DNA of 64,000 nucleotides. Source: Pseudoselenomonas ruminantium (lineage in GTDB: Bacteria > Bacillota > Negativicutes > Selenomonadales > Selenomonadaceae). Of this stretch, positions 1 to 64,000 are shown piece after piece. Below the pieces are notes generated by a model that was not told the DNA's origin, made no database searches, and saw nothing but the letters and a program-made list of their open reading frames with translations. The stretch is from NCBI GenBank assembly GCA_015058655.1, contig SVBX01000014.1, positions 1-64,000 of the forward strand, written 5' to 3'. The translations under genes and the position numbers were made by a program. The stretch's first letter is position 1. Every line of letters begins with the position of its first letter.

Positions 1-1
1 G

Positions 2-43
2 GCGGACGGGGTCATCTTTGCTAACCTGAAATTCAAGATTTAA
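2..43 (+). CDS. C-terminal end of an unidentified protein (partial)
   Basis: An open frame entering from the left edge ends at TAA with the residues ADGVIFANLKFKI. The alternating hydrophobic residues near the end would suit the last strand of an outer-membrane beta-barrel, which would fit a diderm Firmicute, but 13 residues cannot establish this. Two hairpins that could terminate its transcript follow within 175 bp. The frame assignment itself is uncertain because it rests only on the absence of stops over 13 codons. Confidence 0.35.
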   Translation, partial: ADGVIFANLKFKI

Positions 44-125
44 GGGGAGAAACAGTTGATAATTCTCTCCTAAAGACGTATACTCTTTCTGTGAATTTGG
101 TTTTTGCATATCTAAATTCTACACC

Positions 126-162
126 TAATCCCGGGGCTTGAATGTCCCGGGATTATCTTTTT
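126..162 (+). terminator. Intrinsic terminator
   Basis: TAATCCCGGG pairs with CCCGGGATTA across a ten-base loop and is followed by TCTTTTT. It lies about 80 bases after the stop codon of the partial upstream frame and would end its transcript. Confidence 0.75.
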
Positions 163-174
163 GCATAAAAATGA

Positions 175-217
175 GGCTGTTACACGTTTTGATTACGTGC
201 AACAGCCCCTATTTGTT
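175..217. terminator. Second stem-loop, possible back-up terminator
   Basis: GGCTGTT pairs with AACAGCC and the stem continues inward with ACACG facing CGTGC. The T-rich stretch after it is weak. It follows the first terminator directly. The rest of the 43-466 gap contains repeat C and no convincing gene. Confidence 0.45.
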
Positions 218-271
218 TGCCCTGGGGGCAGGTATATGGAGGGATGGCGTAGAAGTTTTCCCCAGTGGATA

Positions 272-439
272 TTAGGGCGTGTTGATTAATTCACTCAGCC
301 CATCTTCACGGGTCTTGACTGTCCCTGCTGCGTTGACAAATCCTCGACATAGCACCGCTATGCCTCCGGTTTGTCGCCTTGCAATGGACAGCCAATCCCC
401 GCAAATCTGGGCCAAGTTCATTTAATCAACACGCCCTAA
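272..439. repeat. Family C palindromic element (~168 bp)
   Basis: The ends are TTAGGGCGTGTTGATTAA and its reverse complement, so the terminal inverted repeats are at least 18 bp and perfect. The two halves remain complementary, imperfectly, all the way to an apical CATAGC-ACC-GCTATG palindrome, so the whole element can fold as a single long hairpin. The apex matches that of the family B elements, although the ends differ. No transposase gene is present. The element ends about 12 bases before the ribosome-binding site of the nucleotidase gene, so it lies in that gene's leader or promoter region. A MITE-like non-autonomous element is the most likely explanation. Confidence 0.8.
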
Positions 440-466
440 GACTGATTTTCAGAAGGAGGTTTTTCT

Positions 467-2062
467 ATGACCAGGAATAGAAGCAGCGCTGCGCTTTGCC
501 TTGCCTTGTGCAGTTTCCTGCTGGCTCTGGTGTGGATGCCGGCAGCGGCGGGGGCGACTTCCGGCACAGGGGAGCTGGTTATCTTCCACACCAATGATAT
601 GCACGCCCGCATCCAGCCTGAGGATGACAGGGGCAAGTCCATCGGGCTGCCTGAGATGGCGGCGGCGGTAAAGGCTGCCAAGGCGGAAAATCCCGCCACG
701 CTCTGGCTGGATGCCGGGGACACGGTGCATGGCATGCCTTTGATCAATGTGACCAAGGGCGAGGGCATGGTGCCCTTGCTGAATGCGGCGGGCCTTGATG
801 CCATGGTGCCGGGGAACCATGATTTCAACTATGGCCAGGCCCAGCTGAGAAAGCTGGCGAAGGAAATGAAGTTCCCGGTGCTTTGCGCCAATCTGGTGGA
901 GAAGGAAACGGGCAAGCAGGTTTTCCCTGGTTACAAGATTTACAAGCTGCATGGCTTGAAGGTGGCGGTTTTCGGCTTGAGCACTCCGGAGTGCGCCTAC
1001 AAGAGCAGCCCTGCCAATGTGGAGGGGCTGGAGTTCTTGAATCCCGTGGACAAGGCGCGGGAAATGGTGAAGAAGTTGCGGCCCAAGTGCGATGTGCTCA
1101 TCGCCCTCATGCACATGGGCTTGGATGAGAGCAGCGAGTTCACCAGCGAGCGCATTGCCAGGGAAGCCCCCGGCATTGACCTGATCGTGGATGGACACAG
1201 CCACACCACTTTGCCGGAAGGGATGCAGGTGGGGGATACCCTCATAGTCCAGACGGGCTGGCATGAGCACAGCCTGGGCAAGGTGAAGATAGAGGTGGAC
1301 AAGCACCGCATTATTTCCAAGGAGGCAAAGCTGCTGAGCAAGGAAGACTTGAAAGCTCAAGGCATCAAGCCGGATGCGACCATTGAAAGAAGTTTGGCGA
1401 AAGCCAAGGAAACCAGCGACAGGCTCTTTGCCGAGGTGGTGGCCCACAGCGAGCGCACCCTGACCGGGGATCGGCTGGTGGTGCGCCGCCAGGAGTCGGA
1501 GCTGGGGAACCTTTGCGCTGATGCTATCCGCTGGCAGACGGGAGCGGAGATCGCGGTGGTGAACGGCGGCAGCCTGCGCACTGATTTGCCCAAGGGGAAT
1601 GTGACCATTGGTGACTGCCTGGCTATCTTCCCCTTCGGCAACACCGTCCGCTTGGCAGAGGTGCAGGGGAAGACCATCCGTCAGATGATGGAGCATTCTG
1701 TCTATGGCTATCCTGCCTCCTTCGGCGGTTTCCTGGATTTCTCCGGCATGACGGTAGATTTTGACCCCACTATGCCTGTAGGGCAGCGCATCAGGGCAAT
1801 CAAGGTGAACGGCGTGCCCTTGGATGAGGAGCGCATCTATACTCTGGCCGCCAACGATTTCCTTTTCGCAGGCGGTGATGAGTATACCATGCTGAAAGAT
1901 GTGAAAATCGTAGGTGAATCTGACACTTGCGAGACGATTTTGTCCAGGTACCTCAATGAGGTAGGCATGGATGGCATCAGCACAGGGCGGCTCAGAATGC
2001 TGAAGACCGTAGAGCTGCCCCAGGAAGAAGCAGACGGCACGCCCTTGGCCCAGGCTGCGTGA
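467..2062 (+). CDS. Secreted 5'-nucleotidase / UshA-family metallophosphoesterase
   Basis: The 531-residue protein begins with a hydrophobic signal peptide ending near AAAGA, so it should act in the periplasm or at the cell surface. The N-terminal calcineurin-like metallophosphoesterase domain shows the metal-ligand motifs FHTNDMHAR, DAGD, GNHD and GHSHT in the expected order. The C-terminal 5'-nucleotidase domain carries NGGSLRTDLPKG, the substrate-binding region. Such enzymes dephosphorylate extracellular nucleotides or 2',3'-cyclic nucleotides to nucleosides and phosphate; the exact substrate cannot be read. A strong GAAGGAGG lies shortly before the ATG. It is monocistronic: repeat C lies upstream and a terminator follows. 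Confidence 0.9.
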   Translation: MTRNRSSAALCLALCSFLLALVWMPAAAGATSGTGELVIFHTNDMHARIQPEDDRGKSIGLPEMAAAVKAAKAENPATLWLDAGDTVHGMPLINVTKGEGMVPLLNAAGLDAMVPGNHDFNYGQAQLRKLAKEMKFPVLCANLVEKETGKQVFPGYKIYKLHGLKVAVFGLSTPECAYKSSPANVEGLEFLNPVDKAREMVKKLRPKCDVLIALMHMGLDESSEFTSERIAREAPGIDLIVDGHSHTTLPEGMQVGDTLIVQTGWHEHSLGKVKIEVDKHRIISKEAKLLSKEDLKAQGIKPDATIERSLAKAKETSDRLFAEVVAHSERTLTGDRLVVRRQESELGNLCADAIRWQTGAEIAVVNGGSLRTDLPKGNVTIGDCLAIFPFGNTVRLAEVQGKTIRQMMEHSVYGYPASFGGFLDFSGMTVDFDPTMPVGQRIRAIKVNGVPLDEERIYTLAANDFLFAGGDEYTMLKDVKIVGESDTCETILSRYLNEVGMDGISTGRLRMLKTVELPQEEADGTPLAQAA

Positions 2063-2073
2063 GTTTTTGGCAG

Positions 2074-2105
2074 ACACCCTCATTTTCATGAGGGTGTTTT
2101 TTGCT
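2074..2105 (+). terminator. Intrinsic terminator after the nucleotidase gene
   Basis: ACACCCTCAT and ATGAGGGTGT form a perfect stem with a TTTC loop, followed by a run of T. It begins 11 bases after the nucleotidase stop codon. Confidence 0.9.
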
Positions 2106-2221
2106 GAAGCCTTATATTTTTAATCCAAATATAATATAATTTTAATGTTGTTCGAACCATCTTGTTTTAATATATGTATATCCCAATTGATTTATAGTGA
2201 ACGTCACAAAGAGTGCCAATC

Positions 2222-2393
2222 AGCCTTCCCCTTGAGGGGGCGCGTAAGCGCGGGAGCCCGGTGGGCTCCCTGGGAGGGGACCGCGAAGCGGTGGATGAGG
2301 TGGAACATTTCTTAAGAAGGTCTGCCTCTACTTGGTATGCTACACCTCATCCGTCAGCCTTCGGCTGCCACCTTCTCCTCAAGGAGAAGGCTT
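2222..2393. repeat. Family A palindromic element, copy 1
   Basis: The outer arms are AGCCTTCCCCTTGAGG and its approximate complement at the right end; the inner arms are GGATGAGGTGGA and CACCTCATCC. Secondary hairpins (CGCGTAAGCGCG, GAGCCCGGTGGGCTC, AGCCTTCGGCT) decorate it. It fills most of the gap between the nucleotidase terminator and tolC. The ORF-track entry 2213-2395 is only the repeat read as protein. Confidence 0.85.
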
Positions 2394-2443
2394 AAGTTGT
2401 CATTTCTAAGGACGTTTACGATAGCATGGCAGGAGGAAGACAG

Positions 2444-3769
2444 ATGAAAAGGAAGCAGCTGAGGATGGGTGCCTTGGCTTTGACAATGATGATGGGAGGC
2501 TTTTTCCCGTCTGCCGTAGGCAGCTGCGCGGAGCTTTCCCTGGATGAAGCCATAGAGATGGCCCTGGCCCAGAACACGGCCCTGAAGGTGACGAAGAAGG
2601 GTGAGGATACGGCAGAGGCCAAGGTCAGGCAGGCCAAGGGCAGCAATGGCGTCAGCGCGTCATTGAGCGACAACCTCACCACCAGGAAGATAGAGGGCGC
2701 CAGCGGCACCAATACCAACAACCTGAGTTTGTCCGGCAGCCTGCCCATATACACCGGGGGAAAGAACCAGGCCAGCATCAAGTCCAGCGAGATAGGTGTG
2801 GATACGGCCAGGCTGGCTACTGAGCGGGGCCAGGAGAATCTGAAGTTCTCGGTCATCAAGGCTTATTACGATGCCTTGGAGGCCAAGAAGACCATTGAGG
2901 TGGACCAGGAGTCCGTGGACAATTATCAGGCCCATCTCACCAATGTGCAGCAGCTCTACTCTGCCGGCTCCAAGGCCAAGATAGATGTGCTGCGTTCCTC
3001 CGTGGAGCTGTCCAATGCGCGGCAGACCCTCATCAAGGCTCAGAACAGCTATGAGGTGAAGCTGGCCAATCTCAGGAATTACCTGAATATGGACAGGGAC
3101 GAGCCTTTGACCCTCACCACGGATTTTTTCTTCGAGCGCTTTGACACTCCCATGAGCGAGGCCATTGCCTACGCCTACGGCAACCGCAAGGATCTGCAGG
3201 CAGATGCGTATGTGGTGGAGCAGCGGGAACTGGACATCAAGGCGGCCAAGGCAGGCTTCCTGCCCACGGTGAGCCTGAGCGTGGGCGCAGGGCAGGAGAA
3301 TGCCTTCGGCAGCAGCTCCTCCTCCAGCAATAATGTGTCGGCAGGCCTGGGGGTGAGCTGGAATATCTTCGACAGCGGCGTGACGAAGGCCAAGGTGGAC
3401 GAGGCAAAGATTGCCAGGGATGTGGCCAGGCTGAATCTGCAGAAGGACCAGGAAACGGCAGACCTGACCCTGCGCACCGCTTATTACAATATGCGGGAGG
3501 CAGAAAGGCGGCTGGATTCCACCGGGGATGCCGTGGGCCAGGCAGAGGAAGATTACTATATCGCCAAGGAAAAGTACCGGGCAGGCGAAGGCCTGATGCT
3601 GGACATCATCGATACCCAGCTGGCGCTTTCCACGGCCCAGCTGAACCATATCAGCGCCCAGTATGATTACGCGAGATACAAGGCAGAGGTAGAAAATGCC
3701 ATGGGCATCAGCCTGACGGATAAGGAGCAGGCTGCGGCAGACAGGCTTCTGGCAGATGAGGTGAAATAA
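2444..3769 (+). CDS. TolC-family outer-membrane efflux protein
   Basis: The ATG at 2444 is preferred over 2426 because AGGAGG lies seven bases before it. The product of about 441 residues starts with a signal peptide (MKRKQLRMGALALTMMMGGF, cleaved near GSCAE) and contains the two OEP repeats of TolC, with SLDEAIEMALAQN opening the first and the long alpha-helical coiled segments expected of the periplasmic tunnel. It would form the outer-membrane exit duct of a tripartite pump. Its stop codon overlaps the start of the adaptor gene (TAATG), so the two are translationally coupled. A TolC homologue is direct evidence for an outer membrane in this Firmicute-like genome. Confidence 0.93.
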   Translation: MKRKQLRMGALALTMMMGGFFPSAVGSCAELSLDEAIEMALAQNTALKVTKKGEDTAEAKVRQAKGSNGVSASLSDNLTTRKIEGASGTNTNNLSLSGSLPIYTGGKNQASIKSSEIGVDTARLATERGQENLKFSVIKAYYDALEAKKTIEVDQESVDNYQAHLTNVQQLYSAGSKAKIDVLRSSVELSNARQTLIKAQNSYEVKLANLRNYLNMDRDEPLTLTTDFFFERFDTPMSEAIAYAYGNRKDLQADAYVVEQRELDIKAAKAGFLPTVSLSVGAGQENAFGSSSSSSNNVSAGLGVSWNIFDSGVTKAKVDEAKIARDVARLNLQKDQETADLTLRTAYYNMREAERRLDSTGDAVGQAEEDYYIAKEKYRAGEGLMLDIIDTQLALSTAQLNHISAQYDYARYKAEVENAMGISLTDKEQAAADRLLADEVK

Positions 3770-4908
3770 TGGCTTTCAGCATCAGCAAGAAATGGATAGG
3801 GGCAGGCCTTGCCCTGCTGCTCCTGGGGGGCGGCGGCTACTACGCCTACCATGATTATCAGGCAAAGCAAGTGGCGGAGCAGGCGGCCGCAGTGAAGACG
3901 GTGAAGGTCTCCCGCATGAATATCAAGTCCACCGTGTCTGCCACGGGCACCATCCGTCCCGTGGATTCTGTAGAGGTCAGCGCCAAGATAACTGCCCGCA
4001 TCAAGAATATCCTGGTGAAGGAAAACGATTTGGTGACGGCGGGACAGACGGTGGCTATCCTGGACGGCAAGGATTTTGAGGCCAAGCGTGACCAGGCGCA
4101 GTTCAAGGTTACCAATACCCGGGCCAAATACAACCGCGCCGTGTATCTGCACGGCATTGGGGCGGAAACGGATGCAGATCTTGAGGATGCCACCCTGAAC
4201 TATGAGACGGCAGTATCAGCCCTGTCTGAGGCGGAAAGCGACCTCAATGAAACAGTCATCGTGGCCCCCATGGACGGCGTGGTGGTAGGTGAGCCCCAGA
4301 CCGTGGGTACCATGGCGGTGCAGGGAACCAGCAATCCTACGGTGATCATGCGCATCGCTGACCTTTCCAGCAAGCGCATCCAGGCGAAGGTGGACGAGAC
4401 GGACATCGGCAATGTGAAGGTGGGCCAGGAGGCAACCTTCACTGTGGACAGCTACAATGGCAAGACTTTCACGGCCAGGGTGGCAAAGATTTCCCAGACG
4501 GATACCAGCAACAGCTGGAACACGAATTCCTCTACCACCTCCTCAAGCTCCAGTTCCTCAGCCAGTGTCATCTACTATTATGTGACGCTGGATGTGGACG
4601 ACCCGGAAGGACTCCTGATGCCGGCCATGACGGCGCGGGTGGAAATCAACACCGCCAACAAGGAAAATGCCCTGGTGGTGCCCATCTCCACCCTGAAGAC
4701 TGACAGCCACGGCTCCTATGTGATAGTGAAGAACCCCGATGGCAGCCAGGAGAACCGCTATGTGGAGACAGGCATCTACAGCGATGAGTATGTGGAGATA
4801 CTGGATGGGCTCAGCGAAGGCGAAGAAATCGTCGCCACCTACACGGCAAAGGCAAGCTCCGGTGACAGCGCAAAAAAAAAGACTCAGGGCGGACCGCCTC
4901 CCATGTAA
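3769..4908 (+). CDS. MacA-like periplasmic adaptor (membrane fusion protein)
   Basis: The 379-residue protein has one N-terminal membrane anchor (about residues 9-26), then a split biotinyl-lipoyl domain (TGTIRPVDSVEVSAKI, later APMDGVVVGEPQTVG), a short coiled-coil hairpin with AETDADLEDATLNYETA, and beta-barrel and membrane-proximal domains. A serine-rich insert (SSTTSSSSSSSASV) near residues 247-260 is unusual and may be a flexible loop. It would bridge the inner-membrane MacB transporter and TolC. The gene overlaps tolC by one base and precedes the ATPase gene in the same operon, with a repeat fragment between. Confidence 0.93.
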   Translation: MAFSISKKWIGAGLALLLLGGGGYYAYHDYQAKQVAEQAAAVKTVKVSRMNIKSTVSATGTIRPVDSVEVSAKITARIKNILVKENDLVTAGQTVAILDGKDFEAKRDQAQFKVTNTRAKYNRAVYLHGIGAETDADLEDATLNYETAVSALSEAESDLNETVIVAPMDGVVVGEPQTVGTMAVQGTSNPTVIMRIADLSSKRIQAKVDETDIGNVKVGQEATFTVDSYNGKTFTARVAKISQTDTSNSWNTNSSTTSSSSSSSASVIYYYVTLDVDDPEGLLMPAMTARVEINTANKENALVVPISTLKTDSHGSYVIVKNPDGSQENRYVETGIYSDEYVEILDGLSEGEEIVATYTAKASSGDSAKKKTQGGPPPM

Positions 4909-4926
4909 TGAGGAGAATGAGGTAGC

Positions 4927-4997
4927 AGCCTAGCCTCCACCGCTTGCGGGGGAGGTGGCAGCCGAAGGCTGACGGAAGGGGCGCAGGCAAGCCCCCA
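4927..4997. repeat. Partial family A repeat inside the efflux operon
   Basis: The stretch contains CCTCCACCGCTTGCGGGGGAGG followed by GGTGGCAGCCGAAGGCTGACGGA, which matches the inner portion of family A elements; the outer arms are missing. It separates the adaptor stop from the ATPase ribosome-binding site. Because it is open in frame, the ORF track extends the ATPase into it; those 22 residues are probably not translated. Confidence 0.65.
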
Positions 4998-5009
4998 AGG
5001 AGGTTTTAC

Positions 5010-5735
5010 GTGTCTGAAAGCAAAGATACGCGCCATGTGACCATCAGGCTCACAGGCATACGCAAGGTATATAAGATAGGCGGGGAGGAACTGGCGGCGC
5101 TGGATGGCATTGACCTGGACATCCACCAGGGGGAGTTTGCTGCCCTGATGGGTCCCTCTGGTTCGGGGAAATCGACGCTGATGAATATTTTGGGCTGCCT
5201 TGACCGCCCCAGCACTGGCTCCTACCTGCTGGACGGGGAGGAAGTGGCAGGGCTTTCCGATGACAAGCTGGCCATCACCCGCAACAAGAAAATCGGCTTC
5301 GTGTTCCAGAACTTCAACCTGCTGTCCCGCATTTCCGCCCTTGATAATGTGGCGCTGCCCTTGGTATATGCAGGTGTCAGCAAGAAGGACAGGCTGGAGC
5401 GGGCCATGCAGTGCCTGCAGGCGGTGGGGCTGGCTGACAGGGCCGACCATCAGCCCAATGAGCTTTCCGGCGGTCAGCGGCAGAGGGTGGCCATCGCCAG
5501 GGCGCTGGTGAACGACCCTCATATCATCATGGCAGATGAGCCTACGGGCAACCTGGATACCAAGTCCACCAAGGACATCATGGGCATCTTCGAGGCCATG
5601 CACGAGATAGGGCGCACCATCATCCTGGTGACCCATGAGCCGGAAATCGCCGCCTGCGCCAGCCGCCAGCTGCTGGTGAGGGACGGGAAAATCACCCGGG
5701 ATGCGGGGAAGGGAGTGGTGATGGATGTCATCTGA
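5010..5735 (+). CDS. MacB/LolD-type ABC transporter ATP-binding protein
   Basis: The start is taken as GTG at 5010, because AAGGAGG at 4998-5004 precedes it and the upstream extension is repeat-derived. The roughly 241-residue ATPase shows a Walker A motif (GPSGSGKST), the Q-loop in VFQNFNLL, the ABC signature LSGGQRQRVAIARAL, Walker B (IIMADEPTGNLD) and the H-loop VTHEPE. This is the mechanical-energy subfamily found in MacB, LolD and FtsE. It drives the permease encoded by the next gene, whose start lies inside this gene's 3' end. Confidence 0.94.
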   Translation: MSESKDTRHVTIRLTGIRKVYKIGGEELAALDGIDLDIHQGEFAALMGPSGSGKSTLMNILGCLDRPSTGSYLLDGEEVAGLSDDKLAITRNKKIGFVFQNFNLLSRISALDNVALPLVYAGVSKKDRLERAMQCLQAVGLADRADHQPNELSGGQRQRVAIARALVNDPHIIMADEPTGNLDTKSTKDIMGIFEAMHEIGRTIILVTHEPEIAACASRQLLVRDGKITRDAGKGVVMDVI

Positions 5736-7011
5736 CAAGGAAGAAGCCTTCAAGCTGCCGCCTTTCACCGCCAAGGCTCACAAGTTCTGGCTCAACGATG
5801 CCAGGCAGTGCTTCATCATGGCCATCATCGCCCTGAAGGCCAACAAGATGAGGACTTTCCTCACCATGCTGGGCATCATCATCGGCGTGGGGGCGGTGAT
5901 TGCCCTGGTGTCCGTGGGCATGGGGGTGAAGACCAATGTGACCAGTTCCATTTCCAGCCTGGGCTCCAATATGCTCATCGTGTCTCCCGGTTCCTCCAAT
6001 CGAGGGGGCGTCCGGGGGGCGGCAGGCTCCATGCAGACCCTGAAGTATGATGATGCCGAGGCCATCAAGGAAAAAATCAAGGGCATCGACTATGTTTCCC
6101 CCACTGTCAGCAGTTCCTACCAGGTGGTAAACGGCAATATGAACTGGAACACCTCTGTGCAGGGGGTGACGCCGGAACTCATGTCCATCCGTTCTCTGAC
6201 AGTGGGCTATGGCTCCTTCATCAGCCAGAGCGATATGGCCAAGCGCCAGAGGGTGGCAGTGATTGGCACCACTGTAGCTGCGAATCTCTTTGGGGCGGAT
6301 AATCCCGTGGGGCAGAATATCCGCATCAACAACCAGCCCTTCAAGGTCATTGGCCTGCTGGAGTCCAAGGGCCAGTCCTCCATGGGGCAGGACCAGGACG
6401 ATATGATTTATGTGCCCATCACCACGGCCCAGGAGCGCATGCTGGGCATCACCTATGTCCAGTCCATCAATGTGCAGGTGACGAATCAGGAGGACATGGA
6501 CCAGGTGCAGGCAGAGATCGAGACTCTCCTGCGGCAGCGGCACCACATCCTGGCAGGGAAAGACGATGACTTCAATGTGAGGAACCTCACCAGCCTTATG
6601 GAGGCCATGAGCGAAAGCACCGCCATGCTCACCATCCTCCTGGGCTGCATTGCCGGCATTTCCCTGGTAGTAGGCGGCATCGGCATCATGAATATCATGA
6701 TGGTGTCCGTCACTGAAAGAACCAGAGAAATCGGCATTAGAAAGGCATTGGGGGCCACCTACGACAATATCATGATGCAGTTCATGATCGAGTCCATGGT
6801 CATAGGCATCGTAGGCGGCATCATCGGCATAGTGCTGGGCTGCGGCGCTTCCCAGATCATCGGCAAGCTGGGGAATTTCACCACGGTGGTCACTCTGCTG
6901 CCCATCCTGGTGTCCTTCTTCTTCTCCGTGGGGATTGGCCTGTTCTTCGGCATATACCCTGCGAGGAAAGCTGCCAAGCTCGACCCCATAGAAGCGCTCA
7001 GATACGAGTGA
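5725..7011 (+). CDS. MacB-like ABC transporter permease
   Basis: The 428-residue protein has the FtsX/MacB topology: one transmembrane helix near residues 40-65 (TFLTMLGIIIGVGAVIALVS), a large periplasmic MacB_PCD domain, then three C-terminal helices (LTILLGCIAGISLVVGGIGI, FMIESMVIGIVGGIIGIVLG, LLPILVSFFFSVGIGLFFGI) and the closing motif YPARKAAKLDPIEALRYE. The start codon overlaps the ATPase stop by 11 bases. With TolC and the adaptor it forms a complete MacAB-TolC type exporter for macrolides, peptides or lipids; the substrate is not deducible. It is the last gene of the operon. Confidence 0.94.
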   Translation: MSSDKEEAFKLPPFTAKAHKFWLNDARQCFIMAIIALKANKMRTFLTMLGIIIGVGAVIALVSVGMGVKTNVTSSISSLGSNMLIVSPGSSNRGGVRGAAGSMQTLKYDDAEAIKEKIKGIDYVSPTVSSSYQVVNGNMNWNTSVQGVTPELMSIRSLTVGYGSFISQSDMAKRQRVAVIGTTVAANLFGADNPVGQNIRINNQPFKVIGLLESKGQSSMGQDQDDMIYVPITTAQERMLGITYVQSINVQVTNQEDMDQVQAEIETLLRQRHHILAGKDDDFNVRNLTSLMEAMSESTAMLTILLGCIAGISLVVGGIGIMNIMMVSVTERTREIGIRKALGATYDNIMMQFMIESMVIGIVGGIIGIVLGCGASQIIGKLGNFTTVVTLLPILVSFFFSVGIGLFFGIYPARKAAKLDPIEALRYE

Positions 7012-7020
7012 CTGAACTTT

Positions 7021-7197
7021 AAGCCTTCCCCTTAGGGGGCGCGTAAGCGCGGGAGCCCAGTGGGCTCCCTGGGAGGTGCCCCGTTAGGGGCAGATGAGTT
7101 GGAGAGTTCTCTCGTTTATCTGCCTTATCTTGTCCATTTGCACCTCATCCGTCAGCCCTTCGGGCTGCCACCTTCCCCTCAAGGGGAAGGCTTTTTT
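7021..7197. repeat. Family A palindromic element, copy 2
   Basis: The outer arms are AAGCCTTCCCC and GGGGAAGGCTT, with the same internal hairpins as copy 1. It begins 10 bases after the macB stop codon. Its right end, CCTTCCCCTCAAGGGGAAGGC followed by TTTTTT, has the form of an intrinsic terminator and could end the efflux operon transcript. Confidence 0.85.
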
Positions 7198-7292
7198 ATT
7201 AGCTTTGCAGGATTCTTATTTAGCATGGTAGAATTTAAAATCAATTAGCAATGCATTTTATTTATATTTGAGTCAGAAGGAGTCGATCAGGC

Positions 7293-8141
7293 GTGAAGAT
7301 ATTGGTTACCGGTGTGACCGGGCAGTTGGGTTATGACTGCGTGAAGCAGCTGAAAGAGGCGGGGCATGAGGCGCAGGGCGTTTCCAGCAAAGAATTTCCC
7401 TTGACTGAGCCGCTGAAGATGGAGGCTTATCTGAGAAAGTTCAAGCCTGAGGCGGTGATACACTGCGCGGCTTATACGGCGGTGGACAAGGCGGAGGACG
7501 AGCCGGAGGCCTGCCGGGCGGTGGATGCTGAGGGCACCAGGAATCTGGCCCGGCTTTGCAAGGAGCTAGATGCCAAGCTCATCTATATCAGCACGGACTA
7601 TGTGTTCCCCGGGACGGGAGAGGAACCTTATGCGGAGGATGCTCCCACAGCTCCCGTGAATGTGTACGGGGCTTCCAAGCTGGCAGGTGAGGAAGCTGTC
7701 AGGGAAATCCTGGACAAGTATTTCATCGTGCGCATTTCCTGGGTCTTTGGCTATAACGGCAAGAACTTCATCCGCACCATGCTGAAGCTGGCTGAAAGCC
7801 ATGACAAGCTCACGGTGGTGGATGACCAGGTGGGCTCGCCTACCTACACCAGGGACTTGGCTGTGCTGCTGGCGGAAATGGTGGAGTCTGACAAATACGG
7901 CACCTACCACGCCACCAACGAGGGCTTCTGCTCTTGGGCAGACCTGGCCATTGAAACCTTCCGCCAAGCCGGGGCAAAGGTGGAGGTGGAGCGGGTGACT
8001 TCTGACAAGTTCCCCACCAAGGCCGTGAGGCCGCACAATTCACGCATGAGCAAGGCGGCCCTGGACAGGGCCGGATTCCAGCGCCTGCCCAGATGGCAGG
8101 ATGCAGTGGGGCGTTATCTGATAGAACTGCACAATCATTGA
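7293..8141 (+). CDS. rfbD: dTDP-4-dehydrorhamnose reductase
   Basis: The 282-residue NAD(P)-dependent epimerase-family enzyme reduces dTDP-4-keto-L-rhamnose to dTDP-L-rhamnose for cell-surface polysaccharide. It begins with the Rossmann motif VTGVTGQLGYD, shows CAAYTAVDKAEDEPE, the YGASKLAGE segment with the catalytic Tyr-x3-Lys, STDYVFPGTGEEPY, and the VDDQVGSPTYTRDLA block typical of RfbD. The GTG start is preceded by AGAAGGAG. It stands alone, apart from other rhamnose genes. Confidence 0.93.
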   Translation: MKILVTGVTGQLGYDCVKQLKEAGHEAQGVSSKEFPLTEPLKMEAYLRKFKPEAVIHCAAYTAVDKAEDEPEACRAVDAEGTRNLARLCKELDAKLIYISTDYVFPGTGEEPYAEDAPTAPVNVYGASKLAGEEAVREILDKYFIVRISWVFGYNGKNFIRTMLKLAESHDKLTVVDDQVGSPTYTRDLAVLLAEMVESDKYGTYHATNEGFCSWADLAIETFRQAGAKVEVERVTSDKFPTKAVRPHNSRMSKAALDRAGFQRLPRWQDAVGRYLIELHNH

Positions 8142-8154
8142 TGTCCATATGGAG

Positions 8155-8186
8155 AGTACACAAATGGCCTGTGTACTTTTTTTTTA
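8155..8186 (+). terminator. Intrinsic terminator after rfbD
   Basis: AGTACACA pairs with TGTGTACT around a seven-base loop and a run of nine or more T follows. Confidence 0.9.
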
Positions 8187-8336
8187 CTATAGGCGTAATA
8201 GAATCCATTCCGAATGCACAAATTTGGCAAAAATCTCTTGTTACCTTGTAATGTTTCTGATATACTTACAAAAGTAGTAATGCAAATGGACTAATATACA
8301 ACAAGGAAGGATAATGTTTAGAAGGGGATGTCTAAG

Positions 8337-9584
8337 ATGTTGAAGAAGGTAAGCAAGAAATATCAGGAAACGGCCCTGATAAAGCTCATTGCCCTGGGCT
8401 TGGTAGTGGGCATTTTCCTGGCGCTGTTCGTGCCGGCGGCGGTGCCTGTGGTATCCGTGTTCGGTGATTTGTTCGTCCGCGCTCTGAAGGGCGTGGCGCC
8501 CATCCTGGTGTTCGTGCTGGTCATGAACGCTATGGCCCAGAAGAGCGCTGATGCCAGTGCGGCCATGAAGCCCATTGTGCGGCTGTATGTATTCGCCACT
8601 TTTTGTGCCTCTCTGGTAGCGGTGCTCTACTCTTTCGCTTTTCCCACGGCCCTGCAGCTGGCGGTGACTGATGCGGAAGTGGCGCCTCCCTCCGGTATTC
8701 TGGAAGTGCTGCACAATTTGATTTTGAGCGTGGTGGACAACCCCATTCATGCACTGGCCAGTGCCAATTACATAGGCATCCTGGCCTGGGGTGTGCTGGC
8801 TGGCATTGCCCTGCATGGTGCTTCTGAGGGCACCAAGGAGATGCTGTCAGATCTGGCCAAGACTGTCACCAAGATCGTGCAGTGGGTCATCCGCTTCGCT
8901 CCTTTCGGTATCATGGGCCTGGTAGCCAATGCTATCGGTGAGAGCGGGCTTTCTTCCATGGTGAGCTACCTGCAGATTCTGGCAGTGCTCCTGGGGGCCT
9001 TCTTCACTGTAGCCCTGGTGATGAACCCGCTGATCGTTTACCTGCACCTGCATCGCAATCCGTACCCGCTGGTCTGGACTACCTTGAAGGAAAGCGGCGT
9101 CTATGCCTTCTTCACCAGAAGCTCCGCCGCCAATATTCCCGTGAACCTTTCCCTCTGTGAGCGCCTGGGGCTGAATTCTGATACCTATTCCATTTCCATC
9201 CCCCTGGGTGCCACCATCAACATGAGCGGCGCAGCCATCACCATCGCGGTGCTGTCCCTGGCAGCTGCCCATACCATGGGGATTACTGTTGACCTGCCTA
9301 CGGCTCTGTTGCTGTGCATCGTGTCCACCGTAGGCGCCTGCGGCGCTTCCGGCGTGGCCGGCGGCTCCCTGCTGCTGATTCCCGTGGCTTGCTCCTCCTT
9401 CGGCATCGGCAACGACATCGCCATGCAGGTGGTAGCAGTAGGCTTCATCATCGGCGTGCTGCAGGACTCCTGCGAGACGGCCCTGAACAGCTCCTCAGAT
9501 GTACTGTTCACCGCCACCGCAGAACTTGCCCAGAAAGCCAAAGAAGGCACCCTGACGGCTGAAGATATGGTTCCTAATAAGTAA
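8337..9584 (+). CDS. sstT: Serine/threonine:sodium symporter SstT
   Basis: The roughly 415-residue integral membrane protein belongs to the DAACS (dicarboxylate/amino acid:cation symporter) family, and its length matches SstT. Recognisable features are the N-terminal helix [54 protein letters not shown], the [13 protein letters not shown] serine-rich re-entrant hairpin and [19 protein letters not shown]. The ATG at 8337 is preferred to 8328 because GAAGGGG is directly adjacent to the latter. It imports serine or threonine with Na+. Confidence 0.9.
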
Positions 9585-9591
9585 ATGCCGT

Positions 9592-9716
9592 CTGTTCATT
9601 TTCTTTGGTGCAAAGAAAACGAACCAAAAGAAACAGCGGCCCCGGTTTGATCCTCAAACGCGAAGGGCCGCTTTTGGCGCTCATCCCTGAGCGCCGGGCA
9701 TTTGTCTTGGGGTTTA
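9592..9716. repeat. Family E hairpin element, copy 1
   Basis: It starts with TTTTCTTTGGTGCAAAGAAAA, a perfect nine-base stem with a three-base loop, then CGAACCAAAAGAAA, and carries two further hairpins (CGGCCC...GGGCCG and GGCGCTC...GAGCGCC). Related copies lie at 14791-14945 and, inverted, at 16362-16482. It follows the sstT stop codon. Confidence 0.75.
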
Positions 9717-9727
9717 TGTAACAAGAA

Positions 9728-9767
9728 AAGCTTGCTCTCCGAATTGTTTTGGTGAGCAAGCCTTTTT
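9728..9767. terminator. Terminator between convergent sstT and cupin genes
   Basis: GCTTGCTCTCC and GGTGAGCAAGC pair across a ten-base loop, followed by CTTTTTGTTTT; A-rich sequence precedes the stem on the other side. It can serve both converging genes. Confidence 0.8.
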
Positions 9768-9773
9768 GTTTTA

Positions 9774-10118
9774 TTACTTGTTGATAATTAAAGCCGTGAA
9801 GACAAGGTCTTCTGTGGCAGAGGCATTGGCAATGCCGTGTTTCTCTCCCTCAGGGCAGAAGGTGGTGGTGCCTGCTCCGATTTCCTTTTCCGTGCCGTTG
9901 TCGTTGTAGACGGCCTTGCCGGACAGGATGTGGTAGGTCTCCGTATTGCCGTGATGCTCATGGACGCCGATGGAGCAGAGGGGCGGGATGATGACTTTGG
10001 AGAACATGGCGCACTTGCCGTCCAGTTCTTCCTGGGTGAGGAGATGCACGATGGTGATGGTGCCTTTGCCGCCGGCTTTTTCCGTGGCTTGGATGGGATT
10101 TGCTTCAATAAATGCCAT
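9774..10118 (-). CDS. Small cupin-domain protein
   Basis: The 114-residue protein is a single cupin beta-barrel. The metal-binding motif 1 is present as GVHEHHGNTETYHILSG (His-x-His with the downstream Glu and His), and motif 2 as FCPEGEKHGIANAS. Such proteins range from sugar-binding to dioxygenase-like; the bound ligand cannot be inferred. The gene is divergent from the YdcF gene and convergent with sstT. A good ribosome-binding site (AAAGGAG) precedes the ATG on the minus strand. Confidence 0.85.
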   Translation of the reverse strand: MAFIEANPIQATEKAGGKGTITIVHLLTQEELDGKCAMFSKVIIPPLCSIGVHEHHGNTETYHILSGKAVYNDNGTEKEIGAGTTTFCPEGEKHGIANASATEDLVFTALIINK

Positions 10119-10208
10119 AATAAACTCTCCTTTTCTTTTGGTCGCTGCTTTGGTAGAATAGTATATGCTCTTATTTTAGCATTTATTGCTGCGGAGGTAT
10201 ATAAATAA

Positions 10209-11006
10209 ATGGTTTACTTCTTGAAATTCGGGGCTAGCTTCATTTTGCCCCCGGGGATTTTCATTGTCTTTCTGTTTTTCTACAGCATCCATCTTTGGAA
10301 GCATTCTGCTAGCGGCGGCGGTGTCTACGGCTGGCAGAGGCCAACGCTGAGAAAGAAGGTGGCTGCTTTGCTGATGCTGTTTACGATTGTCTTTTACCTC
10401 TTTTGCACACCCTGGATAGCGGAAAAGGCCATGGGCTGGTTGGAGGGGGCTTATCAGCCGCCGGCCAGGCCTGCCGGGGATGTGGTGGTGATGCTGGGGG
10501 GCGGAGCCTATGCCGATACCCCTGATGTCAGCGGCATGGGCACTCTCTGCGCCGCTCCTTCTGCCAGGCTGCTCACAGCGGTGCGGCTCCAGAAGCAGCT
10601 GGATGTGCCCATTCTCCTGTCCGGGGGGCAGGTCTATGAGGACACGGGAGCCGAGGCCAAGATTGCCAAGCGCATCCTGATGGATCTGGGGGTGCCGGAG
10701 GAGAAGATACTGGTGGAGGACAAGAGCCTCAACACCACCCAGAATGCCCGCTACTCGGCAGAGATCATGCGGGAGAAGGGCTTGAAGAATCCCGTGCTGG
10801 TGACTTCTGCCTTCCATATGAAGCGGGCCATGCTGAATTTCGAGAAGCAGGGGTATAAGCCTGTGCCTTTCCCCTCTGATTATCGCACCGGCAAGAAGCA
10901 TGTCTTCCACTATGTGAAGATGCGTCCCTCCGTGGATGCCATGTATGATAATGCGGTTGTGTTGCAGGAGACACTTAGGACTTTGGTTACGAGGTATTTT
11001 GAATGA
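10209..11006 (+). CDS. YdcF/SanA-like DUF218 membrane protein
   Basis: The 265-residue protein has two N-terminal membrane helices (about residues 5-25 and 48-66) followed by a DUF218 domain with GDVVVMLGGGAY, the LLSGGQVYEDTGAEA segment, EDKSLNTTQNARYSAEI and VTSAFHMKRAML, all typical of the family. DUF218 proteins such as SanA, YdcF and ElyC are linked to envelope integrity and peptidoglycan precursor handling; the reaction is not established. GGAGGT lies 10 bases before the ATG. Its stop overlaps the MATE start by four bases, so the two are co-transcribed. Confidence 0.88.
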   Translation: MVYFLKFGASFILPPGIFIVFLFFYSIHLWKHSASGGGVYGWQRPTLRKKVAALLMLFTIVFYLFCTPWIAEKAMGWLEGAYQPPARPAGDVVVMLGGGAYADTPDVSGMGTLCAAPSARLLTAVRLQKQLDVPILLSGGQVYEDTGAEAKIAKRILMDLGVPEEKILVEDKSLNTTQNARYSAEIMREKGLKNPVLVTSAFHMKRAMLNFEKQGYKPVPFPSDYRTGKKHVFHYVKMRPSVDAMYDNAVVLQETLRTLVTRYFE

Positions 11007-12361
11007 GCGCAAGCACTAAGAACCTGACGGAGGGTGAGCCCTGGCGGCTCATTCTCTTTTTTACTCTCCCCCTCATCGCGGGGAATATTTTCCAGCAGCT
11101 CTACGCCTTTGTGGACACTTTGATCGTGGGCCGCATCCTGGGGGTGGAGGCCCTGGCGGCGGTGGGCTGCACCGGGCCGCTGCTGTTCCTCATCATGGGC
11201 TTTGCCATGGGCACGACTTCCGGCCTGTCTATCTACACGGGGCAGCGCTTTGGGGCGAAGGATGAAAAGGGGGTGCGGCAGAGCGCGGCAGCCTGCCTCC
11301 TCCTGACCCTGGCTATTGCGGCTGTGATGACGGTGCTGGCCTATGGCCTTTGCCGCTACTTGCTGCTCTGGATGCAGACGCCTCCTGAGATCATGGACAA
11401 TGCCTATGCCTTCATCAGCATCATTTTCGGCTGGCTGGTGGTGCCCTTCCTGCTGCTCATGGTGACCAATATCGTAAGGGCCCTGGGGGACAGCCGCATG
11501 CCTACGGTGATCCTGGCCTTTGCCCTCACTTGCAATATCATCCTGGAGCCTGTCTTCATCATGGCCTTTGACTGGGGCGTGCCGGGAGCGGCCTGGGCTG
11601 TGGTGGCGGCTCAGAGCATCGGTGTGGCAGCCGCTGTCTTTTACATTGCGAAGAAAGTGCCTGCCCTGCATATCCATGCTGAAGACTGGCATCTGACGAA
11701 GAAAATCCTCTGGGAGCATCTGCGCATCGGCCTGCCCATGGGCTTCCAGACTTCCATCATTGCCATTGGCGCCGTCATCCTGCAGGTGGCTCTGAACAAC
11801 CTTGGCCCTGTGGCGGTGGCTTCCTATGCCGCCTCCCAGAAGGTGGATTCCCTGGCCCTCATGCCCATGATGTCCTTTGGCATGGCCATGGCGGCCTATA
11901 CGGCTCAGAATTACGGCGCTCGCCAGTATCATCGCATCACCGAGGGCGTGAAGAAGTGCATCTATATGTCCGTGGGCTTTGCCCTGGTGGCGGGCCTGTT
12001 CAACGCCATCTTCGGCCCCCAGCTGGTGGGGATGTTCGTCACGGAGGAAGCTGAGCAGGTGGTGGAGTATGGCAGCATGTATCTGCTGGTGCAAGGCGCT
12101 TGCTACTGGGTGCTGGCGCTGCTCTTCATCTTCCGCAGCACACTGCAGGGGCTGGGCCAGAGCGTGGTGCCCACCATTGCCGGGGTGATGGAGCTGGTCA
12201 TGCGCGCAGGCGCCGCCTTGATCCTCTGCGAGATGTGGGGCTTTCTGGGAGCCTGCTGGGCCAGCCCCCTGGCCTGGATAGGCTCGGCCATCCCCTTGAT
12301 GATTGCCTATTACTGGACAAGGAGGTCATTTAGGCATAAAATGGTTAGTATAGAAGGATGA
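11003..12361 (+). CDS. MATE-family multidrug efflux transporter
   Basis: The 452-residue, 12-helix protein belongs to the MATE family, bacterial NorM/DinF type. The opening LILFFTLPLIAGNIFQQLY and the repeated QRFGAKDEKGVRQS and QNYGARQYHRITEGVK segments mark the two six-helix halves. It probably exports cationic compounds by Na+ or H+ antiport. The ATG overlaps the ydcF stop and a Uma2-family gene follows 18 bases downstream, forming a three-gene unit. Confidence 0.92.
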   Translation: MSASTKNLTEGEPWRLILFFTLPLIAGNIFQQLYAFVDTLIVGRILGVEALAAVGCTGPLLFLIMGFAMGTTSGLSIYTGQRFGAKDEKGVRQSAAACLLLTLAIAAVMTVLAYGLCRYLLLWMQTPPEIMDNAYAFISIIFGWLVVPFLLLMVTNIVRALGDSRMPTVILAFALTCNIILEPVFIMAFDWGVPGAAWAVVAAQSIGVAAAVFYIAKKVPALHIHAEDWHLTKKILWEHLRIGLPMGFQTSIIAIGAVILQVALNNLGPVAVASYAASQKVDSLALMPMMSFGMAMAAYTAQNYGARQYHRITEGVKKCIYMSVGFALVAGLFNAIFGPQLVGMFVTEEAEQVVEYGSMYLLVQGACYWVLALLFIFRSTLQGLGQSVVPTIAGVMELVMRAGAALILCEMWGFLGACWASPLAWIGSAIPLMIAYYWTRRSFRHKMVSIEG

Positions 12362-12379
12362 AAAGGGAGGTCGATTGCC

Positions 12380-12931
12380 ATGCCGGAACTTGCAGAGTAT
12401 GAGAAGTATGAGCTATATGACGGCAAGGAAGTAATGCTGGCTGCAGCCAGTATTCCCCACCTGGGGATTCAGGGCAACTTGAGCAGGATTATAGGCAATT
12501 TTCTAAAAGGAAAGCGGTGCAGGGTCTTTACGGAGGCCAAGGTGGTATTTGCCAAGGATACCTTTTTCATTCCCGATGTCCTGGTGGTGTGCGACCGCAG
12601 CAAGATCAAGCTGAATCATATCGAGGGTGCCCCGGACTTTGTGGCAGAGATTCTGTCCATCTCCACCCAGGCCCGCGACATAGGCATCAAGAAGGATATG
12701 TATGAGAAGTACGGTGTGGGAGAGTACTGGCTCATAGACCCAAAGGCCCAGTCTATCACTGTCTATCTGCTGAAGGATGGCAGGTATGTGCTGGAAGATG
12801 TATATCACAATGCCACCGAGGAAGAACTGGAAGGACTTACGGAAGAGGAGCGCAAGGCTCATAAGGTATCCCTGAAGATCAGCCTTTATGATGATCTGGA
12901 AATCCAGGTCAAAGAGATTTTTGAGGAATGA
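12380..12931 (+). CDS. Uma2-family (DUF820) putative nuclease
   Basis: The 183-residue protein has the restriction-endonuclease-like fold of the Uma2 family: an N-terminal YEKYELYDGKEVML, then FIPDVLVVCDRSK (the PD of the PD-(D/E)xK core), PDFVAEILSISTQARDIGIKK (the ExK-like strand) and YEKYGVGEYWLIDPKAQSITVY. These proteins are abundant in some genomes and their role is unknown. It lies 18 bases after the MATE gene and is preceded by AGGGAGG. Confidence 0.85.
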   Translation: MPELAEYEKYELYDGKEVMLAAASIPHLGIQGNLSRIIGNFLKGKRCRVFTEAKVVFAKDTFFIPDVLVVCDRSKIKLNHIEGAPDFVAEILSISTQARDIGIKKDMYEKYGVGEYWLIDPKAQSITVYLLKDGRYVLEDVYHNATEEELEGLTEEERKAHKVSLKISLYDDLEIQVKEIFEE

Positions 12932-12994
12932 GAGGGCAGCGCTGGCTCTTCAAGCCACTTTGGCTTGTTTTTGTCAATAAATGCTATTAAAATA

Positions 12995-13024
12995 CAAGGC
13001 AGGAAGGAAATCCTTCCTGCCTTG
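12995..13024. terminator. Perfect hairpin between uma2 and the phosphosugar mutase gene
   Basis: CAAGGCAGGAAGGA and TCCTTCCTGCCTTG form a 14-base perfect stem. No T run follows on the plus strand, while the minus-strand exit (TATTTTAATAG) is T-rich. It could act as a weak terminator or an RNA-stability element; its direction is uncertain. Confidence 0.55.
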
Positions 13025-13098
13025 TCGTATATATACGGAGAGTATGTATCAAAGCAGAATTTTCCAAACATCATTATTTTTACGGGAAGGTGGATTTT

Positions 13099-14781
13099 AT
13101 GTATCAGGATGAATACAAGCGCTGGCTTGAGGCGGACCTCATTGACTGCGACCTTGGCAAAGAGCTCAGGGATATCAAGGGTGACGATGACGCCATCAAG
13201 GAGCGCTTCGCGGCTTCCCTGCAGTTCGGCACTGCAGGTCTCAGAGGGACTCTCGGCGCAGGCACCAACCGCATGAACATCTGGGTGGTGCGCCAGGCTA
13301 CCCAGGGCGTGGCTGATTGGGTAAAGGGCGAGGGCGGCACCCAGACGGTGGCCATCAGCTACGATACCCGCCTCAAGGGCTGGACTTTTGCCAAGGAGGC
13401 CGCAGGCGTGCTGGCTGCCAACGGCATCAATGTCCGCATCTATGACGAGCCCATGCCCGTGCCTGCCCTGTCTTTCGCCACCCGTTTCTACAAGGCCAAT
13501 GCAGGCATCATGGTCACTGCCAGCCACAATCCTGCCAAGTACAACGGCTACAAGGCCTACGGCCCGGATGGCTGCCAGATGACGGACGATGCGGCAGATG
13601 TGGTTTATAATGCCATCCAGAAGACGGATGTGCTCACCGGGGCCAAGTACATGTCCTTTGCTGAGGGCGTGGAGAAAGGCCTTATCAAGTTCGTGGGCGA
13701 GGACTGCAAGGACGGCCTTTATGAGAATATCGAGGCTTGCCAGGTGCGCCCGGGCCTTTGCAAGACTGCCGGCCTGAAGCTGGTTTACAGCCCCCTGAAC
13801 GGCACGGGCCTGGTGCCTGTGACCCGCGTGCTCCGCGATATCGGCGTCGACGATGTGACCATCGTGCCGGAGCAGGAGTACCCCAACGGCTACTTCACCA
13901 CCTGTTCCTATCCGAACCCGGAAATCCTGGCTGCCATGGAAAAAGGCGTGGAGCTGGCCAAGAAAGAGGGCGCTGACCTGATGCTGGCCACCGACCCTGA
14001 TGCAGACCGGGTGGGCATCGCCATGAAGTGTCCGGATGGTTCCTATGAGCTGGTGTCCGGCAATGAGATGGGCGTGCTGCTCTTGGACTATATCTGCGCA
14101 GGCCGCCAGGAAAAGGGCACCATGCCCAAGGATCCCGTGGCTGTGAAATCCATCGTGTCCACGCCCCTGGCTGATGCCGTGGCCAAGCACTACGGCGTAG
14201 AGCTCCGCCACACCCTCACGGGCTTCAAGTGGATTGGCGACCAGATCCTGCAGCTGGAAGGCAAGGGAGAGGAGAACCGCTTCATCTTCGGCTTCGAGGA
14301 AAGCTACGGGTACCTTGCCGGTCCCTATGTCCGGGACAAGGATGCAGTGGTGGCCTCCATGCTGATTTGCGAGATGGCTGCTTACTATCGTAGCAAGGGT
14401 TCTTCTATCAAGGCCCGCCTGGAGGAAATCTACAGCCAGTATGGCCGCTACCTGAACAAGGTAGACAGCTTCGAGTTCCCCGGCCTGTCCGGCATGGACA
14501 AGATGAAGGGCATGATGGAGAACCTGCGCAAGGATCCCATCAAGGAATTGGCCGGCAAGAAGGTAACCAAGGTCATTGATTATCTCGATACCGCCGCTAC
14601 GGGTCTGCCCAAGTCCAATGTGCTGACTTATGAGCTGGAGGATGGTTCCAGCGTGATTATCCGTCCCTCCGGTACGGAGCCGAAGATCAAGGCTTATTAC
14701 ACTACCAAGGGGAAGGATTTGAAGGAGGCAGAGGCTGCTAAGGAAGCTATGGCAGTGGCTGTTAAGCCTTATCTCTCCTAA
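13099..14781 (+). CDS. Phosphoglucomutase / phosphomannomutase (alpha-D-phosphohexomutase)
   Basis: The start at ATG 13099 is preferred over GTG 13090 because GGGAAGG sits eight bases ahead of it. The roughly 560-residue enzyme has the four-domain phosphohexomutase layout: FGTAGLRGTLGAGTNRMN, the active-site phosphoserine loop VTASHNPAKYNGYK, the metal-binding loop ATDPDADRVGIA, the sugar-binding GFEESYGYLAG and the phosphate-binding RPSGTEPKIKAYY. The length and the GTAGLRG opening match the long PgcA type of Firmicutes, which interconverts glucose-1-P and glucose-6-P. It is monocistronic. Confidence 0.93.
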   Translation: MYQDEYKRWLEADLIDCDLGKELRDIKGDDDAIKERFAASLQFGTAGLRGTLGAGTNRMNIWVVRQATQGVADWVKGEGGTQTVAISYDTRLKGWTFAKEAAGVLAANGINVRIYDEPMPVPALSFATRFYKANAGIMVTASHNPAKYNGYKAYGPDGCQMTDDAADVVYNAIQKTDVLTGAKYMSFAEGVEKGLIKFVGEDCKDGLYENIEACQVRPGLCKTAGLKLVYSPLNGTGLVPVTRVLRDIGVDDVTIVPEQEYPNGYFTTCSYPNPEILAAMEKGVELAKKEGADLMLATDPDADRVGIAMKCPDGSYELVSGNEMGVLLLDYICAGRQEKGTMPKDPVAVKSIVSTPLADAVAKHYGVELRHTLTGFKWIGDQILQLEGKGEENRFIFGFEESYGYLAGPYVRDKDAVVASMLICEMAAYYRSKGSSIKARLEEIYSQYGRYLNKVDSFEFPGLSGMDKMKGMMENLRKDPIKELAGKKVTKVIDYLDTAATGLPKSNVLTYELEDGSSVIIRPSGTEPKIKAYYTTKGKDLKEAEAAKEAMAVAVKPYLS

Positions 14782-14790
14782 AAGTTTCGG

Positions 14791-14945
14791 CTGTTCATTT
14801 TCTTTGGCGCAAAGAAAACGAACCAAAAGAAAACGCGGCCTGGAATTCATCCAGAATTCGCACGGCCGCATGGCGCCCATCCATGGACGCCGGGGTTCGG
14901 GAGTTCGACCTCGCCGCCTTTGACGGCATCGGGGTTCGGATGATT
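14791..14945. repeat. Family E hairpin element, copy 2
   Basis: It begins with CTGTTCATTTTCTTTGGCGC and contains the perfect stem-loop TTTTCTTTG-GCG-CAAAGAAAA, followed by CGAACCAAAAGAAAA and GC-rich hairpins (GCGGCC...GGCCGC; GGCGCCCATCC...GGACGCC). The left end is closely similar to copy 1, while the inner part diverges. It follows the phosphosugar mutase stop directly. Confidence 0.75.
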
Positions 14946-14952
14946 TGAACGC

Positions 14953-14981
14953 AAAAAAAGAGCCGGTATGGCTCTTTTTTT
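14953..14981. terminator. Bidirectional terminator
   Basis: AAAAAAAGAGCC and GGCTCTTTTTTT pair around GGTAT. It serves the convergent phosphosugar mutase and SHMT-like genes. Confidence 0.9.
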
Positions 14982-14996
14982 GTGCGTTTTTTCAGG

Positions 14997-16334
14997 TTAG
15001 TTATCCCAGAAACTCCACATGCGTTCCTGCTGGGCTTCCTGTTTTTCGGCTTCCACTTCCTGGCTGATATTGAGGTCTTTCTGGCCATAGCCCGGTGTCA
15101 GGCTGATATTGGCAGGCAGCCATTCGTCGGAGAATAGAGGCTTGTCCATAAGTATGGCCCGTATCTGTGCCTTGGCCTTGTCCTTGGCAGCCTTGTCCTG
15201 GGCTGACAGGAGGAAGTCGCCTATGAGGCGGCCAATGGTTTGCAAGGAGGGTTCCTTGAGGGCGCGGGTGGTGGGATCGAGGGTGGAAAGGCGGAGGATG
15301 GGGATGGTGAGGCTTTCGTCGGAGGTGAGCATTTCGTCGCCTTTGACCAGGAAGCCGGCTTCCCTCAGGTTGGCAACGGCTTTTTCCGGCGTGGTGCCTT
15401 TGGGCAGGCGGGGCAGCACCAGATGGCTTTCTGTGTCGCCGCAGAGGGTGGTGAGGCCTGCGTCTCTGAGGCCCTTTTCCAGGGCTTTGGCATTTTTCAG
15501 CACCTGCTCGCAGCAGGCTTTGAAGGGGGCGGTGCCGGCTTCCAGAAAGGTGGTGGCGAGGGCTGCCAGCACATTTTTCTTCACCATGGCGTGGCCTGTG
15601 TCCAGCACGGCCTTGTCCATCTGTTCTGCCAGCTCTTTGGTGGTGAGGATCACGGCGCTTTGGGGGCCGTGGAGGGAGTCGTTGGTGGGGAAAGTCACCA
15701 CATCTGCATAGGAGGCGGGGGAGGGGGCACAGCCGGCGGCTACGGCCCCTGCATTCTGCCCGATATCCACCCAGAGATAAGCCCCTACGCCCCTGGCAAT
15801 GTCCCGGAGGGCTGCAAAATCCACCTGGCGGGGATAGTTCACAGGCGAGTAGATGATGAGTTTTGGCTTTCTGGCCTGGGCAATCCGCTGCACTCGTTCC
15901 AAATCAATAAGTTCCGTATTGGGGTCAATGCTGAAATTCAAAAACTCAAAACGCATCCACCCGCCGCTGCAGTGTTCCGCCTTGCGCCGGTTGAAGGAGA
16001 GCACTGTATCCCCTTCCTTTACCAGGGCGTGGAAGACCACCCGGGAAGCCGAAGCGATGTCAGAAAGCCGCACGATGGCATGTCCGGCACCGAATAACTT
16101 CTCAGCCCTATGGGCGGCAATTTCCTCTACCCTGATATGGGTGTTCAGGGTATGATGGTCAAGGTACCCATTGCCCAGGATGCTGCCCTTGAGGTAAGCG
16201 CTGAAAGGGGAAACTGCGTTAGAGGTAGGCAGCAGGGACAAAGTATAACGCTGCTTCTGCACCTCCTCCTGCAGCAGCCCGTATATCTCCGGGTCAAATG
16301 ATGCCAGACTTTCGGTAAGCGTCTGATTTTGCAT
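14997..16334 (-). CDS. Serine hydroxymethyltransferase homologue lacking the PLP lysine
   Basis: The start at 16334 (MQNQTLTES) is preferred because AAGGAGG lies nine bases before it. The roughly 445-residue protein aligns by eye with GlyA over its length: DPEIYGLLQEEVQKQ, the KPKLIIYSPVNY strand, GAYLWVDIGQNAGAVAAG and ADVVTFPTNDSLHGPQSAVIL. In genuine SHMT these last two read VDMAHVAGLVAAG and VTTTTHKTLxGPRGG, so the stacking histidine is Gln here and the THK pair carrying the Schiff-base lysine is Asn-Asp. The N-terminal ASEN motif is also changed (PTSNA). Normal PLP chemistry is therefore unlikely. It lies downstream of a DASS transporter on the same strand, separated by an E repeat. A binding or regulatory role is possible; function unknown. 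Confidence 0.8.
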   Translation of the reverse strand: MQNQTLTESLASFDPEIYGLLQEEVQKQRYTLSLLPTSNAVSPFSAYLKGSILGNGYLDHHTLNTHIRVEEIAAHRAEKLFGAGHAIVRLSDIASASRVVFHALVKEGDTVLSFNRRKAEHCSGGWMRFEFLNFSIDPNTELIDLERVQRIAQARKPKLIIYSPVNYPRQVDFAALRDIARGVGAYLWVDIGQNAGAVAAGCAPSPASYADVVTFPTNDSLHGPQSAVILTTKELAEQMDKAVLDTGHAMVKKNVLAALATTFLEAGTAPFKACCEQVLKNAKALEKGLRDAGLTTLCGDTESHLVLPRLPKGTTPEKAVANLREAGFLVKGDEMLTSDESLTIPILRLSTLDPTTRALKEPSLQTIGRLIGDFLLSAQDKAAKDKAKAQIRAILMDKPLFSDEWLPANISLTPGYGQKDLNISQEVEAEKQEAQQERMWSFWDN

Positions 16335-16361
16335 ATATCCAAACCTCCTTCGAGGCAAACT

Positions 16362-16482
16362 AGCGAACCTCGGCGCCCAGGGATGGGCGCTCCTGTGGCC
16401 CTTCGTGTTTCAGGATGAAACCGGGGCCACTGTTTTCTTTTGTTCCTTTTCTTTGCGCCAAAGAAAAGGAAAAGCCGAAGGC
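16362..16482. repeat. Family E hairpin element, copy 3 (inverted)
   Basis: Read on the minus strand it begins CTTTTCCTTTTCTTTGGCGC, with the same TTTCTTTGGCGCAAAGAAA hairpin as the other copies, then GAACAAAAGAAAACAGTGGCC and the GC-rich hairpins including GGCGCCCAGGGATGGGCGC. It occupies the space between the DASS transporter stop and the SHMT-like gene, thus behind a stop codon like the other two copies. Confidence 0.75.
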
Positions 16483-18027
16483 TTAACCTACAATCCATTT
16501 GACAAAGTATATAGCCAGCGGTATGGTAACGCAGGCAATGCCAATGAAGTCTATATACACCCCTGTCCGAATCATCTTGGTAATGGGAATATACCCGGAT
16601 GCATACACAATGGCATTAGGCGGCGTGGACACCGGCAACATGAAGCCCAGGGACGCCGACAAAGCGATGCCCACGGACACCGGCACCGGGCTGATGCCCG
16701 CAGAGATAGCAGCCGTGATGGCCAGGGGCCCGATCATATTGGTAGCTGCCGTATGGCTGGTAAGTTCCGAGAGCAGGAGGGCCATGACAGAGAAGATGGC
16801 CACCATGGCAATCTCCGAAGGCGTGCCTCCCATGGAACTGACGATGAGGTCGCCTACCCACTGGGAGAGGCCTGTCTTATACATCATGCTCCCCATGGCC
16901 AGGCCGCCTCCAAAGAGAATCAAGGTGCCCCACTCGATGCCCTGCATGGCCTCAGACCACTTCAAGGTGAACTGGCGTTCTTTGAAATTCACCGGCATCA
17001 GGAACAGCAGCAGGGCTCCGACCATGGCGGCTATTGCCTCCGGGAAGAGATGGTCATACATTTTCAGGATGGGGTCAGTGGCACCCAAGGCCATGGACAG
17101 AAAGCCCGGCAACACCCAGAGGGTCACAGCCACGAGGAAGGCAATCAGAGTGTTTTTCTGGGCGCGGGTCCAGCCGCCCAGCTCAGAGAGCTTCGTCCTG
17201 ATGAAGGCGTCTGCCCCCTCGATGCGCTCCACATCTGCCGGGAACATGTGTGACAGCACCACATAGGCGATGGTGAAGTAAACCACCATGGCAATGAGGC
17301 CCCAGGTCATCCACTGGAAGAAGGACACATGGATGTCGCACATGGTATCGAGGAAACCCAGCATGATGAGGTTTGGCGGGGTGCCGATGGGGGTCAGGAC
17401 ACCGCCGATGGAGCAGGAGTAGGCCGTCATCAGCATGAGACCCGTGGCGTATTTGTATTCGTGGAGGTGAATCTCCCTGCCATTGGCGGCAAACATTTCT
17501 TTGATGGAGGTCAGAAGTCCCAGGCAGATGGGGAACATCATGGCGGCGGTGGCGGTGTTGCTGACCCAGCCGGAGCAGAGGGCAGCCGCCAGGCCCACCG
17601 CCAGGAAAATCCGCTTTGGGTTCGAGCCCACCCATTGACGGGAAAGAAGCCAGTAGGCAAACCGCTTGTCCAGGCCGTGGGTCATCATGGCCTTAGCCAG
17701 GATGAAGCCACCCATGAAGAGGAAGATCATGGGGTTGGCAAAGGCCGCGAAGGCCGTGCCTACAGGCACCACGCCGGTGATGACCGCAAGAGTCGGCCCA
17801 ATGAGTGAGGTGACGGGGATGGGCACAGGCTCCGTGATCCACCAGAGAGCCACCAGCACCATGATGGCCAGGAGCTTGTGGGCTTCGAGGGTCAGCCCCG
17901 CGATGGGGGTCATGAAGACCAGGATCGCCAGGATGGGTGCGCCGAAGAGTCCGACAGTGCGCCGCTTGCGGTCAAAGGCTTCCTCTGCTTTTTTTACCGC
18001 GGCGGCTTCAGATTGATGCTTGTCCAA
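16483..18027 (-). CDS. DASS (SLC13) family sodium:anion symporter
   Basis: The start is taken as TTG at 18027 (LDKHQSEAAAV) because AAGGAGG precedes it by nine bases; the ORF-track extension to 18075 lacks such a site. The roughly 514-residue membrane protein shows the paired family motifs SNTATAAMMFPI and SHTAATNMI in its two inverted halves, plus WWITEPVPIPVTSLIGPTLA. Relatives carry succinate, citrate or other di/tricarboxylates, or sulfate, with Na+. Only the SHMT-like gene follows on this strand. Confidence 0.88.
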   Translation of the reverse strand: MDKHQSEAAAVKKAEEAFDRKRRTVGLFGAPILAILVFMTPIAGLTLEAHKLLAIMVLVALWWITEPVPIPVTSLIGPTLAVITGVVPVGTAFAAFANPMIFLFMGGFILAKAMMTHGLDKRFAYWLLSRQWVGSNPKRIFLAVGLAAALCSGWVSNTATAAMMFPICLGLLTSIKEMFAANGREIHLHEYKYATGLMLMTAYSCSIGGVLTPIGTPPNLIMLGFLDTMCDIHVSFFQWMTWGLIAMVVYFTIAYVVLSHMFPADVERIEGADAFIRTKLSELGGWTRAQKNTLIAFLVAVTLWVLPGFLSMALGATDPILKMYDHLFPEAIAAMVGALLLFLMPVNFKERQFTLKWSEAMQGIEWGTLILFGGGLAMGSMMYKTGLSQWVGDLIVSSMGGTPSEIAMVAIFSVMALLLSELTSHTAATNMIGPLAITAAISAGISPVPVSVGIALSASLGFMLPVSTPPNAIVYASGYIPITKMIRTGVYIDFIGIACVTIPLAIYFVKWIVG

Positions 18028-18131
18028 ATCGTTGCGCCTCCTTCGTGAAATAATGAAAGAAAATTGCTTTACCATATTGTTCTTTATGGCAGGGATTTTC
18101 CCTGCCTGGGAAAATTTTATATTTTGAGGAC

Positions 18132-18160
18132 TTGCAAGGGGTAGTTATTGATGGTATAAT
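18132..18160 (+). promoter_or_regulatory. Sigma-70 type promoter of the rpsF operon
   Basis: TTGCAA and TATAAT are separated by exactly 17 bases. Transcription would start near 18167, leaving a leader of about 95 bases before rpsF. Confidence 0.8.
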
Positions 18161-18182
18161 CTTCTAGTCGTAATTAAAGCAA

Positions 18183-18235
18183 GGTTTAAGTTTGGAAACT
18201 TATTTGAACCTCTGCCCCAGACAAAGATTTGGGGC
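18183..18235 (+). promoter_or_regulatory. Structured leader of rpsF-ssb-rpsR
   Basis: Two successive stem-loops can form: GGTTTAAGTTTGGAAACTTATTTGAACC, with an inner AAGTTT/AAACTT stem, and GCCCCAGACAAAGATTTGGGGC. S6-S18 operons in many bacteria carry an autoregulatory leader that binds S6:S18. The position fits that role, but I did not recognise the diagnostic binding site. Confidence 0.45.
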
Positions 18236-18261
18236 CAATGACCAGAGAGGGAGGTGATTTC

Positions 18262-18549
18262 GTGAGAAAGTACGAGATCATATTCATCGTTAAGCCGATG
18301 GAAGAGGAAGCAACCAATGCTGTCATCGAGAAGTTCTCGAACCTCATCAAGAAGAACGGCGGTACGATCGAAAATGAAGATCGCTGGGGCAAGAAGCGTC
18401 TTGCCTATGAGATCAAGGATTGCGCTGAAGGCTTCTACTGCCTGTTCAACGTTGCGTGCGAGCCTGCCTGCGTGGCTGAGTGCGACCGCGTGATGAAGAT
18501 TACGGACGAGCTCCTCAAGCACATGATCGTCAAATCCGACGAAGAGTAA
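18262..18549 (+). CDS. rpsF: 30S ribosomal protein S6
   Basis: GTG at 18262 is chosen because GGGAGGTG precedes it and the product VRKYEIIFIVKP has the usual S6 N terminus. The earlier ATG at 18229 would add 11 residues encoded by leader sequence. The roughly 95-residue protein contains RWGKKRLAYEIKDCAEGFYCLF, the conserved S6 centre (shown only in part here as RWGKKRLAYEI). S6 binds the central domain of 16S rRNA with S18, encoded two genes later. First gene of the classic rpsF-ssb-rpsR operon. Confidence 0.96.
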   Translation: MRKYEIIFIVKPMEEEATNAVIEKFSNLIKKNGGTIENEDRWGKKRLAYEIKDCAEGFYCLFNVACEPACVAECDRVMKITDELLKHMIVKSDEE

Positions 18550-18579
18550 TATCTTAAATCCAGTCAGGGAGGATTTGCC

Positions 18580-19023
18580 ATGAACAAAGTTGTGCTTATC
18601 GGCCGCTTGACCCGTGACCCGGAACTGCGTTATACCCAGTCCGGCAAGGCCTTTGCGACCTTTACTCTTGCTGTAGACCGTCGTTTCCGCAGACAGGCGG
18701 AGCAGAACGGCCAACCCACTGCTGACTTCATCCCTTGCATGGCTTGGGACAAGCTGGCAGAGATCATTGGCAACAACCTTGCCAAGGGTCGCCGTGTGGG
18801 TGTGGAGGGAAGGCTCCAGACCCGTACCTATGAGGCTCAGGATGGTTCCAAGCGCAGCGCCTTCGATGTGGTGCTGGACGAGCTGGAATTCCTTGACCCC
18901 AAGGGCACTACGCAGCAGGGGGGCTACGGCCAGGGCTTCGGCGCCCCGACACCCCAGGCACAGCAGGCACCGGCCGGAAATGATTTCGGCCCGAATATCT
19001 CTGACGAGGAAATCCCGTTTTAA
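18580..19023 (+). CDS. ssb: Single-stranded DNA-binding protein
   Basis: The 147-residue protein begins MNKVVLIGRLTRDPELRYTQ, has an N-terminal OB fold (FIPCMAWDKLAEIIGNNLAKG, with RVGVEGRLQTRTYE), a glycine/glutamine-rich linker and the acidic C-terminal tail ISDEEIPF that recruits partner proteins. It protects single-stranded DNA in replication, recombination and repair. GGGAGG precedes the ATG, and the gene lies 30 bases after rpsF and 15 before rpsR. Confidence 0.97.
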   Translation: MNKVVLIGRLTRDPELRYTQSGKAFATFTLAVDRRFRRQAEQNGQPTADFIPCMAWDKLAEIIGNNLAKGRRVGVEGRLQTRTYEAQDGSKRSAFDVVLDELEFLDPKGTTQQGGYGQGFGAPTPQAQQAPAGNDFGPNISDEEIPF

Positions 19024-19038
19024 GGAGGGAAAGAATCG

Positions 19039-19269
19039 ATGAGAAGAGACAGAGGCAGAAGGCCCCGCAGGAAAGTTTGCTCTTTCTGCGTGGACAAGGT
19101 CGAGCATATCGACTATAAGGATGTGGCAAAGCTCCGCCGTTTCGTGACTGAGCGCGGCAAGATCCTGCCCCGCCGCATTTCCGGCAACTGCGCAAAGCAT
19201 CAGCGTCAGGTGACCGTGGCTATCAAGCGTGCACGCAACATTGCACTGCTGCCCTTCACCGCTGAGTAA
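19039..19269 (+). CDS. rpsR: 30S ribosomal protein S18
   Basis: The 76-residue basic protein carries the S18 signature: [18 protein letters not shown], then [20 protein letters not shown] and [21 protein letters not shown]. The CxxC pair at the N terminus is of the zinc-binding form of S18. It ends the operon and a terminator begins nine bases after its stop codon. Confidence 0.97.
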
Positions 19270-19277
19270 GCAATATC

Positions 19278-19313
19278 AAGGCGTTATGCCCCTATGGGGA
19301 TGGCGCCTTTTTA
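19278..19313 (+). terminator. Terminator of rpsF-ssb-rpsR
   Basis: AAGGCG pairs with CGCCTT, enclosing an inner CCCC/GGGG stem, followed by a T run. Confidence 0.85.
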
Positions 19314-19402
19314 TTTTCGTTTTTTTCATGGAAAAAACAAAAATAATGCTGTATAATGCCCCTTAGAGTTAAAGCTAGTGCAAGAAAGGACGATAGACGA
19401 AT

Positions 19403-20023
19403 ATGGAGAGTTTTTCCGGGATGTTCCTGCAGTTCATTGCTGATTGGGGCTATGTGGCGGTGGCGGTGCTGATGGCAGCCGAGAATGCCTGCATTCCCAT
19501 CCCCAGCGAGCTCATCTTGGGCTTCGCAGGTTTCTTGATTTTTTCCGGGGATATGACTTTTACGGGAGCCATGATTGCCGGCATGGTGGGCGGCATCGTG
19601 GGCTCGGTCTTTGCCTATGCCGTGGGGCATAAAGGTGGCCGCAGCTTCGTAGACAAGTATGGCAAGTATTTCTTCGTTAAGAAGAGCCATGTGGATATTG
19701 CCCAGAACTGGTTTGACAAGTATGGCCTGAAGGCCGTGTTCTTCAGCCGCATGCTGCCGGTGGTACGCACCTTCATTTCCCTGCCTGCAGGCTTCGCCCA
19801 TGTGAATTTCAATAAGTTCATTGTCTACACCATCGCAGGAAGCCTTCCTTGGACAGCTCTTATACTTGCAGCCGGCATGATGCTGGGCAAGAGCTGGGAG
19901 GTCATGCTGGCAGTGGGCCATAAGGCCAGCCTGATCTTCGTAGGCGTGTGCGCAGTGGTGATTGGTGTGCTGTATTTGCGTCACCGCAAAGCGCAGGCAC
20001 GAACGAAAGCACAGGTCGAATAA
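19403..20023 (+). CDS. DedA-family membrane protein
   Basis: The 206-residue protein has the VTT/SNARE-associated domain of the DedA family: an N-terminal ADWGYVAVAVLMAAENACIP, the ENACIPIPSE loop, GHKGGRSFVDKYGKY, the amphipathic FDKYGLKAVFFSRMLPVVRT with the conserved R of FSRMLPxxR, and LPAGFAHVNFNKF. DedA proteins act in the inner membrane, several as undecaprenyl-phosphate or phospholipid flippases, and sustain membrane potential and drug tolerance. A possible promoter includes TGTATAATG at about 19350. A family A repeat follows. Confidence 0.92.
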   Translation: MESFSGMFLQFIADWGYVAVAVLMAAENACIPIPSELILGFAGFLIFSGDMTFTGAMIAGMVGGIVGSVFAYAVGHKGGRSFVDKYGKYFFVKKSHVDIAQNWFDKYGLKAVFFSRMLPVVRTFISLPAGFAHVNFNKFIVYTIAGSLPWTALILAAGMMLGKSWEVMLAVGHKASLIFVGVCAVVIGVLYLRHRKAQARTKAQVE

Positions 20024-20028
20024 TAATT

Positions 20029-20167
20029 GCCTTCCCCTTGAGGGGAAGGTGCCCCGCAGGGGCGGATGAGGTGTTGCGTTTCAGGTTATGTTAGCTAAAC
20101 GAGCCAGGTTCCACCTCATCCGTCACTCCTTCGGGCTGCCACCTTCCCCTCAAGGGGAAGGCTTTTT
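20029..20167. repeat. Family A palindromic element, copy 3
   Basis: This is a short, clean copy: GCCTTCCCCTTGAGGGGAAG at the left, GGCGGATGAGGTG, a variable centre, CACCTCATCCG, and CTTCCCCTCAAGGGGAAGGC with TTTTT at the right. It sits six bases after the dedA stop and its right end resembles a terminator. Confidence 0.88.
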
Positions 20168-20184
20168 CTATGAGGAGCTATACC

Positions 20185-20616
20185 ATGATTGAAGAACAGA
20201 ACTTAACCGAACGCCAGCGCCAGATTATCCGCTTTTTCCATCAGAATACCTTCGCCGACCACATGAATGTGGAGGTGGTGATGGAAGAGGGGGGCAGCGC
20301 TCATTTGGAGCTGGTAGTGGAGGAGTACCATACAAACCTCTATAATATCGCTCACGGCGGCGTGCTCATGACGCTGGCAGATACCGCCATGGGAGCCGCC
20401 TGCCTGGAACTGGGCAAGAAGGTAGTCACCATCCAGCTGAGTACGGAGTTCATGCACTCGGTGCCCCTGACAGAGCGGATTATCGCCAGGGCCAAGGTGC
20501 TTCATGACGGACGCCGCACCATGGCCTGCGAGTGCGAGATGCTGAGCCGCGAAGGCAAGCTCTTCGCCAAAGCGCAGGGAACCTTCTATGTTTTGGGCCT
20601 GCTGGAAGAAAGCTGA
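20185..20616 (+). CDS. PaaI-type hotdog thioesterase
   Basis: ATG at 20185 is preferred since GAGGAG lies eight bases upstream. The roughly 143-residue protein is a single hotdog domain with NIAHGGVLMTLADTAMGAAC, the catalytic HGG...D region of PaaI and YdiI-like acyl-CoA thioesterases, and VTIQLSTEFMHSV on the dimer strand. It probably hydrolyses an aromatic or acyl CoA thioester; the natural substrate cannot be inferred. The 5' end abuts repeat A copy 3. Confidence 0.87.
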   Translation: MIEEQNLTERQRQIIRFFHQNTFADHMNVEVVMEEGGSAHLELVVEEYHTNLYNIAHGGVLMTLADTAMGAACLELGKKVVTIQLSTEFMHSVPLTERIIARAKVLHDGRRTMACECEMLSREGKLFAKAQGTFYVLGLLEES

Positions 20617-20694
20617 TGCTTCATTGTGTTTTCAGCATACCATGCTAGAATCTCAGATGTGTTATGCGTGAAAAAGCAAGTGGGAGCTGAAAAC

Positions 20695-21519
20695 ATGATT
20701 CAGGTAGAGACAAATACATTTGACAGGATAAAGAAGATAGGGGCAGGGCTTTGCCTGGCTGCCCTCCTAGCTGTACCTATGGCGGCTGAGACTGAGGCGG
20801 CAGCAAGCCTGCCGGAGAAGACTTTCCAATGGGTGCAGTCAACTTCGCGCCAGAGCTATTATTTCAATATGGAGCAGATATGCTATGCGGTGGATGCTGC
20901 CGGCCATATTGATCTAAACCATTTGATCGTGCCTACGGTTCGCATTTACGATGAAATAAAGATTGATGATGTGCGTTCCAAGCGTCGCTGGAACGGACTC
21001 TCTCTCAGTGGCTTTGGTGACCTGGTAGGGGCTGCGGAGTATCTGGATTTCGATCTGCAGGCTAGAACCGTGACTGTCACCCAGCATGATGACCTGAATA
21101 GTGGTTTTGGCGTTATCAACACTGACAGGCCGGGAGCCAGGGGCGAAGGAGTCATCAAACTGGATAGCTTGTCCGACAAGGATGTGGAGGGCAAGTTTTA
21201 CGCTGCTGTCCTGAAGTATGCTGATGCCCACCAGGACGAGGTCATCGCTCATACCAAGGGAACGCTTACCCATGAGGATGAGCTGAAGCTTGAGGCGAAG
21301 AAGCATCCTGAGATGGGGCTTACCAAGGCTGAGCGGGAGGCTGTCCATCGCGATAAGAAGGCGGCGATAGAAAAGGCCACCAGAGAGGTGGAGAGAAAAC
21401 AGGCCCATGCCAAGCATCTGAGGGAGAAAGCCAATGCAGCCGCAGCTGCAGCGGAGAAGGCAGAAGCAGAGGCCAATGAAGCAGCAGACAAGCTGGCGTT
21501 GATGCAATTGGCAGAATAA
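20695..21519 (+). CDS. Unknown secreted protein with alanine-rich C-terminal coiled coil
   Basis: The start at ATG 20695 is chosen because GGGAGC precedes it and the product (about 274 residues) then begins with a signal-peptide-like segment, IGAGLCLAALLAVPMAAETEA. I do not recognise a family. Residues about 40-180 look globular and may be beta-rich (EKTFQWVQSTSRQSYYFNM; a DGVRSK-like basic stretch), whereas the C-terminal third is a charged helix, KKAAIEKATREVERKQAHAK followed by an alanine-rich run, probably a coiled coil. It is followed by a terminator and so is monocistronic. An extracytoplasmic location is inferred from the signal peptide only. Confidence 0.7.
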   Translation: MIQVETNTFDRIKKIGAGLCLAALLAVPMAAETEAAASLPEKTFQWVQSTSRQSYYFNMEQICYAVDAAGHIDLNHLIVPTVRIYDEIKIDDVRSKRRWNGLSLSGFGDLVGAAEYLDFDLQARTVTVTQHDDLNSGFGVINTDRPGARGEGVIKLDSLSDKDVEGKFYAAVLKYADAHQDEVIAHTKGTLTHEDELKLEAKKHPEMGLTKAEREAVHRDKKAAIEKATREVERKQAHAKHLREKANAAAAAAEKAEAEANEAADKLALMQLAE

Positions 21520-21525
21520 AAAAGA

Positions 21526-21559
21526 GGGAGCAGGCCTGATGATGGGCTTGCTCCCTTTT
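21526..21559 (+). terminator. Intrinsic terminator
   Basis: GGGAGCAGGCC and GGGCTTGCTCCC pair across a seven-base loop, followed by TTTT. The same GGGAGCAGGCC stem sequence recurs in the terminators at 22586 and 25392. Confidence 0.88.
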
Positions 21560-21687
21560 GCTATGAGGAAAATCAATCGTGCCGGCGAGGCTGGTTGTCG
21601 ATACCTATGTGCTGGATTATGATTGTCAGGTGGTTTAAGAAGTGGTATATTGAGGGAAAGGATATTTGAAAAAAGGAGGGGCTGTTC

Positions 21688-22566
21688 TTGGCTAGACGCA
21701 AGGATTGGAAGGACTTGACGATAATAGATGATTATATGTTCAAGCTGGTCATGATGTATCCGCATATCTGCAGGCATCTTATAGAGGCAGTCCTGGGCAT
21801 CAAGATACGGGAATTGAAATACCTTGACAATGAGAAGAGTGTCAAGAACCATTATGACAGCAAGGGCATAAGGCTGGATGTGTATGTAGAGGATGAAGCG
21901 AACAGCCGCTTTATCCTGGAAATGCAGGTCAGGGATTACGGGGATGAGGAACTGGGCAAGCGGATGAGGTTCTATCAGTCTTCGCTGGATTTTGACTTTC
22001 TGGCCATGGGGCATAAGTATAAAGAGCTTGGTGGTTCTGCCATCATGTTTTTCTGTCCCTTTGAGGTTTTCGGCGGTAGAAGACGGGTATATACCTTTGA
22101 AAATACTTGCCGAGAAGATAAGGGAATCATCTTGGAAGATAAAATGCTGAAGGTGGTTCTTAGTTCAGCAGGTCAGCCTACAGATGACATAAATCCTGAT
22201 GTGGCGGCGTTTTTGGACTATATGACTGGCAAGCTTTCAGGAAATAAGTTCATATTAGAAATTGACGATACCATTCGCAGTGTGAAACTGGATGGAGTTA
22301 AGGAGGCGGACTACATGACTTTCAGAATGATGATTGATGAAGAGAGGGAAGAAGCCAGGGAAGAGGGCTGGGCTGAGGGCAGAGCTGAGGGCAGAGCTGA
22401 GGGCAGGGCCGAGGGGCAGAATGAAGAACGTAAAGCTGGCATACTGAGAGCTGTAACCATGCTAAAAAAGTTAAAAGCTACAAAAGACATAGCCATCCAG
22501 CAGCTGGTAGAGACATATGCCATGTCACAGCAGGAAGCTATAGCCGCTGTGGATGAAAATTGGTAA
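21688..22566 (+). CDS. Rpn-family recombination-promoting nuclease (PD-(D/E)XK transposase-like)
   Basis: The TTG at 21688 follows AAAGGAGGGG. The 292-residue protein starts with DLTIIDDYMFKLVM, typical of the Rpn/YhgA-like family, and contains GIRLDVYVED with FILEMQVRD, the D...ExQ catalytic core, then KRMRFYQSSLDFDFL. Rpn proteins are DNA endonucleases that stimulate RecA-independent recombination. The C-terminal part holds four AEGR-type tetrapeptide repeats encoded by a 12-bp tandem repeat, then a helical tail. A second family member begins at 63328. Such genes vary in copy number between strains. Confidence 0.85.
   Translation: MARRKDWKDLTIIDDYMFKLVMMYPHICRHLIEAVLGIKIRELKYLDNEKSVKNHYDSKGIRLDVYVEDEANSRFILEMQVRDYGDEELGKRMRFYQSSLDFDFLAMGHKYKELGGSAIMFFCPFEVFGGRRRVYTFENTCREDKGIILEDKMLKVVLSSAGQPTDDINPDVAAFLDYMTGKLSGNKFILEIDDTIRSVKLDGVKEADYMTFRMMIDEEREEAREEGWAEGRAEGRAEGRAEGQNEERKAGILRAVTMLKKLKATKDIAIQQLVETYAMSQQEAIAAVDENW
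22366..22419 (+). repeat. 12-bp tandem repeat inside the rpn gene
   Basis: GGGCTGAGGGCAGA-type units (core GCTGAGGGCAGA) repeat about four times with slight drift in the last one, encoding AEGRAEGRAEGRAEGQ. The unit length is a multiple of three, so slippage would change the number of tetrapeptides without shifting the frame. Confidence 0.85.
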
Positions 22567-22585
22567 GAGCATTAGCCTTTACAGA

Positions 22586-22620
22586 AAATGGGAGCAGGCC
22601 CGGCGGGCCTGCTCCCTGTT
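22586..22620. terminator. Bidirectional terminator between rpn and the hook gene
   Basis: GGGAGCAGGCCCG and CGGGCCTGCTCCC form a 13-base stem, with A-rich sequence on the left and TGTTTGTT on the right. Confidence 0.88.
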
Positions 22621-22636
22621 TGTTATGCGGTTGTTA

Positions 22637-24616
22637 CTACCTCTTCATATTGATGACGGTCTCCAGCATCTCGTCACCTACGGTGATGATTTTTGAGTTG
22701 GACTGGAAGCCACGCTGGGTGACAATCATATCGGCAAATTCATTGGCTATGTCAACATTAGACATTTCCAGAGCCGAAGCGGTGATCTTCACGCCCAGAT
22801 CAGCGGCGGTCTTGATGTTGGCGGTACCGGAGTTATTGGATTCCTGATAGAGGGAACTGCCGGTCTTGGTAAGGCCGGAGGCGTTGGTGAACTGGGCCAC
22901 GGCCACTTGGGCTTCGGACTGCTTGACACCGTTGGTGTAGGTGCCGGTGATGATGCCAGAGGCATCAATGGAGACACTTTCAAGGGTGCCAGCGGCGTTG
23001 CCGTCAGAAGTGGCATTGATGGTGCTGTTACCTGCGTATTGTGTTAAGGCTGCCATATTTATCGTTACTGTTTTATCTGCAGCTCCATTAGTATATGACA
23101 TTGTGAGATTAGCACTACCGGAAATGTATTTACCAGATGTGGTGAATTTCAAGTCTGTTGAAGATAGATTCACAGTAGTTATTGTACCGTCTGGTTCAGT
23201 TATTGTTGTACTACTAGAGCCACCATTCAGTGTCAGAGCCCAAGTGTTATCAGCGGTCTTAGTAAACAAAATGGGTACGCTGTGAGAGGTTCCTAGACTA
23301 TCATATATTGTTGCAGTAGTTGTTACGGACGGATAGAATTTGCCATTTGCAGCATAAGTTGAGCTAACCAGTCCAGTAAGAGTATTGCCATCTGTTGTAG
23401 TGATGGTAACAGACTCCACTGAGCTTTCATTTGCTATTTCATTGACTTGTCGTGTTATGCTATAGTCACTACCTAAGGTTGCATTGCTGTCACCAGAGAT
23501 AATGGTTACTGAGTTCGTATCGCTTGTTACGGTTGCTCCAGTAGTAGCTGTTGCACCAGTAACTTTCAGGTTTACTACAAAATTATCTCCAACTTCATAA
23601 TTGCCCTCGGAAGGCTTAGGTACAGTAACACTAGTTATGCCATCTGTATTATCTGTGAAAGTGAGTAGTATGCGATCATTATCGCCACCTATAGTCTGAA
23701 CATTACTTATCTTTTTGGTCACAGAATAGTTATCACCGATGGAGTAAGTGCCACTAGTAACGGATGTATTAGGTACTGTGATGGTAGCAGCGGCTGTACT
23801 CCCATTTACGGCATAATAATCACCAGGAGCACCGATGCTTAGTTCTACTTGACCGGAACCATTTGCAGTTACTGAACTCACAGAACCAATTGAAATCGTG
23901 CCATTTTGTCCAGCTGTATATACGGGGGTGCTAGTAGTCGGAGTTACAACATAAGTTCCACCATCAGAACATGTAAGTTTCAAGTTGCCAATATATGAAT
24001 TTGGATTATAACTTGAAACAGTCTCAGAAGTACCATCTGTTTTGTTGACCAATATGCTGCTTATTGTGTATCCAGTAGTAGCAGCGTTCAGATTATTAGA
24101 ATAAGTTATAATCTCGGTTTCACTAGATTCCATAGACTTGCCAGCAGGAATAGTGATTTTCCCGACTGAACCTGTTGTGGAAAGTGTTCCACCAGAAGCC
24201 ATCCATCCTTGGACATACATTCCACTACCCGGAACAACATAGTTGCCATCGGCATCAAATTCAAATGCTCCGTTACGAGTGTAATAAGTTTGGCTACCAT
24301 TACTAACAACGAATAAACCATTGCCGGAAAGGCACAGGTCAGTATTTTTGCCAGTAGACTGGACAGAACCGTCCGTGAAAAGGAGGTCAATGCTTGATAC
24401 AGCGGATCCTAATCCAATCTGCTTTGGATTAGTTCCACCTAAGTTTTCAGTGGGCGCAGACGCTCCCGTCATCGTCTGGTTCAGCGTGTCCGCAAAGGTC
24501 ACCCTGCTTGACTTGAACCCTGTCGTATTGACATTGGAAATATTGTTGCCAATGACATCCATTCTCGTTTGGTGGTTCTTGAGGCCCGATACGCCTGAGA
24601 AGAGGGAACGCATCAT
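22637..24616 (-). CDS. flgE: Flagellar hook protein FlgE (orphan, with atypical middle region)
   Basis: The 659-residue protein has the conserved N terminus MMRSLFSGVSGLKNHQTRMD with GNNISNVNTTGFK, and the C terminus NVDIANEFADMIVTQRGFQ ending VGDEMLETVINMKR, which together form the D0/D1 hook core. FlgE assembles the curved hook joining the rod to the filament. The middle of about 450 residues is Thr/Ser/Gly-rich with repeated beta motifs (YSIGDNYSVTKKI, YEVGDNFVVNLKV), and its DNA is visibly more AT-rich than both ends. AAGGAGATG precedes the ATG. No other flagellar gene is nearby, so this is probably an extra or relocated hook gene. A second, truncated hook tail lies inverted at 25298. Confidence 0.9.
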   Translation of the reverse strand: MMRSLFSGVSGLKNHQTRMDVIGNNISNVNTTGFKSSRVTFADTLNQTMTGASAPTENLGGTNPKQIGLGSAVSSIDLLFTDGSVQSTGKNTDLCLSGNGLFVVSNGSQTYYTRNGAFEFDADGNYVVPGSGMYVQGWMASGGTLSTTGSVGKITIPAGKSMESSETEIITYSNNLNAATTGYTISSILVNKTDGTSETVSSYNPNSYIGNLKLTCSDGGTYVVTPTTSTPVYTAGQNGTISIGSVSSVTANGSGQVELSIGAPGDYYAVNGSTAAATITVPNTSVTSGTYSIGDNYSVTKKISNVQTIGGDNDRILLTFTDNTDGITSVTVPKPSEGNYEVGDNFVVNLKVTGATATTGATVTSDTNSVTIISGDSNATLGSDYSITRQVNEIANESSVESVTITTTDGNTLTGLVSSTYAANGKFYPSVTTTATIYDSLGTSHSVPILFTKTADNTWALTLNGGSSSTTITEPDGTITTVNLSSTDLKFTTSGKYISGSANLTMSYTNGAADKTVTINMAALTQYAGNSTINATSDGNAAGTLESVSIDASGIITGTYTNGVKQSEAQVAVAQFTNASGLTKTGSSLYQESNNSGTANIKTAADLGVKITASALEMSNVDIANEFADMIVTQRGFQSNSKIITVGDEMLETVINMKR

Positions 24617-24869
24617 AGTGAATCACATCTCCTTAATATTCATATATATTGGTAGTAAGCTGCGACCGTCCCTGTCAGCGTGGCCCGGAGGCCTGGTTCC
24701 TTCCTGTATATCACATATATAATATGTTTTATGTTACGCAATATATATCGTATAAAATGTGTTAAAACTTAAATTAAATTCACTCAAAATATGTTAGAAT
24801 CATATCGAGGCGATTCGATATGGCAGAGAAGTTGTGGATTTTCATGATATTTTTTCGATGGAGGCAACC

Positions 24870-25295
24870 ATGAAAGATTTATATATTTTTCCCGCCGTGT
24901 TTCATTCGGCAGAAGATGGCATATCTATTACTTTCCCCGACCTCCCAGGGTGCCTGCCATGTGCCCAGACCATGGAGGAAGCATTTGCTAATGCCAAAGA
25001 GGCTCTGCAGTTGCATGTTTTTGGCATGGAGGAAGATGGAGAGGATATACCTATTCCTTCCCAGGTGGCTGCTATTTCTCTAAAAAAAGGTGAGTCTCTG
25101 GCTATGATTGAAGCCTGGATGCCACCGTTTAGAGAGAAAATGTCCAATAAGTCAACCAGTAAGACAGTTACAATTCCCCGCTGGCTGGATGTGATAGCGA
25201 AGCGAGAGAAAGTTAACTATTCTCACATCTTTCAAGAAGCATTGAAATCCTATCTGGGAGTAACTGACAACCCAGCATCCCATATACATGCATAA
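24870..25295 (+). CDS. HicB-family antitoxin-like protein without a HicA partner
   Basis: The ATG at 24870 is preferred over 24834 because GGAGG lies five bases before it. The roughly 141-residue protein has the HicB partial RNase H fold (YIFPAVFHSAEDGISITFPD, PGCLPCAQTMEEAFANAKEAL) and a C-terminal ribbon-helix-helix-like segment (KTVTIPRWLDVIAKREKVNYSHIFQEAL, quoted only by its first part KTVTIPRWL). HicB normally neutralises the mRNA-cleaving HicA toxin encoded directly upstream; the 250 bases before this gene contain no such ORF. AT-rich sequence upstream may hold its promoter (TTAGAAT near 24800). It ends exactly where the broken hook-gene tail begins. Confidence 0.82.
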   Translation: MKDLYIFPAVFHSAEDGISITFPDLPGCLPCAQTMEEAFANAKEALQLHVFGMEEDGEDIPIPSQVAAISLKKGESLAMIEAWMPPFREKMSNKSTSKTVTIPRWLDVIAKREKVNYSHIFQEALKSYLGVTDNPASHIHA

Positions 25296-25297
25296 TC

Positions 25298-25381
25298 TCC
25301 CAGCGTGGCTTCCAGGTAGGCTCCAAGATCATCACCGTAGGTGACGAGATGCTGGAGACTGTCATCAATATGAAGAGATAA
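25298..25381 (+). pseudogene. flgE': Truncated 3' end of a second hook gene (flgE remnant)
   Basis: From 25298 the plus strand reads SQRGFQVGSKIITVGDEMLE and on to TVINMKR-stop, almost identical to the end of the intact minus-strand hook gene (TQRGFQSNSKIITVGDEMLE). By eye about nine of 83 bases differ. Nothing of the rest of the gene remains in this frame; the sequence immediately upstream belongs to the HicB gene. Even the following terminator resembles that behind the intact gene. It is therefore a remnant left by a rearrangement or insertion. Confidence 0.88.
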
Positions 25382-25391
25382 TTTCATAGGC

Positions 25392-25426
25392 AAAAACAGG
25401 GAGCAGACTGCGGGCCTGCTCCCTTG
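25392..25426. terminator. Terminator behind the hook-gene remnant
   Basis: AAAAACAGGGAGCAG pairs with CTGCTCCCTTGCTG; the stem matches the start of the terminator at 22586. It may also serve the minus-strand Crp gene. Confidence 0.8.
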
Positions 25427-25442
25427 CTGTTTCTCGTGATTT

Positions 25443-26096
25443 CTATTTTTCCTCGTTCAGCAGGCGCCTGAGTTTTTCCTGTTGGTCGCGGTTCAGGGTG
25501 ATCTTGCCGTGGAGCAGGGCCAGGTCGCCGTCATCGCGCATCTTGGTGACGCAGCGGTTGACAGTCTTCACGCTGGTGCCTATGTCGTCTGCTATCTGCT
25601 GGCGGCTGGTGTGGAGGATGAAGAGGTCGGTCTCGATGTCTCCCAGGCGCTTGGCCAGGTATTCTTCGAAGCGTTCCTGGCTGGGCTGGAACTTGACCCG
25701 GCCTGCTTCGTTGGAGGTGGGGTACATCTTGGAGGCTAAGAGCTGCGCTACGGCTACGGCGAAGTCGTTGTCGACGCGCATCCAGTGCATGAAAGTCTCG
25801 GCGCTCATGGAGAGCACCTGGCACTCGGTGATGGCTTCGTTGGTGGCGGCGAAGTGCTCCTGTCCTGCCAGCACCTCCAAATCTCCCATGAGGTCGGGCA
25901 CTTCCAGTGAAGCAAAGGTGTAGCGCTGGCCGCTTTCGAATTCGTTGCTGACCCGCAGCTTTCCCGCCATGAGAAGATACACATGGTCAGCCTTGTCGCC
26001 TTTTCGCACTACGATTTCCCCGGGCTGGAAGGTGCGGCGTATGGTTTGCTGACGGATGGTGTCCGGCATATGGTCAAGCATATAATCTAGTTTCAT
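25443..26096 (-). CDS. Crp/Fnr-family transcriptional regulator
   Basis: The 217-residue protein has an N-terminal cyclic-nucleotide-binding-like beta-roll (FQPGEIVVRKGDKADHVYLL, MAGKLRVSNEFESGQ, MGDLEVLAGQEHFA), a long dimer helix, and a C-terminal winged helix (HTSRQQIADDIGTSVKTVNR). The beta-roll lacks an obvious cAMP-binding phosphate cassette and no cysteine cluster for an iron-sulfur cluster is present, so the signal is unknown. The gene is divergent from the purine permease gene across a 215-base region and may control it; this is only a positional inference. Confidence 0.88.
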   Translation of the reverse strand: MKLDYMLDHMPDTIRQQTIRRTFQPGEIVVRKGDKADHVYLLMAGKLRVSNEFESGQRYTFASLEVPDLMGDLEVLAGQEHFAATNEAITECQVLSMSAETFMHWMRVDNDFAVAVAQLLASKMYPTSNEAGRVKFQPSQERFEEYLAKRLGDIETDLFILHTSRQQIADDIGTSVKTVNRCVTKMRDDGDLALLHGKITLNRDQQEKLRRLLNEEK

Positions 26097-26193
26097 AGAT
26101 ATAGTCCTTTCAGTTAATCAACTCTACAAGAGAATTATACCATATTGCTGTACTTTGTAAAACATATCTGAATATTTAATTTTGAATGTAATT

Positions 26194-26296
26194 GGGACAT
26201 TTGCGGACGGGTGTCCTTTTTTTATGGACGTCAAAGATATAAAATAAGGGCGAAATAGGTTGAGAAGCCGAAAAGTTCGGCAGTATATATTTTTTT
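26194..26296 (+). promoter_or_regulatory. Two terminator-like hairpins in the permease leader
   Basis: GGACATTTGCGGACGGGTGTCC followed by seven T (26194-26223), and GCCGAAAAGTTCGGC followed by AGTATATATTTTTTT (26267-26296), both lie upstream of the permease ribosome-binding site. Two terminators directly before a start codon suggest attenuation. I could not match a purine riboswitch aptamer in the leader. Confidence 0.55.
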
Positions 26297-26311
26297 AAGG
26301 AGGCAGCAGCC

Positions 26312-27592
26312 ATGGACAAGCTCTTCGGTGGAGCGCTGAAGGACAGGAAGATTTTGCAGAGGGAAATACTGGCAGGCGTCACCGCCTTTTTCGCCATTTC
26401 CTACATCATCATCGTCAACCCCTTGATTCTTTCCGATGCGGGGATTCCCGTGGGGATGAGCGTCTTTGCAACTATTTTTTCTTCGGTGATTGGCTGCCTC
26501 ATCATGGCTTTCGTGGCTGATGCGCCCATTGTCCTGACCCCTGGTATGGGCATCAACGCTTTCTTCACCTATACGGTGTGCGCCCATATGGGCCTTAGCT
26601 GGCAGGAGGCCATTGCCATTTCCCTGGTGTCCGGCCTGATTTTTGCCTATGTGGCCTGCACCAAGTGGGCAGGGCGCCTGTCAGCGGCGGTTTCTCCTTC
26701 CATCAAGTGCGCCATCACCGCAGGCATAGGCCTGTTTTTGGTGGAGATTGGCCTGGAGAAGGCGGAGCTTATCCGCCGGGGCAGCAATTCCATCATCGAG
26801 TTGGGCAGCCTTACCAATCCTGTAGCCTTGCTGGCTATCTTCGGCCTGGTGCTGAGCCTGGCCCTGCACCTCAGGAATGTCATGGGCAGCTTCTTCGTCG
26901 CCATCATCATCACCAGCGCTGTTGGCAATCTGCTGGGGGTCGGCATTGGTGAGCCGCTGGATATCAGCCTGGCTGGTCTGGCAAATTACCCTTCCATGCT
27001 GTTTCAGGCAGACTTCAGCCATATCCTCTCCATTCCTTTCTTACTGTCTGTGTTCTCCATGTCCATGATCATGATTTTCGAGACCATGGGTCTCCTGCAG
27101 GGGATTTTGCCGGAGCAGGAGAAATTTGGCAGGACTTATAAGGGCTCTGCCTTCACTACGCTGCTGTCAAGCATTCTGGGCACCAGCCCCACTGTGGCAG
27201 CTGCAGAGAGCGCCGCAGGCATTGCCAGCGGTGGCCGCACCGGCCTGATGGCCTTGGTTTCCGCAGCGCTCTTCGGGCTTTCCCTGTTCTTCATTCCCTT
27301 CCTTTCCTATGTGCCCCAGGCTGCCATTGCGCCGGTCATCATCATCACCGGCGCCATGATGATGCAGCAGCTGCAGTTCGTGAACCTGCAGGATTTTGCC
27401 GAGTGGTTCCCGGCTTTCCTCATCGTGGTGCTGATTCCCCTGTCCGGCAGCATCTCCACCGGCCTGGCTTTTGGCTTTACCGCCTATCCCCTGCTGAAGT
27501 GGATGGATGGCAGCCGCAGGGAGGTTTCCGCCCTGGCCTTCGGGCTGGGCTTCTTGTTCCTGCTGGACTTGGTGTTCCAGGCAAGTTTCTAA
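26312..27592 (+). CDS. NCS2-family purine (adenine/guanine/hypoxanthine) permease, AzgA-like
   Basis: The 426-residue membrane protein shows the AzgA-type signatures: EILAGVTAFFAISYIIIVNP at the N terminus, LTPGMGINAFFTYTVC, SPTVAAAESAAGIASGGRTG and FVNLQDFAEWFPAFL. The family imports adenine, guanine or hypoxanthine by proton symport. AAGGAGG lies eight bases before the ATG. Two terminator-like hairpins in the leader suggest RNA-level control. Confidence 0.9.
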   Translation: MDKLFGGALKDRKILQREILAGVTAFFAISYIIIVNPLILSDAGIPVGMSVFATIFSSVIGCLIMAFVADAPIVLTPGMGINAFFTYTVCAHMGLSWQEAIAISLVSGLIFAYVACTKWAGRLSAAVSPSIKCAITAGIGLFLVEIGLEKAELIRRGSNSIIELGSLTNPVALLAIFGLVLSLALHLRNVMGSFFVAIIITSAVGNLLGVGIGEPLDISLAGLANYPSMLFQADFSHILSIPFLLSVFSMSMIMIFETMGLLQGILPEQEKFGRTYKGSAFTTLLSSILGTSPTVAAAESAAGIASGGRTGLMALVSAALFGLSLFFIPFLSYVPQAAIAPVIIITGAMMMQQLQFVNLQDFAEWFPAFLIVVLIPLSGSISTGLAFGFTAYPLLKWMDGSRREVSALAFGLGFLFLLDLVFQASF

Positions 27593-27620
27593 GGATTTCT
27601 CTCCAAAATCTTCACATATG

Positions 27621-27659
27621 AAAAAACCTCGCGACTTATGCAGCGCGAGGTTTTGTTTT
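27621..27659. terminator. Bidirectional terminator
   Basis: AAAAAACCTCGCG and CGCGAGGTTTTGTTTT form the stem between the convergent purine permease and DUF441 genes. Confidence 0.9.
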
Positions 27660-28113
27660 ATTGGAAGCGGCTGAGGATCTGCAGGGCGAAGTAGGTGACG
27701 CCCCCTGCGATCAGCGGGCCTACGGCTACGCCGTGGAAGAAGATGACTCCTGCCATGGTGCCGATGATGAGGGCAGGGATCACATCGGGGCTGTTTTTCA
27801 AGAGGTCAACCCCGCTGCCGCCGGCCAGAGCCGCCAGCAATCCCGCTATGATGGCGATGATGCCAGCGTGGGTGCGAAAGGCATCTATCATGGTATTGAT
27901 GGTGATGGTGCCATTGGCTATGGGCACCAGTATGGCGGCGGTGAGGATGATGATGCCCCAGTTGATGCCCTGGGTGCCCAAGGCGTTCAAGGCAGTGGTG
28001 AGACCCAAGACTTTCAGAGCCAGCACGATGCCTGCTGCGTAGACCACGGTCATATTGTGGCCCAGGTAGCTCAGCAGCAGGACAGCGATGATGGTGATAT
28101 ATTCCATGTACAA
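27658..28113 (-). CDS. DUF441 (UPF0756, YeaL-like) membrane protein
   Basis: The 151-residue protein has about four membrane helices and matches the DUF441 family: LLLSYLGHNMTVVYAAGIVL, GTQGINWGIIILTAAILVPI, AGLLAALAGGSGVDLLK and VIPALIIGTMAGVIFFHGVA. Its function is unknown. A TTG start at 28113 lies seven bases after GGGAGGT; the ATG at 28107 is also possible with longer spacing. Confidence 0.88.
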   Translation of the reverse strand: MYMEYITIIAVLLLSYLGHNMTVVYAAGIVLALKVLGLTTALNALGTQGINWGIIILTAAILVPIANGTITINTMIDAFRTHAGIIAIIAGLLAALAGGSGVDLLKNSPDVIPALIIGTMAGVIFFHGVAVGPLIAGGVTYFALQILSRFQ

Positions 28114-28271
28114 TTCAATTACCTCCCTTGGATTCCTGACGATTAATATTGTATCATATTTTCGTAGAAACTTATTGCAAACCTTGGAAGTAAAATGGAG
28201 GAACTTTGGCCTGCCTTGGCGAATGAAGAAGTGAGGAAGTTCAGCTCTTTTTTGCGGAAGTAGGCGAGACG

Positions 28272-29981
28272 ATGGACAATAAACAGGTAATGCTTATTGT
28301 GGATGATGTGAACATCAACCGCACCGTGTTGGCGCAATTTTTCCATGACGATTACCGTATCGTGGAGGCGGAGAACGGCAAGGAAGCCTTGGCGATGCTG
28401 GAACAGGAAGCGGCTCATATTGTCCTGGTTGATTTGATGATGCCAGTGATGGATGGGCTGGAGTTTATGAGCATCCTGAAGAACAACGACCAGTACAAGG
28501 GGCTGCCGGTGGTGGCCATGACCACCAACAATGATTTGGATGGGCAGACCTGGGCGGTGGAGCTAGGGGCGGCAGATTTCATTACCAAGCCTTTCAATCC
28601 CGCTGTGGTGCGCTGCCGGGTGAAGAATGTCATCGGCTCGGCAGAAAACGAGTGGCGGCGGGTGGCCCAGCTGGCTTCTGACAAGCAGCTGGCAGAGGTA
28701 GTGAGCTTCGTGGACAATGACAGCCTGACGGGACTCTTCAACCGGGAGTCCTTTTATAGGAAGGCTTCGAGGCTCATCCGTGACAATCCTGATGTCGAGT
28801 ATGAGATCATGTATCTGGATGTCTACAGCTTCAAGGTCATCAACGACCTTTTCACCATGGAGACGGGCAACTTGGTGCTGAAGACTGCTGCTTACTATTT
28901 CAATGTTCTTACCAGCAACGGCGGCATTTGCGGACGGGTGGAGTCCGACCACTTTGTCCTCTGCGTTCCCCGGGGACAGGTGCGCATCGAGCATTTGCTG
29001 GAAGGCATTGACAGCACGATGCTGTCTTTGGGAATCAGCCACAATATCGTTTTTTATGCGGGCATTTATGATGTGGAGAACACCTATATGCCTTTGGAGC
29101 AGATGTGCGACAGGGCCCGCCTGGCCATGAATACGGTGAAGGGGAGCAAGCTGCACCGCTATGCGTACTATGACGAGAAGATGAGACAGCTCATGCTGGA
29201 AGAGCAGATGATCGTGCGGGATATGGAGTTTGCCCTGCAGGAGAAGCAGTTCAGCGTCTATCTCCAGCCGGTCTACGACGCTGAGACAGGAAAAATTGCC
29301 AGTGCCGAGGCTCTGGTGCGCTGGCAGCATCCTTCCCAGGGGATTATCTCTCCGGGAAAGTTCATACCTGTCTTTGAGCGCAACGGCTTCATCGTACGGC
29401 TGGATCGCTATGTCTGGGAGATGGTCTGCGAATTCATGGCAGAGCTGAGGGAGGCTACGGGATTCTTGCTGCCGGTTTCCGTCAATGTTTCCCGGCTGAA
29501 CCTTTACAATCTCGATTTGCTGGATTTCCTCATGGGCCTTATAAGGAAGTATGATCTTTCTCCCGAATATCTCCATCTGGAGATAACGGAGGCAGCTTAC
29601 ACACAGGACTCCCACCAGCTGATCGAGGAAGTGGAGATGTTCCGCCAAAATGGCTTCAAGGTTTCCTTGGATGACTATGGCAAGGGATATTCCCCTCTGA
29701 GCATGCTCAAGGAGCTGCCGATGGATACGCTGAAAGTGGACATAGGCTTCATGAAGCGCGGTGATAAGGCTGCCCGAGGCGCCCGCATCATGGAAGGCGT
29801 GGTGGAGATGGCCAGGGAATTGGGCCTGGATGTGATTATCGAAGGGGTAGAAACCAAGGAAGACAGAGCCTTTGTCACCAAGATGGGGGCAAGGCTGATC
29901 CAGGGGTATTTCTACGCCAAGCCCATGCCCCGCGAGGCTTTTGTGGAGCTTTGCGCCAAGAACTTCATGGAAGACAAGTAG
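28272..29981 (+). CDS. Response regulator with REC, degenerate GGDEF and EAL domains
   Basis: The 569-residue protein opens with a receiver domain (IVDDVNINRTVLAQFF; phospho-acceptor D54 in LVDLMMPVMDG; K in TKPFNP). The GGDEF domain (about 150-300) has ESDHF in place of GGDEF, so cyclase activity is unlikely. The EAL domain (about 320-565) keeps EALVRW, NVSRLN, LEITE, LDDYGKGYS and EGVET, consistent with an active c-di-GMP phosphodiesterase. It would lower c-di-GMP in response to phosphorylation. No cognate kinase is adjacent. The ribosome-binding site is weak (GGCGAGA). The HAD gene follows after one base. Confidence 0.9.
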   Translation: MDNKQVMLIVDDVNINRTVLAQFFHDDYRIVEAENGKEALAMLEQEAAHIVLVDLMMPVMDGLEFMSILKNNDQYKGLPVVAMTTNNDLDGQTWAVELGAADFITKPFNPAVVRCRVKNVIGSAENEWRRVAQLASDKQLAEVVSFVDNDSLTGLFNRESFYRKASRLIRDNPDVEYEIMYLDVYSFKVINDLFTMETGNLVLKTAAYYFNVLTSNGGICGRVESDHFVLCVPRGQVRIEHLLEGIDSTMLSLGISHNIVFYAGIYDVENTYMPLEQMCDRARLAMNTVKGSKLHRYAYYDEKMRQLMLEEQMIVRDMEFALQEKQFSVYLQPVYDAETGKIASAEALVRWQHPSQGIISPGKFIPVFERNGFIVRLDRYVWEMVCEFMAELREATGFLLPVSVNVSRLNLYNLDLLDFLMGLIRKYDLSPEYLHLEITEAAYTQDSHQLIEEVEMFRQNGFKVSLDDYGKGYSPLSMLKELPMDTLKVDIGFMKRGDKAARGARIMEGVVEMARELGLDVIIEGVETKEDRAFVTKMGARLIQGYFYAKPMPREAFVELCAKNFMEDK

Positions 29982-29982
29982 A

Positions 29983-30675
29983 ATGGTAGTGGTGAAAAAA
30001 TTGAGCGAAAAAAAATTGCAAGCTTTTATTTTCGATATGGATGGGGTCATCATTGACAGCGAGCCTATCCACAGCCGGGTGAAGATGGATACTTTCCGTC
30101 ATTTTGGCATTGAGTTTGATGAGGCGCGGCTTTCCGATTACATGGGGGGCACCAGCGGGCTGATCTTTCGCGATGTGGTAGCGGAAAGCGGCCGCAGCGA
30201 TATCACCCCGGAAATGTTGATCGACTACAAGCATCAGCATTATCTGGAGGTGCTGCACAGCGGCGGCATCGGCCCGGTGGAGGGAACCAGGGAACTTATC
30301 CGGGCCCTCCATGAAGCAGGCGTCCCTCTGGGGCTGGCTACTTCTTCACACCCGCCGGTGATGAATACTATATTGGATAATTTTGATATCCGCAAGTACT
30401 TCACTTCTGTCATTTCCGGGGGAGAGCTGCCTGAGAGCAAGCCGAACCCTGCCATCTATCTGATTTCTGCGGAGCGCCTGGGGGCAAAGCCTGAGCGTTG
30501 CTGCGTGCTGGAGGATACCACCAACGGCATCCTGGCAGCCAAGCGGGCGGGGATGTACTGCATCGCCTTCCACAATCCCAACTCCGGAAAGCAGGATCTT
30601 TCCCTGGCTGACAGGGTAGTGGAGAGCATTGGGGAGATAAAGGTGCCGGAGCTTCTGGCGCAGTTTGCAACTTGA
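29983..30675 (+). CDS. HAD-family hydrolase, beta-phosphoglucomutase-like
   Basis: The start is taken at ATG 29983, one base after the stop of the EAL gene; the ORF-track start inside that gene is less likely. The roughly 230-residue protein has HAD motif I FIFDMDGVIIDSEP, motif II in LATSSH, motif III lysine in ELPESKPNPAIY and motif IV CCVLEDTTNGILAAK. The four-helix cap (SRVKMDTFRHFGIEF) is of subclass I. Likely substrates are small phosphorylated sugars or metabolites. It is probably co-transcribed with the EAL gene. Confidence 0.9.
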   Translation: MVVVKKLSEKKLQAFIFDMDGVIIDSEPIHSRVKMDTFRHFGIEFDEARLSDYMGGTSGLIFRDVVAESGRSDITPEMLIDYKHQHYLEVLHSGGIGPVEGTRELIRALHEAGVPLGLATSSHPPVMNTILDNFDIRKYFTSVISGGELPESKPNPAIYLISAERLGAKPERCCVLEDTTNGILAAKRAGMYCIAFHNPNSGKQDLSLADRVVESIGEIKVPELLAQFAT

Positions 30676-30720
30676 CTTGAAGTGATGGGATAGCTAGAAT
30701 ATGGAACGGGGGTAACCGTA

Positions 30721-31047
30721 GTGGACAATCTGGAAAAGAAATTCACAGTTTGGCTTCTGACTCGCAAGTTCGCCCGCAATCTGGAAGAGGCTAATGCTTT
30801 TGCCAAGGCTGTCATCGAAGGCAGCTGCAACGAGGAACTCGCGGAACAGATGGCTGAGGCCAATCGCACCAATACGGATGTGCTGATGGAGGTAGGCAAG
30901 GTAACCCCGGAGAAGATGGTGCCATATATGGAAGGGAAATTGCAGTTTGCCCAAAAGTGCATTACTTTTTGGGAAGAGCATGTGAAGGATACCAATGCCA
31001 TCTTCTTCCGTCGCAAGTATGAGGAAAATTACGGAACTTACGAATAA
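30721..31047 (+). CDS. Unknown 108-residue helical protein
   Basis: This is a cytoplasmic, charged protein with no membrane segment and no motif I recognise (MDNLEKKFTVWLLTRKFARN; ANRTNTDVLMEVGKVTPEKM; ends RRKYEENYGTYE). Predicted content is almost entirely helical. The GTG start is preceded by GGGGGT. It lies 46 bases after the HAD gene and 20 before walJ, so it is probably co-transcribed with walJ. Codon use resembles its neighbours, which supports a real gene. Confidence 0.65.
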   Translation: MDNLEKKFTVWLLTRKFARNLEEANAFAKAVIEGSCNEELAEQMAEANRTNTDVLMEVGKVTPEKMVPYMEGKLQFAQKCITFWEEHVKDTNAIFFRRKYEENYGTYE

Positions 31048-31067
31048 GAATAAGAAGGGAAGATTTG

Positions 31068-31850
31068 ATGCAGGTAGTGGTCTTGGCAAGTGGCAGCAAG
31101 GGCAATGCGGCGCTGGTGGAAATGGATGGGACGAAGCTCCTCATAGATGCGGGCATCAGCGCTACCCGCATCAAGAAGGCGTTGGCCTTGCGCGGGCTGG
31201 CGCCGGAGGAGCTTTCGGGCATCCTGGTTACCCATGAGCATCGGGATCATATTGCCGGACTCACTACCTTATCCAAGTGGTATCACTTGCCAATTTTCGG
31301 GCGGCGGGACACCCTCGCCGCTCTTTCTTGTGCTGTGAAAGTGCCGGAACAGCTGCTGCATCCTGTTGAGGCGGCCTTCCCTTTGGATGGCGTGAAGGTG
31401 GAGGGCTTTTCCACTTCCCACGATGCGGCAGACCCGACAGGCTGGCGCATCACGGGCAGTGAGCGCTTCGTGCTGGCTACGGATTTGGGCTTTGTCACGA
31501 GTTCGGTGCAGGAGGCTCTGGAGGGGGCGGACATCCTCATGCTGGAGGCCAACTATGACCAGGGTATGCTGGAAAAGGGCCCTTATCCCTGGCATCTCAA
31601 GCGGCGCATCATGTCCAACAGGGGGCATCTTTCCAACAGCGATGCAGCCTGGGCGCTGGCAAGGCTCAAGCGCCGTCCGGGACAGGTGATACTGGCGCAT
31701 TTGTCAGAGGAAAACAACCGGCCCGGGATAGCGGAGGAAACCGTGAGGAAAATACTGCACCGCCAGGGGATGGAAGTGCCCCTGGCTGTGGCCAGCCAGA
31801 CAGAGCCGCTGGCTCTCGCCACTGACAGCTATATGTATCAGTGTTCATAA
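31068..31850 (+). CDS. walJ: WalJ/YycJ-type MBL-fold hydrolase
   Basis: The roughly 260-residue metallo-beta-lactamase fold protein starts VVVLASGSKGNAALVEMDG and carries the metal-binding THEHRDHIAGL, SHDAADPTGWRI, ATDLGF and HLSEENNRP motifs characteristic of YycJ. The family is a nuclease-like member of the MBL superfamily linked to cell-wall and DNA-repair phenotypes. In many Firmicutes it lies in the walRKHIJ-htrA-rlmH cluster; here walJ, htrA and rlmH remain together but the kinase and regulator are not in the window. The start is ATG 31068, with GAAGGGAAG upstream. Confidence 0.9.
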   Translation: MQVVVLASGSKGNAALVEMDGTKLLIDAGISATRIKKALALRGLAPEELSGILVTHEHRDHIAGLTTLSKWYHLPIFGRRDTLAALSCAVKVPEQLLHPVEAAFPLDGVKVEGFSTSHDAADPTGWRITGSERFVLATDLGFVTSSVQEALEGADILMLEANYDQGMLEKGPYPWHLKRRIMSNRGHLSNSDAAWALARLKRRPGQVILAHLSEENNRPGIAEETVRKILHRQGMEVPLAVASQTEPLALATDSYMYQCS

Positions 31851-31911
31851 AAGTTGATTCTTGCATTTATTTTTCAGAAATTAGATTTAAGATACAGGCA
31901 GGAAATTTGAT

Positions 31912-32071
31912 AAGGAACTGGCAAGAAATAAATTGAGCATAATGCGAAGGATTAGTTTGGCTAGACAAGGCGGAGGAAGGAGGCATAGCGGTGCTATGTC
32001 GACTGACGACAACGCAGTATAGACGAACTAAGACAAGCAGAATGCTTAATTTATTTCTGAACAGTTCCTAA
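31912..32071 (+). repeat. Family B palindromic element, copy 1
   Basis: The element of about 160 bp is bounded by AAGGAACTGGCAAGAAATAA and TTATTTCTGAACAGTTCCTAA. Its two halves are imperfectly complementary throughout and meet at CATAGC-GGT-GCTATG. By eye it is identical to the copies at 40046 (inverted) and 62015. It lies 49 bases upstream of the htrA start codon and separates walJ from htrA. Confidence 0.88.
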
Positions 32072-32119
32072 GATAAACTATGTCGCTTTCCTGACAATAT
32101 ACAAAGTGGAGGGATTATC

Positions 32120-33262
32120 ATGCAATCGCTGTTTTCACTTTTGAATCATAAGAAAAAGGCTGCTGTAGTGGCGTCAGTGCTGACTCTGTCGGCATTGACC
32201 TTTTCCGGATGCAATGCCAGCACTGATGGCGCAGGGGCAGCTGCCAGCTCCGATGCGGCTTCTGCAGCCCAGACGGAGAACGCTCCTGCTGCCAAGGTGG
32301 ATACCAAGGGGCTGTCTGCCGCCCGCAATACTCCGGCGGTACGGGCTGCCAAGGCTGTCGGCCCCTCTGTGGTGGGTATCACCAACAAGGCAGTGGTCAG
32401 GGATTGGTTCAATAATCCCGTGGAAACCGAGGGGGCTGGCTCTGGCGTGGTTTTCCGCGCTGACGGCTATATCGTCACCAACAACCATGTGGTCAGCGGG
32501 GCCAAGGAAATCATCGTTTCCCTGGCAGATGGCCGCAGTCTCAAGGGCAAGCTGATAGGTGCCGATGAAGTAACGGATCTGGCCGTGGTGAAGGTGGAGG
32601 CAAGCGACCTGCCGGTAGCTACCTTCGGCGATTCTGACGGCATTGTGGTGGGCGAGCCTGCCATTGCCATCGGCAACCCCCTGGGCCTGGAGTTCCAGGG
32701 CAGTGTCACCAGCGGTGTCATCAGCGCCCTGAACAGGACGCTGGATATCAGCGACAAGCGGGTGAAGCTCTTGCAGACGGATGCCGCCATCAACCCCGGC
32801 AACTCCGGCGGCGCATTGGTGAACGCTGACGGCGAGGTCATAGGCATCAACAGCGCCAAGGTGGCAGCGAATGGCGTGGAGGGCATGGGCTTCTCCATTC
32901 CCAGCAATACGGTGCAGGCCATCATCAAGGAGCTCATGGACAAGGGCTATGTGGCCCGCCCCTATCTGGGCGTCACCATCTTTGACCCCAACACGGCTGC
33001 CCGCTATGGGTATCAGCTGAATATTGACAAGGGGGTCTATGTCTTCCGTCTGACCCTGGGTGGCCCCGCTGACAAGGCCGGTCTCCAGCGTGGAGATATC
33101 ATCCTCAAGATCGACGATACGGAAGTTAACTCCGTTTCCGAGCTGCGCCAGAAAGTCGGAGAGCACAAAGTGGGCGACAGTGTGAAGATTACCTTTGACC
33201 GCAATGGCAGCACTCGCAGCGCCGACATTGTCCTGGAAGAAATGCCGCAGGAAGACCGCTAA
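32120..33262 (+). CDS. htrA: HtrA/DegP-type serine protease (S1C) with PDZ domain
   Basis: The 380-residue protein has an N-terminal hydrophobic segment ending in TFSGC, which could be a lipobox or an uncleaved anchor. The trypsin-like domain contains the triad H123 (TNNHVVSG), D153 (TDLAVVKV) and S229 (NPGNSGGAL), and one PDZ domain follows (about 285-375; GPADKAGLQRGDIILKIDD). It degrades or refolds misfolded envelope proteins. A family B repeat occupies its leader, and rlmH starts directly at its stop codon. Confidence 0.94.
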   Translation: MQSLFSLLNHKKKAAVVASVLTLSALTFSGCNASTDGAGAAASSDAASAAQTENAPAAKVDTKGLSAARNTPAVRAAKAVGPSVVGITNKAVVRDWFNNPVETEGAGSGVVFRADGYIVTNNHVVSGAKEIIVSLADGRSLKGKLIGADEVTDLAVVKVEASDLPVATFGDSDGIVVGEPAIAIGNPLGLEFQGSVTSGVISALNRTLDISDKRVKLLQTDAAINPGNSGGALVNADGEVIGINSAKVAANGVEGMGFSIPSNTVQAIIKELMDKGYVARPYLGVTIFDPNTAARYGYQLNIDKGVYVFRLTLGGPADKAGLQRGDIILKIDDTEVNSVSELRQKVGEHKVGDSVKITFDRNGSTRSADIVLEEMPQEDR

Positions 33263-33742
33263 ATGAAGATAACCATAGTATGTGCCGGGAAAATCAAGGA
33301 GAAGTACCTGACGGCAGGCATCAATGAATTCCTCAAACGCCTGAAGCCCATGGCCCAGACGGAAATACTGGAAATCCATGAGGAAAAGATGCCGGATAGT
33401 CCTTCGGAGGCAGAGAAAGAGCAGGTGCTCCAGAAGGAAGGCGAAAAGCTCTTGAAGCTGGTGCCCTCCGGCTCCTATCTCTTCGTGCTGGATGTGTACG
33501 GGGAGGAGCTTTCCTCCGAGGAACTGGCAGAGAAGATCGATAAGCTGGGCCTTATGGGCAGGAGCAATATCACCTTCCTGATAGGTGGCGCCTTCGGCCT
33601 TTCCAAGGAAGTGCGCCAGGCGGCGGATATGAAGATTTCCTTTTCCCAAATGACTTTTACCCATCAAATGGTGCGGTTGCTTTTAGTAGAGCAGGTTTAC
33701 CGGGCCTTTAAGATCAACAGAGGCGAGAAGTACCACTGGTAA
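33263..33742 (+). CDS. rlmH: 23S rRNA (pseudouridine1915-N3)-methyltransferase RlmH
   Basis: The 159-residue SPOUT-family enzyme matches RlmH in length and motifs: MKITIVCAGKIKEKYL, LDVYGEELSSEELAEKI, FLIGGAFGLSKEVRQAA (SAM-binding trefoil knot) and MTFTHQMVRLLLVEQVYRAF. It methylates pseudouridine 1915 in helix 69 of 23S rRNA. The ATG immediately follows the htrA stop codon, so translation is coupled, as in many Firmicutes. Confidence 0.96.
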   Translation: MKITIVCAGKIKEKYLTAGINEFLKRLKPMAQTEILEIHEEKMPDSPSEAEKEQVLQKEGEKLLKLVPSGSYLFVLDVYGEELSSEELAEKIDKLGLMGRSNITFLIGGAFGLSKEVRQAADMKISFSQMTFTHQMVRLLLVEQVYRAFKINRGEKYHW

Positions 33743-33750
33743 TGAGCAGG

Positions 33751-33776
33751 CCTCCCCTTTCAGGGGAGGTTTTTTG
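33751..33776 (+). terminator. Terminator after rlmH
   Basis: CCTCCCC and GGGGAGG pair around TTTCA, followed by TTTTTT. It ends the htrA-rlmH transcript. Confidence 0.9.
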
Positions 33777-33864
33777 CATGGGAAAAGAGAAATTATCCGG
33801 CAGGAGTTGTCATGTTTGTGGTAAAATTTCTTTAAGAGTATTTACATCATGATGGTCAGGTGAG

Positions 33865-35067
33865 ATGATGGAAAAATCCTTTGTAGAACGCAACAGGCTG
33901 CTTTGGCTGATTATGGCGGCATCCTTCCTCACGCCTTTCACGGGCAGCGCCCTGTCCCTGTCCCTGCCGGATATCGGGCGGCAGTATGGGCAGGGGCCGG
34001 AGGCGCTGACCTGGGTGCTGGGCAGTTTCCTTATAGGAGCCCTGGTGTTCTTGCTGCCCATGGGGCATCTGGCTGAGAAGTGGGGCAAGGCACGGCTCTT
34101 TACTTTGGGGGCGGGCATCTTTGCCGTGACCTCCTTTGCCTGCGTCTTTGCCGATTCCCTGGCCTGCCTGATTGGGGTGCGAGTGTTGCAGGGCATGGGC
34201 TCGGCCATGAATTTTGCCACCAACAATGCCCTGCTGGTCCTGGCCTACCCCAAGGAGAAGCGGGGCGGAGCCATGGGCTGGATGATCGCCATGGTCTATG
34301 TGGGGCTTTCTTTGGGGCCAGTGCTTGGGGGCGGCCTCAACTACTATCTGGGCTGGCAGAGCATTTTCGTCTTTATCGGCTTCATTGCCCTGGGGGTCTG
34401 CCTGGCGGCTCCCGTGGTGCTGCGGGAGGTGCCAGGGGCCAATGAGAAGGGGGCGCCCAAGGGCTTCATTCCCCTGGAGGCCTTCAAGGAGCGCACTTTT
34501 TCCTATTCTTCTTTGGCGGCCTTGCTGAACTACATGGCTACCTTTTCGGTGGGGTTCCTGATGTCTTTTTACCTGCAGTACATCTTGGGCTATCCTTCCC
34601 ATGAGTCCGGCCTGTTCCTGCTCCTGCAGCCGGTGGTGATGGCTGCCCTGTCCCCGGTCACGGGGGCGCTGTCTGACAGGCATTCCCCGCAGCTCCTGTC
34701 GGCTTGGGGCATGGCTTGCATTTCCGCAGGGCTCCTGGGGCTGGCTTTCCTGGTGCATGGGAGCGGCTTCTACGGCCTGTTCCCCTGCCTGCTGCTACTG
34801 GGGGTGGGCTTCGCCCTCTTCGCAGCCCCCAACAACAATGCCGTCATGGGCAGCGTGCCCAAGAAATTCTACAGCTTCGCGTCTTCGTGGCTGGGCATGG
34901 TACGCCTGCTGGGGCAGGTCTTGAGCATGCTCATCGTGACGGTGCTTTTGTCCATCGGTCACGGCAGCTTGGCCGGCACGGAACTGCTGTCTCTGAATAT
35001 GCAGATTTCCTTCGTGGTGCTGAGCGTCATCTGCCTGCTGGGAGTATCGGCCGCCAGGGTGCGGTGA
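33865..35067 (+). CDS. Major facilitator superfamily transporter (drug efflux type)
   Basis: The 400-residue protein has 12 or more hydrophobic segments. It carries the loop 2-3 motif A-like sequence GHLAEKWGKARLF, and GVRVLQGMGSAMNFATNNAL resembles motif C regions of the DHA2-type drug:H+ antiporters. The opening WLIMAASFLTPFTGSALSLS fits this group. The exported compound is unknown. The Nudix gene starts 24 bases downstream on the same strand. Confidence 0.87.
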   Translation: MMEKSFVERNRLLWLIMAASFLTPFTGSALSLSLPDIGRQYGQGPEALTWVLGSFLIGALVFLLPMGHLAEKWGKARLFTLGAGIFAVTSFACVFADSLACLIGVRVLQGMGSAMNFATNNALLVLAYPKEKRGGAMGWMIAMVYVGLSLGPVLGGGLNYYLGWQSIFVFIGFIALGVCLAAPVVLREVPGANEKGAPKGFIPLEAFKERTFSYSSLAALLNYMATFSVGFLMSFYLQYILGYPSHESGLFLLLQPVVMAALSPVTGALSDRHSPQLLSAWGMACISAGLLGLAFLVHGSGFYGLFPCLLLLGVGFALFAAPNNNAVMGSVPKKFYSFASSWLGMVRLLGQVLSMLIVTVLLSIGHGSLAGTELLSLNMQISFVVLSVICLLGVSAARVR

Positions 35068-35091
35068 AGTTTTGAAAGAGAAGGGATATAT

Positions 35092-35565
35092 ATGCCGAAA
35101 TCCAATCTGACCACCCTTTGCTATCTGGAAAAAGATGGCAAATATCTGATGATGCATCGGGTGAAGAAGGAACATGATATCAACAAGGACAAATGGGTGG
35201 GCATCGGCGGCCACTTCGAGGCTGACGAGTCCCCGGAGGAGTGCCTTTTGCGGGAGGCCAGGGAGGAAACGGGGCTGACCCTTGCGAATTATAAGTTGAG
35301 GGGCATTGTCACCTTTATCTCCGACAGGTGGCAGACGGAGTACATGTTCCTCTATACCGCGACAGAGTGGGAGGGGCAGATTACAGAGTGCAACGAGGGC
35401 ACGCTGGAGTGGATAGAGAAAAGCAAGGTTTACGACCTGCCCCTGTGGGAAGGGGACAAGATCTTCTTCCGGCTGCTGGAGGAAGGGCGGCCGCATTTTT
35501 CCTTGAAGCTCAGGTATGTGGGGGAGGAACTGGTGGAAAAGGTGCTGGATGGGAAGGCGTTGTGA
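35092..35565 (+). CDS. Nudix hydrolase, MutT/8-oxo-dGTPase-like
   Basis: The 157-residue protein contains a full Nudix box, GGHFEADESPEECLLREARE followed by ETGL, matching GX5EX7REUXEEXGU. The N-terminal LTTLCYLEKDGKYLMMHRV and the C-terminal LEWIEKSKVYDLPLWEGDKI are like 8-oxo-dGTP diphosphatases of Firmicutes. A role in cleaning oxidised nucleotides is likely but not proven. It follows the MFS gene closely. Confidence 0.9.
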   Translation: MPKSNLTTLCYLEKDGKYLMMHRVKKEHDINKDKWVGIGGHFEADESPEECLLREAREETGLTLANYKLRGIVTFISDRWQTEYMFLYTATEWEGQITECNEGTLEWIEKSKVYDLPLWEGDKIFFRLLEEGRPHFSLKLRYVGEELVEKVLDGKAL

Positions 35566-35660
35566 ACTGCTGGGAAATTATAATCAGCGCTAACTTTTTA
35601 TTTCTGCCTGCAATGTGATATGATATATATGATACGATTCGTACAAAAGGGATGTGAAGC

Positions 35661-36695
35661 GTGGTTTTCTTCTTGACGGTCTTAGGCGACCTGATATTCT
35701 TGCTGGGGGTGGATCTTGTTTTGTTTGTGGTTGAGAATTACGGAGCGATAATTGCGGGGGCTGTGGCCATGGCGGCGGCTTCTTATGGCTATAGGCGCTA
35801 CAAGCTGGGGAAGGGCAAGGCTCCGTCCTTTGATTTGGCTGCTCTTTCCGAGGAACAGCAAGGCTTGGCCTCCGAGCTTTTCGACAAGGCGGTGGCAGAT
35901 TATAATGCCATCGAGGCTTTGCGCGATACCCTGAAGGATGAAGCTTTGGGCACTCAGCTTGCCACCATGCAGGTGACGGCTTACCGCCTGCTGAAGTACC
36001 TGGAGGAGAATCCCATGAAGGTCATTCCTGCCAGGAAATTCGTGGACTATTATCAGGACAGGGCCCTGACATTGACCAAGCAATTCTGCGACCTGGAGAA
36101 GACCGGCCTGGAAACAGCTCAGGTGAAGGAAACCAAGCAGAAGGTGCGACAGACCCTCATGACCTTCGATGAAGCCTATGAGGCGGAGTTCGAGAAGGTC
36201 CTTTCCGACCAGCTCATGGATATGGAGGCGGAGCTGGCGGTGCTCAAGCAGAATCTGAAGGCCGAGGGCTTGCAGGATGTGGAGGGAGAAGTTATCTCCC
36301 CGGAGCCTGTTTCTGCCATGGATGCAGCCAGAGCCGAGGCCAATGCAGGGAATCTGCCGGTGAAGCGGGAGCGTCCCGTGAACAAGGCAGGCCGGGGCAA
36401 GGCGCGGCTCAGGAAGCGCGAGGACATCGACAGGGAAAAAGCCGTAGCCAAGTCCATGCGCATGCCCGAGGCGGTCAAAGGCGAGGTCATCAAGCAGAAA
36501 GTCATCAATGCGGGGCTGGCTGCTGTCCTGGGCACTGTGGGGGCCCACAAGTTCTACCAGGGCAAGACCTTCCAGGGCATCATTTACGCGGTTTTCTGCT
36601 GGACAGCCCTGCCCACGCTGATAAGCTGGGTAGAGGCTATCCGCTATGCGGTGATGCCCATGGATGATTTCTACAAGCAGTATTACAGGGATTGA
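35661..36695 (+). CDS. XpaC-like protein with C-terminal TM2 domain
   Basis: The 344-residue protein has two N-terminal membrane helices, a long helical middle similar to XpaC (5-bromo-4-chloroindolyl phosphate hydrolysis protein; DLAALSEEQQGLASELFDKA, NPMKVIPARKFVDYYQDRAL), a charged linker, and a C-terminal TM2-type hairpin (AGLAAVLGTVGAHKFYQGKT). XpaC homologues are usually encoded next to TelA, as here. The start is GTG at 35661. The XpaC-TM2 combination is less common than XpaC alone. Confidence 0.8.
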   Translation: MVFFLTVLGDLIFLLGVDLVLFVVENYGAIIAGAVAMAAASYGYRRYKLGKGKAPSFDLAALSEEQQGLASELFDKAVADYNAIEALRDTLKDEALGTQLATMQVTAYRLLKYLEENPMKVIPARKFVDYYQDRALTLTKQFCDLEKTGLETAQVKETKQKVRQTLMTFDEAYEAEFEKVLSDQLMDMEAELAVLKQNLKAEGLQDVEGEVISPEPVSAMDAARAEANAGNLPVKRERPVNKAGRGKARLRKREDIDREKAVAKSMRMPEAVKGEVIKQKVINAGLAAVLGTVGAHKFYQGKTFQGIIYAVFCWTALPTLISWVEAIRYAVMPMDDFYKQYYRD

Positions 36696-36728
36696 CAGAT
36701 TTTAGCAGGGACAAGGAGGCACTTTATC

Positions 36729-37892
36729 ATGGCAGACATCAATCTTGACGATTTGCTGAAGGCTAAGAGAGCTCAGGAGGGAAGCGAGGCAGCTGCTGCC
36801 ACCGGCAAGGAAATGGTGACGGTGGAGCAGGTGAGCGCGGCGGTGGAGACCCTGACCCCTGAGGAAAAGGCTCAGATCGTGAAAATCAAGGATGAGCTTG
36901 ACCTGACGGATTCTACGGCGGTGCTTTCCTACGGCGCTCCTGCCCAGAAACGCATTGCGGAGTTCTCCAACAATGTGCTGTCCCAGGTTCGCACCAAGGA
37001 CAGCGGACAGGTGGGAGAACTGCTGCAGGGGCTGGTGGCTCAGGTGAAGGGCTACAACCCTGAGGGCGGCTCTTCCGGCGGCAGTTTCTTGAAGAAAATC
37101 CCTATCGTGGGCAGCCTGGTGGAAAAGGCCGAAGATGTGAAGGAGGGCTACACCAAGCTTTCTGTGCAGGTGGACCGCATCCAGGGAGGCCTTGAGCAGG
37201 CCAAGCTGAAGATGATGAAGGACATTGCTCTCTTCGATAATCTCTATGAGCAGAATCTGGCCTATTTCAAGAATCTCCAACTGTATATCCAGGCCGGGGA
37301 AGAAAAGCTGCGTGAGATGCAGGAAGTCACTCTGCCCAAGCTGCGGGCCCAGGCTCAGGAGAGCGGTGACCCCATGGCCGTGCAGGTGGTGGCAGATTTC
37401 GAGGGCAGTGTCCAGCGCTTCGAGAAGAAGGTACATGACCTGAAGATCAGCAAGACCATCGCCATCCAGACGGCTCCCCAGATACGCCTGATCCAGAACA
37501 ATGACAAGGCGCTGGTGGACAGGGTGCAGACGGCTATCTACAACACGATTCCCCTCTGGAAGAATCAGATGGTCATTGCCCTGGGGCTGAAAGCCCAGCA
37601 GGACACCCTGCGGCTGCAGCAGGCGGTGACCAATACCACTAATGACCTTTTGAAGCGCAATGCTGAGCTCTTGAAGCAGAATACCTTGGAAGTGGCCAAG
37701 GAAAATGAGCGCAGCATCGTAGATATAGAGACAGTGCGGGAAGTCAATGAGAAACTGATTTCCACTATCGAAGAAACCGTGCGCATCCAGCAGGAAGGAC
37801 GGCAGAAGCGTGCCGCCGCCGAGCAGGAACTGGTGCAGATCGAGGGGCGTCTCAGGGATACGCTTATGAAGAACAGCGGACGCGCGGAATGA
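36729..37892 (+). CDS. telA: TelA-family toxic-anion resistance protein
   Basis: The 387-residue, mostly helical cytoplasmic protein matches TelA: LTPEEKAQIVKIKDELDLTD, SFLKKIPIVGSLVEKAED, VDRIQGGLEQAKLKMMKDI, and TAPQIRLIQNNDKALVDRVQ with LWKNQMVIALGLKAQQ. The family was named for tellurite resistance and is also linked to envelope stress and nisin tolerance; its biochemical role is unsettled. It lies 33 bases after the XpaC-like gene and 19 before the PBP gene, forming one operon. Confidence 0.92.
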   Translation: MADINLDDLLKAKRAQEGSEAAAATGKEMVTVEQVSAAVETLTPEEKAQIVKIKDELDLTDSTAVLSYGAPAQKRIAEFSNNVLSQVRTKDSGQVGELLQGLVAQVKGYNPEGGSSGGSFLKKIPIVGSLVEKAEDVKEGYTKLSVQVDRIQGGLEQAKLKMMKDIALFDNLYEQNLAYFKNLQLYIQAGEEKLREMQEVTLPKLRAQAQESGDPMAVQVVADFEGSVQRFEKKVHDLKISKTIAIQTAPQIRLIQNNDKALVDRVQTAIYNTIPLWKNQMVIALGLKAQQDTLRLQQAVTNTTNDLLKRNAELLKQNTLEVAKENERSIVDIETVREVNEKLISTIEETVRIQQEGRQKRAAAEQELVQIEGRLRDTLMKNSGRAE

Positions 37893-37911
37893 TTTTGGGG
37901 GCATTGAAGCA

Positions 37912-39891
37912 ATGAAGATGGATCGGCATAAGGCCCAAAGGAATATAGGCAGATTGGGCCTTGCCATGCTGGCTGTGCTGGCAGTGGTGGTTTTCCGCTA
38001 CGCCTGGCTGCAGCTGGTGCAGGGAAGCGAGCTCTCTGCGCGCATGCGGGCTCAGGTAGGGGAAAAATACCTGGCGCAGTCTACCCGGGGAGCCATCCTT
38101 GACAGGAATGGCAGGGAACTGGCGGTGAGTACCATGACCAAGTCCCTGTATGTGGATCCCAATCATGTGAAGGAACCGGAGGTGCTGGCAGCTGACCTGG
38201 CTCCCCTGATTGGCCTTTCTGAACAGCAAGTCCTGGATGATATTGCCGAGGGGGGCGGCTTCCAGTGGGTGAAGCATCATTTGCCCCAGGAAGAGTACGA
38301 GAATGTACGCCAGCTCATGAAGGAAAAGGAGTATACCGATTGCCTGAACTTCATAGATGAAGCCAAAAGGTATTATCCCAACGATTTGCTGGCTGCCAAT
38401 GTGCTGGGCTTCGTGGGCACGGAGGACAAGGGCCTTGACGGTGTAGAGCAGGCTTTGGACGGGTTGCTCAAAGGCGAGGTGGAGGAGGAATTCCTCCAGA
38501 CTGACCGTAGCTCCCGGCCCATACTCAGCTCTATTTTCACCCGGAAGCAGCGCTACAAGGGGGATTATTGCAAGACTGTCACCCTGACCATCGACAGCTC
38601 CATCCAGTTCATGGTGGAGCAGGAGCTGGACAGGGCCATGGCGGAAAATGGGCCCAAGGCCATTACCTGCATAGTCATGGATCCCAAGAACGGAGATGTG
38701 CTGGCTATGGCAGGGCGTCCCTCCTACAATCCCAATACATTCTGGGACTATTCGCCGGAAAGCTGGAAAAACAGGGCGGTGTCCTTCATCTATGAGCCTG
38801 GTTCCACCTTCAAGGCCATGGTGGCGGGGGCGGCTTTGCAGGAAAATGTGGTCAGCCCCAATCAGGTCTTCGTTGATCCGGGCTATGTCATGGTGTCAGG
38901 GCGGCGCATCCAGAACTGGAGCGGCGAGAGTTTCGGCACCGTTACCTTCACTGATGTGGTGAAGCAGTCATTGAACACGGGCTTTGCCCAGGTGGGGCTT
39001 TCCTTAGGTGCGAAAAGGCTGACGGAATACGCCAAGCGCTTCGGCTTTGGCGAGGTCACGGGCATTGATCTGCCCGGTGAAGAGTCCGGGCTGCTCTTCG
39101 ATCCCGACGATATGAGAGATTCTGATATCGCTACCATGTCCATTGGCCAGAGCATCGCGGTGACACCTTTGCAGCTGATTACAGCCATGTCGGCAGTGGC
39201 CAACGACGGGGTGCTCTTGAAGCCTCATATCGTGAAGGAAATCCGCAATGCAGACGGCTCCGTATATCTGGAAAATGAGCGCACGGAAGTGCGGCGGGTG
39301 ATAGAGTCTTCCACGGACAAGACCCTGATGGGCCTCCTGGAGCAGGTTGTCGCTACCGGCGGCGGCCACAAGGCGGCAGTGAAGGGGTATCGCATTGCAG
39401 GCAAGACAGGCACCGCCCAGAAAATCCGCGAGGACGGGGCAGGCTACATGGATGGTCGCTATATCGCTTCTTTCTGTGGCTTCGCTCCTGTGGAGGACCC
39501 CAAGGTGACGGTGCTGGTCATCATCGATGACCCGACTCTGGGCAGCTATTATGGCGGTCAGATTGCAGCTCCTGTGGCGGGGCGCATCTTTGCCCAGCTC
39601 ATGCGGTATATGCACATCGAGCCCACCAGCGAGGTCTTGATGGATATAGAGACGGTTCCCCAGCCACATGAGCGCCCGAAACCCAAGAAGGTCTTCCAGG
39701 GAGAGGTGCCCAATGGCAAGGTGGTCATGCCCGACTTCATAGGCATGAGCCTGCGCGAAGCGGCCCGCAAGGCAGCGGAAAACGGCCTGACCTTCGAAGG
39801 AGAAGGCTCCGGGGTGGCAGCTTCCCAGAGCATAGAGCCAAACACTCTGGTGGATGCCGGCACGGCGATTACCGTGTATTTCCAGCCATGA
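37912..39891 (+). CDS. Class B penicillin-binding protein (FtsI/SpoVD type) with PASTA domain
   Basis: The 659-residue protein has one N-terminal membrane anchor (LGLAMLAVLAVVVFRYAWLQ), a PBP dimer domain (STRGAILDRNGRELAVS), and a transpeptidase domain with active-site S298 in GSTFK, the SLN motif (KQSLNTG) and KTGTAQ. A single C-terminal PASTA domain follows (MPDFIGMSLREAARKAAENG). It crosslinks peptidoglycan during septation or elongation. The location with XpaC-TelA, rather than in a dcw cluster, suggests an accessory FtsI-like PBP. Confidence 0.93.
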   Translation: MKMDRHKAQRNIGRLGLAMLAVLAVVVFRYAWLQLVQGSELSARMRAQVGEKYLAQSTRGAILDRNGRELAVSTMTKSLYVDPNHVKEPEVLAADLAPLIGLSEQQVLDDIAEGGGFQWVKHHLPQEEYENVRQLMKEKEYTDCLNFIDEAKRYYPNDLLAANVLGFVGTEDKGLDGVEQALDGLLKGEVEEEFLQTDRSSRPILSSIFTRKQRYKGDYCKTVTLTIDSSIQFMVEQELDRAMAENGPKAITCIVMDPKNGDVLAMAGRPSYNPNTFWDYSPESWKNRAVSFIYEPGSTFKAMVAGAALQENVVSPNQVFVDPGYVMVSGRRIQNWSGESFGTVTFTDVVKQSLNTGFAQVGLSLGAKRLTEYAKRFGFGEVTGIDLPGEESGLLFDPDDMRDSDIATMSIGQSIAVTPLQLITAMSAVANDGVLLKPHIVKEIRNADGSVYLENERTEVRRVIESSTDKTLMGLLEQVVATGGGHKAAVKGYRIAGKTGTAQKIREDGAGYMDGRYIASFCGFAPVEDPKVTVLVIIDDPTLGSYYGGQIAAPVAGRIFAQLMRYMHIEPTSEVLMDIETVPQPHERPKPKKVFQGEVPNGKVVMPDFIGMSLREAARKAAENGLTFEGEGSGVAASQSIEPNTLVDAGTAITVYFQP

Positions 39892-39905
39892 TGAACGATA
39901 TTTCG

Positions 39906-39941
39906 GCACAAAGGGCCAGCCTGCGGGTTGGCCCTTTGTGC
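39906..39941 (+). terminator. Hairpin after the PBP gene
   Basis: GCACAAAGGGCCA and TGGCCCTTTGTGC form a 13-base stem. The T run is poor (TGCCTTGG), but the position 14 bases after the stop suggests a terminator. Confidence 0.7.
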
Positions 39942-40045
39942 TGCCTTGGGTAATATTTCACTAAAGCAGATATTTTATGTAAAATATAAAAGGGAATAGG
40001 AATGCTTACGACGAATATATGACCGTTAGCGTAAATAAATACCAT

Positions 40046-40205
40046 AAGGAACTGTTCAGAAATAAATTAAGCATTCTGCTTGTCTTAGTTCGTCTATACT
40101 GCGTTGTCGTCAGTCGACATAGCACCGCTATGCCTCCTTCCTCCGCCTTGTCTAGCCAAACTAATCCTTCGCATTATGCTCAATTTATTTCTTGCCAGTT
40201 CCTAA
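40046..40205 (-). repeat. Family B palindromic element, copy 2 (inverted)
   Basis: It reads AAGGAACTGTTCAGAAATAA at the left and TTATTTCTTGCCAGTTCCTAA at the right; its reverse complement appears identical to copies 1 and 3. It lies 30 bases before the rseC start codon, in the opposite orientation relative to the downstream gene than the other two. The ORF-track start at 40019 reads through it and is not credible. Confidence 0.88.
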
Positions 40206-40234
40206 CTGAAACTTTCCTCAAGGTGGTGTGGCAA

Positions 40235-40651
40235 ATGAAAGAGGAGGAAGGCCTGGTCATCAAGGTCAATGAAGCTATGGGAACTGTTACGGTGAAGGTG
40301 GGAAAGCACGAGGAATGCAGTGCCTGCGGGGCCTGTGCCGGCAGCCGCCAGCTGACGGTGGAGGCGGTGAACGGCCTGGGCGCAGGATTGGGCCAGCGGG
40401 TGAGATTCCGCATGCAGGAACAGCAGATGCTGAAGGGGGCTTTCGTGGTCTTTATGCTGCCGCTGCTGCTGGCGGGCTTGGGAGGAATCCTGGGCTGGCA
40501 GCTGGGCTATGGCGGGGAAGCAGAAGACCTGTATCCCTTGGGGCTGGGTTTCCTGGGGTTCTGCCTGGGCTCGGGGCTGGTCAAGTGGTATGACAGGCGG
40601 GCTGCTGCCAGTATGAAGGAGCAGCCGGTGATCACGGAGATTATTCCTTAG
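40235..40651 (+). CDS. rseC: RseC/SoxR-reducing-system-like membrane protein
   Basis: ATG at 40235 is chosen because AAGGTGG lies eight bases ahead and the upstream extension is repeat B. The roughly 138-residue protein has the RseC layout: EEGLVIKVNEAMGTVTVKV, a four-cysteine cluster (CSACGACAG preceded by EEC), two membrane helices (FVVFMLPLLLAGLGGILGW; LYPLGLGFLGFCLGSGLV) and a basic C-terminal tail. RseC accompanies Rnf genes in many bacteria and is thought to help deliver electrons or assemble the complex. It precedes rnfC by 105 bases. Confidence 0.9.
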   Translation: MKEEEGLVIKVNEAMGTVTVKVGKHEECSACGACAGSRQLTVEAVNGLGAGLGQRVRFRMQEQQMLKGAFVVFMLPLLLAGLGGILGWQLGYGGEAEDLYPLGLGFLGFCLGSGLVKWYDRRAAASMKEQPVITEIIP

Positions 40652-40756
40652 AATTGCTGAGGCGCTCGGAGTACAGCAACGCTGTGCCTGTGCCCTTCGC
40701 TTAATAGCGATGTACTATATATGATTGTATTTCAGGAGACTGACGAGGTGATGTCA

Positions 40757-42112
40757 ATGCTTAAAAGATTCTTTGGAGGCATACATCCAAGGGATGGAAA
40801 GGAGCTGGCGAAGGATAAGGCCATAGAGGTCATGCCTTTGCCCCAGGAACTGGTGGTGCCCTTGAGCCAGCATATCGGGGCGCCCTGCAAGCCTGCTGTG
40901 AAGGTGGGAGAGCTGGTGAAGAAGGGGCAGCTTATCGCCACCAGCGAGGCCTTCATGCATGCAGATATCCATGCGCCTACCTCCGGCAAGGTGGCAAAGA
41001 TTGAGGAGAGGCCCCATTCCGGGCGCGGTATGTGCCAGGCCATTGTCATTGCTCCCGATGGCAAAGATGAGTGGGCGGACGGGCTGCCCCTTTCCCGCAA
41101 CTGGGAAGCCATGAGCCAGGAGGAAATCCTCACGGCTATCCAGCAGGCGGGCATCGTGGGCATGGGCGGCGCAACCTTTCCTGCCCATATCAAGTTGAAG
41201 CCCCAGAAGCCTGTGGATGTGCTGGTCATCAACGGGGCGGAGTGCGAGCCCTATCTGACAGCTGATTACCGGTTGATGCTGGAGGAGGCGCATAAAGTCA
41301 TCACGGGGGTGCAGATTCTCGCCAAGGCTTTGGGTACCAAGAAGAACATGATCGGTGTTGAGGATAACAAGCCCGAGGCGGTGAAGGCACTGGACAAGGC
41401 GGCAGAGGACACGGACATCGAAGTAGTGTCCCTGCCTACCCGCTACCCTCAGGGGGCGGAGAAAATGCTCATTTACGCTCTCACGGGCCGTGAGGTGCCC
41501 ATGGGCGGCCTGCCCATGGATGCAGGTGCCGTGGTGCAGAATGTGGGGACAGCAGCAGCCATTGCGGAGGCAGTGGAGCAGGGGATTCCCCTTATTGAGC
41601 GCGTGACCACTGTCTCCGGTGATGCGGTGGCGGAGCCGAAGAACCTCAGGGTGCGGCTTGGCACCAGTTACAAAGCGTGCATAGCTTATGCGGGGGGCTT
41701 CAAGGAGACGCCGGATAAGGTCCTGGCAGGCGGGCCCATGATGGGCATGGCCCAGCAGAGCCTTGAGGTGCCGGTGATGAAGGGCTCCTCGGGAATCCTG
41801 GCCCTTACGAGGAAAATCACGGAGCATGGCCCGGAGATGAATTGCATCCGTTGCGGCAAGTGCGTGAAGGCCTGCCCCATGGGGCTGGTGCCCAGCATGC
41901 TGAGCATCCTTTCCCAGCGGGGGGATTACAAGGCCTGTCGGGATGATTATGGCCTGATGAACTGCGTGGAGTGCGGCTGCTGCACCTATGTGTGCCCTGC
42001 CAAGCGCAATATCGTCCAGTACATCCGTCTGGCCAAGAATGAAATAAGGGCCGAGGCAGCCAGGGAAAAGGCCAAGGCTGAGGCCAAGAAGGAAAAGGAG
42101 GCGGCCAAATGA
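40757..42112 (+). CDS. rnfC: Rnf complex subunit RnfC
   Basis: ATG at 40757 is preferred because GAGGTG lies six bases upstream. The roughly 451-residue protein has an N-terminal barrel-sandwich domain (GKVAKIEERPHSGRG), the NADH/FMN-binding region (GIVGMGGATFPAHIKL, INGAECEPYLTADYRLM) and two 4Fe-4S motifs (CIRCGKCVKACPMGLVP; CVECGCCTYVCPAKRNIVQY). A charged Ala/Lys-rich tail ends it. RnfC is the NADH-facing subunit of the ferredoxin:NAD+ oxidoreductase, which pumps Na+ or H+. It overlaps rnfD by four bases. Confidence 0.96.
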   Translation: MLKRFFGGIHPRDGKELAKDKAIEVMPLPQELVVPLSQHIGAPCKPAVKVGELVKKGQLIATSEAFMHADIHAPTSGKVAKIEERPHSGRGMCQAIVIAPDGKDEWADGLPLSRNWEAMSQEEILTAIQQAGIVGMGGATFPAHIKLKPQKPVDVLVINGAECEPYLTADYRLMLEEAHKVITGVQILAKALGTKKNMIGVEDNKPEAVKALDKAAEDTDIEVVSLPTRYPQGAEKMLIYALTGREVPMGGLPMDAGAVVQNVGTAAAIAEAVEQGIPLIERVTTVSGDAVAEPKNLRVRLGTSYKACIAYAGGFKETPDKVLAGGPMMGMAQQSLEVPVMKGSSGILALTRKITEHGPEMNCIRCGKCVKACPMGLVPSMLSILSQRGDYKACRDDYGLMNCVECGCCTYVCPAKRNIVQYIRLAKNEIRAEAAREKAKAEAKKEKEAAK

Positions 42113-43191
42113 GCGAAGCAGAAGTAAAGACGAATGTGGCTGCCGGACAGACGGCCAAGGTTCCCGCAGCGCCACCAAAGCCTGCAGAAGCAAAGGAGGA
42201 AGTGAAGTTCACCATATCTTCCTCTCCCCATATCCGGGACGGGGAAACCATCCCCCATATCATGTGGCAGGTCAACCTGGCTTTGCTGCCGGCGGCTCTC
42301 TTTGCAATCTATTGGTTTGGGTTTCCCGCACTTATCAATATGCTGGTGGGCATCATAGCTGCTGTAGCTGCCGAGTATGTCTGGCAGAGAGCCATGGGTC
42401 AGACAATTACTGCCTTTGACGGCAGCGCCTGTATCACGGGCCTGCTGTTGGCCATGTCCATGTCCCCCGTGCTGCCTCCCTATATGGTGGCCATCGGCTC
42501 CATCCTGGCCATCGTGGTGGCCAAGCAGTCCATGGGGGGCCTGGGCTTCAACATCTTCAACCCTGCCCACATCGGCAGGGCGGCCCTCATGGTGTCCTGG
42601 CCCGTGGCCATGACCACCTGGACGAAGATGCAGGATATGTCTGCCGGGGCGGTGGATGCGGTGACTAGCGCTACGCCTTTGAATATCCTGAAACTGCAGG
42701 GCTATGATGCCCTGGTGGCTACCTTCGGCGGCCAGGGGGAAATGTATAAGAGCCTGCTCTTGGGCACCCGCAACGGCAGCCTGGGAGAGACCAGCACCAT
42801 CCTGCTGATGCTGGGGGGCGCGTATCTCATTTATAAGGGCTATATCAACTGGGTGGTGCCTTTGGGCATGATTGCCACGGTGGGCGTGCTCACCTGGCTT
42901 TTCGGCCCTGGGGGCTTTGGCACCGGCGACCCCCTGTTCCATGTGATGGCAGGAGGGCTCATGCTGGGAGCTTTCTTCATGGCTACGGATATGGTGACCA
43001 TTCCCATGACCATCACGGGACAGATGATCTTCGCCGTGGGGGCAGGAGCTCTGACGGTGCTGATACGCCTGGCAGGAGGATATCCCGAGGGAGTCTGCTA
43101 CTCCCTTTTGCTGATGAATGCGGTGACCCCGCTCATTGACCGTTATGTGAAGCCCCGCATCTTCGGGGCGCCGAAGGGGGGCGCCAATTGA
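42109..43191 (+). CDS. rnfD: Rnf complex subunit RnfD
   Basis: The 360-residue integral membrane protein starts with an Ala/Lys-rich cytoplasmic stretch of about 40 residues, longer than usual, then SSPHIRDGETIPHIMWQVNL, typical of RnfD. The motif DAVTSATPLNILK contains the threonine to which FMN is covalently attached. About nine helices follow. It forms part of the ion-translocating core. Start and stop both overlap the neighbouring genes. Confidence 0.95.
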   Translation: MSEAEVKTNVAAGQTAKVPAAPPKPAEAKEEVKFTISSSPHIRDGETIPHIMWQVNLALLPAALFAIYWFGFPALINMLVGIIAAVAAEYVWQRAMGQTITAFDGSACITGLLLAMSMSPVLPPYMVAIGSILAIVVAKQSMGGLGFNIFNPAHIGRAALMVSWPVAMTTWTKMQDMSAGAVDAVTSATPLNILKLQGYDALVATFGGQGEMYKSLLLGTRNGSLGETSTILLMLGGAYLIYKGYINWVVPLGMIATVGVLTWLFGPGGFGTGDPLFHVMAGGLMLGAFFMATDMVTIPMTITGQMIFAVGAGALTVLIRLAGGYPEGVCYSLLLMNAVTPLIDRYVKPRIFGAPKGGAN

Positions 43192-43748
43192 TGGCAAATG
43201 CAAATGAACATTCCATCGTGAAGATTGCCTCCAATTTGGCTATGGCTTGCTTCATCTCCGGCCTGGTCATCGGCGCCGTGTACTATGTGACGGCCCCAGT
43301 GGCGGCCCAGAAGGCAGAGGAAATGAAGCAGGAGTCCATGCGCTCCCTGGTGGCTGAGGCAGACAGCTTTGCCGATATACCCGGAGAGGAAGGCTGCTTT
43401 GCCGCTCAGAAAGACGGCAGGACGGTGGCCTACATCATTCCTTCCGAGTCCAAGGGGTACGGCGGCAAGATCAAGCTGCTGGTGGCGGTGGACACCGAGG
43501 GCAAGGTGCTGGATTTCAACATCCTGGAGCACAACGAGACGCCGGGGCTGGGAGATAACGCCCAGAAGCCTGATTTCCGCAAGCAGTTTGCGGGGAAAGG
43601 CCCGGAACTTCTGGAGGTCACCAAGGACCCCAATAACAAAGAAAACATTCAGGCCATGACGGGAGCTACCATTTCTTCCCGGGCCGTGGCAAAGGGCGTG
43701 AAGGAAGCGGCAGAAAAGGCCGCGGCTTTGGCGAAGGGGGGCAGATGA
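43191..43748 (+). CDS. rnfG: Rnf complex subunit RnfG
   Basis: ATG at 43191 overlaps the rnfD stop (TGATG). The roughly 185-residue protein has one N-terminal anchor (NLAMACFISGLVIGAVYYVT) and an extracytoplasmic FMN-binding domain with MTGATISSRAV, whose threonine carries a covalent FMN, and HNETPGLGDNAQKPDF. It passes electrons across the membrane between RnfD and RnfE. Confidence 0.95.
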   Translation: MANANEHSIVKIASNLAMACFISGLVIGAVYYVTAPVAAQKAEEMKQESMRSLVAEADSFADIPGEEGCFAAQKDGRTVAYIIPSESKGYGGKIKLLVAVDTEGKVLDFNILEHNETPGLGDNAQKPDFRKQFAGKGPELLEVTKDPNNKENIQAMTGATISSRAVAKGVKEAAEKAAALAKGGR

Positions 43749-43749
43749 G

Positions 43750-44412
43750 ATGGACAAGCTGAAAGAACTCTGGCCCATATACAGCAAGGGCCTCTTGGCA
43801 GAGAATCCCATTTTCATCCTGGCCCTGTCCCTGTGCCCGGCGCTGGCGGTGACGACCACGGTGGTGAACGGCCTTACCATGGGCCTCACGGTGACCTTCG
43901 TCATCACCTCCAACAATGTGGTGGTGTCACTGGTAAGGCACCTGGTAAATCCCAAGGTGCGAGTGCCTGTCTATATCACTTCCATTGCTACGATAGTGAC
44001 GGTGGCCCAGCTGGTGCTGCAGGCTTACTTCCCTGTGCTTTACAAGGCTATGGGCATCTATCTGGCCCTGGTGGTGGTGTTTGCCATCATCCTGGCCAGG
44101 GCAGAGGTCTTTGCCTCGAAAAATGGCGTGGTACGCTCCTTCTTGGATGGCTTCGGCATGGGCTGCGGCTTCACCTTGGCCATGCTGATCATCTCTGCTA
44201 TCCGCGAGCTTTTAGGCTCCGGGACGCTGCTGGGCTATCAGGTCATGGGGGCAGGCTATGAGCCTATGCTGATGATGATCCTGCCGCCGGGGGCCTTTAT
44301 CCTCATTGGCTATCTGGTGGCGGCTACCAAGACCTGGAATGCCCGCCAGGAGCGGCTGGCTGCTCAGGAACAGCGCCGCCGTGAGGCACAGGGAAAGGGG
44401 GCTGAGGGCTGA
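43750..44412 (+). CDS. rnfE: Rnf complex subunit RnfE
   Basis: The 220-residue, six-helix protein opens ELWPIYSKGLLAENPIFILA, as in RnfE, with LALSLCPALAVTTTVVNGLT bearing the conserved cysteine of the membrane iron-sulfur site, and the homologous helix pair later (GFGMGCGFTLAMLIISAIRE). It pairs with RnfA as an inverted-topology partner. It starts one base after rnfG and overlaps rnfA by one base. Confidence 0.95.
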   Translation: MDKLKELWPIYSKGLLAENPIFILALSLCPALAVTTTVVNGLTMGLTVTFVITSNNVVVSLVRHLVNPKVRVPVYITSIATIVTVAQLVLQAYFPVLYKAMGIYLALVVVFAIILARAEVFASKNGVVRSFLDGFGMGCGFTLAMLIISAIRELLGSGTLLGYQVMGAGYEPMLMMILPPGAFILIGYLVAATKTWNARQERLAAQEQRRREAQGKGAEG

Positions 44413-44987
44413 TGGCTGAGTATTTGACGCTCTTTATCGGAGCGGTGATCATCAACAATTTCGTGCTGACGAAATTTTTGGGGCTGTGCATTTTCTTTGG
44501 CATTTCCAAGAGCTTTTCGGCTTCCGTGGGCATGGGCATGGCGGTGACTTCCGTCATGACCATGAGCTCCATCCTGGCCTGGATAGTTTATTTCTTCGTG
44601 CTGGAGCCTTTGGGGGTGACTTTCCTTACCACCATTGTGTTCGTGGTGCTGACAGCCAGTTTCGTGCAGCTGCTGGAGCTGGTGATCAAGAAGCAGGCGC
44701 CGACCCTTTACAATATGTGGGGCATCTACCTCCTGCTCATCGCCACCAACTGCATCGTGCTGGCAGTGCCACTGCTGAATGTGGAAAACAGCTACAGCCT
44801 GCTCAAGAGCATCGTGTTCGCCATTGGCTCAGGCCTGGGGTTCGCCCTGGCTATCGCTTTGATGGCGTCCCTGCGGGAGAAGCTGGTATATGCCGATGTG
44901 CCCAAGCCTTTGCAGGGCATAGGGATTGCGTTCATTTTGGCAGGGATGCTGTCACTGGCGTTCCTGGGGTTCTCGGGAATGCTCTAA
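44412..44987 (+). CDS. rnfA: Rnf complex subunit RnfA
   Basis: The 191-residue, six-helix protein has IGAVIINNFVLTKFLGLCIF with the conserved cysteine ligand, and YNMWGIYLLLIATNCIVLAV with the second. Together with RnfE it holds the [2Fe-2S] cluster in the membrane. It is the fifth gene of the operon; a 190-bp palindromic repeat separates it from rnfB. Confidence 0.96.
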   Translation: MAEYLTLFIGAVIINNFVLTKFLGLCIFFGISKSFSASVGMGMAVTSVMTMSSILAWIVYFFVLEPLGVTFLTTIVFVVLTASFVQLLELVIKKQAPTLYNMWGIYLLLIATNCIVLAVPLLNVENSYSLLKSIVFAIGSGLGFALAIALMASLREKLVYADVPKPLQGIGIAFILAGMLSLAFLGFSGML

Positions 44988-45000
44988 ATTACGGGGGCTT

Positions 45001-45193
45001 GCGGCAAGCATTCGGTCAACGCTGCGCAGTGATTTTTTGCTAAAGATATTTTTTGCTTTTAATTAAGCCTTCGCGCTCAGAACAACGCCCTTCGGTTGAA
45101 CATATTCTTCGCGCAAAGGAAAGCTTGTAAGCAAAAAATCTCTTCTTAACGCAAAAAATCAAAAGCTCCGCTTATGACCGAACGCTTGCCGCC
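45001..45193. repeat. Family D palindromic element between rnfA and rnfB
   Basis: The left arm GCGGCAAGCATTCGGTCA and the right arm TGACCGAACGCTTGCCGC are complementary except for one base. Moving inward, GATTTTTTGC on the left is answered by GCAAAAAATC on the right, twice. The element occupies nearly the whole rnfA-rnfB gap. Only one copy is present here, so its family status is inferred from its form. Confidence 0.75.
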
Positions 45194-45236
45194 TGTAAAG
45201 GCTGGCTCTCTAAAGTTTCTATTAGGAGGTTTCTGT

Positions 45237-46070
45237 ATGGAAACTGCTATATATATAATCGTGGTTCTGGTGGGGGTGGGCACCTTCTTTGGTTTGGTGC
45301 TGGCTCTGGCAGACAAGAAGTTTGCCATGGCTTCCAATCCCCTGATTGCAGAGGTGGAGGATATCCTGCCCAAGGGGCAGTGCGGTGCCTGTGGCTTTGC
45401 AGGCTGTGCCAAGTACGCTGAAGCGGTGGTGGAGGACCCTGAGGTGGCGCCAAACCTCTGCGTCCCCGGCAAGGCGGCGGTGGCGGCCAAGGTGGCAGAG
45501 CTCACCGGCAAGAAGGCGGAGGCTGCTGAGCCCCATTACGCCTATCTGAAATGCCGGGGCACCCTCACGGCGGCGGTGATGGCAGCCCGCTATGAGGGGG
45601 TGCCGGATTGTGCCGCCGCCAAGCTGGTGGGGGGCGGCCCCAAGGGGTGCAAGTTCGGCTGCCTGGGCTTTGGCAACTGCGTGAAAGCCTGCCCCTTCGG
45701 TGCTCTTTCCATGGGGGCGGACGGCCTGCCGGTGGTGGATAAGGACATCTGCACAGGCTGCGGCAAGTGCGTGGAGACCTGCCCTCAGGGACTCATGGCT
45801 CTGGAGACCTTTGGCGCGCCTGTGGAGGTGACTTGCAGCTCCCATGACAAGGGGCCTGCGGCCAGGAAGAACTGCCAGAATGCCTGCCTCGGCTGCGGCC
45901 TTTGCATGAGGAATTGCAGCCAGGGCGCCATCAAGATAGAAAATTTCCTGGCGGTGGTAGATGCGGCAAAGTGCGTGGGCTGCAAAGACCCTGCCTGCCT
46001 GGCTAAATGCCCCACCAAGGCCATACAGAGTTTGGTCAAGGTGCCTGTCCCAGAGGAAATATCTGCCTAA
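45237..46070 (+). CDS. rnfB: Rnf complex subunit RnfB
   Basis: ATG at 45237 follows TAGGAGG; the ORF-track start at 45174 lies within repeat D. The roughly 277-residue protein has one N-terminal anchor (IYIIVVLVGVGTFFGLVLAL), a 4Fe-4S domain (CGACGFAGCAKYAEAV), and ferredoxin-like cluster motifs in CLGFGNCVKACPFGAL, CTGCGKCVETCPQGLM, CLGCGLCMRNCSQGAI and CVGCKDPACLAKCPTKA. It is the ferredoxin-facing subunit and the last gene of the operon. Confidence 0.96.
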   Translation: METAIYIIVVLVGVGTFFGLVLALADKKFAMASNPLIAEVEDILPKGQCGACGFAGCAKYAEAVVEDPEVAPNLCVPGKAAVAAKVAELTGKKAEAAEPHYAYLKCRGTLTAAVMAARYEGVPDCAAAKLVGGGPKGCKFGCLGFGNCVKACPFGALSMGADGLPVVDKDICTGCGKCVETCPQGLMALETFGAPVEVTCSSHDKGPAARKNCQNACLGCGLCMRNCSQGAIKIENFLAVVDAAKCVGCKDPACLAKCPTKAIQSLVKVPVPEEISA

Positions 46071-46087
46071 GGAGCGGGGGGATAGGC

Positions 46088-46128
46088 AAAAAAATTGCTC
46101 GAAGCATTCAGCTTCGAGCAATTTTTTT
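46088..46128. terminator. Bidirectional terminator of the Rnf operon
   Basis: AAAAAAATTGCTCGAAGC and GCTTCGAGCAATTTTTTT form an 18-base perfect stem with an ATTCA loop, between the converging rnfB and PTS genes. Confidence 0.95.
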
Positions 46129-46129
46129 G

Positions 46130-46678
46130 CTAGACCGCATATTGAAGTACGGTATCTTCCCCGGCAATGACGGATTCGCCTGCCATTCTGGGCTGGATAT
46201 CTCTCACTCGTTCATAGTTCACGATAAGCACAGGACATATCATATTGATATTGTGCTTCTCCAAAAGAGGGCGGTCAATCTTTATGATGGGGGTTCCGGC
46301 AGTGACCTTCTCGCCGCTGTGCTTCAGGGCCGTGAGACCGTCACCGTTCATGATGATGGTATCAAGGCCAACATGTACCAGCACCTGAATCCCATCGGGG
46401 GTAGTTATGGCGAAAGCGTGCTTGGTATCGAAGAAGAGGGTTATCTCTCCGTCACAGGGAGCCAGGACGGTGTCCCCATCTGCCAAGATGGCCAGGCCGT
46501 CTCCTGTGAGTTTTTCCGAAAAGACCGGGTCGGGGACACTTTCAAGTTCGAGGGTTTGTCCGGAGATGGGAGCCAAGAGGTGTAGTGCTTGTAAATCCTT
46601 TTCCTGCTTATTCATGCGTTGCTGCTTCATGTGTGGTAGTGCATGGGTACATCCTTTGCACCGACAGAAGCATTTCAC
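46130..46678 (-). CDS. PTS glucose-family IIA protein
   Basis: The domain of about 160 residues matches EIIA-Glc: LLAPISGQTLELESVPDPVF, then GDGLAILADGDTVLAPCDG, FDTKHAFAITT and VLVHVGLDTIIMNG, which contains the phosphorylated histidine, plus HSGEKVTAGTPIIKID. The first 25-30 residues (cysteine-rich, MKCFCRCKGC) follow a GTG start with GGCAGG upstream; the ATG at M17 or M22 may be the true start. As a stand-alone IIA it can serve sugar permeases encoded elsewhere and regulate carbon use. Confidence 0.87.
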   Translation of the reverse strand: MKCFCRCKGCTHALPHMKQQRMNKQEKDLQALHLLAPISGQTLELESVPDPVFSEKLTGDGLAILADGDTVLAPCDGEITLFFDTKHAFAITTPDGIQVLVHVGLDTIIMNGDGLTALKHSGEKVTAGTPIIKIDRPLLEKHNINMICPVLIVNYERVRDIQPRMAGESVIAGEDTVLQYAV

Positions 46679-46769
46679 CTGCCTTTACTAAAATTTCGAA
46701 AAATTCGTATACGTTGCTTTAGTTATATTTTAACCCTTTGCAGGGGAATGTCAAGATTGGAGGGGCTAA

Positions 46770-46783
46770 AGAAAGCGTTTACT
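46770..46783 (-). promoter_or_regulatory. Catabolite-response-element-like site
   Basis: AGAAAGCGTTTACT agrees with the cre consensus TGWAANCGNTNWCA at every specified position except the two end bases. It lies about 90 bases upstream of the PTS IIA gene. CcpA control is inferred from the motif and the gene function only. Confidence 0.4.
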
Positions 46784-46814
46784 GGATAAAATAAAGTTCT
46801 TGACAAAGGTAAAC

Positions 46815-46846
46815 GCACTCGCTTTTCAGGTTTCGCATGCGAGTGC
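46815..46846. terminator. Hairpin ahead of the unknown membrane-protein gene end
   Basis: GCACTCGC and GCGAGTGC pair across a 16-base loop. It lies 24 bases beyond the stop of the minus-strand gene 46870-47967 and could end that transcript, though the T run (AAGTTTACC side) is poor. Confidence 0.5.
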
Positions 46847-46869
46847 GCAGGCCATTGCTTGTATCGGAA

Positions 46870-47967
46870 TTAGGGCAGATTGGGGATGTTTTTGCTGAGA
46901 GCGGTGTGATGGATTATTTCGTCCACCCTGAGGTCGATGGCTAATTCCTGTTTGTGAAGCGTTTCTGCAGTGGCAAATTCCGCCTGGCTGTTATCCTCCA
47001 GGCCCTTCAGGAAGTGATTCCAGGCCTCGATGGTGGTTTCAGTGGAGAGCTTTCGCTGCTCAGCCAGATATTGTGCCCCCTGGGGAACGGGAATCTGTTC
47101 GAGCTGCGCCTGACGCTCCTGCAGGGTAGGGATGACTTCCTTAGTCAGGAGCTTTTTGAGATGTTTTTTCTGATAGTCTGAGAGATTGCCGGAAGTGGTG
47201 CTGGTGAGGGACTGGAATTTTATTTGCTGATCGGCGAGCTTCTTGTTGCAGCTGCTTACGATGCTTTCGGTGGCTGCGATATAGTCAGCGATGTCCTTGT
47301 TTTGCAGGGGGGCGATGGTATCGAGGTACTGCTTGTAATTCTTGATGTACGATACTTGCCAATGGCCATCGGTGGCTTTTTCCATGGAAAGGACAAGGGT
47401 GAAATCAGTCTGGGTGTAATCGTCTTTCACCAGCACTTCTGCCAGGGCAGTGCTGCCGTGGCGGTCTACCTTGGCAACCTTCAGGAAGGTGGTGTTGCGC
47501 AGCTGGCTGCGCTCCAGGAAGCGTTCATAATCAATGCCCAGCTGACGCCCCTTCAGGATGTCTGTACCTTCGGGAAGAGTCCAGCTGCCGGTGTTCAGGC
47601 GGCGCAAGATGGTCTCCTCTGTGCCTTGGGACAACTGGGGCTTGATGAGCAGATAAAATTTCTCGAACATCACTTTGCTTTGAGGGGTGAGTGTGGAGTC
47701 GTAGGCAAAGAGGTCGACCGTCAGGTCGTCATAAGCCCGGGAGGTCAGTACCCCTAGGTTCACATAGCGCTTGAATTTTTCCTCGTCCTTTTCCTGCCAG
47801 GCCAGCTGCGCCTGCTCAAGGGCGTACTCAGGGGTGCGAGAGAAAAAGCCTAAATACCAGGCAGTAGTGCCGATGATGGCGGCTAGTCCCAGAAAGAGCA
47901 TGAGCTGCCAACGGCTTGCGCTCTTGCGACGCTCTTTCAGTTTCCGTTGCCATGTATAGTCATCCAT
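46870..47967 (-). CDS. Unknown membrane-anchored protein, 365 residues
   Basis: After a basic cytoplasmic tail (DDYTWQRKLKERRKSASR) comes one membrane helix (LMLFLGLAAIIGTTAWYLGF), then a soluble part of about 320 residues that would be extracytoplasmic. Residues 47-200 (YALEQAQLAWQEKDEEKFKR; a DUF2939-like arrangement) look like helical plus a strand-rich domain, and residues 230-330 form a long charged helix (KKHLKKLLTKEVIPTLQERQ). I assign no family or function. TAAGGAGG precedes the ATG. It is monocistronic. Confidence 0.75.
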   Translation of the reverse strand: MDDYTWQRKLKERRKSASRWQLMLFLGLAAIIGTTAWYLGFFSRTPEYALEQAQLAWQEKDEEKFKRYVNLGVLTSRAYDDLTVDLFAYDSTLTPQSKVMFEKFYLLIKPQLSQGTEETILRRLNTGSWTLPEGTDILKGRQLGIDYERFLERSQLRNTTFLKVAKVDRHGSTALAEVLVKDDYTQTDFTLVLSMEKATDGHWQVSYIKNYKQYLDTIAPLQNKDIADYIAATESIVSSCNKKLADQQIKFQSLTSTTSGNLSDYQKKHLKKLLTKEVIPTLQERQAQLEQIPVPQGAQYLAEQRKLSTETTIEAWNHFLKGLEDNSQAEFATAETLHKQELAIDLRVDEIIHHTALSKNIPNLP

Positions 47968-48101
47968 ATGGGGAAATCCTCCTTAATGAGTTGGCGTGCA
48001 AACTACTATATCATAACATTATTCTGGCAGAGATTCCACAGGTAAGGTTTTTTTGCTATACTGAAGATAGTATGTTCGGTTTTATTGAAGGAGATTGCAA
48101 G

Positions 48102-48533
48102 ATGAAATGGCTGACCCATGAGGTTGTTACGGGGGTTATCGTCTATGCGGCCACGGATGATCCAATGGCGGCAGTTTACAGCATGGCAGGGGCTATCATA
48201 CCGGATAAGATAGAGGGAAATCCCTTCAAACGCCACTTGTCCCATCGGGGCTGGTCGCATTGGCCCATGCTGTATATCCTGCTGGCAGGAGTATTTGCTT
48301 CGGGGAAGGAATACCTGGGGCTGGATTTTGGCACTTTGAAGGAGATTGGGTTTTTCATGGCCATAGGTGCTTTGCTGCACATAGCAGAAGATGCTATCTG
48401 CGGCAAGGTTCCCTGCCTGACACCTTATCACAAGATAGGGGTGAAGCTGTTCAAGGTAGGCTCTGTGGGAGAATATCTGGCAGCTTTGGCGATAGTGCTG
48501 GGAGCTTATGGCATAAAAATTGTTCTGAGATGA
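48102..48533 (+). CDS. YdjM-like (LexA-regulated type) membrane-bound metal-dependent hydrolase
   Basis: ATG at 48102 is preferred because GAAGGAGA lies ahead of it; the ORF-track extension to 47916 has no such site. The 143-residue protein shows the YdjM family motifs: KWLTHEVVTGVIVYAATDDP, GAIIPDKIEGNPFKRHLSHR, HRGWSHWP and IGALLHIAEDAICG, a set of conserved His/Asp residues within membrane helices. The enzymatic activity is predicted only. Confidence 0.8.
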   Translation: MKWLTHEVVTGVIVYAATDDPMAAVYSMAGAIIPDKIEGNPFKRHLSHRGWSHWPMLYILLAGVFASGKEYLGLDFGTLKEIGFFMAIGALLHIAEDAICGKVPCLTPYHKIGVKLFKVGSVGEYLAALAIVLGAYGIKIVLR

Positions 48534-48537
48534 AATT

Positions 48538-48602
48538 CCCACGCCTGCAATGAACGCAGTCCATGCTAAGGCGCTGTTCATGCAGGTATTTTCTCCGTGG
48601 GA
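48538..48602. other. Imperfect palindrome in the 48534-48866 gap
   Basis: TCCCACG pairs with CGTGGGA, CCTGCA with TGCAGG and TGAAC with GTTCA, forming an interrupted stem with a central loop. There is no T run. The rest of this 330-base gap holds an AT-rich stretch with TACAATATT near 48647 that could be the promoter of the BMP operon, and no convincing gene. Confidence 0.5.
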
Positions 48603-48866
48603 TGCTTGAGCAATAACAAAAGCTGGAAAATGGGGCGGATATGAGATACAATATTCATAATAATAGCGATAATATATGAAGGATGCTGAAGAAACGAGCT
48701 TAAACCTCACCAGTGCTTCCTGTCAGCAGTGGATGCAGAGTTGGTTGCCCTTATGGAGGATATTCTCGAACGCTTTTTTGTTTGTGATGGATCGTGTGGC
48801 AATTAAGCCGACAGGTGGCGGGGATTTTCCTTCGCTCTCTGCCGGCTTTGGGGAAGGGTGAGCTTT

Positions 48867-49961
48867 GTGCGGAAAATCCTCATTTTGGCAATTCTGGTTC
48901 TCACGGCGGTCATCGCGGGAATCCTGTTTATAAGAGATGATTGGCAGAACACGGATTTGGCCAATAAGACAACCAAAGTCGGGCTGCTCCTGAACGGTTC
49001 CCGCTCAGACCGCAGCTTCAGCCAAGCCCATTATGAGGCGCTGGAATCCCTGCAGGACGAACTGAAACTGGAAATCGTCTGCCGGGAGAATGTGCCCGCT
49101 GATTGTTACAAGGATATCGAAAGCCTCATCCGGGACAAGGGTTGCGAGATCATCGTGGGCGTATCCTATGGCTTCGGCGAATCCATGAAAAAGGCTGCGG
49201 AGGAGCACCCCAATGTGTATTTCCTCCATGCTACGGGCACAGGCCACAGCAGCAACCTGTCTTCCTTCTTCGGCAGGATGTATCAGGCACGGTACCTTTC
49301 GGGCATCGTGGCAGGGAGGCGGACGGAGACGGGGGCAATCGGCTATGTGGCGGCTTTCCCTATCCCGGAGGTAATAAGGGGCATCAATGCCTTTGCGTTG
49401 GGCGTGCGGAGCATCCGACCGGATGCGCAGGTCTATGTGCGCTATTGCAATTCCTGGACGGAGGACAAGGCGGCTGGAGAAGCATTCCGCAATCTGATGG
49501 ACAGCCATCCTGACATCGACACCATGGCCCTGCATACGGATTCTCTTAGCCCCCATTGGGAAGCGGAGAAGCAGGGAGTGTGGTCCATCGGCTACAATCT
49601 GGACAACAGCGATGAATTTCCCAAGACTTATCTGACTGCCTGCATCTGGAAATGGAATGTATGCTACCGCAAAGAAATCCTGAGCTGCCTGCAGGGAAAA
49701 TTCCATGGAAGCCACGAGTGGATGAATTTGGAGGACGGCATTGTCTCGCTTTCGGAATTCACCGAAAATGTGAAGCCGGAGACAAAGCAGGAAGTGCTGG
49801 AGGCCAATATGAAGATGCGGAGCCGGCAATTCGATGTTTTTTATGGGCCGATCAAGGACAACCTGGGGAATCTTCGTGTGGGAGCAGGAGAATCTATGTC
49901 GGACAGTGAAATGCTGAACGGATTTGACTGGTGTGTGGAGGGTGTGACGGTTGAAGAGTAA
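48867..49961 (+). CDS. Membrane-anchored BMP-family (nucleoside-type) binding protein, first copy
   Basis: GTG at 48867 has better spacing from GAAGGG than the alternative GTG at 48858. The roughly 364-residue protein has an N-terminal hydrophobic helix (ILILAILVLTAVIAGILFIR) without a lipobox cysteine, so it is probably an uncleaved anchor. The binding fold matches the BMP/Med family: KVGLLLNGSRSDRSFSQAHY, GVSYGFGESMKKAAEEHP, MYQARYLSGIVAGRRTETGA and IGYVAAFPIPEVIRGINAFA. BMP proteins usually bind nucleosides. No ABC transporter genes follow; a paralogue and a hybrid kinase do. Confidence 0.87.
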   Translation: MRKILILAILVLTAVIAGILFIRDDWQNTDLANKTTKVGLLLNGSRSDRSFSQAHYEALESLQDELKLEIVCRENVPADCYKDIESLIRDKGCEIIVGVSYGFGESMKKAAEEHPNVYFLHATGTGHSSNLSSFFGRMYQARYLSGIVAGRRTETGAIGYVAAFPIPEVIRGINAFALGVRSIRPDAQVYVRYCNSWTEDKAAGEAFRNLMDSHPDIDTMALHTDSLSPHWEAEKQGVWSIGYNLDNSDEFPKTYLTACIWKWNVCYRKEILSCLQGKFHGSHEWMNLEDGIVSLSEFTENVKPETKQEVLEANMKMRSRQFDVFYGPIKDNLGNLRVGAGESMSDSEMLNGFDWCVEGVTVEE

Positions 49962-51051
49962 AGAATGGCTGAGACGCAAACTTCCGCTTCTGCTCGTCTT
50001 ATTCTGCATTTTTGCGATTGTTGTCGTGATAAGGAGCTTCAAGCTTCCCGAAACAGAAAAGCAGCCTGTGGCTGGTCTGATCCTGATTGGAGAGAGGGCG
50101 GATCGAGGATGGAATGAGAGCCACTACGATGGCCTGTCGAGCGCCTGCAAGGCATACGGGTGCGCCCTCCGGGTGCGGGAGCATGTGCCGGAGGACGAGG
50201 AATCGCTGAACCATGCTGTGGAGGAACTGATTGACGAAGGTGTCAGCGCCATCTATCTGACCAGCTTCGGATACGGCCAATATGTGGACAGTATTGCAGC
50301 GCAGCACCCGCATATTGCATTTTTTTCCATTTCCGGCAAAGGCGAGGAGAAAAACTGCATTACCTATTTTTCTCGTCTCTATCAGGCGCGATACTTGGCG
50401 GGCATCGTAGCAGGCAGCGAGAGCAAGACGGGGGTGCTGGGCTATGTGACTGCGACGCCGAATGCCCAGGCCAATCGCAGCATCAATGCCTACGCTTTGG
50501 GAATGCGCGTCGCCAACCCGGAGGCGCGGCTGATTGTCCGTTTCGTCAACAGCTGGGATAATGAAGCAGAGGAACGGGCAAGCGTCGCCCTTCTGGCCAG
50601 CAGGGGCGCGGATGTCATCACCTATCATGAGGACATGCCCCATGCCGTGCGGGAAGCGGAGAAACTGGGACTTTTCAGCACAGGGTATGACAGTGTGTAT
50701 GAACAGTACTCTGAGCGGTTCCTGACGGCGGCGCTGTACGATTGGACTATGGTCTACAGGAGAGTGCTGGGGGACTATCTGAGCGGGAGGACGGATGCGT
50801 CCCGCAATTACTGGCTGGATATGGCAGAGGGGGGCGTCAGGCTGTATCCCCTTTCTCCTCTCGTGCATCCCTGGACCGTCGCGCTGGTGAAACGGGAAGA
50901 GAAGCGCATCATGACGAATTGGGATGTGTTTTCCGGCGTGATCCGCGACAACAAGGGGAATCTCCGTTGCGAGAAGGGTGAAAGGATCAGTGACCGCGAG
51001 CTGTTTACCGGCATGGACTGGTTTGTTGAGGGAGTAGAAATCTATGAATAG
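49951..51051 (+). CDS. Membrane-anchored BMP-family binding protein, second copy
   Basis: The TTG at 49951 overlaps the first copy by 11 bases and follows GGAGGGTG. The 366-residue protein has the same architecture: basic N terminus, one helix (LPLLLVLFCIFAIVVVIRSF), then the BMP fold with LILIGERADRGWNESHYDGL, LTSFGYGQYVDSIAAQHP, LYQARYLAGIVAGSESKTG and a C-terminal IRDNKGNLRCEKGERISDRE that parallels IKDNLGNLRVGAGESMSDSE of the first copy. The pair arose by tandem duplication and has diverged. Its stop overlaps the kinase start by eight bases. Confidence 0.87.
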   Translation: MKSKEWLRRKLPLLLVLFCIFAIVVVIRSFKLPETEKQPVAGLILIGERADRGWNESHYDGLSSACKAYGCALRVREHVPEDEESLNHAVEELIDEGVSAIYLTSFGYGQYVDSIAAQHPHIAFFSISGKGEEKNCITYFSRLYQARYLAGIVAGSESKTGVLGYVTATPNAQANRSINAYALGMRVANPEARLIVRFVNSWDNEAEERASVALLASRGADVITYHEDMPHAVREAEKLGLFSTGYDSVYEQYSERFLTAALYDWTMVYRRVLGDYLSGRTDASRNYWLDMAEGGVRLYPLSPLVHPWTVALVKREEKRIMTNWDVFSGVIRDNKGNLRCEKGERISDRELFTGMDWFVEGVEIYE

Positions 51052-53776
51052 CAGATTCTCTTTCAAGGGGAAGGGAAGCAATCTTCTGGCCACCCTCTTC
51101 TTTGTTGCGATATTGCTGGTGGTGGGCGCGCTGTTCCAGCAGCGGATGAGTGAGCTCCTGATCCATTATACAGAGAATCAGACGAAGCGGCAGGCGGAGA
51201 CGCTGGCAAGCCAGGCTGCGGAAAATCTGGGGTCAGAGCTGGAGAATCTCGCCTATATCGCTTCCAAGATAGAAGCCAATCCAGAGGAAATGGAGAGGCT
51301 CATGCCGTTGGTTTTCCATGAAGCAGGCGTGAAGCAGGGGGTGCTTGCCATTGACGGCCGGGCAATTTTTGGCGACAGCCTGTCCCTTTATACCTATGAT
51401 GGCATACAGACCTCTGTGCGAGGGGAAAAGGCAATCACTTTTGTGCAGGATCGGGGAATCCTGTTCACCTGTCCGGTGTTCCGTGGCAAGAATATCAAAT
51501 ATGTCCTCTATCGGCTCTATCCCCCTGAAACCATCAGGGAGAGGTTTTCTATCAGCTGCTATGACGATATCGGCAGCGTGTGTGTCGTCACGCGGAATGG
51601 GGATATTATCATTCCCTTTGCGCAGCTTGATGAGGAAGATGTGTACTTCATGAAGAGCGGAGAGCTCAGGGATTTCTTCCATTCCATGCAGCGGGAGATG
51701 GAGACATCCATGGCGGCAGCTCGCGCCTTCAATACGGCGCGGGGCGATATGCTGCTGTTTGAGGCGGAAATCCCGGGAACGAACTATCTGATTGCGGGGT
51801 TCGTGCCGAAGGGAAAAGCCTCCGAGGGAATAGGCAGCCTCACTCTTCTGGTGGTTTGGGTATTCGGCCTGCTGATGCTGCTGGTCGCAGTTGGCGCCCT
51901 GTATCTGGTCCAGATCCGGGATGATATCTATGAGAGCGAGGAACTCAAAAAAGCAAAGGCCATGGCCGAGGAGGCATCCCGCGCCAAGAGTGATTTCCTT
52001 GCCAATATGTCTCATGAAATCCGCACGCCGATCAATGCGGTCCTCGGCATGAATGAGATGATCCTGCGGGAATGCGGGGACAAGCACATCCTTGCCTATG
52101 CCGAAGATGTGAAGGCTGCCGGCAACACCTTGCTGGGAATCATCAATGATATCCTGGATTTCTCCAAGATCGAGGCAGGCAAAATAGAGATCATTCCTGT
52201 GGAATACGACCTCTCTGACAACCTGAACGACCTTGTGACGATGATACAGGTGCGGGCGGAAAGCAAGAATCTCTCCCTGGTGCTGAGATTCGATTCCCAT
52301 CTGCCGAAACGGCTCTATGGGGACGAGGTGCATATCAAGCAGATTGTCACGAACATCCTGACAAATGCGGTGAAATATACAGAAAAGGGAAGCGTGACAT
52401 TTTCCCTCGGTTTTGAGCGTATCGAGGAGGCGCCGGATGAGGTGCTGCTCAATGTCTCTGTGGAGGATACGGGCATCGGCATCAAGCAGGAGGACCTCAA
52501 GAAGCTCTTTTCCGAGTTTGAGCGCATCGAGGAAAAACGCAACCGCAAGATCGAAGGCACCGGCCTGGGTATGGCCATTACCAGGAAACTGCTTCGCATG
52601 ATGGGCACAGATCTGCAGGTGCACAGTGTCTATGGCAGCGGCTCCAGATTTTTCTTTTCCCTGCGGCAGAAAGTTGTCAGCTGGGAACCTTTGGGAGACT
52701 ACAAGGAAGCCCATCAGGAGCATCTTTCAGAGCGAAAAAAATACCAGGAAAAGTTCATAGCCCCAGATGCCTGTGTCCTGGTGGTGGATGACACCCCGCT
52801 GAATCTAGTAGTATTCAAGGGGCTTCTGAAGCAGACGCAGATGCAGATCGATACGGCATGCGATGGGGATGAGGGAATCTCCCTGTCCCGGGAAAAGAAG
52901 TATGACATCATTTTCCTTGATCATATGATGCCAGGGAAGGATGGCATCGAAACCTTGAAATATATGAAGGCCATGCCAGACAATCCGAACCGCGATACGC
53001 CTGTGATTTCTCTGACGGCCAACGCCATTTCCGGTGCCAGGGAAGAATACCTCGCTGCCGGGTTCCAGGACTATCTGACCAAGCCCGTAGACAGCACTAA
53101 ATTGGAAAGCGTGCTGCTCCAATACCTGCCAAAGGAAAAAGTGCGCGTGCGGGAGGAGGGAACGGAAGACATTGCCTCCGAAGGAACTGCTCTGCCCTCC
53201 TGGCTTCATGAGCTGGAGGGAATCGACACGCAGGAAGGCGTAGGGCATTGCGGTTCGGAAACTGCCTATCTGGACACAGTGAAGGTGTTTGCTGAGTCGG
53301 CATCGTCAGGGATTGAGGATATCGAAGGCTATTTCCGGAGCGAGGACTGGCCAAACTATACGACCAAGGTCCATGCCCTCAAGAGCACGGCGCGCATCAT
53401 CGGCGCAAGGCTGCTTTCAGAAATGGCGAAACGCCTTGAGTATGCGGGCAATGCCGGCGAGATAGGGATAATCAAGGTGGAAACGCCAGCGCTATTGTCC
53501 GTCTACCATAGCTTCGCGGAAAAACTCGCGCCCCTTTGCCCGCCGAAGCAGCGGGCAGAGGAAAAGGTGCCAATCGATGAGGAAATGCTGAGAGAAGCAT
53601 ATGATACCTTGAAGGAATTTGTCGCTTCCTTCGATTATGACAATGCGATGTTTGTCCTGGAATCGCTGGAGGACTATCGTTTGCCGGAAGATGAGGAGAA
53701 ACGCTATCAGAGCATCAGGTCGGCAATAGAGAAGCTGGATTGGGAAAAAGCAAGACAAATCCTTGCGGATGCATAG
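51044..53776 (+). CDS. Hybrid sensor histidine kinase with receiver and HPt domains
   Basis: The 910-residue protein has a membrane helix near 13-33, an extracytoplasmic sensor of about 230 residues, a second helix near 270-295, then HisKA (H324 in NMSHEIRTPIN), HATPase (TNILTNAVKYTEKGS, DTGIGIK, GTGLGMAI), a receiver (VDD 581-583, phospho-acceptor D626 in FLDHMMPG, TKPVD) and a C-terminal HPt domain (H777 in KVHALKSTAR). It overlaps the second BMP gene, so it probably reads ligand occupancy of the two anchored binding proteins, in the way LuxQ reads LuxP. No output regulator is adjacent. Confidence 0.93.
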   Translation: MNSRFSFKGKGSNLLATLFFVAILLVVGALFQQRMSELLIHYTENQTKRQAETLASQAAENLGSELENLAYIASKIEANPEEMERLMPLVFHEAGVKQGVLAIDGRAIFGDSLSLYTYDGIQTSVRGEKAITFVQDRGILFTCPVFRGKNIKYVLYRLYPPETIRERFSISCYDDIGSVCVVTRNGDIIIPFAQLDEEDVYFMKSGELRDFFHSMQREMETSMAAARAFNTARGDMLLFEAEIPGTNYLIAGFVPKGKASEGIGSLTLLVVWVFGLLMLLVAVGALYLVQIRDDIYESEELKKAKAMAEEASRAKSDFLANMSHEIRTPINAVLGMNEMILRECGDKHILAYAEDVKAAGNTLLGIINDILDFSKIEAGKIEIIPVEYDLSDNLNDLVTMIQVRAESKNLSLVLRFDSHLPKRLYGDEVHIKQIVTNILTNAVKYTEKGSVTFSLGFERIEEAPDEVLLNVSVEDTGIGIKQEDLKKLFSEFERIEEKRNRKIEGTGLGMAITRKLLRMMGTDLQVHSVYGSGSRFFFSLRQKVVSWEPLGDYKEAHQEHLSERKKYQEKFIAPDACVLVVDDTPLNLVVFKGLLKQTQMQIDTACDGDEGISLSREKKYDIIFLDHMMPGKDGIETLKYMKAMPDNPNRDTPVISLTANAISGAREEYLAAGFQDYLTKPVDSTKLESVLLQYLPKEKVRVREEGTEDIASEGTALPSWLHELEGIDTQEGVGHCGSETAYLDTVKVFAESASSGIEDIEGYFRSEDWPNYTTKVHALKSTARIIGARLLSEMAKRLEYAGNAGEIGIIKVETPALLSVYHSFAEKLAPLCPPKQRAEEKVPIDEEMLREAYDTLKEFVASFDYDNAMFVLESLEDYRLPEDEEKRYQSIRSAIEKLDWEKARQILADA

Positions 53777-53904
53777 ACAGCGTAATCGGCAGCAAAGAAT
53801 GTTGGGCAATTCCCTGGAAAAGCAAGCACGGAGCCATGCAAACTGTGGCTTCGTGCTTGCTTCTTGTGGCAAAGCCGGGCTGCATAAATTGGGCTGCATG
53901 TCAA

Positions 53905-54078
53905 AAAGCCTTCCCCTTGAGGGGAAGGTGCCCCGTTAGGGGCAGATGAGGTGGGGCATTATCTCGTTTATCTGCCTTATCGTGTTTATTCGCACCTCAT
54001 CCGCCAGCCTTCGGCTGTCACCTGTCCAGGGTGTCCACCGGACACCCGCGGCTTCGCCGCCCCCTCAAGGGGAAGGCT
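53905..54078. repeat. Family A palindromic element, copy 4
   Basis: AAAGCCTTCCCCTTGAGGGG at the left and CCCCTCAAGGGGAAGGCT at the right enclose the GGGGCAGATGAGGTG/CACCTCATCCG inner arms. The right half carries an extra hairpin segment (GGGTGTCCACCGGACACCC, GGCTTCGCCGCC) also seen in copy 6. It lies about 130 bases after the kinase stop codon. Confidence 0.87.
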
Positions 54079-54195
54079 AGTTTTAGCCCTCATAGAATTT
54101 ATGAAACGCTCCTGTTTCCCCATCATGGGGACTTGCTTGCAAGAATTTTATGCTACATAATAATATTGAGAAAATGAGACAGGGAGGACATGGCA

Positions 54196-56112
54196 ATGAC
54201 TGTCAATGCATACAAGGCAGGCAGCCGACCCAATAAGGTCATGCGGCTGCTGGCGGAAAAATATCCCACCAAGGAAGTGGTGTATGAGAAGCTGATTTAC
54301 CTGCAGTCCCAGCTGCAGCTGCCCAAAGGCATCGAGCACTTCATGAGCGATCTGCATGGGGAGTATTCTTCCTTCTTCCATATCCTCAACAACTGCTCAG
54401 GGGTCATACGGGAAAAGGTGGAGTATGTATTCGGCGTGCGGCTGACGGAGGCAGAGAAGGCAGAGTTCTGCACCCTTATCTATTACCCCAGGGAGAAAAT
54501 CGAGCAGGTGACGGAGCGGCGGGAGAATACACCGGCCTGGTATCGGGAAAACCTGTCAAGGCTCCTGGAGCTGGCCAAGCTCATGAGCTATAAGTACCCT
54601 GCTTCCAAGGTGGCGGGCTTTATTCCCAAGCGGTATGAAGGGGTGATCGTGGAGCTGATGAACACCCGGCCCGAGGCGGACAATGCCCAATTCATCTACC
54701 ACAAGCGGCTCTTGGATACCATTGTGCAGATTGACAGCGGGGCAGATTTCATCGTGGCCTTCACGGTGCTCATCAAGCGACTGGCGGTGGACAGGCTGCA
54801 TATCGTGGGGGATTTCTTTGACAGGGGCAATCGGCCTGACGCTATCCTGAACCTCTTGATGCAGCATCCTTCCGTGGATATCCAGTGGGGCAATCACGAT
54901 GTGCTGTGGATGGGGGCGGCTTTGGGCAGTGAGGTCTGCATTGCCGCCGTGGTGCGGAATTCCCTGCGCTATAATAACACGGATGTGCTGGAACGGGGGT
55001 ATGGCATCAGCCTGAGGCCCCTGACTACCTTTGGCAGCCACATCTATCCTGACTCCAATCCCATCAAGGCCGGGGAAAAGGCGGCGGCCATCATGATGCT
55101 GAAGCTGGAAGGCCAGATGATACGCCGCAACCCGGATTTCCAGATGGGGAGCAGGCTGCTGCTGGACAAGATTGACTTCCGCTCCTGCTATGCCATCCTG
55201 GAGGATGGGAAGCGCTATGAGCTTTCCAGCGCCTATTTCCCCACCATTGACGAAGGCACTGATGACCCTTACCGGCTGACGGAAAAAGAAGCCGCCATCA
55301 TGGCAGACCTCAAGTCGTATTTCACGGAAAGCGCAGTGCTGAAAAAGCATCTGGACTACCTCTATCAGAAGGGCAGCATCTATACCTGCTACAACGGCAA
55401 TCTCCTGTTCCACGGCTGCGTGCCCATGAATGAGGACGGAAGTTTCCGCACCATTCGCTTTGAGGGCAAGGATTACCAGGGACGGAGCTGGTTCAACTTC
55501 TGCGAAGCCAAGGCCCGTGAAGCTTATCTGCACCGCAGGGAGAGCGCTTTGGATTTCATGTACTTCCTCTGGTGCGGCAGGCTTTCGCCTCTTTCCGGCA
55601 GGGAAATGAAGACTTTCGAGCGGGTGCTGGTGGCAGACGAGAGCACTTGGAAGGAACCTACCGACCCCTATTTTCGCTATCTCAATGACCAGGAAGCCTG
55701 CGAAAGGGTCTTGCAGGAATTTGGCCTGAACCCTGCCCGTGGACATATCGTCAACGGCCATGTGCCGGTGAAGGTGAAGAAGGGGGAAAGCCCTGTGAAA
55801 GCCCACGGCAAGGCCATCATCATCGACGGTGGCTTCTGCAAGGCTTACCACAAAAAGACAGGCATCTCCGGCTTCACTCTCATATCCAATTCCAGAGGCC
55901 TGCGCCTGCTGGCACATCAGAAGATAGCCGATGTCAGGGCGGCCCTCAGGGAGAATCAGGACATCGAGTCCGTATCGGAAACGGTGGAGCTGCAAACCAT
56001 GAGGACTACGCTGGGAGACACGGACCAGGGCCGCGCTATACAGGATGAGATAACAGATCTTTATAACCTGTTGCTGGCTTATCAGAACGGGCTGATGAAG
56101 CCCAGGGAATAG
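54196..56112 (+). CDS. fbp: Class III fructose-1,6-bisphosphatase
   Basis: ATG at 54196 is preferred, eight bases after AGGGAGG; ATG 54190 is too close. The roughly 638-residue enzyme is the Firmicutes-type Fbp of the calcineurin-like phosphatase fold: EHFMSDLHGEYSSFFHILNN, GDFFDRGNRPD, WGNHDVLWMGAA, then NGHVPVKVKKGESPVKAHGK and IIIDGGFCKAYHKKTGI. It converts fructose-1,6-bisphosphate to fructose-6-phosphate in gluconeogenesis. Monocistronic. Confidence 0.95.
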   Translation: MTVNAYKAGSRPNKVMRLLAEKYPTKEVVYEKLIYLQSQLQLPKGIEHFMSDLHGEYSSFFHILNNCSGVIREKVEYVFGVRLTEAEKAEFCTLIYYPREKIEQVTERRENTPAWYRENLSRLLELAKLMSYKYPASKVAGFIPKRYEGVIVELMNTRPEADNAQFIYHKRLLDTIVQIDSGADFIVAFTVLIKRLAVDRLHIVGDFFDRGNRPDAILNLLMQHPSVDIQWGNHDVLWMGAALGSEVCIAAVVRNSLRYNNTDVLERGYGISLRPLTTFGSHIYPDSNPIKAGEKAAAIMMLKLEGQMIRRNPDFQMGSRLLLDKIDFRSCYAILEDGKRYELSSAYFPTIDEGTDDPYRLTEKEAAIMADLKSYFTESAVLKKHLDYLYQKGSIYTCYNGNLLFHGCVPMNEDGSFRTIRFEGKDYQGRSWFNFCEAKAREAYLHRRESALDFMYFLWCGRLSPLSGREMKTFERVLVADESTWKEPTDPYFRYLNDQEACERVLQEFGLNPARGHIVNGHVPVKVKKGESPVKAHGKAIIIDGGFCKAYHKKTGISGFTLISNSRGLRLLAHQKIADVRAALRENQDIESVSETVELQTMRTTLGDTDQGRAIQDEITDLYNLLLAYQNGLMKPRE

Positions 56113-56246
56113 AGAGCTCATAAATGGCAGAGACACGCAGGAATGGCTCCGGCGTGTCTTTTCGCAGTGCATATCGTCATGGCTCAAGGCTGATTATATC
56201 AGTTGAGGTGAGCGATATTTTCCCATTTTATAAGGCCATTGTTCCA

Positions 56247-56349
56247 GTTTTGCCGAAGGCAAAACTTCCTCTTGGCCTTTCAACGAGGCGGGAGATATTA
56301 ACTCGCCGCCTGTTAGTAAGTTACCGCCCCCACTTATAGAAGTGGGGGA
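56247..56349. other. Three tandem stem-loops downstream of fbp
   Basis: In order: GTTTTGCC-GAA-GGCAAAAC, AGGCGGGAG/CTCGCCGCCT, and CCCCCACTT-ATAG-AAGTGGGGG. None is followed by a long T run. The last one resembles the subterminal hairpins of IS200/IS605 elements, but no transposase or tnpB is present. The remainder of the 56113-56388 gap shows nothing else. Confidence 0.5.
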
Positions 56350-56388
56350 CATCTTGTACTCGTTATATTCGTGCATCTGTCATGTGAA

Positions 56389-56431
56389 TGTAACAATTGT
56401 TACAGCGTGTTTCTGTCTCAGCCGCTATAAT
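56389..56431 (+). promoter_or_regulatory. hcp promoter with Crp/Fnr-type operator
   Basis: TGTAACAATTGTTACA (56389-56404) is a perfect 16-bp palindrome of the Crp/Fnr half-site type. TATAAT at 56426-56431 would place transcription start near 56438, so the palindrome centre is about 41.5 bases upstream, the class II activator position. No good -35 hexamer is visible, as expected for an activated promoter. Confidence 0.75.
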
Positions 56432-56471
56432 GACCTCATGAAGAATGAATTGTGCAAGGAGAGAATCGCCC

Positions 56472-58103
56472 ATGGAAAATAAGATGTTTTGCTTTCAGTG
56501 TCAGGAAACGGCAGGCTGCAAGGGCTGCACTGTGATGGGGGTCTGCGGCAAGACTCCCGAGGTGGCGGGACTGCAGGATTTGCTCATCTATGTGACCAAG
56601 GGGCTGTCTGCCGTGACTTCCCGCTTGCGGGCTGAGGGGCAGGAGGTGGCAAGGGAGGTCAATCATCTGGTGACAGGGAATCTCTTTGTCACCATCACCA
56701 ATGCCAATTTTGACGGCGAGGCCATAAAGGGCAGGCTGGAAGAAACCCTGCAGGTGAAGGCAGGGCTCCTGGAGAAGCTGGCAGATAGGGACAAGCTGCC
56801 GGAGGCGGCTCTTTGGACTGCCGGGACAACGGACTTGGCAGTCAAGGCCAAAACCGTGGGCATCCTTGCCGAAAGCAATGAGGATATCCGCAGTTTGAAG
56901 GAACTGATCACCTACGGCTTGAAGGGGCTGGCGGCTTATCTTCACCATGCCAATGTGCTGGGACAGGAGGACGAGAGCCTTGATGCCTTCCAGCAGGAAA
57001 CGCTGGCGGCTCTTTTGGATAAGGAGCTTGACGGTGAAGCCCTGACGGCGCTGGCGCTGAAAACCGGAGAGTGGGGCGTGAAGGGCATGGCTTTGCTGGA
57101 CAAGGCCAACACCTCTGCCTATGGCAACCCGGAAATCACCAAGGTGGAGCTGGGAGTCAGGAATAAGCCCGGTATCTTGATTTCGGGCCATGACCTGCGT
57201 GATCTGGAAATGCTGCTGGAGCAGACGGAGGGCACCGGGGTGGAGGTCTACACCCACGGGGAAATGCTGCCTGCCCATTACTATCCCAAGTTCAAGAGGT
57301 ACCGGCATTTTGCAGGCAACTATGGCAATGCCTGGTGGAAGCAGAAGGAAGAATTTGAAGCCTTCAATGGCCCCATCCTCATGACTACCAACTGTATTGT
57401 GCCGCCTAAGGACAGCTACAAGGCACGCCTTTTCACCACGGGGGCCGTGGGCTTCCCCGGCTGCGTCCACATCGAAGAAAAGCAGGGCAGGAAGGATTTC
57501 GCTCCCCTCATCGAGCTGGCCAGGCAGTGCCGGCCGCCCCAGGAACTGGAGCAGGGGCAGATTGTAGGCGGCTTTGCCCATGAGCAGGTCTTTGCCCTGG
57601 CTGACAAGGTGGTAGAGGCAGTGAAAAGCGGGGCCGTGAAGAAGTTCGTGGTGATGGCAGGCTGCGATGGCCGCATGAAGTCACGCAGCTACTATGAGGA
57701 CTTTGCCAAGGCCCTGCCTCAGGATACCATCATCCTCACTGCAGGCTGCGCCAAGTACAAGTATATCAAGCTGAACCTGGGGGAGATCGGCGGCATCCCC
57801 AGAGTGCTGGATGCAGGCCAGTGCAATGATTCCTATTCCCTGGCTCTCATTGCCCTGAAGCTGAAGGAAGCTTTTGGCCTGGCGGACATCAACGAGCTGC
57901 CCATAGCCTACAATATTTCCTGGTATGAGCAGAAAGCCGTCATCGTCCTGCTGGCCCTGCTGCATCTGGGGGTGAAGAACATCCATCTGGGGCCCACCCT
58001 GCCGGCCTTCCTGTCTCCCAATGTCGCCAAGGTACTGGTGGAAAACTTCGGTATCGGTGGCATTGGCAAAGTAGAGGATGACATCAAGGCCCTGATTGGG
58101 TAA
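56472..58103 (+). CDS. hcp: Hydroxylamine reductase / hybrid-cluster protein
   Basis: ATG at 56472 follows AAGGAGAG; the ORF-track start at 56445 lacks a site. The roughly 543-residue protein has the N-terminal cubane motif ([14 protein letters not shown] with VMGVCGK) and the hybrid-cluster ligands in [52 protein letters not shown] and [10 protein letters not shown]. Hcp acts as an NO reductase or S-nitrosylase that handles nitrosative stress in anaerobes. A palindrome at -41.5 and a downstream Crp/Fnr gene indicate control by that regulator. Confidence 0.96.
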
Positions 58104-58120
58104 AATAGAAGCAAGCGGAA

Positions 58121-58158
58121 AAAGACACAGCGAAGCAGCGGCACTTCGCTGTGTCTTT
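58121..58158 (+). terminator. Terminator after hcp
   Basis: AAAGACACAGCGAAG and CTTCGCTGTGTCTTT form a 15-base perfect stem. Partial read-through could allow expression of the downstream regulator. Confidence 0.85.
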
Positions 58159-58188
58159 GCGTATATGAAGGCAGGGGAGGGGCTATCA

Positions 58189-58878
58189 GTGGACAAGCAG
58201 GAAGAGACAGCGGCAATCTTTCGGAAATGCCTGTTGGGGAAAAATATGGAGGAAAGGGCGGTGAAGGAGTTTTTGTCCTCCAGTCAGGTGAAGATAGCTG
58301 ACTACCCCAAGGGGGCGGCTGTGTTCCATGATGGAGACAGCCCCAGATACCTCTATGTGCTGCTGGAGGGAAAAGTGCATATCCAAAAGGAAAGCTTCAC
58401 AGGCCGCCATATCTTCCTGTCGGAAATAGACGAGCCGGGGGATGTGTTCGGAGAGGTCTACCTTCTCATGGGGCGTCCCTATGATATGTATGTGGAGGCT
58501 GTCCGGGACACCCGCCTGCTGCTGGTGGGCAGCCAGGCCTTTTCCCTGCAGCCGGGAAATATCTCTGCCCCGGCCCTGCAGGTGCAGAGAAACCTCCTGC
58601 AAGTGCTGGCCAGAAAGGCTTACTTCATGCACAACAAGCTGAAGGTGCTTTCCAGCGGCACCCTGAGGGAGAAGATCATCCGCTTTCTCTTCTGGAGCAT
58701 GGATGAACAGGGGCGTGTCCGTCTGGATTACACCAGGGAAACCTGGGCTGATTACTTCTCCGTGGCCCGTCCCTCCCTGTCAAGAGAGCTGGGCGCCTTG
58801 CAGGCAGAGGGAATCTTGCAGGTGAAAGGCCGGGATATCAGGGTGGTGGACAAGGGGGCCTTTGAAGCATACTTGTGA
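58189..58878 (+). CDS. Crp/Fnr-family regulator, probably HcpR-like
   Basis: GTG at 58189 is chosen because GGGGAGG lies eight bases ahead; the longer ORF-track frame runs through the hcp terminator. The roughly 229-residue protein has a beta-roll sensor domain (YPKGAAVFHDGDSPRYLYVL, LEGKVHIQKESFTGRH), a dimer helix and a winged helix with WADYFSVARPSLSRELGALQ as recognition region. No N-terminal cysteine cluster like that of FNR is present. It lies immediately behind hcp, an arrangement known for HcpR, a haem- or NO-responsive activator of hcp. The palindrome before hcp is its probable target. Confidence 0.85.
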   Translation: MDKQEETAAIFRKCLLGKNMEERAVKEFLSSSQVKIADYPKGAAVFHDGDSPRYLYVLLEGKVHIQKESFTGRHIFLSEIDEPGDVFGEVYLLMGRPYDMYVEAVRDTRLLLVGSQAFSLQPGNISAPALQVQRNLLQVLARKAYFMHNKLKVLSSGTLREKIIRFLFWSMDEQGRVRLDYTRETWADYFSVARPSLSRELGALQAEGILQVKGRDIRVVDKGAFEAYL

Positions 58879-58922
58879 AAGCTGGCCGAAGTTTTTATGC
58901 TTGCCGGGTTGAAAAAAAGACG

Positions 58923-58959
58923 ATCCCGCCTTGACATTGAGGCGGGATTGCTTTATACT
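58923..58959 (+). promoter_or_regulatory. Terminator hairpin containing the -35 box of the marR promoter
   Basis: ATCCCGCC and GGCGGGAT form a stem whose loop is TTGACATTGA. The loop holds TTGACA (58931-58936), and TATACT follows at 58954-58959 after 17 bases, a near-consensus promoter. The stem ends the hcpR transcript while the same bases begin the marR one. Confidence 0.75.
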
Positions 58960-58970
58960 CATCAACAGGA

Positions 58971-58988
58971 TAGTTAGCAAACTAACTA
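58971..58988 (+). promoter_or_regulatory. MarR-type operator upstream of marR
   Basis: TAGTTAGCAAACTAACTA is a palindrome with a four-base centre (TAGTTAG/CTAACTA), just downstream of the inferred transcription start near 58966. A similar site precedes the hlyD gene, suggesting autoregulation plus control of the pump. Confidence 0.7.
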
Positions 58989-59004
58989 AATTGGAGACGA
59001 GGAA

Positions 59005-59499
59005 GTGAAAGGCTTGAAGCGGGAAATGATACCCTCCTGGGAAGACCTGCAGAAGCATAAGGAAATCATCCCGGAGATAAACCCCGCCGCTGTCATTGCC
59101 ATGCTGCGCATCAAGCAGGCGGCAGAGGAAATACAGCAGGGAGTGCTTGATGTGCTGCAGAGCGAGTACCATCTGTCCGAAGGCAAGTTCTGCGTGCTGG
59201 TGGTGCTCCATCAGCATCAGACCGGCATTGCCCCTTCGGTGCTGGCTGAAAAGGTGGGGGTCACCAGAGCAACCATCAGCTCCATGCTCCAGCGGCTGGA
59301 GCGGGACGGACTGGTGGCGGTGAAAGCGGACAAGGAGGATGCCCGCGGCAAGAAGGTAAGGCTTACCAAAAAGGGCAATGCCTTTATGCAGGAGGTGCTG
59401 CCGCCCCATTACCTGAGGGTCACCAAGCTGATGGAAAAACTCAGCGAGGAGGAGCAGCGGGAAGTCACCGCTCTCCTGCATAAACTGACAGAGGATTGA
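59005..59499 (+). CDS. MarR-family transcriptional regulator
   Basis: The 164-residue protein has the MarR winged helix: LSEGKFCVLVVLHQHQ, GIAPSVLAEKVGVTRATISS (recognition helix), MLQRLERDGLVAVKADKEDA and RGKKVRLTKKG in the wing, with N- and C-terminal dimer helices. An N-terminal extension of about 35 residues is longer than in the minimal family. It likely represses itself and the following HlyD-ABC permease genes until a toxic ligand binds. Confidence 0.92.
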   Translation: MKGLKREMIPSWEDLQKHKEIIPEINPAAVIAMLRIKQAAEEIQQGVLDVLQSEYHLSEGKFCVLVVLHQHQTGIAPSVLAEKVGVTRATISSMLQRLERDGLVAVKADKEDARGKKVRLTKKGNAFMQEVLPPHYLRVTKLMEKLSEEEQREVTALLHKLTED

Positions 59500-59504
59500 T
59501 AGTC

Positions 59505-59525
59505 AAGCCCCCTATAGGGGCTTTT
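59505..59525 (+). terminator. Short terminator between marR and hlyD
   Basis: AAGCCCC and GGGGCTT pair around a CTATA-type loop, followed by TT. It suggests hlyD also has its own promoter. Confidence 0.65.
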
Positions 59526-59538
59526 CATAGAGAAATAG

Positions 59539-59554
59539 TTAGTTTACATACTAA
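59539..59554 (+). promoter_or_regulatory. MarR-type operator upstream of hlyD
   Basis: TTAGTTTACATACTAA has TTAGT/ACTAA arms six bases apart and overlaps TAGTTAGTTTAC, similar to the site before marR. It lies 18 bases before the hlyD start codon, a blocking position for a repressor. Confidence 0.6.
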
Positions 59555-59571
59555 TTTTGGAGGAAAAATGC

Positions 59572-60684
59572 ATGAACAGCAATGAAAAAGCCAAGCGGGT
59601 GGGGATAGTCTTCATCGCCCTGCTGATTATCGGGGGCCTTGCCCTCATGTATACGGGCAATGATGCCATTGTCCAGGGTGCCAGCAAGAAGGAAGGCATC
59701 CTCACCGCCGAGCAGGTGAAGATGTCCTTTGATTCCGTCAGCGGCCGCCTGATCAAAGAGGCCGTGAAGGAAGGGGATGTGGTGAAGCAGGGGGATGTCA
59801 TCATGGAGCTTGACTCCACCGATACGGATCTGGCCATCGAGAAGGTGAAGGCCCAGATTGCCCAGATGGAGGCACAGATCAATTCCACCTCTGGCACCAT
59901 GGGCATCAATTTCAACAAGGCATCTACCAATGAGAACCAGAGTTTCCGCCAGATCGATCAGCAGCAGGCTGCCATTTCCTCTGCCAAAGCCACGCTGAAA
60001 AATGCGGAAATCAATTACAATCGCACTGCTGCCTTGGTGGAGGCTGGCGCCGTGGCCAGATCCCAGCTGGATGATGCGGAGATGAACCTGCAGGTATCAA
60101 GAGAAGCTGTGCACCAGCAGGAAGAAGCCCTGCAGCGCCTTTTGGGCGGTGCCACCTACAGCGGCAGCACTGACAGCCTGAACCTGCCCACCATTGCCAA
60201 CGAGCGCGATGCTGCTTCCAACATGGCCAATGATGTGGAGGCCCTGCGCCAGCAGAAGGCCCAGCTGGAGGTGCAGCTGAAGGAGCTGATGGTGAAAAAG
60301 GAGCGACTGACTCTCAGGGCACCTGAGGATGGCAAGATACTCAAGGTACTGGCCAAGGAAGGGGAGATGATTTCTCCCTCCACTCCGGTGGTCCTCTTGG
60401 AGAGCAACCGCAGCTACTATGATATCTATGTCAGCGAGGAACAGGCTGTGCACATTGCTGAAGGAGATGCGCTGACGGGCCAGACCGTGGCCGGGGACAA
60501 GAAGGTGACCGGCACTGTGCGCCTGCTGACCAAGGCACCGGGCTTTGCTGACCTCAAGCAGTCCCGTGAAAAGGGCCAAGCCGACCTCACCGCTTTCCAG
60601 GTGCGCATTTACATCGACCCGCAGGATGGCATCATCCCGGGCATGACCATTGGGGTGAAAGACAGTGAATTCACTAAGAGATGA
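59572..60684 (+). CDS. HlyD-family membrane fusion protein
   Basis: ATG at 59572 follows GGAGG by eight bases. The roughly 370-residue protein has one N-terminal anchor (VGIVFIALLIIGGLALMYTG), a split lipoyl domain (SGRLIKEAVKEGDVVKQGDV, later LRAPEDGKILKVLAKEGEMI), a long coiled-coil hairpin (about 75-230) and a beta-barrel. It resembles YhiI/EmrA-type adaptors that pair with ABC-2 permeases. Its end overlaps the permease start by 20 bases. Confidence 0.92.
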   Translation: MNSNEKAKRVGIVFIALLIIGGLALMYTGNDAIVQGASKKEGILTAEQVKMSFDSVSGRLIKEAVKEGDVVKQGDVIMELDSTDTDLAIEKVKAQIAQMEAQINSTSGTMGINFNKASTNENQSFRQIDQQQAAISSAKATLKNAEINYNRTAALVEAGAVARSQLDDAEMNLQVSREAVHQQEEALQRLLGGATYSGSTDSLNLPTIANERDAASNMANDVEALRQQKAQLEVQLKELMVKKERLTLRAPEDGKILKVLAKEGEMISPSTPVVLLESNRSYYDIYVSEEQAVHIAEGDALTGQTVAGDKKVTGTVRLLTKAPGFADLKQSREKGQADLTAFQVRIYIDPQDGIIPGMTIGVKDSEFTKR

Positions 60685-61852
60685 GATAAAGTTCCTGTTC
60701 TCCGGGCAGGGCATGCCCTATGAAAAGGTGTGCATCATGGTGGCCATGGTCATTTCCGTGGTGCTCTCCGTGCTGCTGTCCGGCAACTTCGGCAAAGATG
60801 TGGAAGTGGTGGTCATTGACCTGGATAATTCTGCCTATAGCCGGGATTTGACCAACAGGATTGATGCATCAGAGTACATGCAGGTCACGGCAGTGCTGAA
60901 TACTCCCGTGGACCCCAAGGAACTCATGTACCGGGACCAGGCCTATGCGGTGGTGTATTTCCCCCAGGGGTTGGAAAAGGACCGCTACACGGGGGTGGAG
61001 ACTAATATCGGCGTGTTCTACGATACCACCAATCCGGCCACTACTTCCAATATCAAGGTGGCTCTGAATGAGATTGTCGGCATGGATAATGCCGTGGCCA
61101 TGGGAGATACAGGCAGCACCAATGACACGCTGATGGGGAGTCTGAGCCTGGCAGACAGGATACTGTTCAACCCCCAGGAATCCACCAGCAATGCCACCAC
61201 CATGAACTTCTTGTTCTTCTTTGGCGCCATGTTCTTCACCTTTGCCACCATCGGCATGATACCGCGCCTGCGCCTGACAGGGCAGCTGGATAAAACCCTC
61301 ATGGAGGGCACGCCCTGGGATATCATCCAGCGCTTGCTGCCCTATGCAGGCTGCCTGATTGTTTCCTGGGTAGTGGGACTGGCGGTGCTGCGCCTTTGGG
61401 GAGATTTGAATTTCTCCGGCCATCTGGTGACTTTCCTCTTCTTGGAAATCTTCGTAGTCATGGTGGTGGGCATGCTGAGCCTCCTGTTCGGCTGGACGGC
61501 GGCCAATCCGGGCATTGCCTCCTCCCGCATGATCCTCTTCATCCCCGGCGGCTTCATCCTGGGCGGCCCCACAGGGCCGGTGACTTCCTTCCAGGATTGG
61601 GTGGTGACTCTCAGCCATGTCTTCCCCCTGACTTGGGAGTTCCACTTCACCCGGGACATCATTTCCCGGGGGGCGGGGCTTTTGGATATCACTCAGGAGA
61701 TAGGTGCCTTCATGCTTTACATGGGCTGCGTGCTCCTGCTGTTTTGCTGGCGCTTCTACAGTGCCAAGAAGGCAGCTCAGAAGCGGCTGGAGAATGCGGA
61801 CGAGCATCAGCATAAACTGGACAAGTTGGCGGCAGAGATTGTAAGCAAGTAA
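60665..61852 (+). CDS. ABC-2 type transporter permease (YhgE/YbhR-like)
   Basis: The 395-residue protein begins with a short cytoplasmic segment and a helix (IMVAMVISVVLSVLLSGNFG), then a large extracytoplasmic domain (EVVVIDLDNSAYSRDLTNRI; AYAVVYFPQGLEKDRYTGVE), and five C-terminal helices (MNFLFFFGAMFFTFATIGMI and onward, with LSHVFPLTWEFHFTRDI). This is the ABC-2 membrane domain seen in drug exporters. No ATPase gene is in the operon, so it must borrow one or work otherwise. The start is GTG 60665. Confidence 0.88.
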   Translation: MNSLRDEIKFLFSGQGMPYEKVCIMVAMVISVVLSVLLSGNFGKDVEVVVIDLDNSAYSRDLTNRIDASEYMQVTAVLNTPVDPKELMYRDQAYAVVYFPQGLEKDRYTGVETNIGVFYDTTNPATTSNIKVALNEIVGMDNAVAMGDTGSTNDTLMGSLSLADRILFNPQESTSNATTMNFLFFFGAMFFTFATIGMIPRLRLTGQLDKTLMEGTPWDIIQRLLPYAGCLIVSWVVGLAVLRLWGDLNFSGHLVTFLFLEIFVVMVVGMLSLLFGWTAANPGIASSRMILFIPGGFILGGPTGPVTSFQDWVVTLSHVFPLTWEFHFTRDIISRGAGLLDITQEIGAFMLYMGCVLLLFCWRFYSAKKAAQKRLENADEHQHKLDKLAAEIVSK

Positions 61853-61860
61853 ATAGCAAA

Positions 61861-62001
61861 AGCCTTCCCCTTGAGGGGAAGGTGCCCCGACAGGGGCGGA
61901 TGAGGTGGGACGCCATGAGTTATGCTGACTGAACTGGTCAGCTGGATTGCTCCTCATCTGTCAGCTTTTGGCTGTCACCTTCCAGAAAAGGGGAAGGTTT
62001 T
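61861..62001. repeat. Family A palindromic element, copy 5
   Basis: AGCCTTCCCCTTGAGGGGAA and GGTGCCCCGACAGGGGCGGATGAGGTGGG open it, and CTCATCTGTCAGC with AAAGGGGAAGGTTTTTG closes it; the right arm is more degenerate than in other copies. It begins eight bases after the ABC permease stop codon and lies next to a family B element. Confidence 0.82.
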
Positions 62002-62014
62002 TGTGTTTCTTGCT

Positions 62015-62174
62015 AAGGAACTGGCAAGAAATAAATTGAGCATAATGCGAAGGATTAGTTTGGCTAGACAAGGCGGAGGAAGGAGGCATAGCGGTGCTAT
62101 GTCGACTGACGACAACGCAGTATAGACGAACTAAGACAAGCAGAATGCTTAATTTATTTCTGAACAGTTCCTAA
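62015..62174 (+). repeat. Family B palindromic element, copy 3
   Basis: It appears identical to copy 1 at 31912 over the full length, in the same orientation, bounded by AAGGAACTGGCAAGAAATAA and TTATTTCTGAACAGTTCCTAA. It lies 13 bases beyond family A copy 5 and 88 bases before the usp start codon. Confidence 0.88.
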
Positions 62175-62262
62175 GTCAATGGCTTTTTCAGAAGCAGGAT
62201 TTTTTTCTTTTTGTGGATAATTATTACATAGACGATTGAATTGACAGAAAGGACGGGTCTAC

Positions 62263-62826
62263 ATGGCAGAGAACACAACAGAAAAGAACGCAGAGGAACT
62301 GATTGAGGAAATACAGAACCGTCCCAAGCAGGAGCGGAAGATGGAGTGCAAGCGCATCCTGGTGCCCACAGACGGCTCCGGTCAGGCCTTCAAGGCAGTG
62401 AACCAGGCCATCCATCTGGCAGCGGTGACAGGGGCGGAAATGACAGTGATGATGGCAGTGGATCTCAACCGCAATATCTCCGCCTTCGAGCAGGTGAGCA
62501 TGTCAGGCTATATCCCCGCCGAGCTGAAGGTAGCCGCCTTCCAGTTCCTGGCAGACCTCATGCATGTCATCCCCCCGGAGGTAAAGGCCCATACCAGAGT
62601 AGAAATAGGCGACCCCGGCGAGTGCATAGCAGATGTAGCCGAAGAGGAGGAAAGCGACCTCATCGTCATGGGCTGCCGCGGCTTCGGCACCATCAGGAGC
62701 CTCTTGGTAGGCAGCGTGTCAAACTATGTCATGAAGCATGTGAACTGCCCGGTGCTGCTGGTAAAGGGCATGCCGGACGATTGGGATGAGGAAGATAATT
62801 TCATTGTGAATAAGGGGAAGGAGTAG
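62263..62826 (+). CDS. Universal stress protein, UspA family
   Basis: The 187-residue protein has a helical N-terminal extension of about 28 residues, then a single Usp domain starting KRILVPTDGSGQAFKAVNQA and ending with GCRGFGTIRSLLVGSVSNYV, which satisfies the G-2x-G-9x-G-S/T pattern of ATP-binding Usp proteins, and VNCPVLLVKG. It probably supports survival under stress or starvation. AAGGACGG precedes the ATG. Upstream lies family B copy 3. Confidence 0.92.
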   Translation: MAENTTEKNAEELIEEIQNRPKQERKMECKRILVPTDGSGQAFKAVNQAIHLAAVTGAEMTVMMAVDLNRNISAFEQVSMSGYIPAELKVAAFQFLADLMHVIPPEVKAHTRVEIGDPGECIADVAEEEESDLIVMGCRGFGTIRSLLVGSVSNYVMKHVNCPVLLVKGMPDDWDEEDNFIVNKGKE

Positions 62827-62862
62827 GAATGAAAATATTTGAGAAAAATTTTCAATAGCTTA

Positions 62863-62891
62863 TTGACAATGATTATTAATTGCTGTATATT
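62863..62891 (+). promoter_or_regulatory. Strong promoter overlapped by a Fur-box-like sequence
   Basis: TTGACA and TATATT are separated by exactly 17 bases. TGACAATGATTATTA (62864-62878) matches the 7-1-7 Fur consensus TGATAATNATTATCA at 12 of 14 specified positions, with the two mismatches placed symmetrically. A repressor bound there would cover the -35 box. No protein-coding gene begins before the terminator at 62934. Confidence 0.7.
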
Positions 62892-62897
62892 TAATAC

Positions 62898-62972
62898 AGG
62901 CTTTCGTTAAGCTCTCCTAAATACAATACACAGCCAAAAAGCGGCCGTACTGCTCATGCGGCCGCTTTTTGG
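62898..62972 (+). ncRNA. Candidate Fur-controlled small RNA (~75 nt)
   Basis: The inferred transcript runs from about 62898 to the T run of a perfect intrinsic terminator (CCAAAAAGCGGCCG...CGGCCGCTTTTTGG). It contains no ORF. An unpaired stretch, AGCTCTCCTAA, includes TCTCCT, complementary to AGGAGA ribosome-binding sites, as expected for a base-pairing repressor RNA. The terminator could alternatively belong to usp, 110 bases upstream. Existence and regulation are inferred from the promoter, box and terminator only. Confidence 0.5.
62934..62972. terminator. Intrinsic terminator
   Basis: CCAAAAAGCGGCCG and CGGCCGCTTTTTGG form a 14-base stem around TACTGCTCATG. It ends the candidate small RNA and any read-through from usp. 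Confidence 0.9.
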
Positions 62973-62997
62973 TGTGTTTGACGGGAACCTCTTTTCC

Positions 62998-63026
62998 TTG
63001 TTTTTAGGGCAGAAAAGTCATACAAT
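62998..63026 (+). promoter_or_regulatory. Putative promoter of the downstream rpn-type gene
   Basis: TTGTTT and TACAAT are 17 bases apart. The repeat at 63052-63306 separates it from the coding region; removing the repeat and one flanking duplicate would leave a leader of about 30 bases. Confidence 0.5.
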
Positions 63027-63051
63027 AAAAGTAAGATCACACGAGGAACGG

Positions 63052-63306
63052 CAATGTCATTAAGTTAAGCATCATTGTCTCAACTGCCTTCCCCTTGAGG
63101 GGGCGGCGAAGCCGCGAGTGTCCGGTGGACACCCTGGACAGGTGGCAGCCGAAGGCTGACGGATGAGGTGCAAATGAACAAGATAAGGCAGATAAACGAG
63201 AGAACGCTCCACCTCATCCGCCCCTAACGGGGCACCTGCCAGGGAGCCCACTGGGCTCCCGCGCTTCCGCGCCCCCTCAAGGGGAAGGCTTAACTAAATG
63301 ACATTG
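63052..63306. repeat. Family A palindromic element, copy 6, with extra terminal inverted repeats and flanking duplication
   Basis: The core (63086-63290) has the family A arms GCCTTCCCCTTGAGGGGG and CCCCCTCAAGGGGAAGGC. Outside these lie CAATGTCATTAAGTTAAGC (left) and GCTTAACTAAATGACATTG (right), inverted repeats differing at one base. The whole is flanked by the direct repeat CGAGGAACGG (63042-63051 and 63307-63316), which looks like a target-site duplication. Other copies lack these outer arms. Confidence 0.8.
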
Positions 63307-63327
63307 CGAGGAACGGGGGGCTATGAT

Positions 63328-64000
63328 TTGAGCGATAAAGATACTATCACCAAAGATTATATGAGCCAGCCGGAGCAGTTCGCTGACCTTTTCAATGGCT
63401 ATTGTTTCAAGGGAAAGGAAGTCATTCGTCCGGAGGATTTGCGGGAAATGGACACCGCAGGCATTGTCCTGCCTTATGGGGCCGACGGGGCTGTCAGTCC
63501 TCAGCAGAAGGACAGGGATTTGCTGAAGATGCTGATGAAGACTGATGGCAAGGTGGCATATTGCATTTTGGGTGTGGAGAACCAGAGCGAGATTCATACG
63601 GCTATGCCTGTCCGCAACTTATTGTACGATGCTATAACTTTGTCAAAGCAGGTGGAAAAGGCGGCAAAGTCTTACAGGAAGACTCACGAAAACGGGCAGG
63701 ACACGGCAGAGTTCCTTAGTGGGTTCCATCGCGGAGATAAGGTGTTGCCAGTAGTCACCATCGTGGTGCATTGGGGGACTGGTGATTGGGATGTCCCCTT
63801 GACACTGAGGGAAATGTATCCTGAGGGAATCAGCCAGGAGATTATGGATTATGTGGCAGATTACAAGGTGAACCTTGTCTCGCCGTCATTGATGAGTGAC
63901 GAGGAACTGGACATTTTCAAGTCGGACATTAAAGAGGTACTGAAATTCATCAAGCACTCCATCGACAAAGACGAGCTGAAGAAGTTGCTTGATGGCAACG
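63328..64000 (+). CDS. Rpn-family nuclease / PD-(D/E)XK transposase-like protein (partial)
   Basis: This frame is absent from the ORF track because it runs off the right edge. It starts with TTG at 63328, seven bases after GGGGGG, and stays open for 224 codons. The protein begins SDKDTITKDYMSQPEQFADL, has DLFNGYCFKGKEVI, then YCILGVENQSEIHTAMPVRN (the catalytic D/E-N-Q region of the family), LYDAITLSKQV and VVHWGTGDWDVPLTLREMY. It is more like the longer Firmicute transposase-type relatives than the rpn gene at 21688. A mobile-element-like insertion lies in its leader. Confidence 0.85.
   Translation, partial: MSDKDTITKDYMSQPEQFADLFNGYCFKGKEVIRPEDLREMDTAGIVLPYGADGAVSPQQKDRDLLKMLMKTDGKVAYCILGVENQSEIHTAMPVRNLLYDAITLSKQVEKAAKSYRKTHENGQDTAEFLSGFHRGDKVLPVVTIVVHWGTGDWDVPLTLREMYPEGISQEIMDYVADYKVNLVSPSLMSDEELDIFKSDIKEVLKFIKHSIDKDELKKLLDGN

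Follow-up and report, generated by a model that had tools for sequence, protein, structure and literature searches.

A covarying hairpin core shared by MITE families with different ends in Pseudoselenomonas ruminantium and other bacteria

The window analysed here, i.e., the whole stretch of 64,000 nt from Pseudoselenomonas ruminantium (SVBX01000014.1, positions 1-64,000, forward strand), contains elements of two palindromic families, B and C. The family C element is 162 bp long, bounded by GGGC...GCCC, and occupies positions 275-436 with its core strand on the minus strand and GGGCGTGTTGATTAA as terminal repeats. It is flanked by TA target duplications at 273-274 and 437-438, and positions 272-439 read TTAGGGCGTGTTGATTAA...TTAATCAACACGCCCTAA. 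Its core (327-382, minus strand) is composed of AAGGCG-ACAAACCG-GA-GGCATAGC-GGT-GCTATGTC-GA-GGATTTGT-CAACGC, and scores 77.9 bits with R1, a covariance model built from 12 cores of the window's class only, and 17.7 bits (E 0.039) with R2, a covariance model built from B-type cores only. Family B is represented by three elements. The first, 155 bp long with GGAACTG terminal repeats, lies on the plus strand at 31914-32068 between TAA duplications (left 31911-31913, right 32069-32071), has an empty site in the congener G001, and carries a core at 31965-32018 (plus) that reads AAGGCG-GAGGAAG-GA-GGCATAGC-GGT-GCTATGTC-GA-CTGACGA-CAACGC. The other two are located at 40048-40202 (minus; core 40098-40151; TAA at 40045-40047 and 40203-40205) and 62017-62171 (plus; core 62068-62121; TAA at 62014-62016 and 62172-62174), and all three B cores are found by both R1 and R2.

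The 21-nt apex of these elements, GGCATAGCGGTGCTATGTCGA, has exactly four matches in the window (344 minus, 31982 plus, 40114 minus, and 62085 plus), while dinucleotide shuffles of the window gave none and none was expected. When as many as three mismatches are allowed, the genome (3.1 Mb) contains 48 apex copies, and the reversed pattern in the same search gave 0. AAGGCG on one arm and CAACGC (equivalent to GCGTTG) on the other are present in both families, yet the AGGAACTG ends of C and the AGGGCGTG ends of B are unrelated past their first bases. Both elements fold strongly as RNA (z-scores: C, -13.9; B, -12.7). The genome holds about 24 near-identical C copies, about 17 B copies, older B2 copies, a D type with TAAGGAAACACTGATTAA ends, and single divergent elements, and in every listed copy one strand shows an identical order of parts: AAGGCG, a spacer of 7-8 nt, GA, an 8-bp stem closed by a 3-nt loop, GA, a spacer, and CAACGC. 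Congeners and other genera contribute further end types on the shared core. The first-pass annotation had noted that C and B converge on a common apex from different terminal arms; this is confirmed, and the true extent of the sharing is larger than first stated.

Other repeats are present in the window as well. A second, unrelated family (AAGCCTTCCCCTTGAGGGGAAGGTGCCCCGTTAGGGGC...CACCTCATCCG), with palindromic, G/C-rich and partly decayed stems, occurs at 2229-2304, 7028-7196, 20025-20167, 53904-54009, and 61858-61909. A 65-nt repeat (TGTTCATTTTCTTTGG..CAAAGAAAACGAACCAAAAGAAA), an imperfect palindrome, is found at 9589-9653 and 14788-14852, the two copies being 86% identical.

Families B and C are MITEs. 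They are 155-162 bp long, contain no ORF, end in terminal inverted repeats, and create target-site duplications of fixed length: TA stands on both sides of 23/23 intact C copies, with the outer bases free, and the identical flanks of 16/16 young B copies are TAA (10) or TTA (6). Precise insertion is demonstrated for both families by empty sites in congeners, where the joined flanks hold a single TA or TAA (C: L183 and L195; B: L187 and L188). Only for C was an autonomous element with matching ends found. In congener G001, an 806-bp insertion sequence (IS; L158:1845-2650) has exactly the ends of C and, between them, a broken open frame for an IS5-family transposase (PF13340, DUF4096, E 9e-23; PF01609, DDE_Tnp_1, E 5e-12), and it contains no hairpin core. 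Since this IS and the C MITE overlap only in their ends of about 17 bp, C consists of IS5-type ends plus a hairpin and did not arise by internal deletion of the IS. A C remnant lies about 180 bp from this IS. No autonomous IS with B ends was found in a search for one; a candidate in L450 turned out to be a MITE copy adjoining an unrelated transposase. Likewise, no Streptomyces IS with the ends of the core-bearing MITEs was found near them. The earlier suggestion that the ends determine insertion specificity is supported by these data, with C inserting at TA and B at TAA or TTA, and with the C ends matching an IS5-family IS.

The core extends far beyond this genome. Within the window's class, the Negativicutes, R1 matched 114/351 sampled genomes, representing 35/102 genera and 13 families. 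Family C had no matches in a plasmid search, and BLAST of plasmids with the B core alone retrieved Streptomyces plasmids, in which 20 records aligned over nearly the same 50 nt and had other ends, two of the copies being flanked by TAA and TTA duplications. Scanning GTDB genomes with a pattern that leaves out both known apex types detected further elements in Actinomycetota (Streptomyces, Streptacidiphilus, Frankiaceae, Nocardioides, Propionibacteriaceae, Streptosporangiaceae, and Frigoribacterium) and in Lachnospiraceae, Oscillospiraceae, other Clostridia, and Succiniclasticum. Separate matches in Sinorhizobium and Brachybacterium were due to chance. In Clostridia and Actinomycetota, the same 49-nt core is joined to new ends, and there some of its letters were set by the search pattern and their conservation is not independent. 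The pattern left free the stem pairing, the NN/NN pairs, and most of the GA step beside the stem, and these are the positions that covary or are conserved. In addition, R1, despite being built from the window's class only, matches an actinomycete genome at E 2e-15. Copy numbers reach 80 in Streptomyces sp. TSRI0107, 70 in Nocardioides speluncae, and 61 in a Clostridiales MAG, and only 6/297 sampled Actinomycetota genomes contain the core. This patchy, multicopy distribution is as expected for mobile elements. A phage search gave no convincing match. In Streptomyces sp. TSRI0107, an inverted pair of core-bearing elements surrounds a single oxidoreductase-like gene (L249:3498-4607), resembling a composite transposon. 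The first-pass annotation had proposed a superfamily with a shared apex and divergent ends, to be challenged by a covariance-model search of genomes; the proposal survived, as other core-bearing elements were recovered and further end types appeared in the class, in Clostridia, and in Actinomycetota.

That annotation had also called for a test of compensatory changes in the arms, and such changes were found in the apical stem. In an alignment of 25 diverse cores, 88.7% of the cells are paired, compared with 63.3±1.8% after shuffling, and both sides of a pair have changed in 82 cells, compared with 27±5. The covariation score of 0.707 (0.232 in shuffles, sd 0.026) was reached by 0/500 shuffles and lies far above all slid controls. 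The central stem pair varies among AU, CG, GC, and UA. Among 97 unique cores, 91.9% of the cells are paired, compared with 67.8% (sd 0.9) and with 27-50% in slid controls. GA/GA steps are present in all families, with GC/AA and GA/GA interchanging.

The core also exists in variants. A long apex with the loop GACGCGAAGCTAGTCC...GGG is seen in C copies (L023, L025, and L026) and in B2 copies (L077-L080), which suggests that apical domains have been exchanged between families. Copies L025 and L026 stop in an insertion within this loop. In another family of the class (L089, L098, and L111, from G034), the apex is kept with the spacers GAAAGAAAACGCA and GGCTTTCTGAC, the AAGGCG/CAACGC loop is apparently absent, and these copies apparently represent a third core type. 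Insertions in the apex loop (L023, L025, L026, and L077-L080) would be understandable if the apex served as an att-like or target site, with repeated insertion there making the families alike. This is very improbable, as most copies are uninterrupted, the families have in common the whole core of 49-56 nt rather than the loop alone, and the inserted elements are absent from the apex in most genomes.

Outside the core, the arms carry a signal that differs between the strands. RNA folding of 15 full elements predicted recurrent GA/GA internal loops (two in C, three in E, four each in B3 and L140), and the complement strand forms much weaker folds than the core strand (e.g., -76 vs. -102 and -56 vs. 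-86 kcal/mol). Because energy models favour G-A, the outer arms were aligned with a scoring neutral to it. Mismatches on the core strand, counted over unique contexts as purine-purine/pyrimidine-pyrimidine, were 138/20 in B, 178/44 in C, and 531/290 in Actinomycetota plus Clostridia. When each arm family was reduced to one representative, purines were in excess in 35/37 families and the reverse held in one (totals of 222 vs. 31; sign test p 1e-9), most of the purine-purine mismatches being G·A. This excess is new, and a neutral palindrome is expected to have none. It therefore appears that one strand is under selection in folded form, whether RNA or single-stranded DNA (ssDNA).

The same results bear on the view that common descent is the whole explanation, i.e., that all families diverged from a single old MITE, the ends having drifted or been swapped and the functionless core having been kept by gene conversion between copies. 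Clan 1 (families C, D, E, and F) does have related ends finishing in TGATTAAATGA, and long-apex variants occur in both B2 and C, as exchange would give. Nevertheless, compensatory double changes across phyla need selection, as does an excess of purine-purine mismatches on a single strand among arm families that share little sequence. Contradicted by both the covariation and the mismatches, this explanation is improbable and largely refuted.

If selection acts on one strand, the question is which molecule is folded. The core strand might act as an RNA hairpin, from read-through or from a weak transcript of its own, with a widespread ribonuclease or RNA-binding protein as its partner. This would agree with the strand specificity of the arm mismatches and with the far greater stability of the core strand when folded as RNA, and tandem G-A steps are known to stabilize RNA helices. 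Correia elements, with the same loop and layout, have also been reported to bind RNase III (PMC2649163). However, the elements are oriented without preference for the direction of adjacent genes, either in their own genome (12 sense, 17 antisense) or in other genomes (16/14), and no curated Rfam family matches, so we regard an RNA function as a plausible possibility at somewhat less than even odds. Outside the own genome, convergent gene pairs around the elements number 22 and divergent pairs five. Alternatively, the core strand might fold as ssDNA, on the lagging strand, in a cruciform, or in a transposition intermediate, thereby pairing the ends into one double-stranded end, and so aid mobilization or evade hairpin nucleases. 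The direction of transcription would then be irrelevant to the copies, as observed, and 14/16 copies lie on the same replication strand in one actinomycete. Yet within the window's family the replication-strand bias is inconsistent: 12/22 in G139 (with the origin placed by GC skew), 11/23, and 38/62 (resting on an assumed origin), and the IS with C ends carries no core. We therefore consider a function as ssDNA rather unlikely. Given the lack of gene-orientation preference and the inconsistent replication bias, neither a read-through transcript nor ssDNA of the lagging strand can be considered proven.

Overall, we favour the interpretation, with a probability of roughly 0.7, that these are two-part, non-autonomous DDE-type MITEs carrying a conserved hairpin module with a function on one strand. 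The IS-derived ends would set the transposase that moves the element and the site where it lands; for C the source is an IS5-family IS and the target is TA, and the TAA/TTA target of B would imply a different transposase. The middle is a hairpin module common to many end types, consisting of the AAGGCG/CAACGC internal loop, the tandem G-A steps, and the covarying 8-bp apical stem, between arms that differ by family but keep their mismatches purine-purine on one strand. Such mismatches suggest that the relevant strand works single-stranded and folded. As RNA or transient ssDNA, it may be bound or tolerated by a putative, widespread host factor that would promote persistence or spread of the element; the long hairpin may, for instance, be kept stable yet interrupted, so that RNase III or SbcCD spare it. 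It is worth noting that a read-through RNA function would predict a gene-orientation preference, and that its absence counts against the interpretation we favour. The first-pass annotation had named a transposase or integrase among the candidates for a common factor recognizing the loop. A shared enzyme of this kind is unlikely because the IS with C ends lacks the core, and the one-strand mismatches agree more closely with a partner that binds RNA or ssDNA. More broadly, and only tentatively, the strand-specific hairpin may be the common functional core of MITEs in at least two phyla, and probably of Correia elements too, recognized by a putative conserved RNA- or ssDNA-binding factor, with new families arising when new IS ends are fitted to the core.

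Among known systems, REP, REPIN, and BIME sequences are likewise abundant intergenic palindromes, REP and REPIN sequences being mobilized by a REP-associated tyrosine transposase. REPs are units of 20-40 bp tagged by GTAG or CGTC (PMC3733652), whereas the elements described here are 155-162 bp long and bear the marks of DDE-type MITEs: inverted repeats at both ends, duplicated targets, and empty sites. The Correia (NEMIS) elements of Neisseria are more similar, being long hairpin MITEs that end in TA and contain a directional core with ACAAGGCG and CAACGC arms around a small apical stem. Neisseria-type Correia elements from viral contigs (L333-L345) read ACAAGGCG...GTACAAATAGTAC...CAACGC on one strand, with the AAGGCG/CAACGC segments at the same places. 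By contrast, their ends are TATAGTGGATTAA, rather than the GGGCGTG or GGAACTG of C and B, and the spacer and apex differ. As R2 found no match in Correia loci, the relation of Correia elements to the shared core is only a lead, and the resemblance in sequence is no more than suggestive. We found no account of the shared core in open-licence papers, although absence there is not proof. Bacterial MITEs derived from IS5 resemble the present elements in being short and ORF-less, with IS5-family terminal inverted repeats and TA/TNA-type duplications, and in occupying intergenic regions in many copies. They differ in that the interior here is a conserved, covarying hairpin module found across different ends and phyla, rather than a remnant of the IS. 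MITE interiors are usually regarded as decayed leftovers of transposons. Here it is the interior that is conserved and the ends that are replaceable, across phyla, with compensatory changes and selection on one strand. The core signature and its covariance model could unify scattered repeat families, and it becomes possible to test directly why bacterial MITEs take the form of long hairpins, which is an old question.
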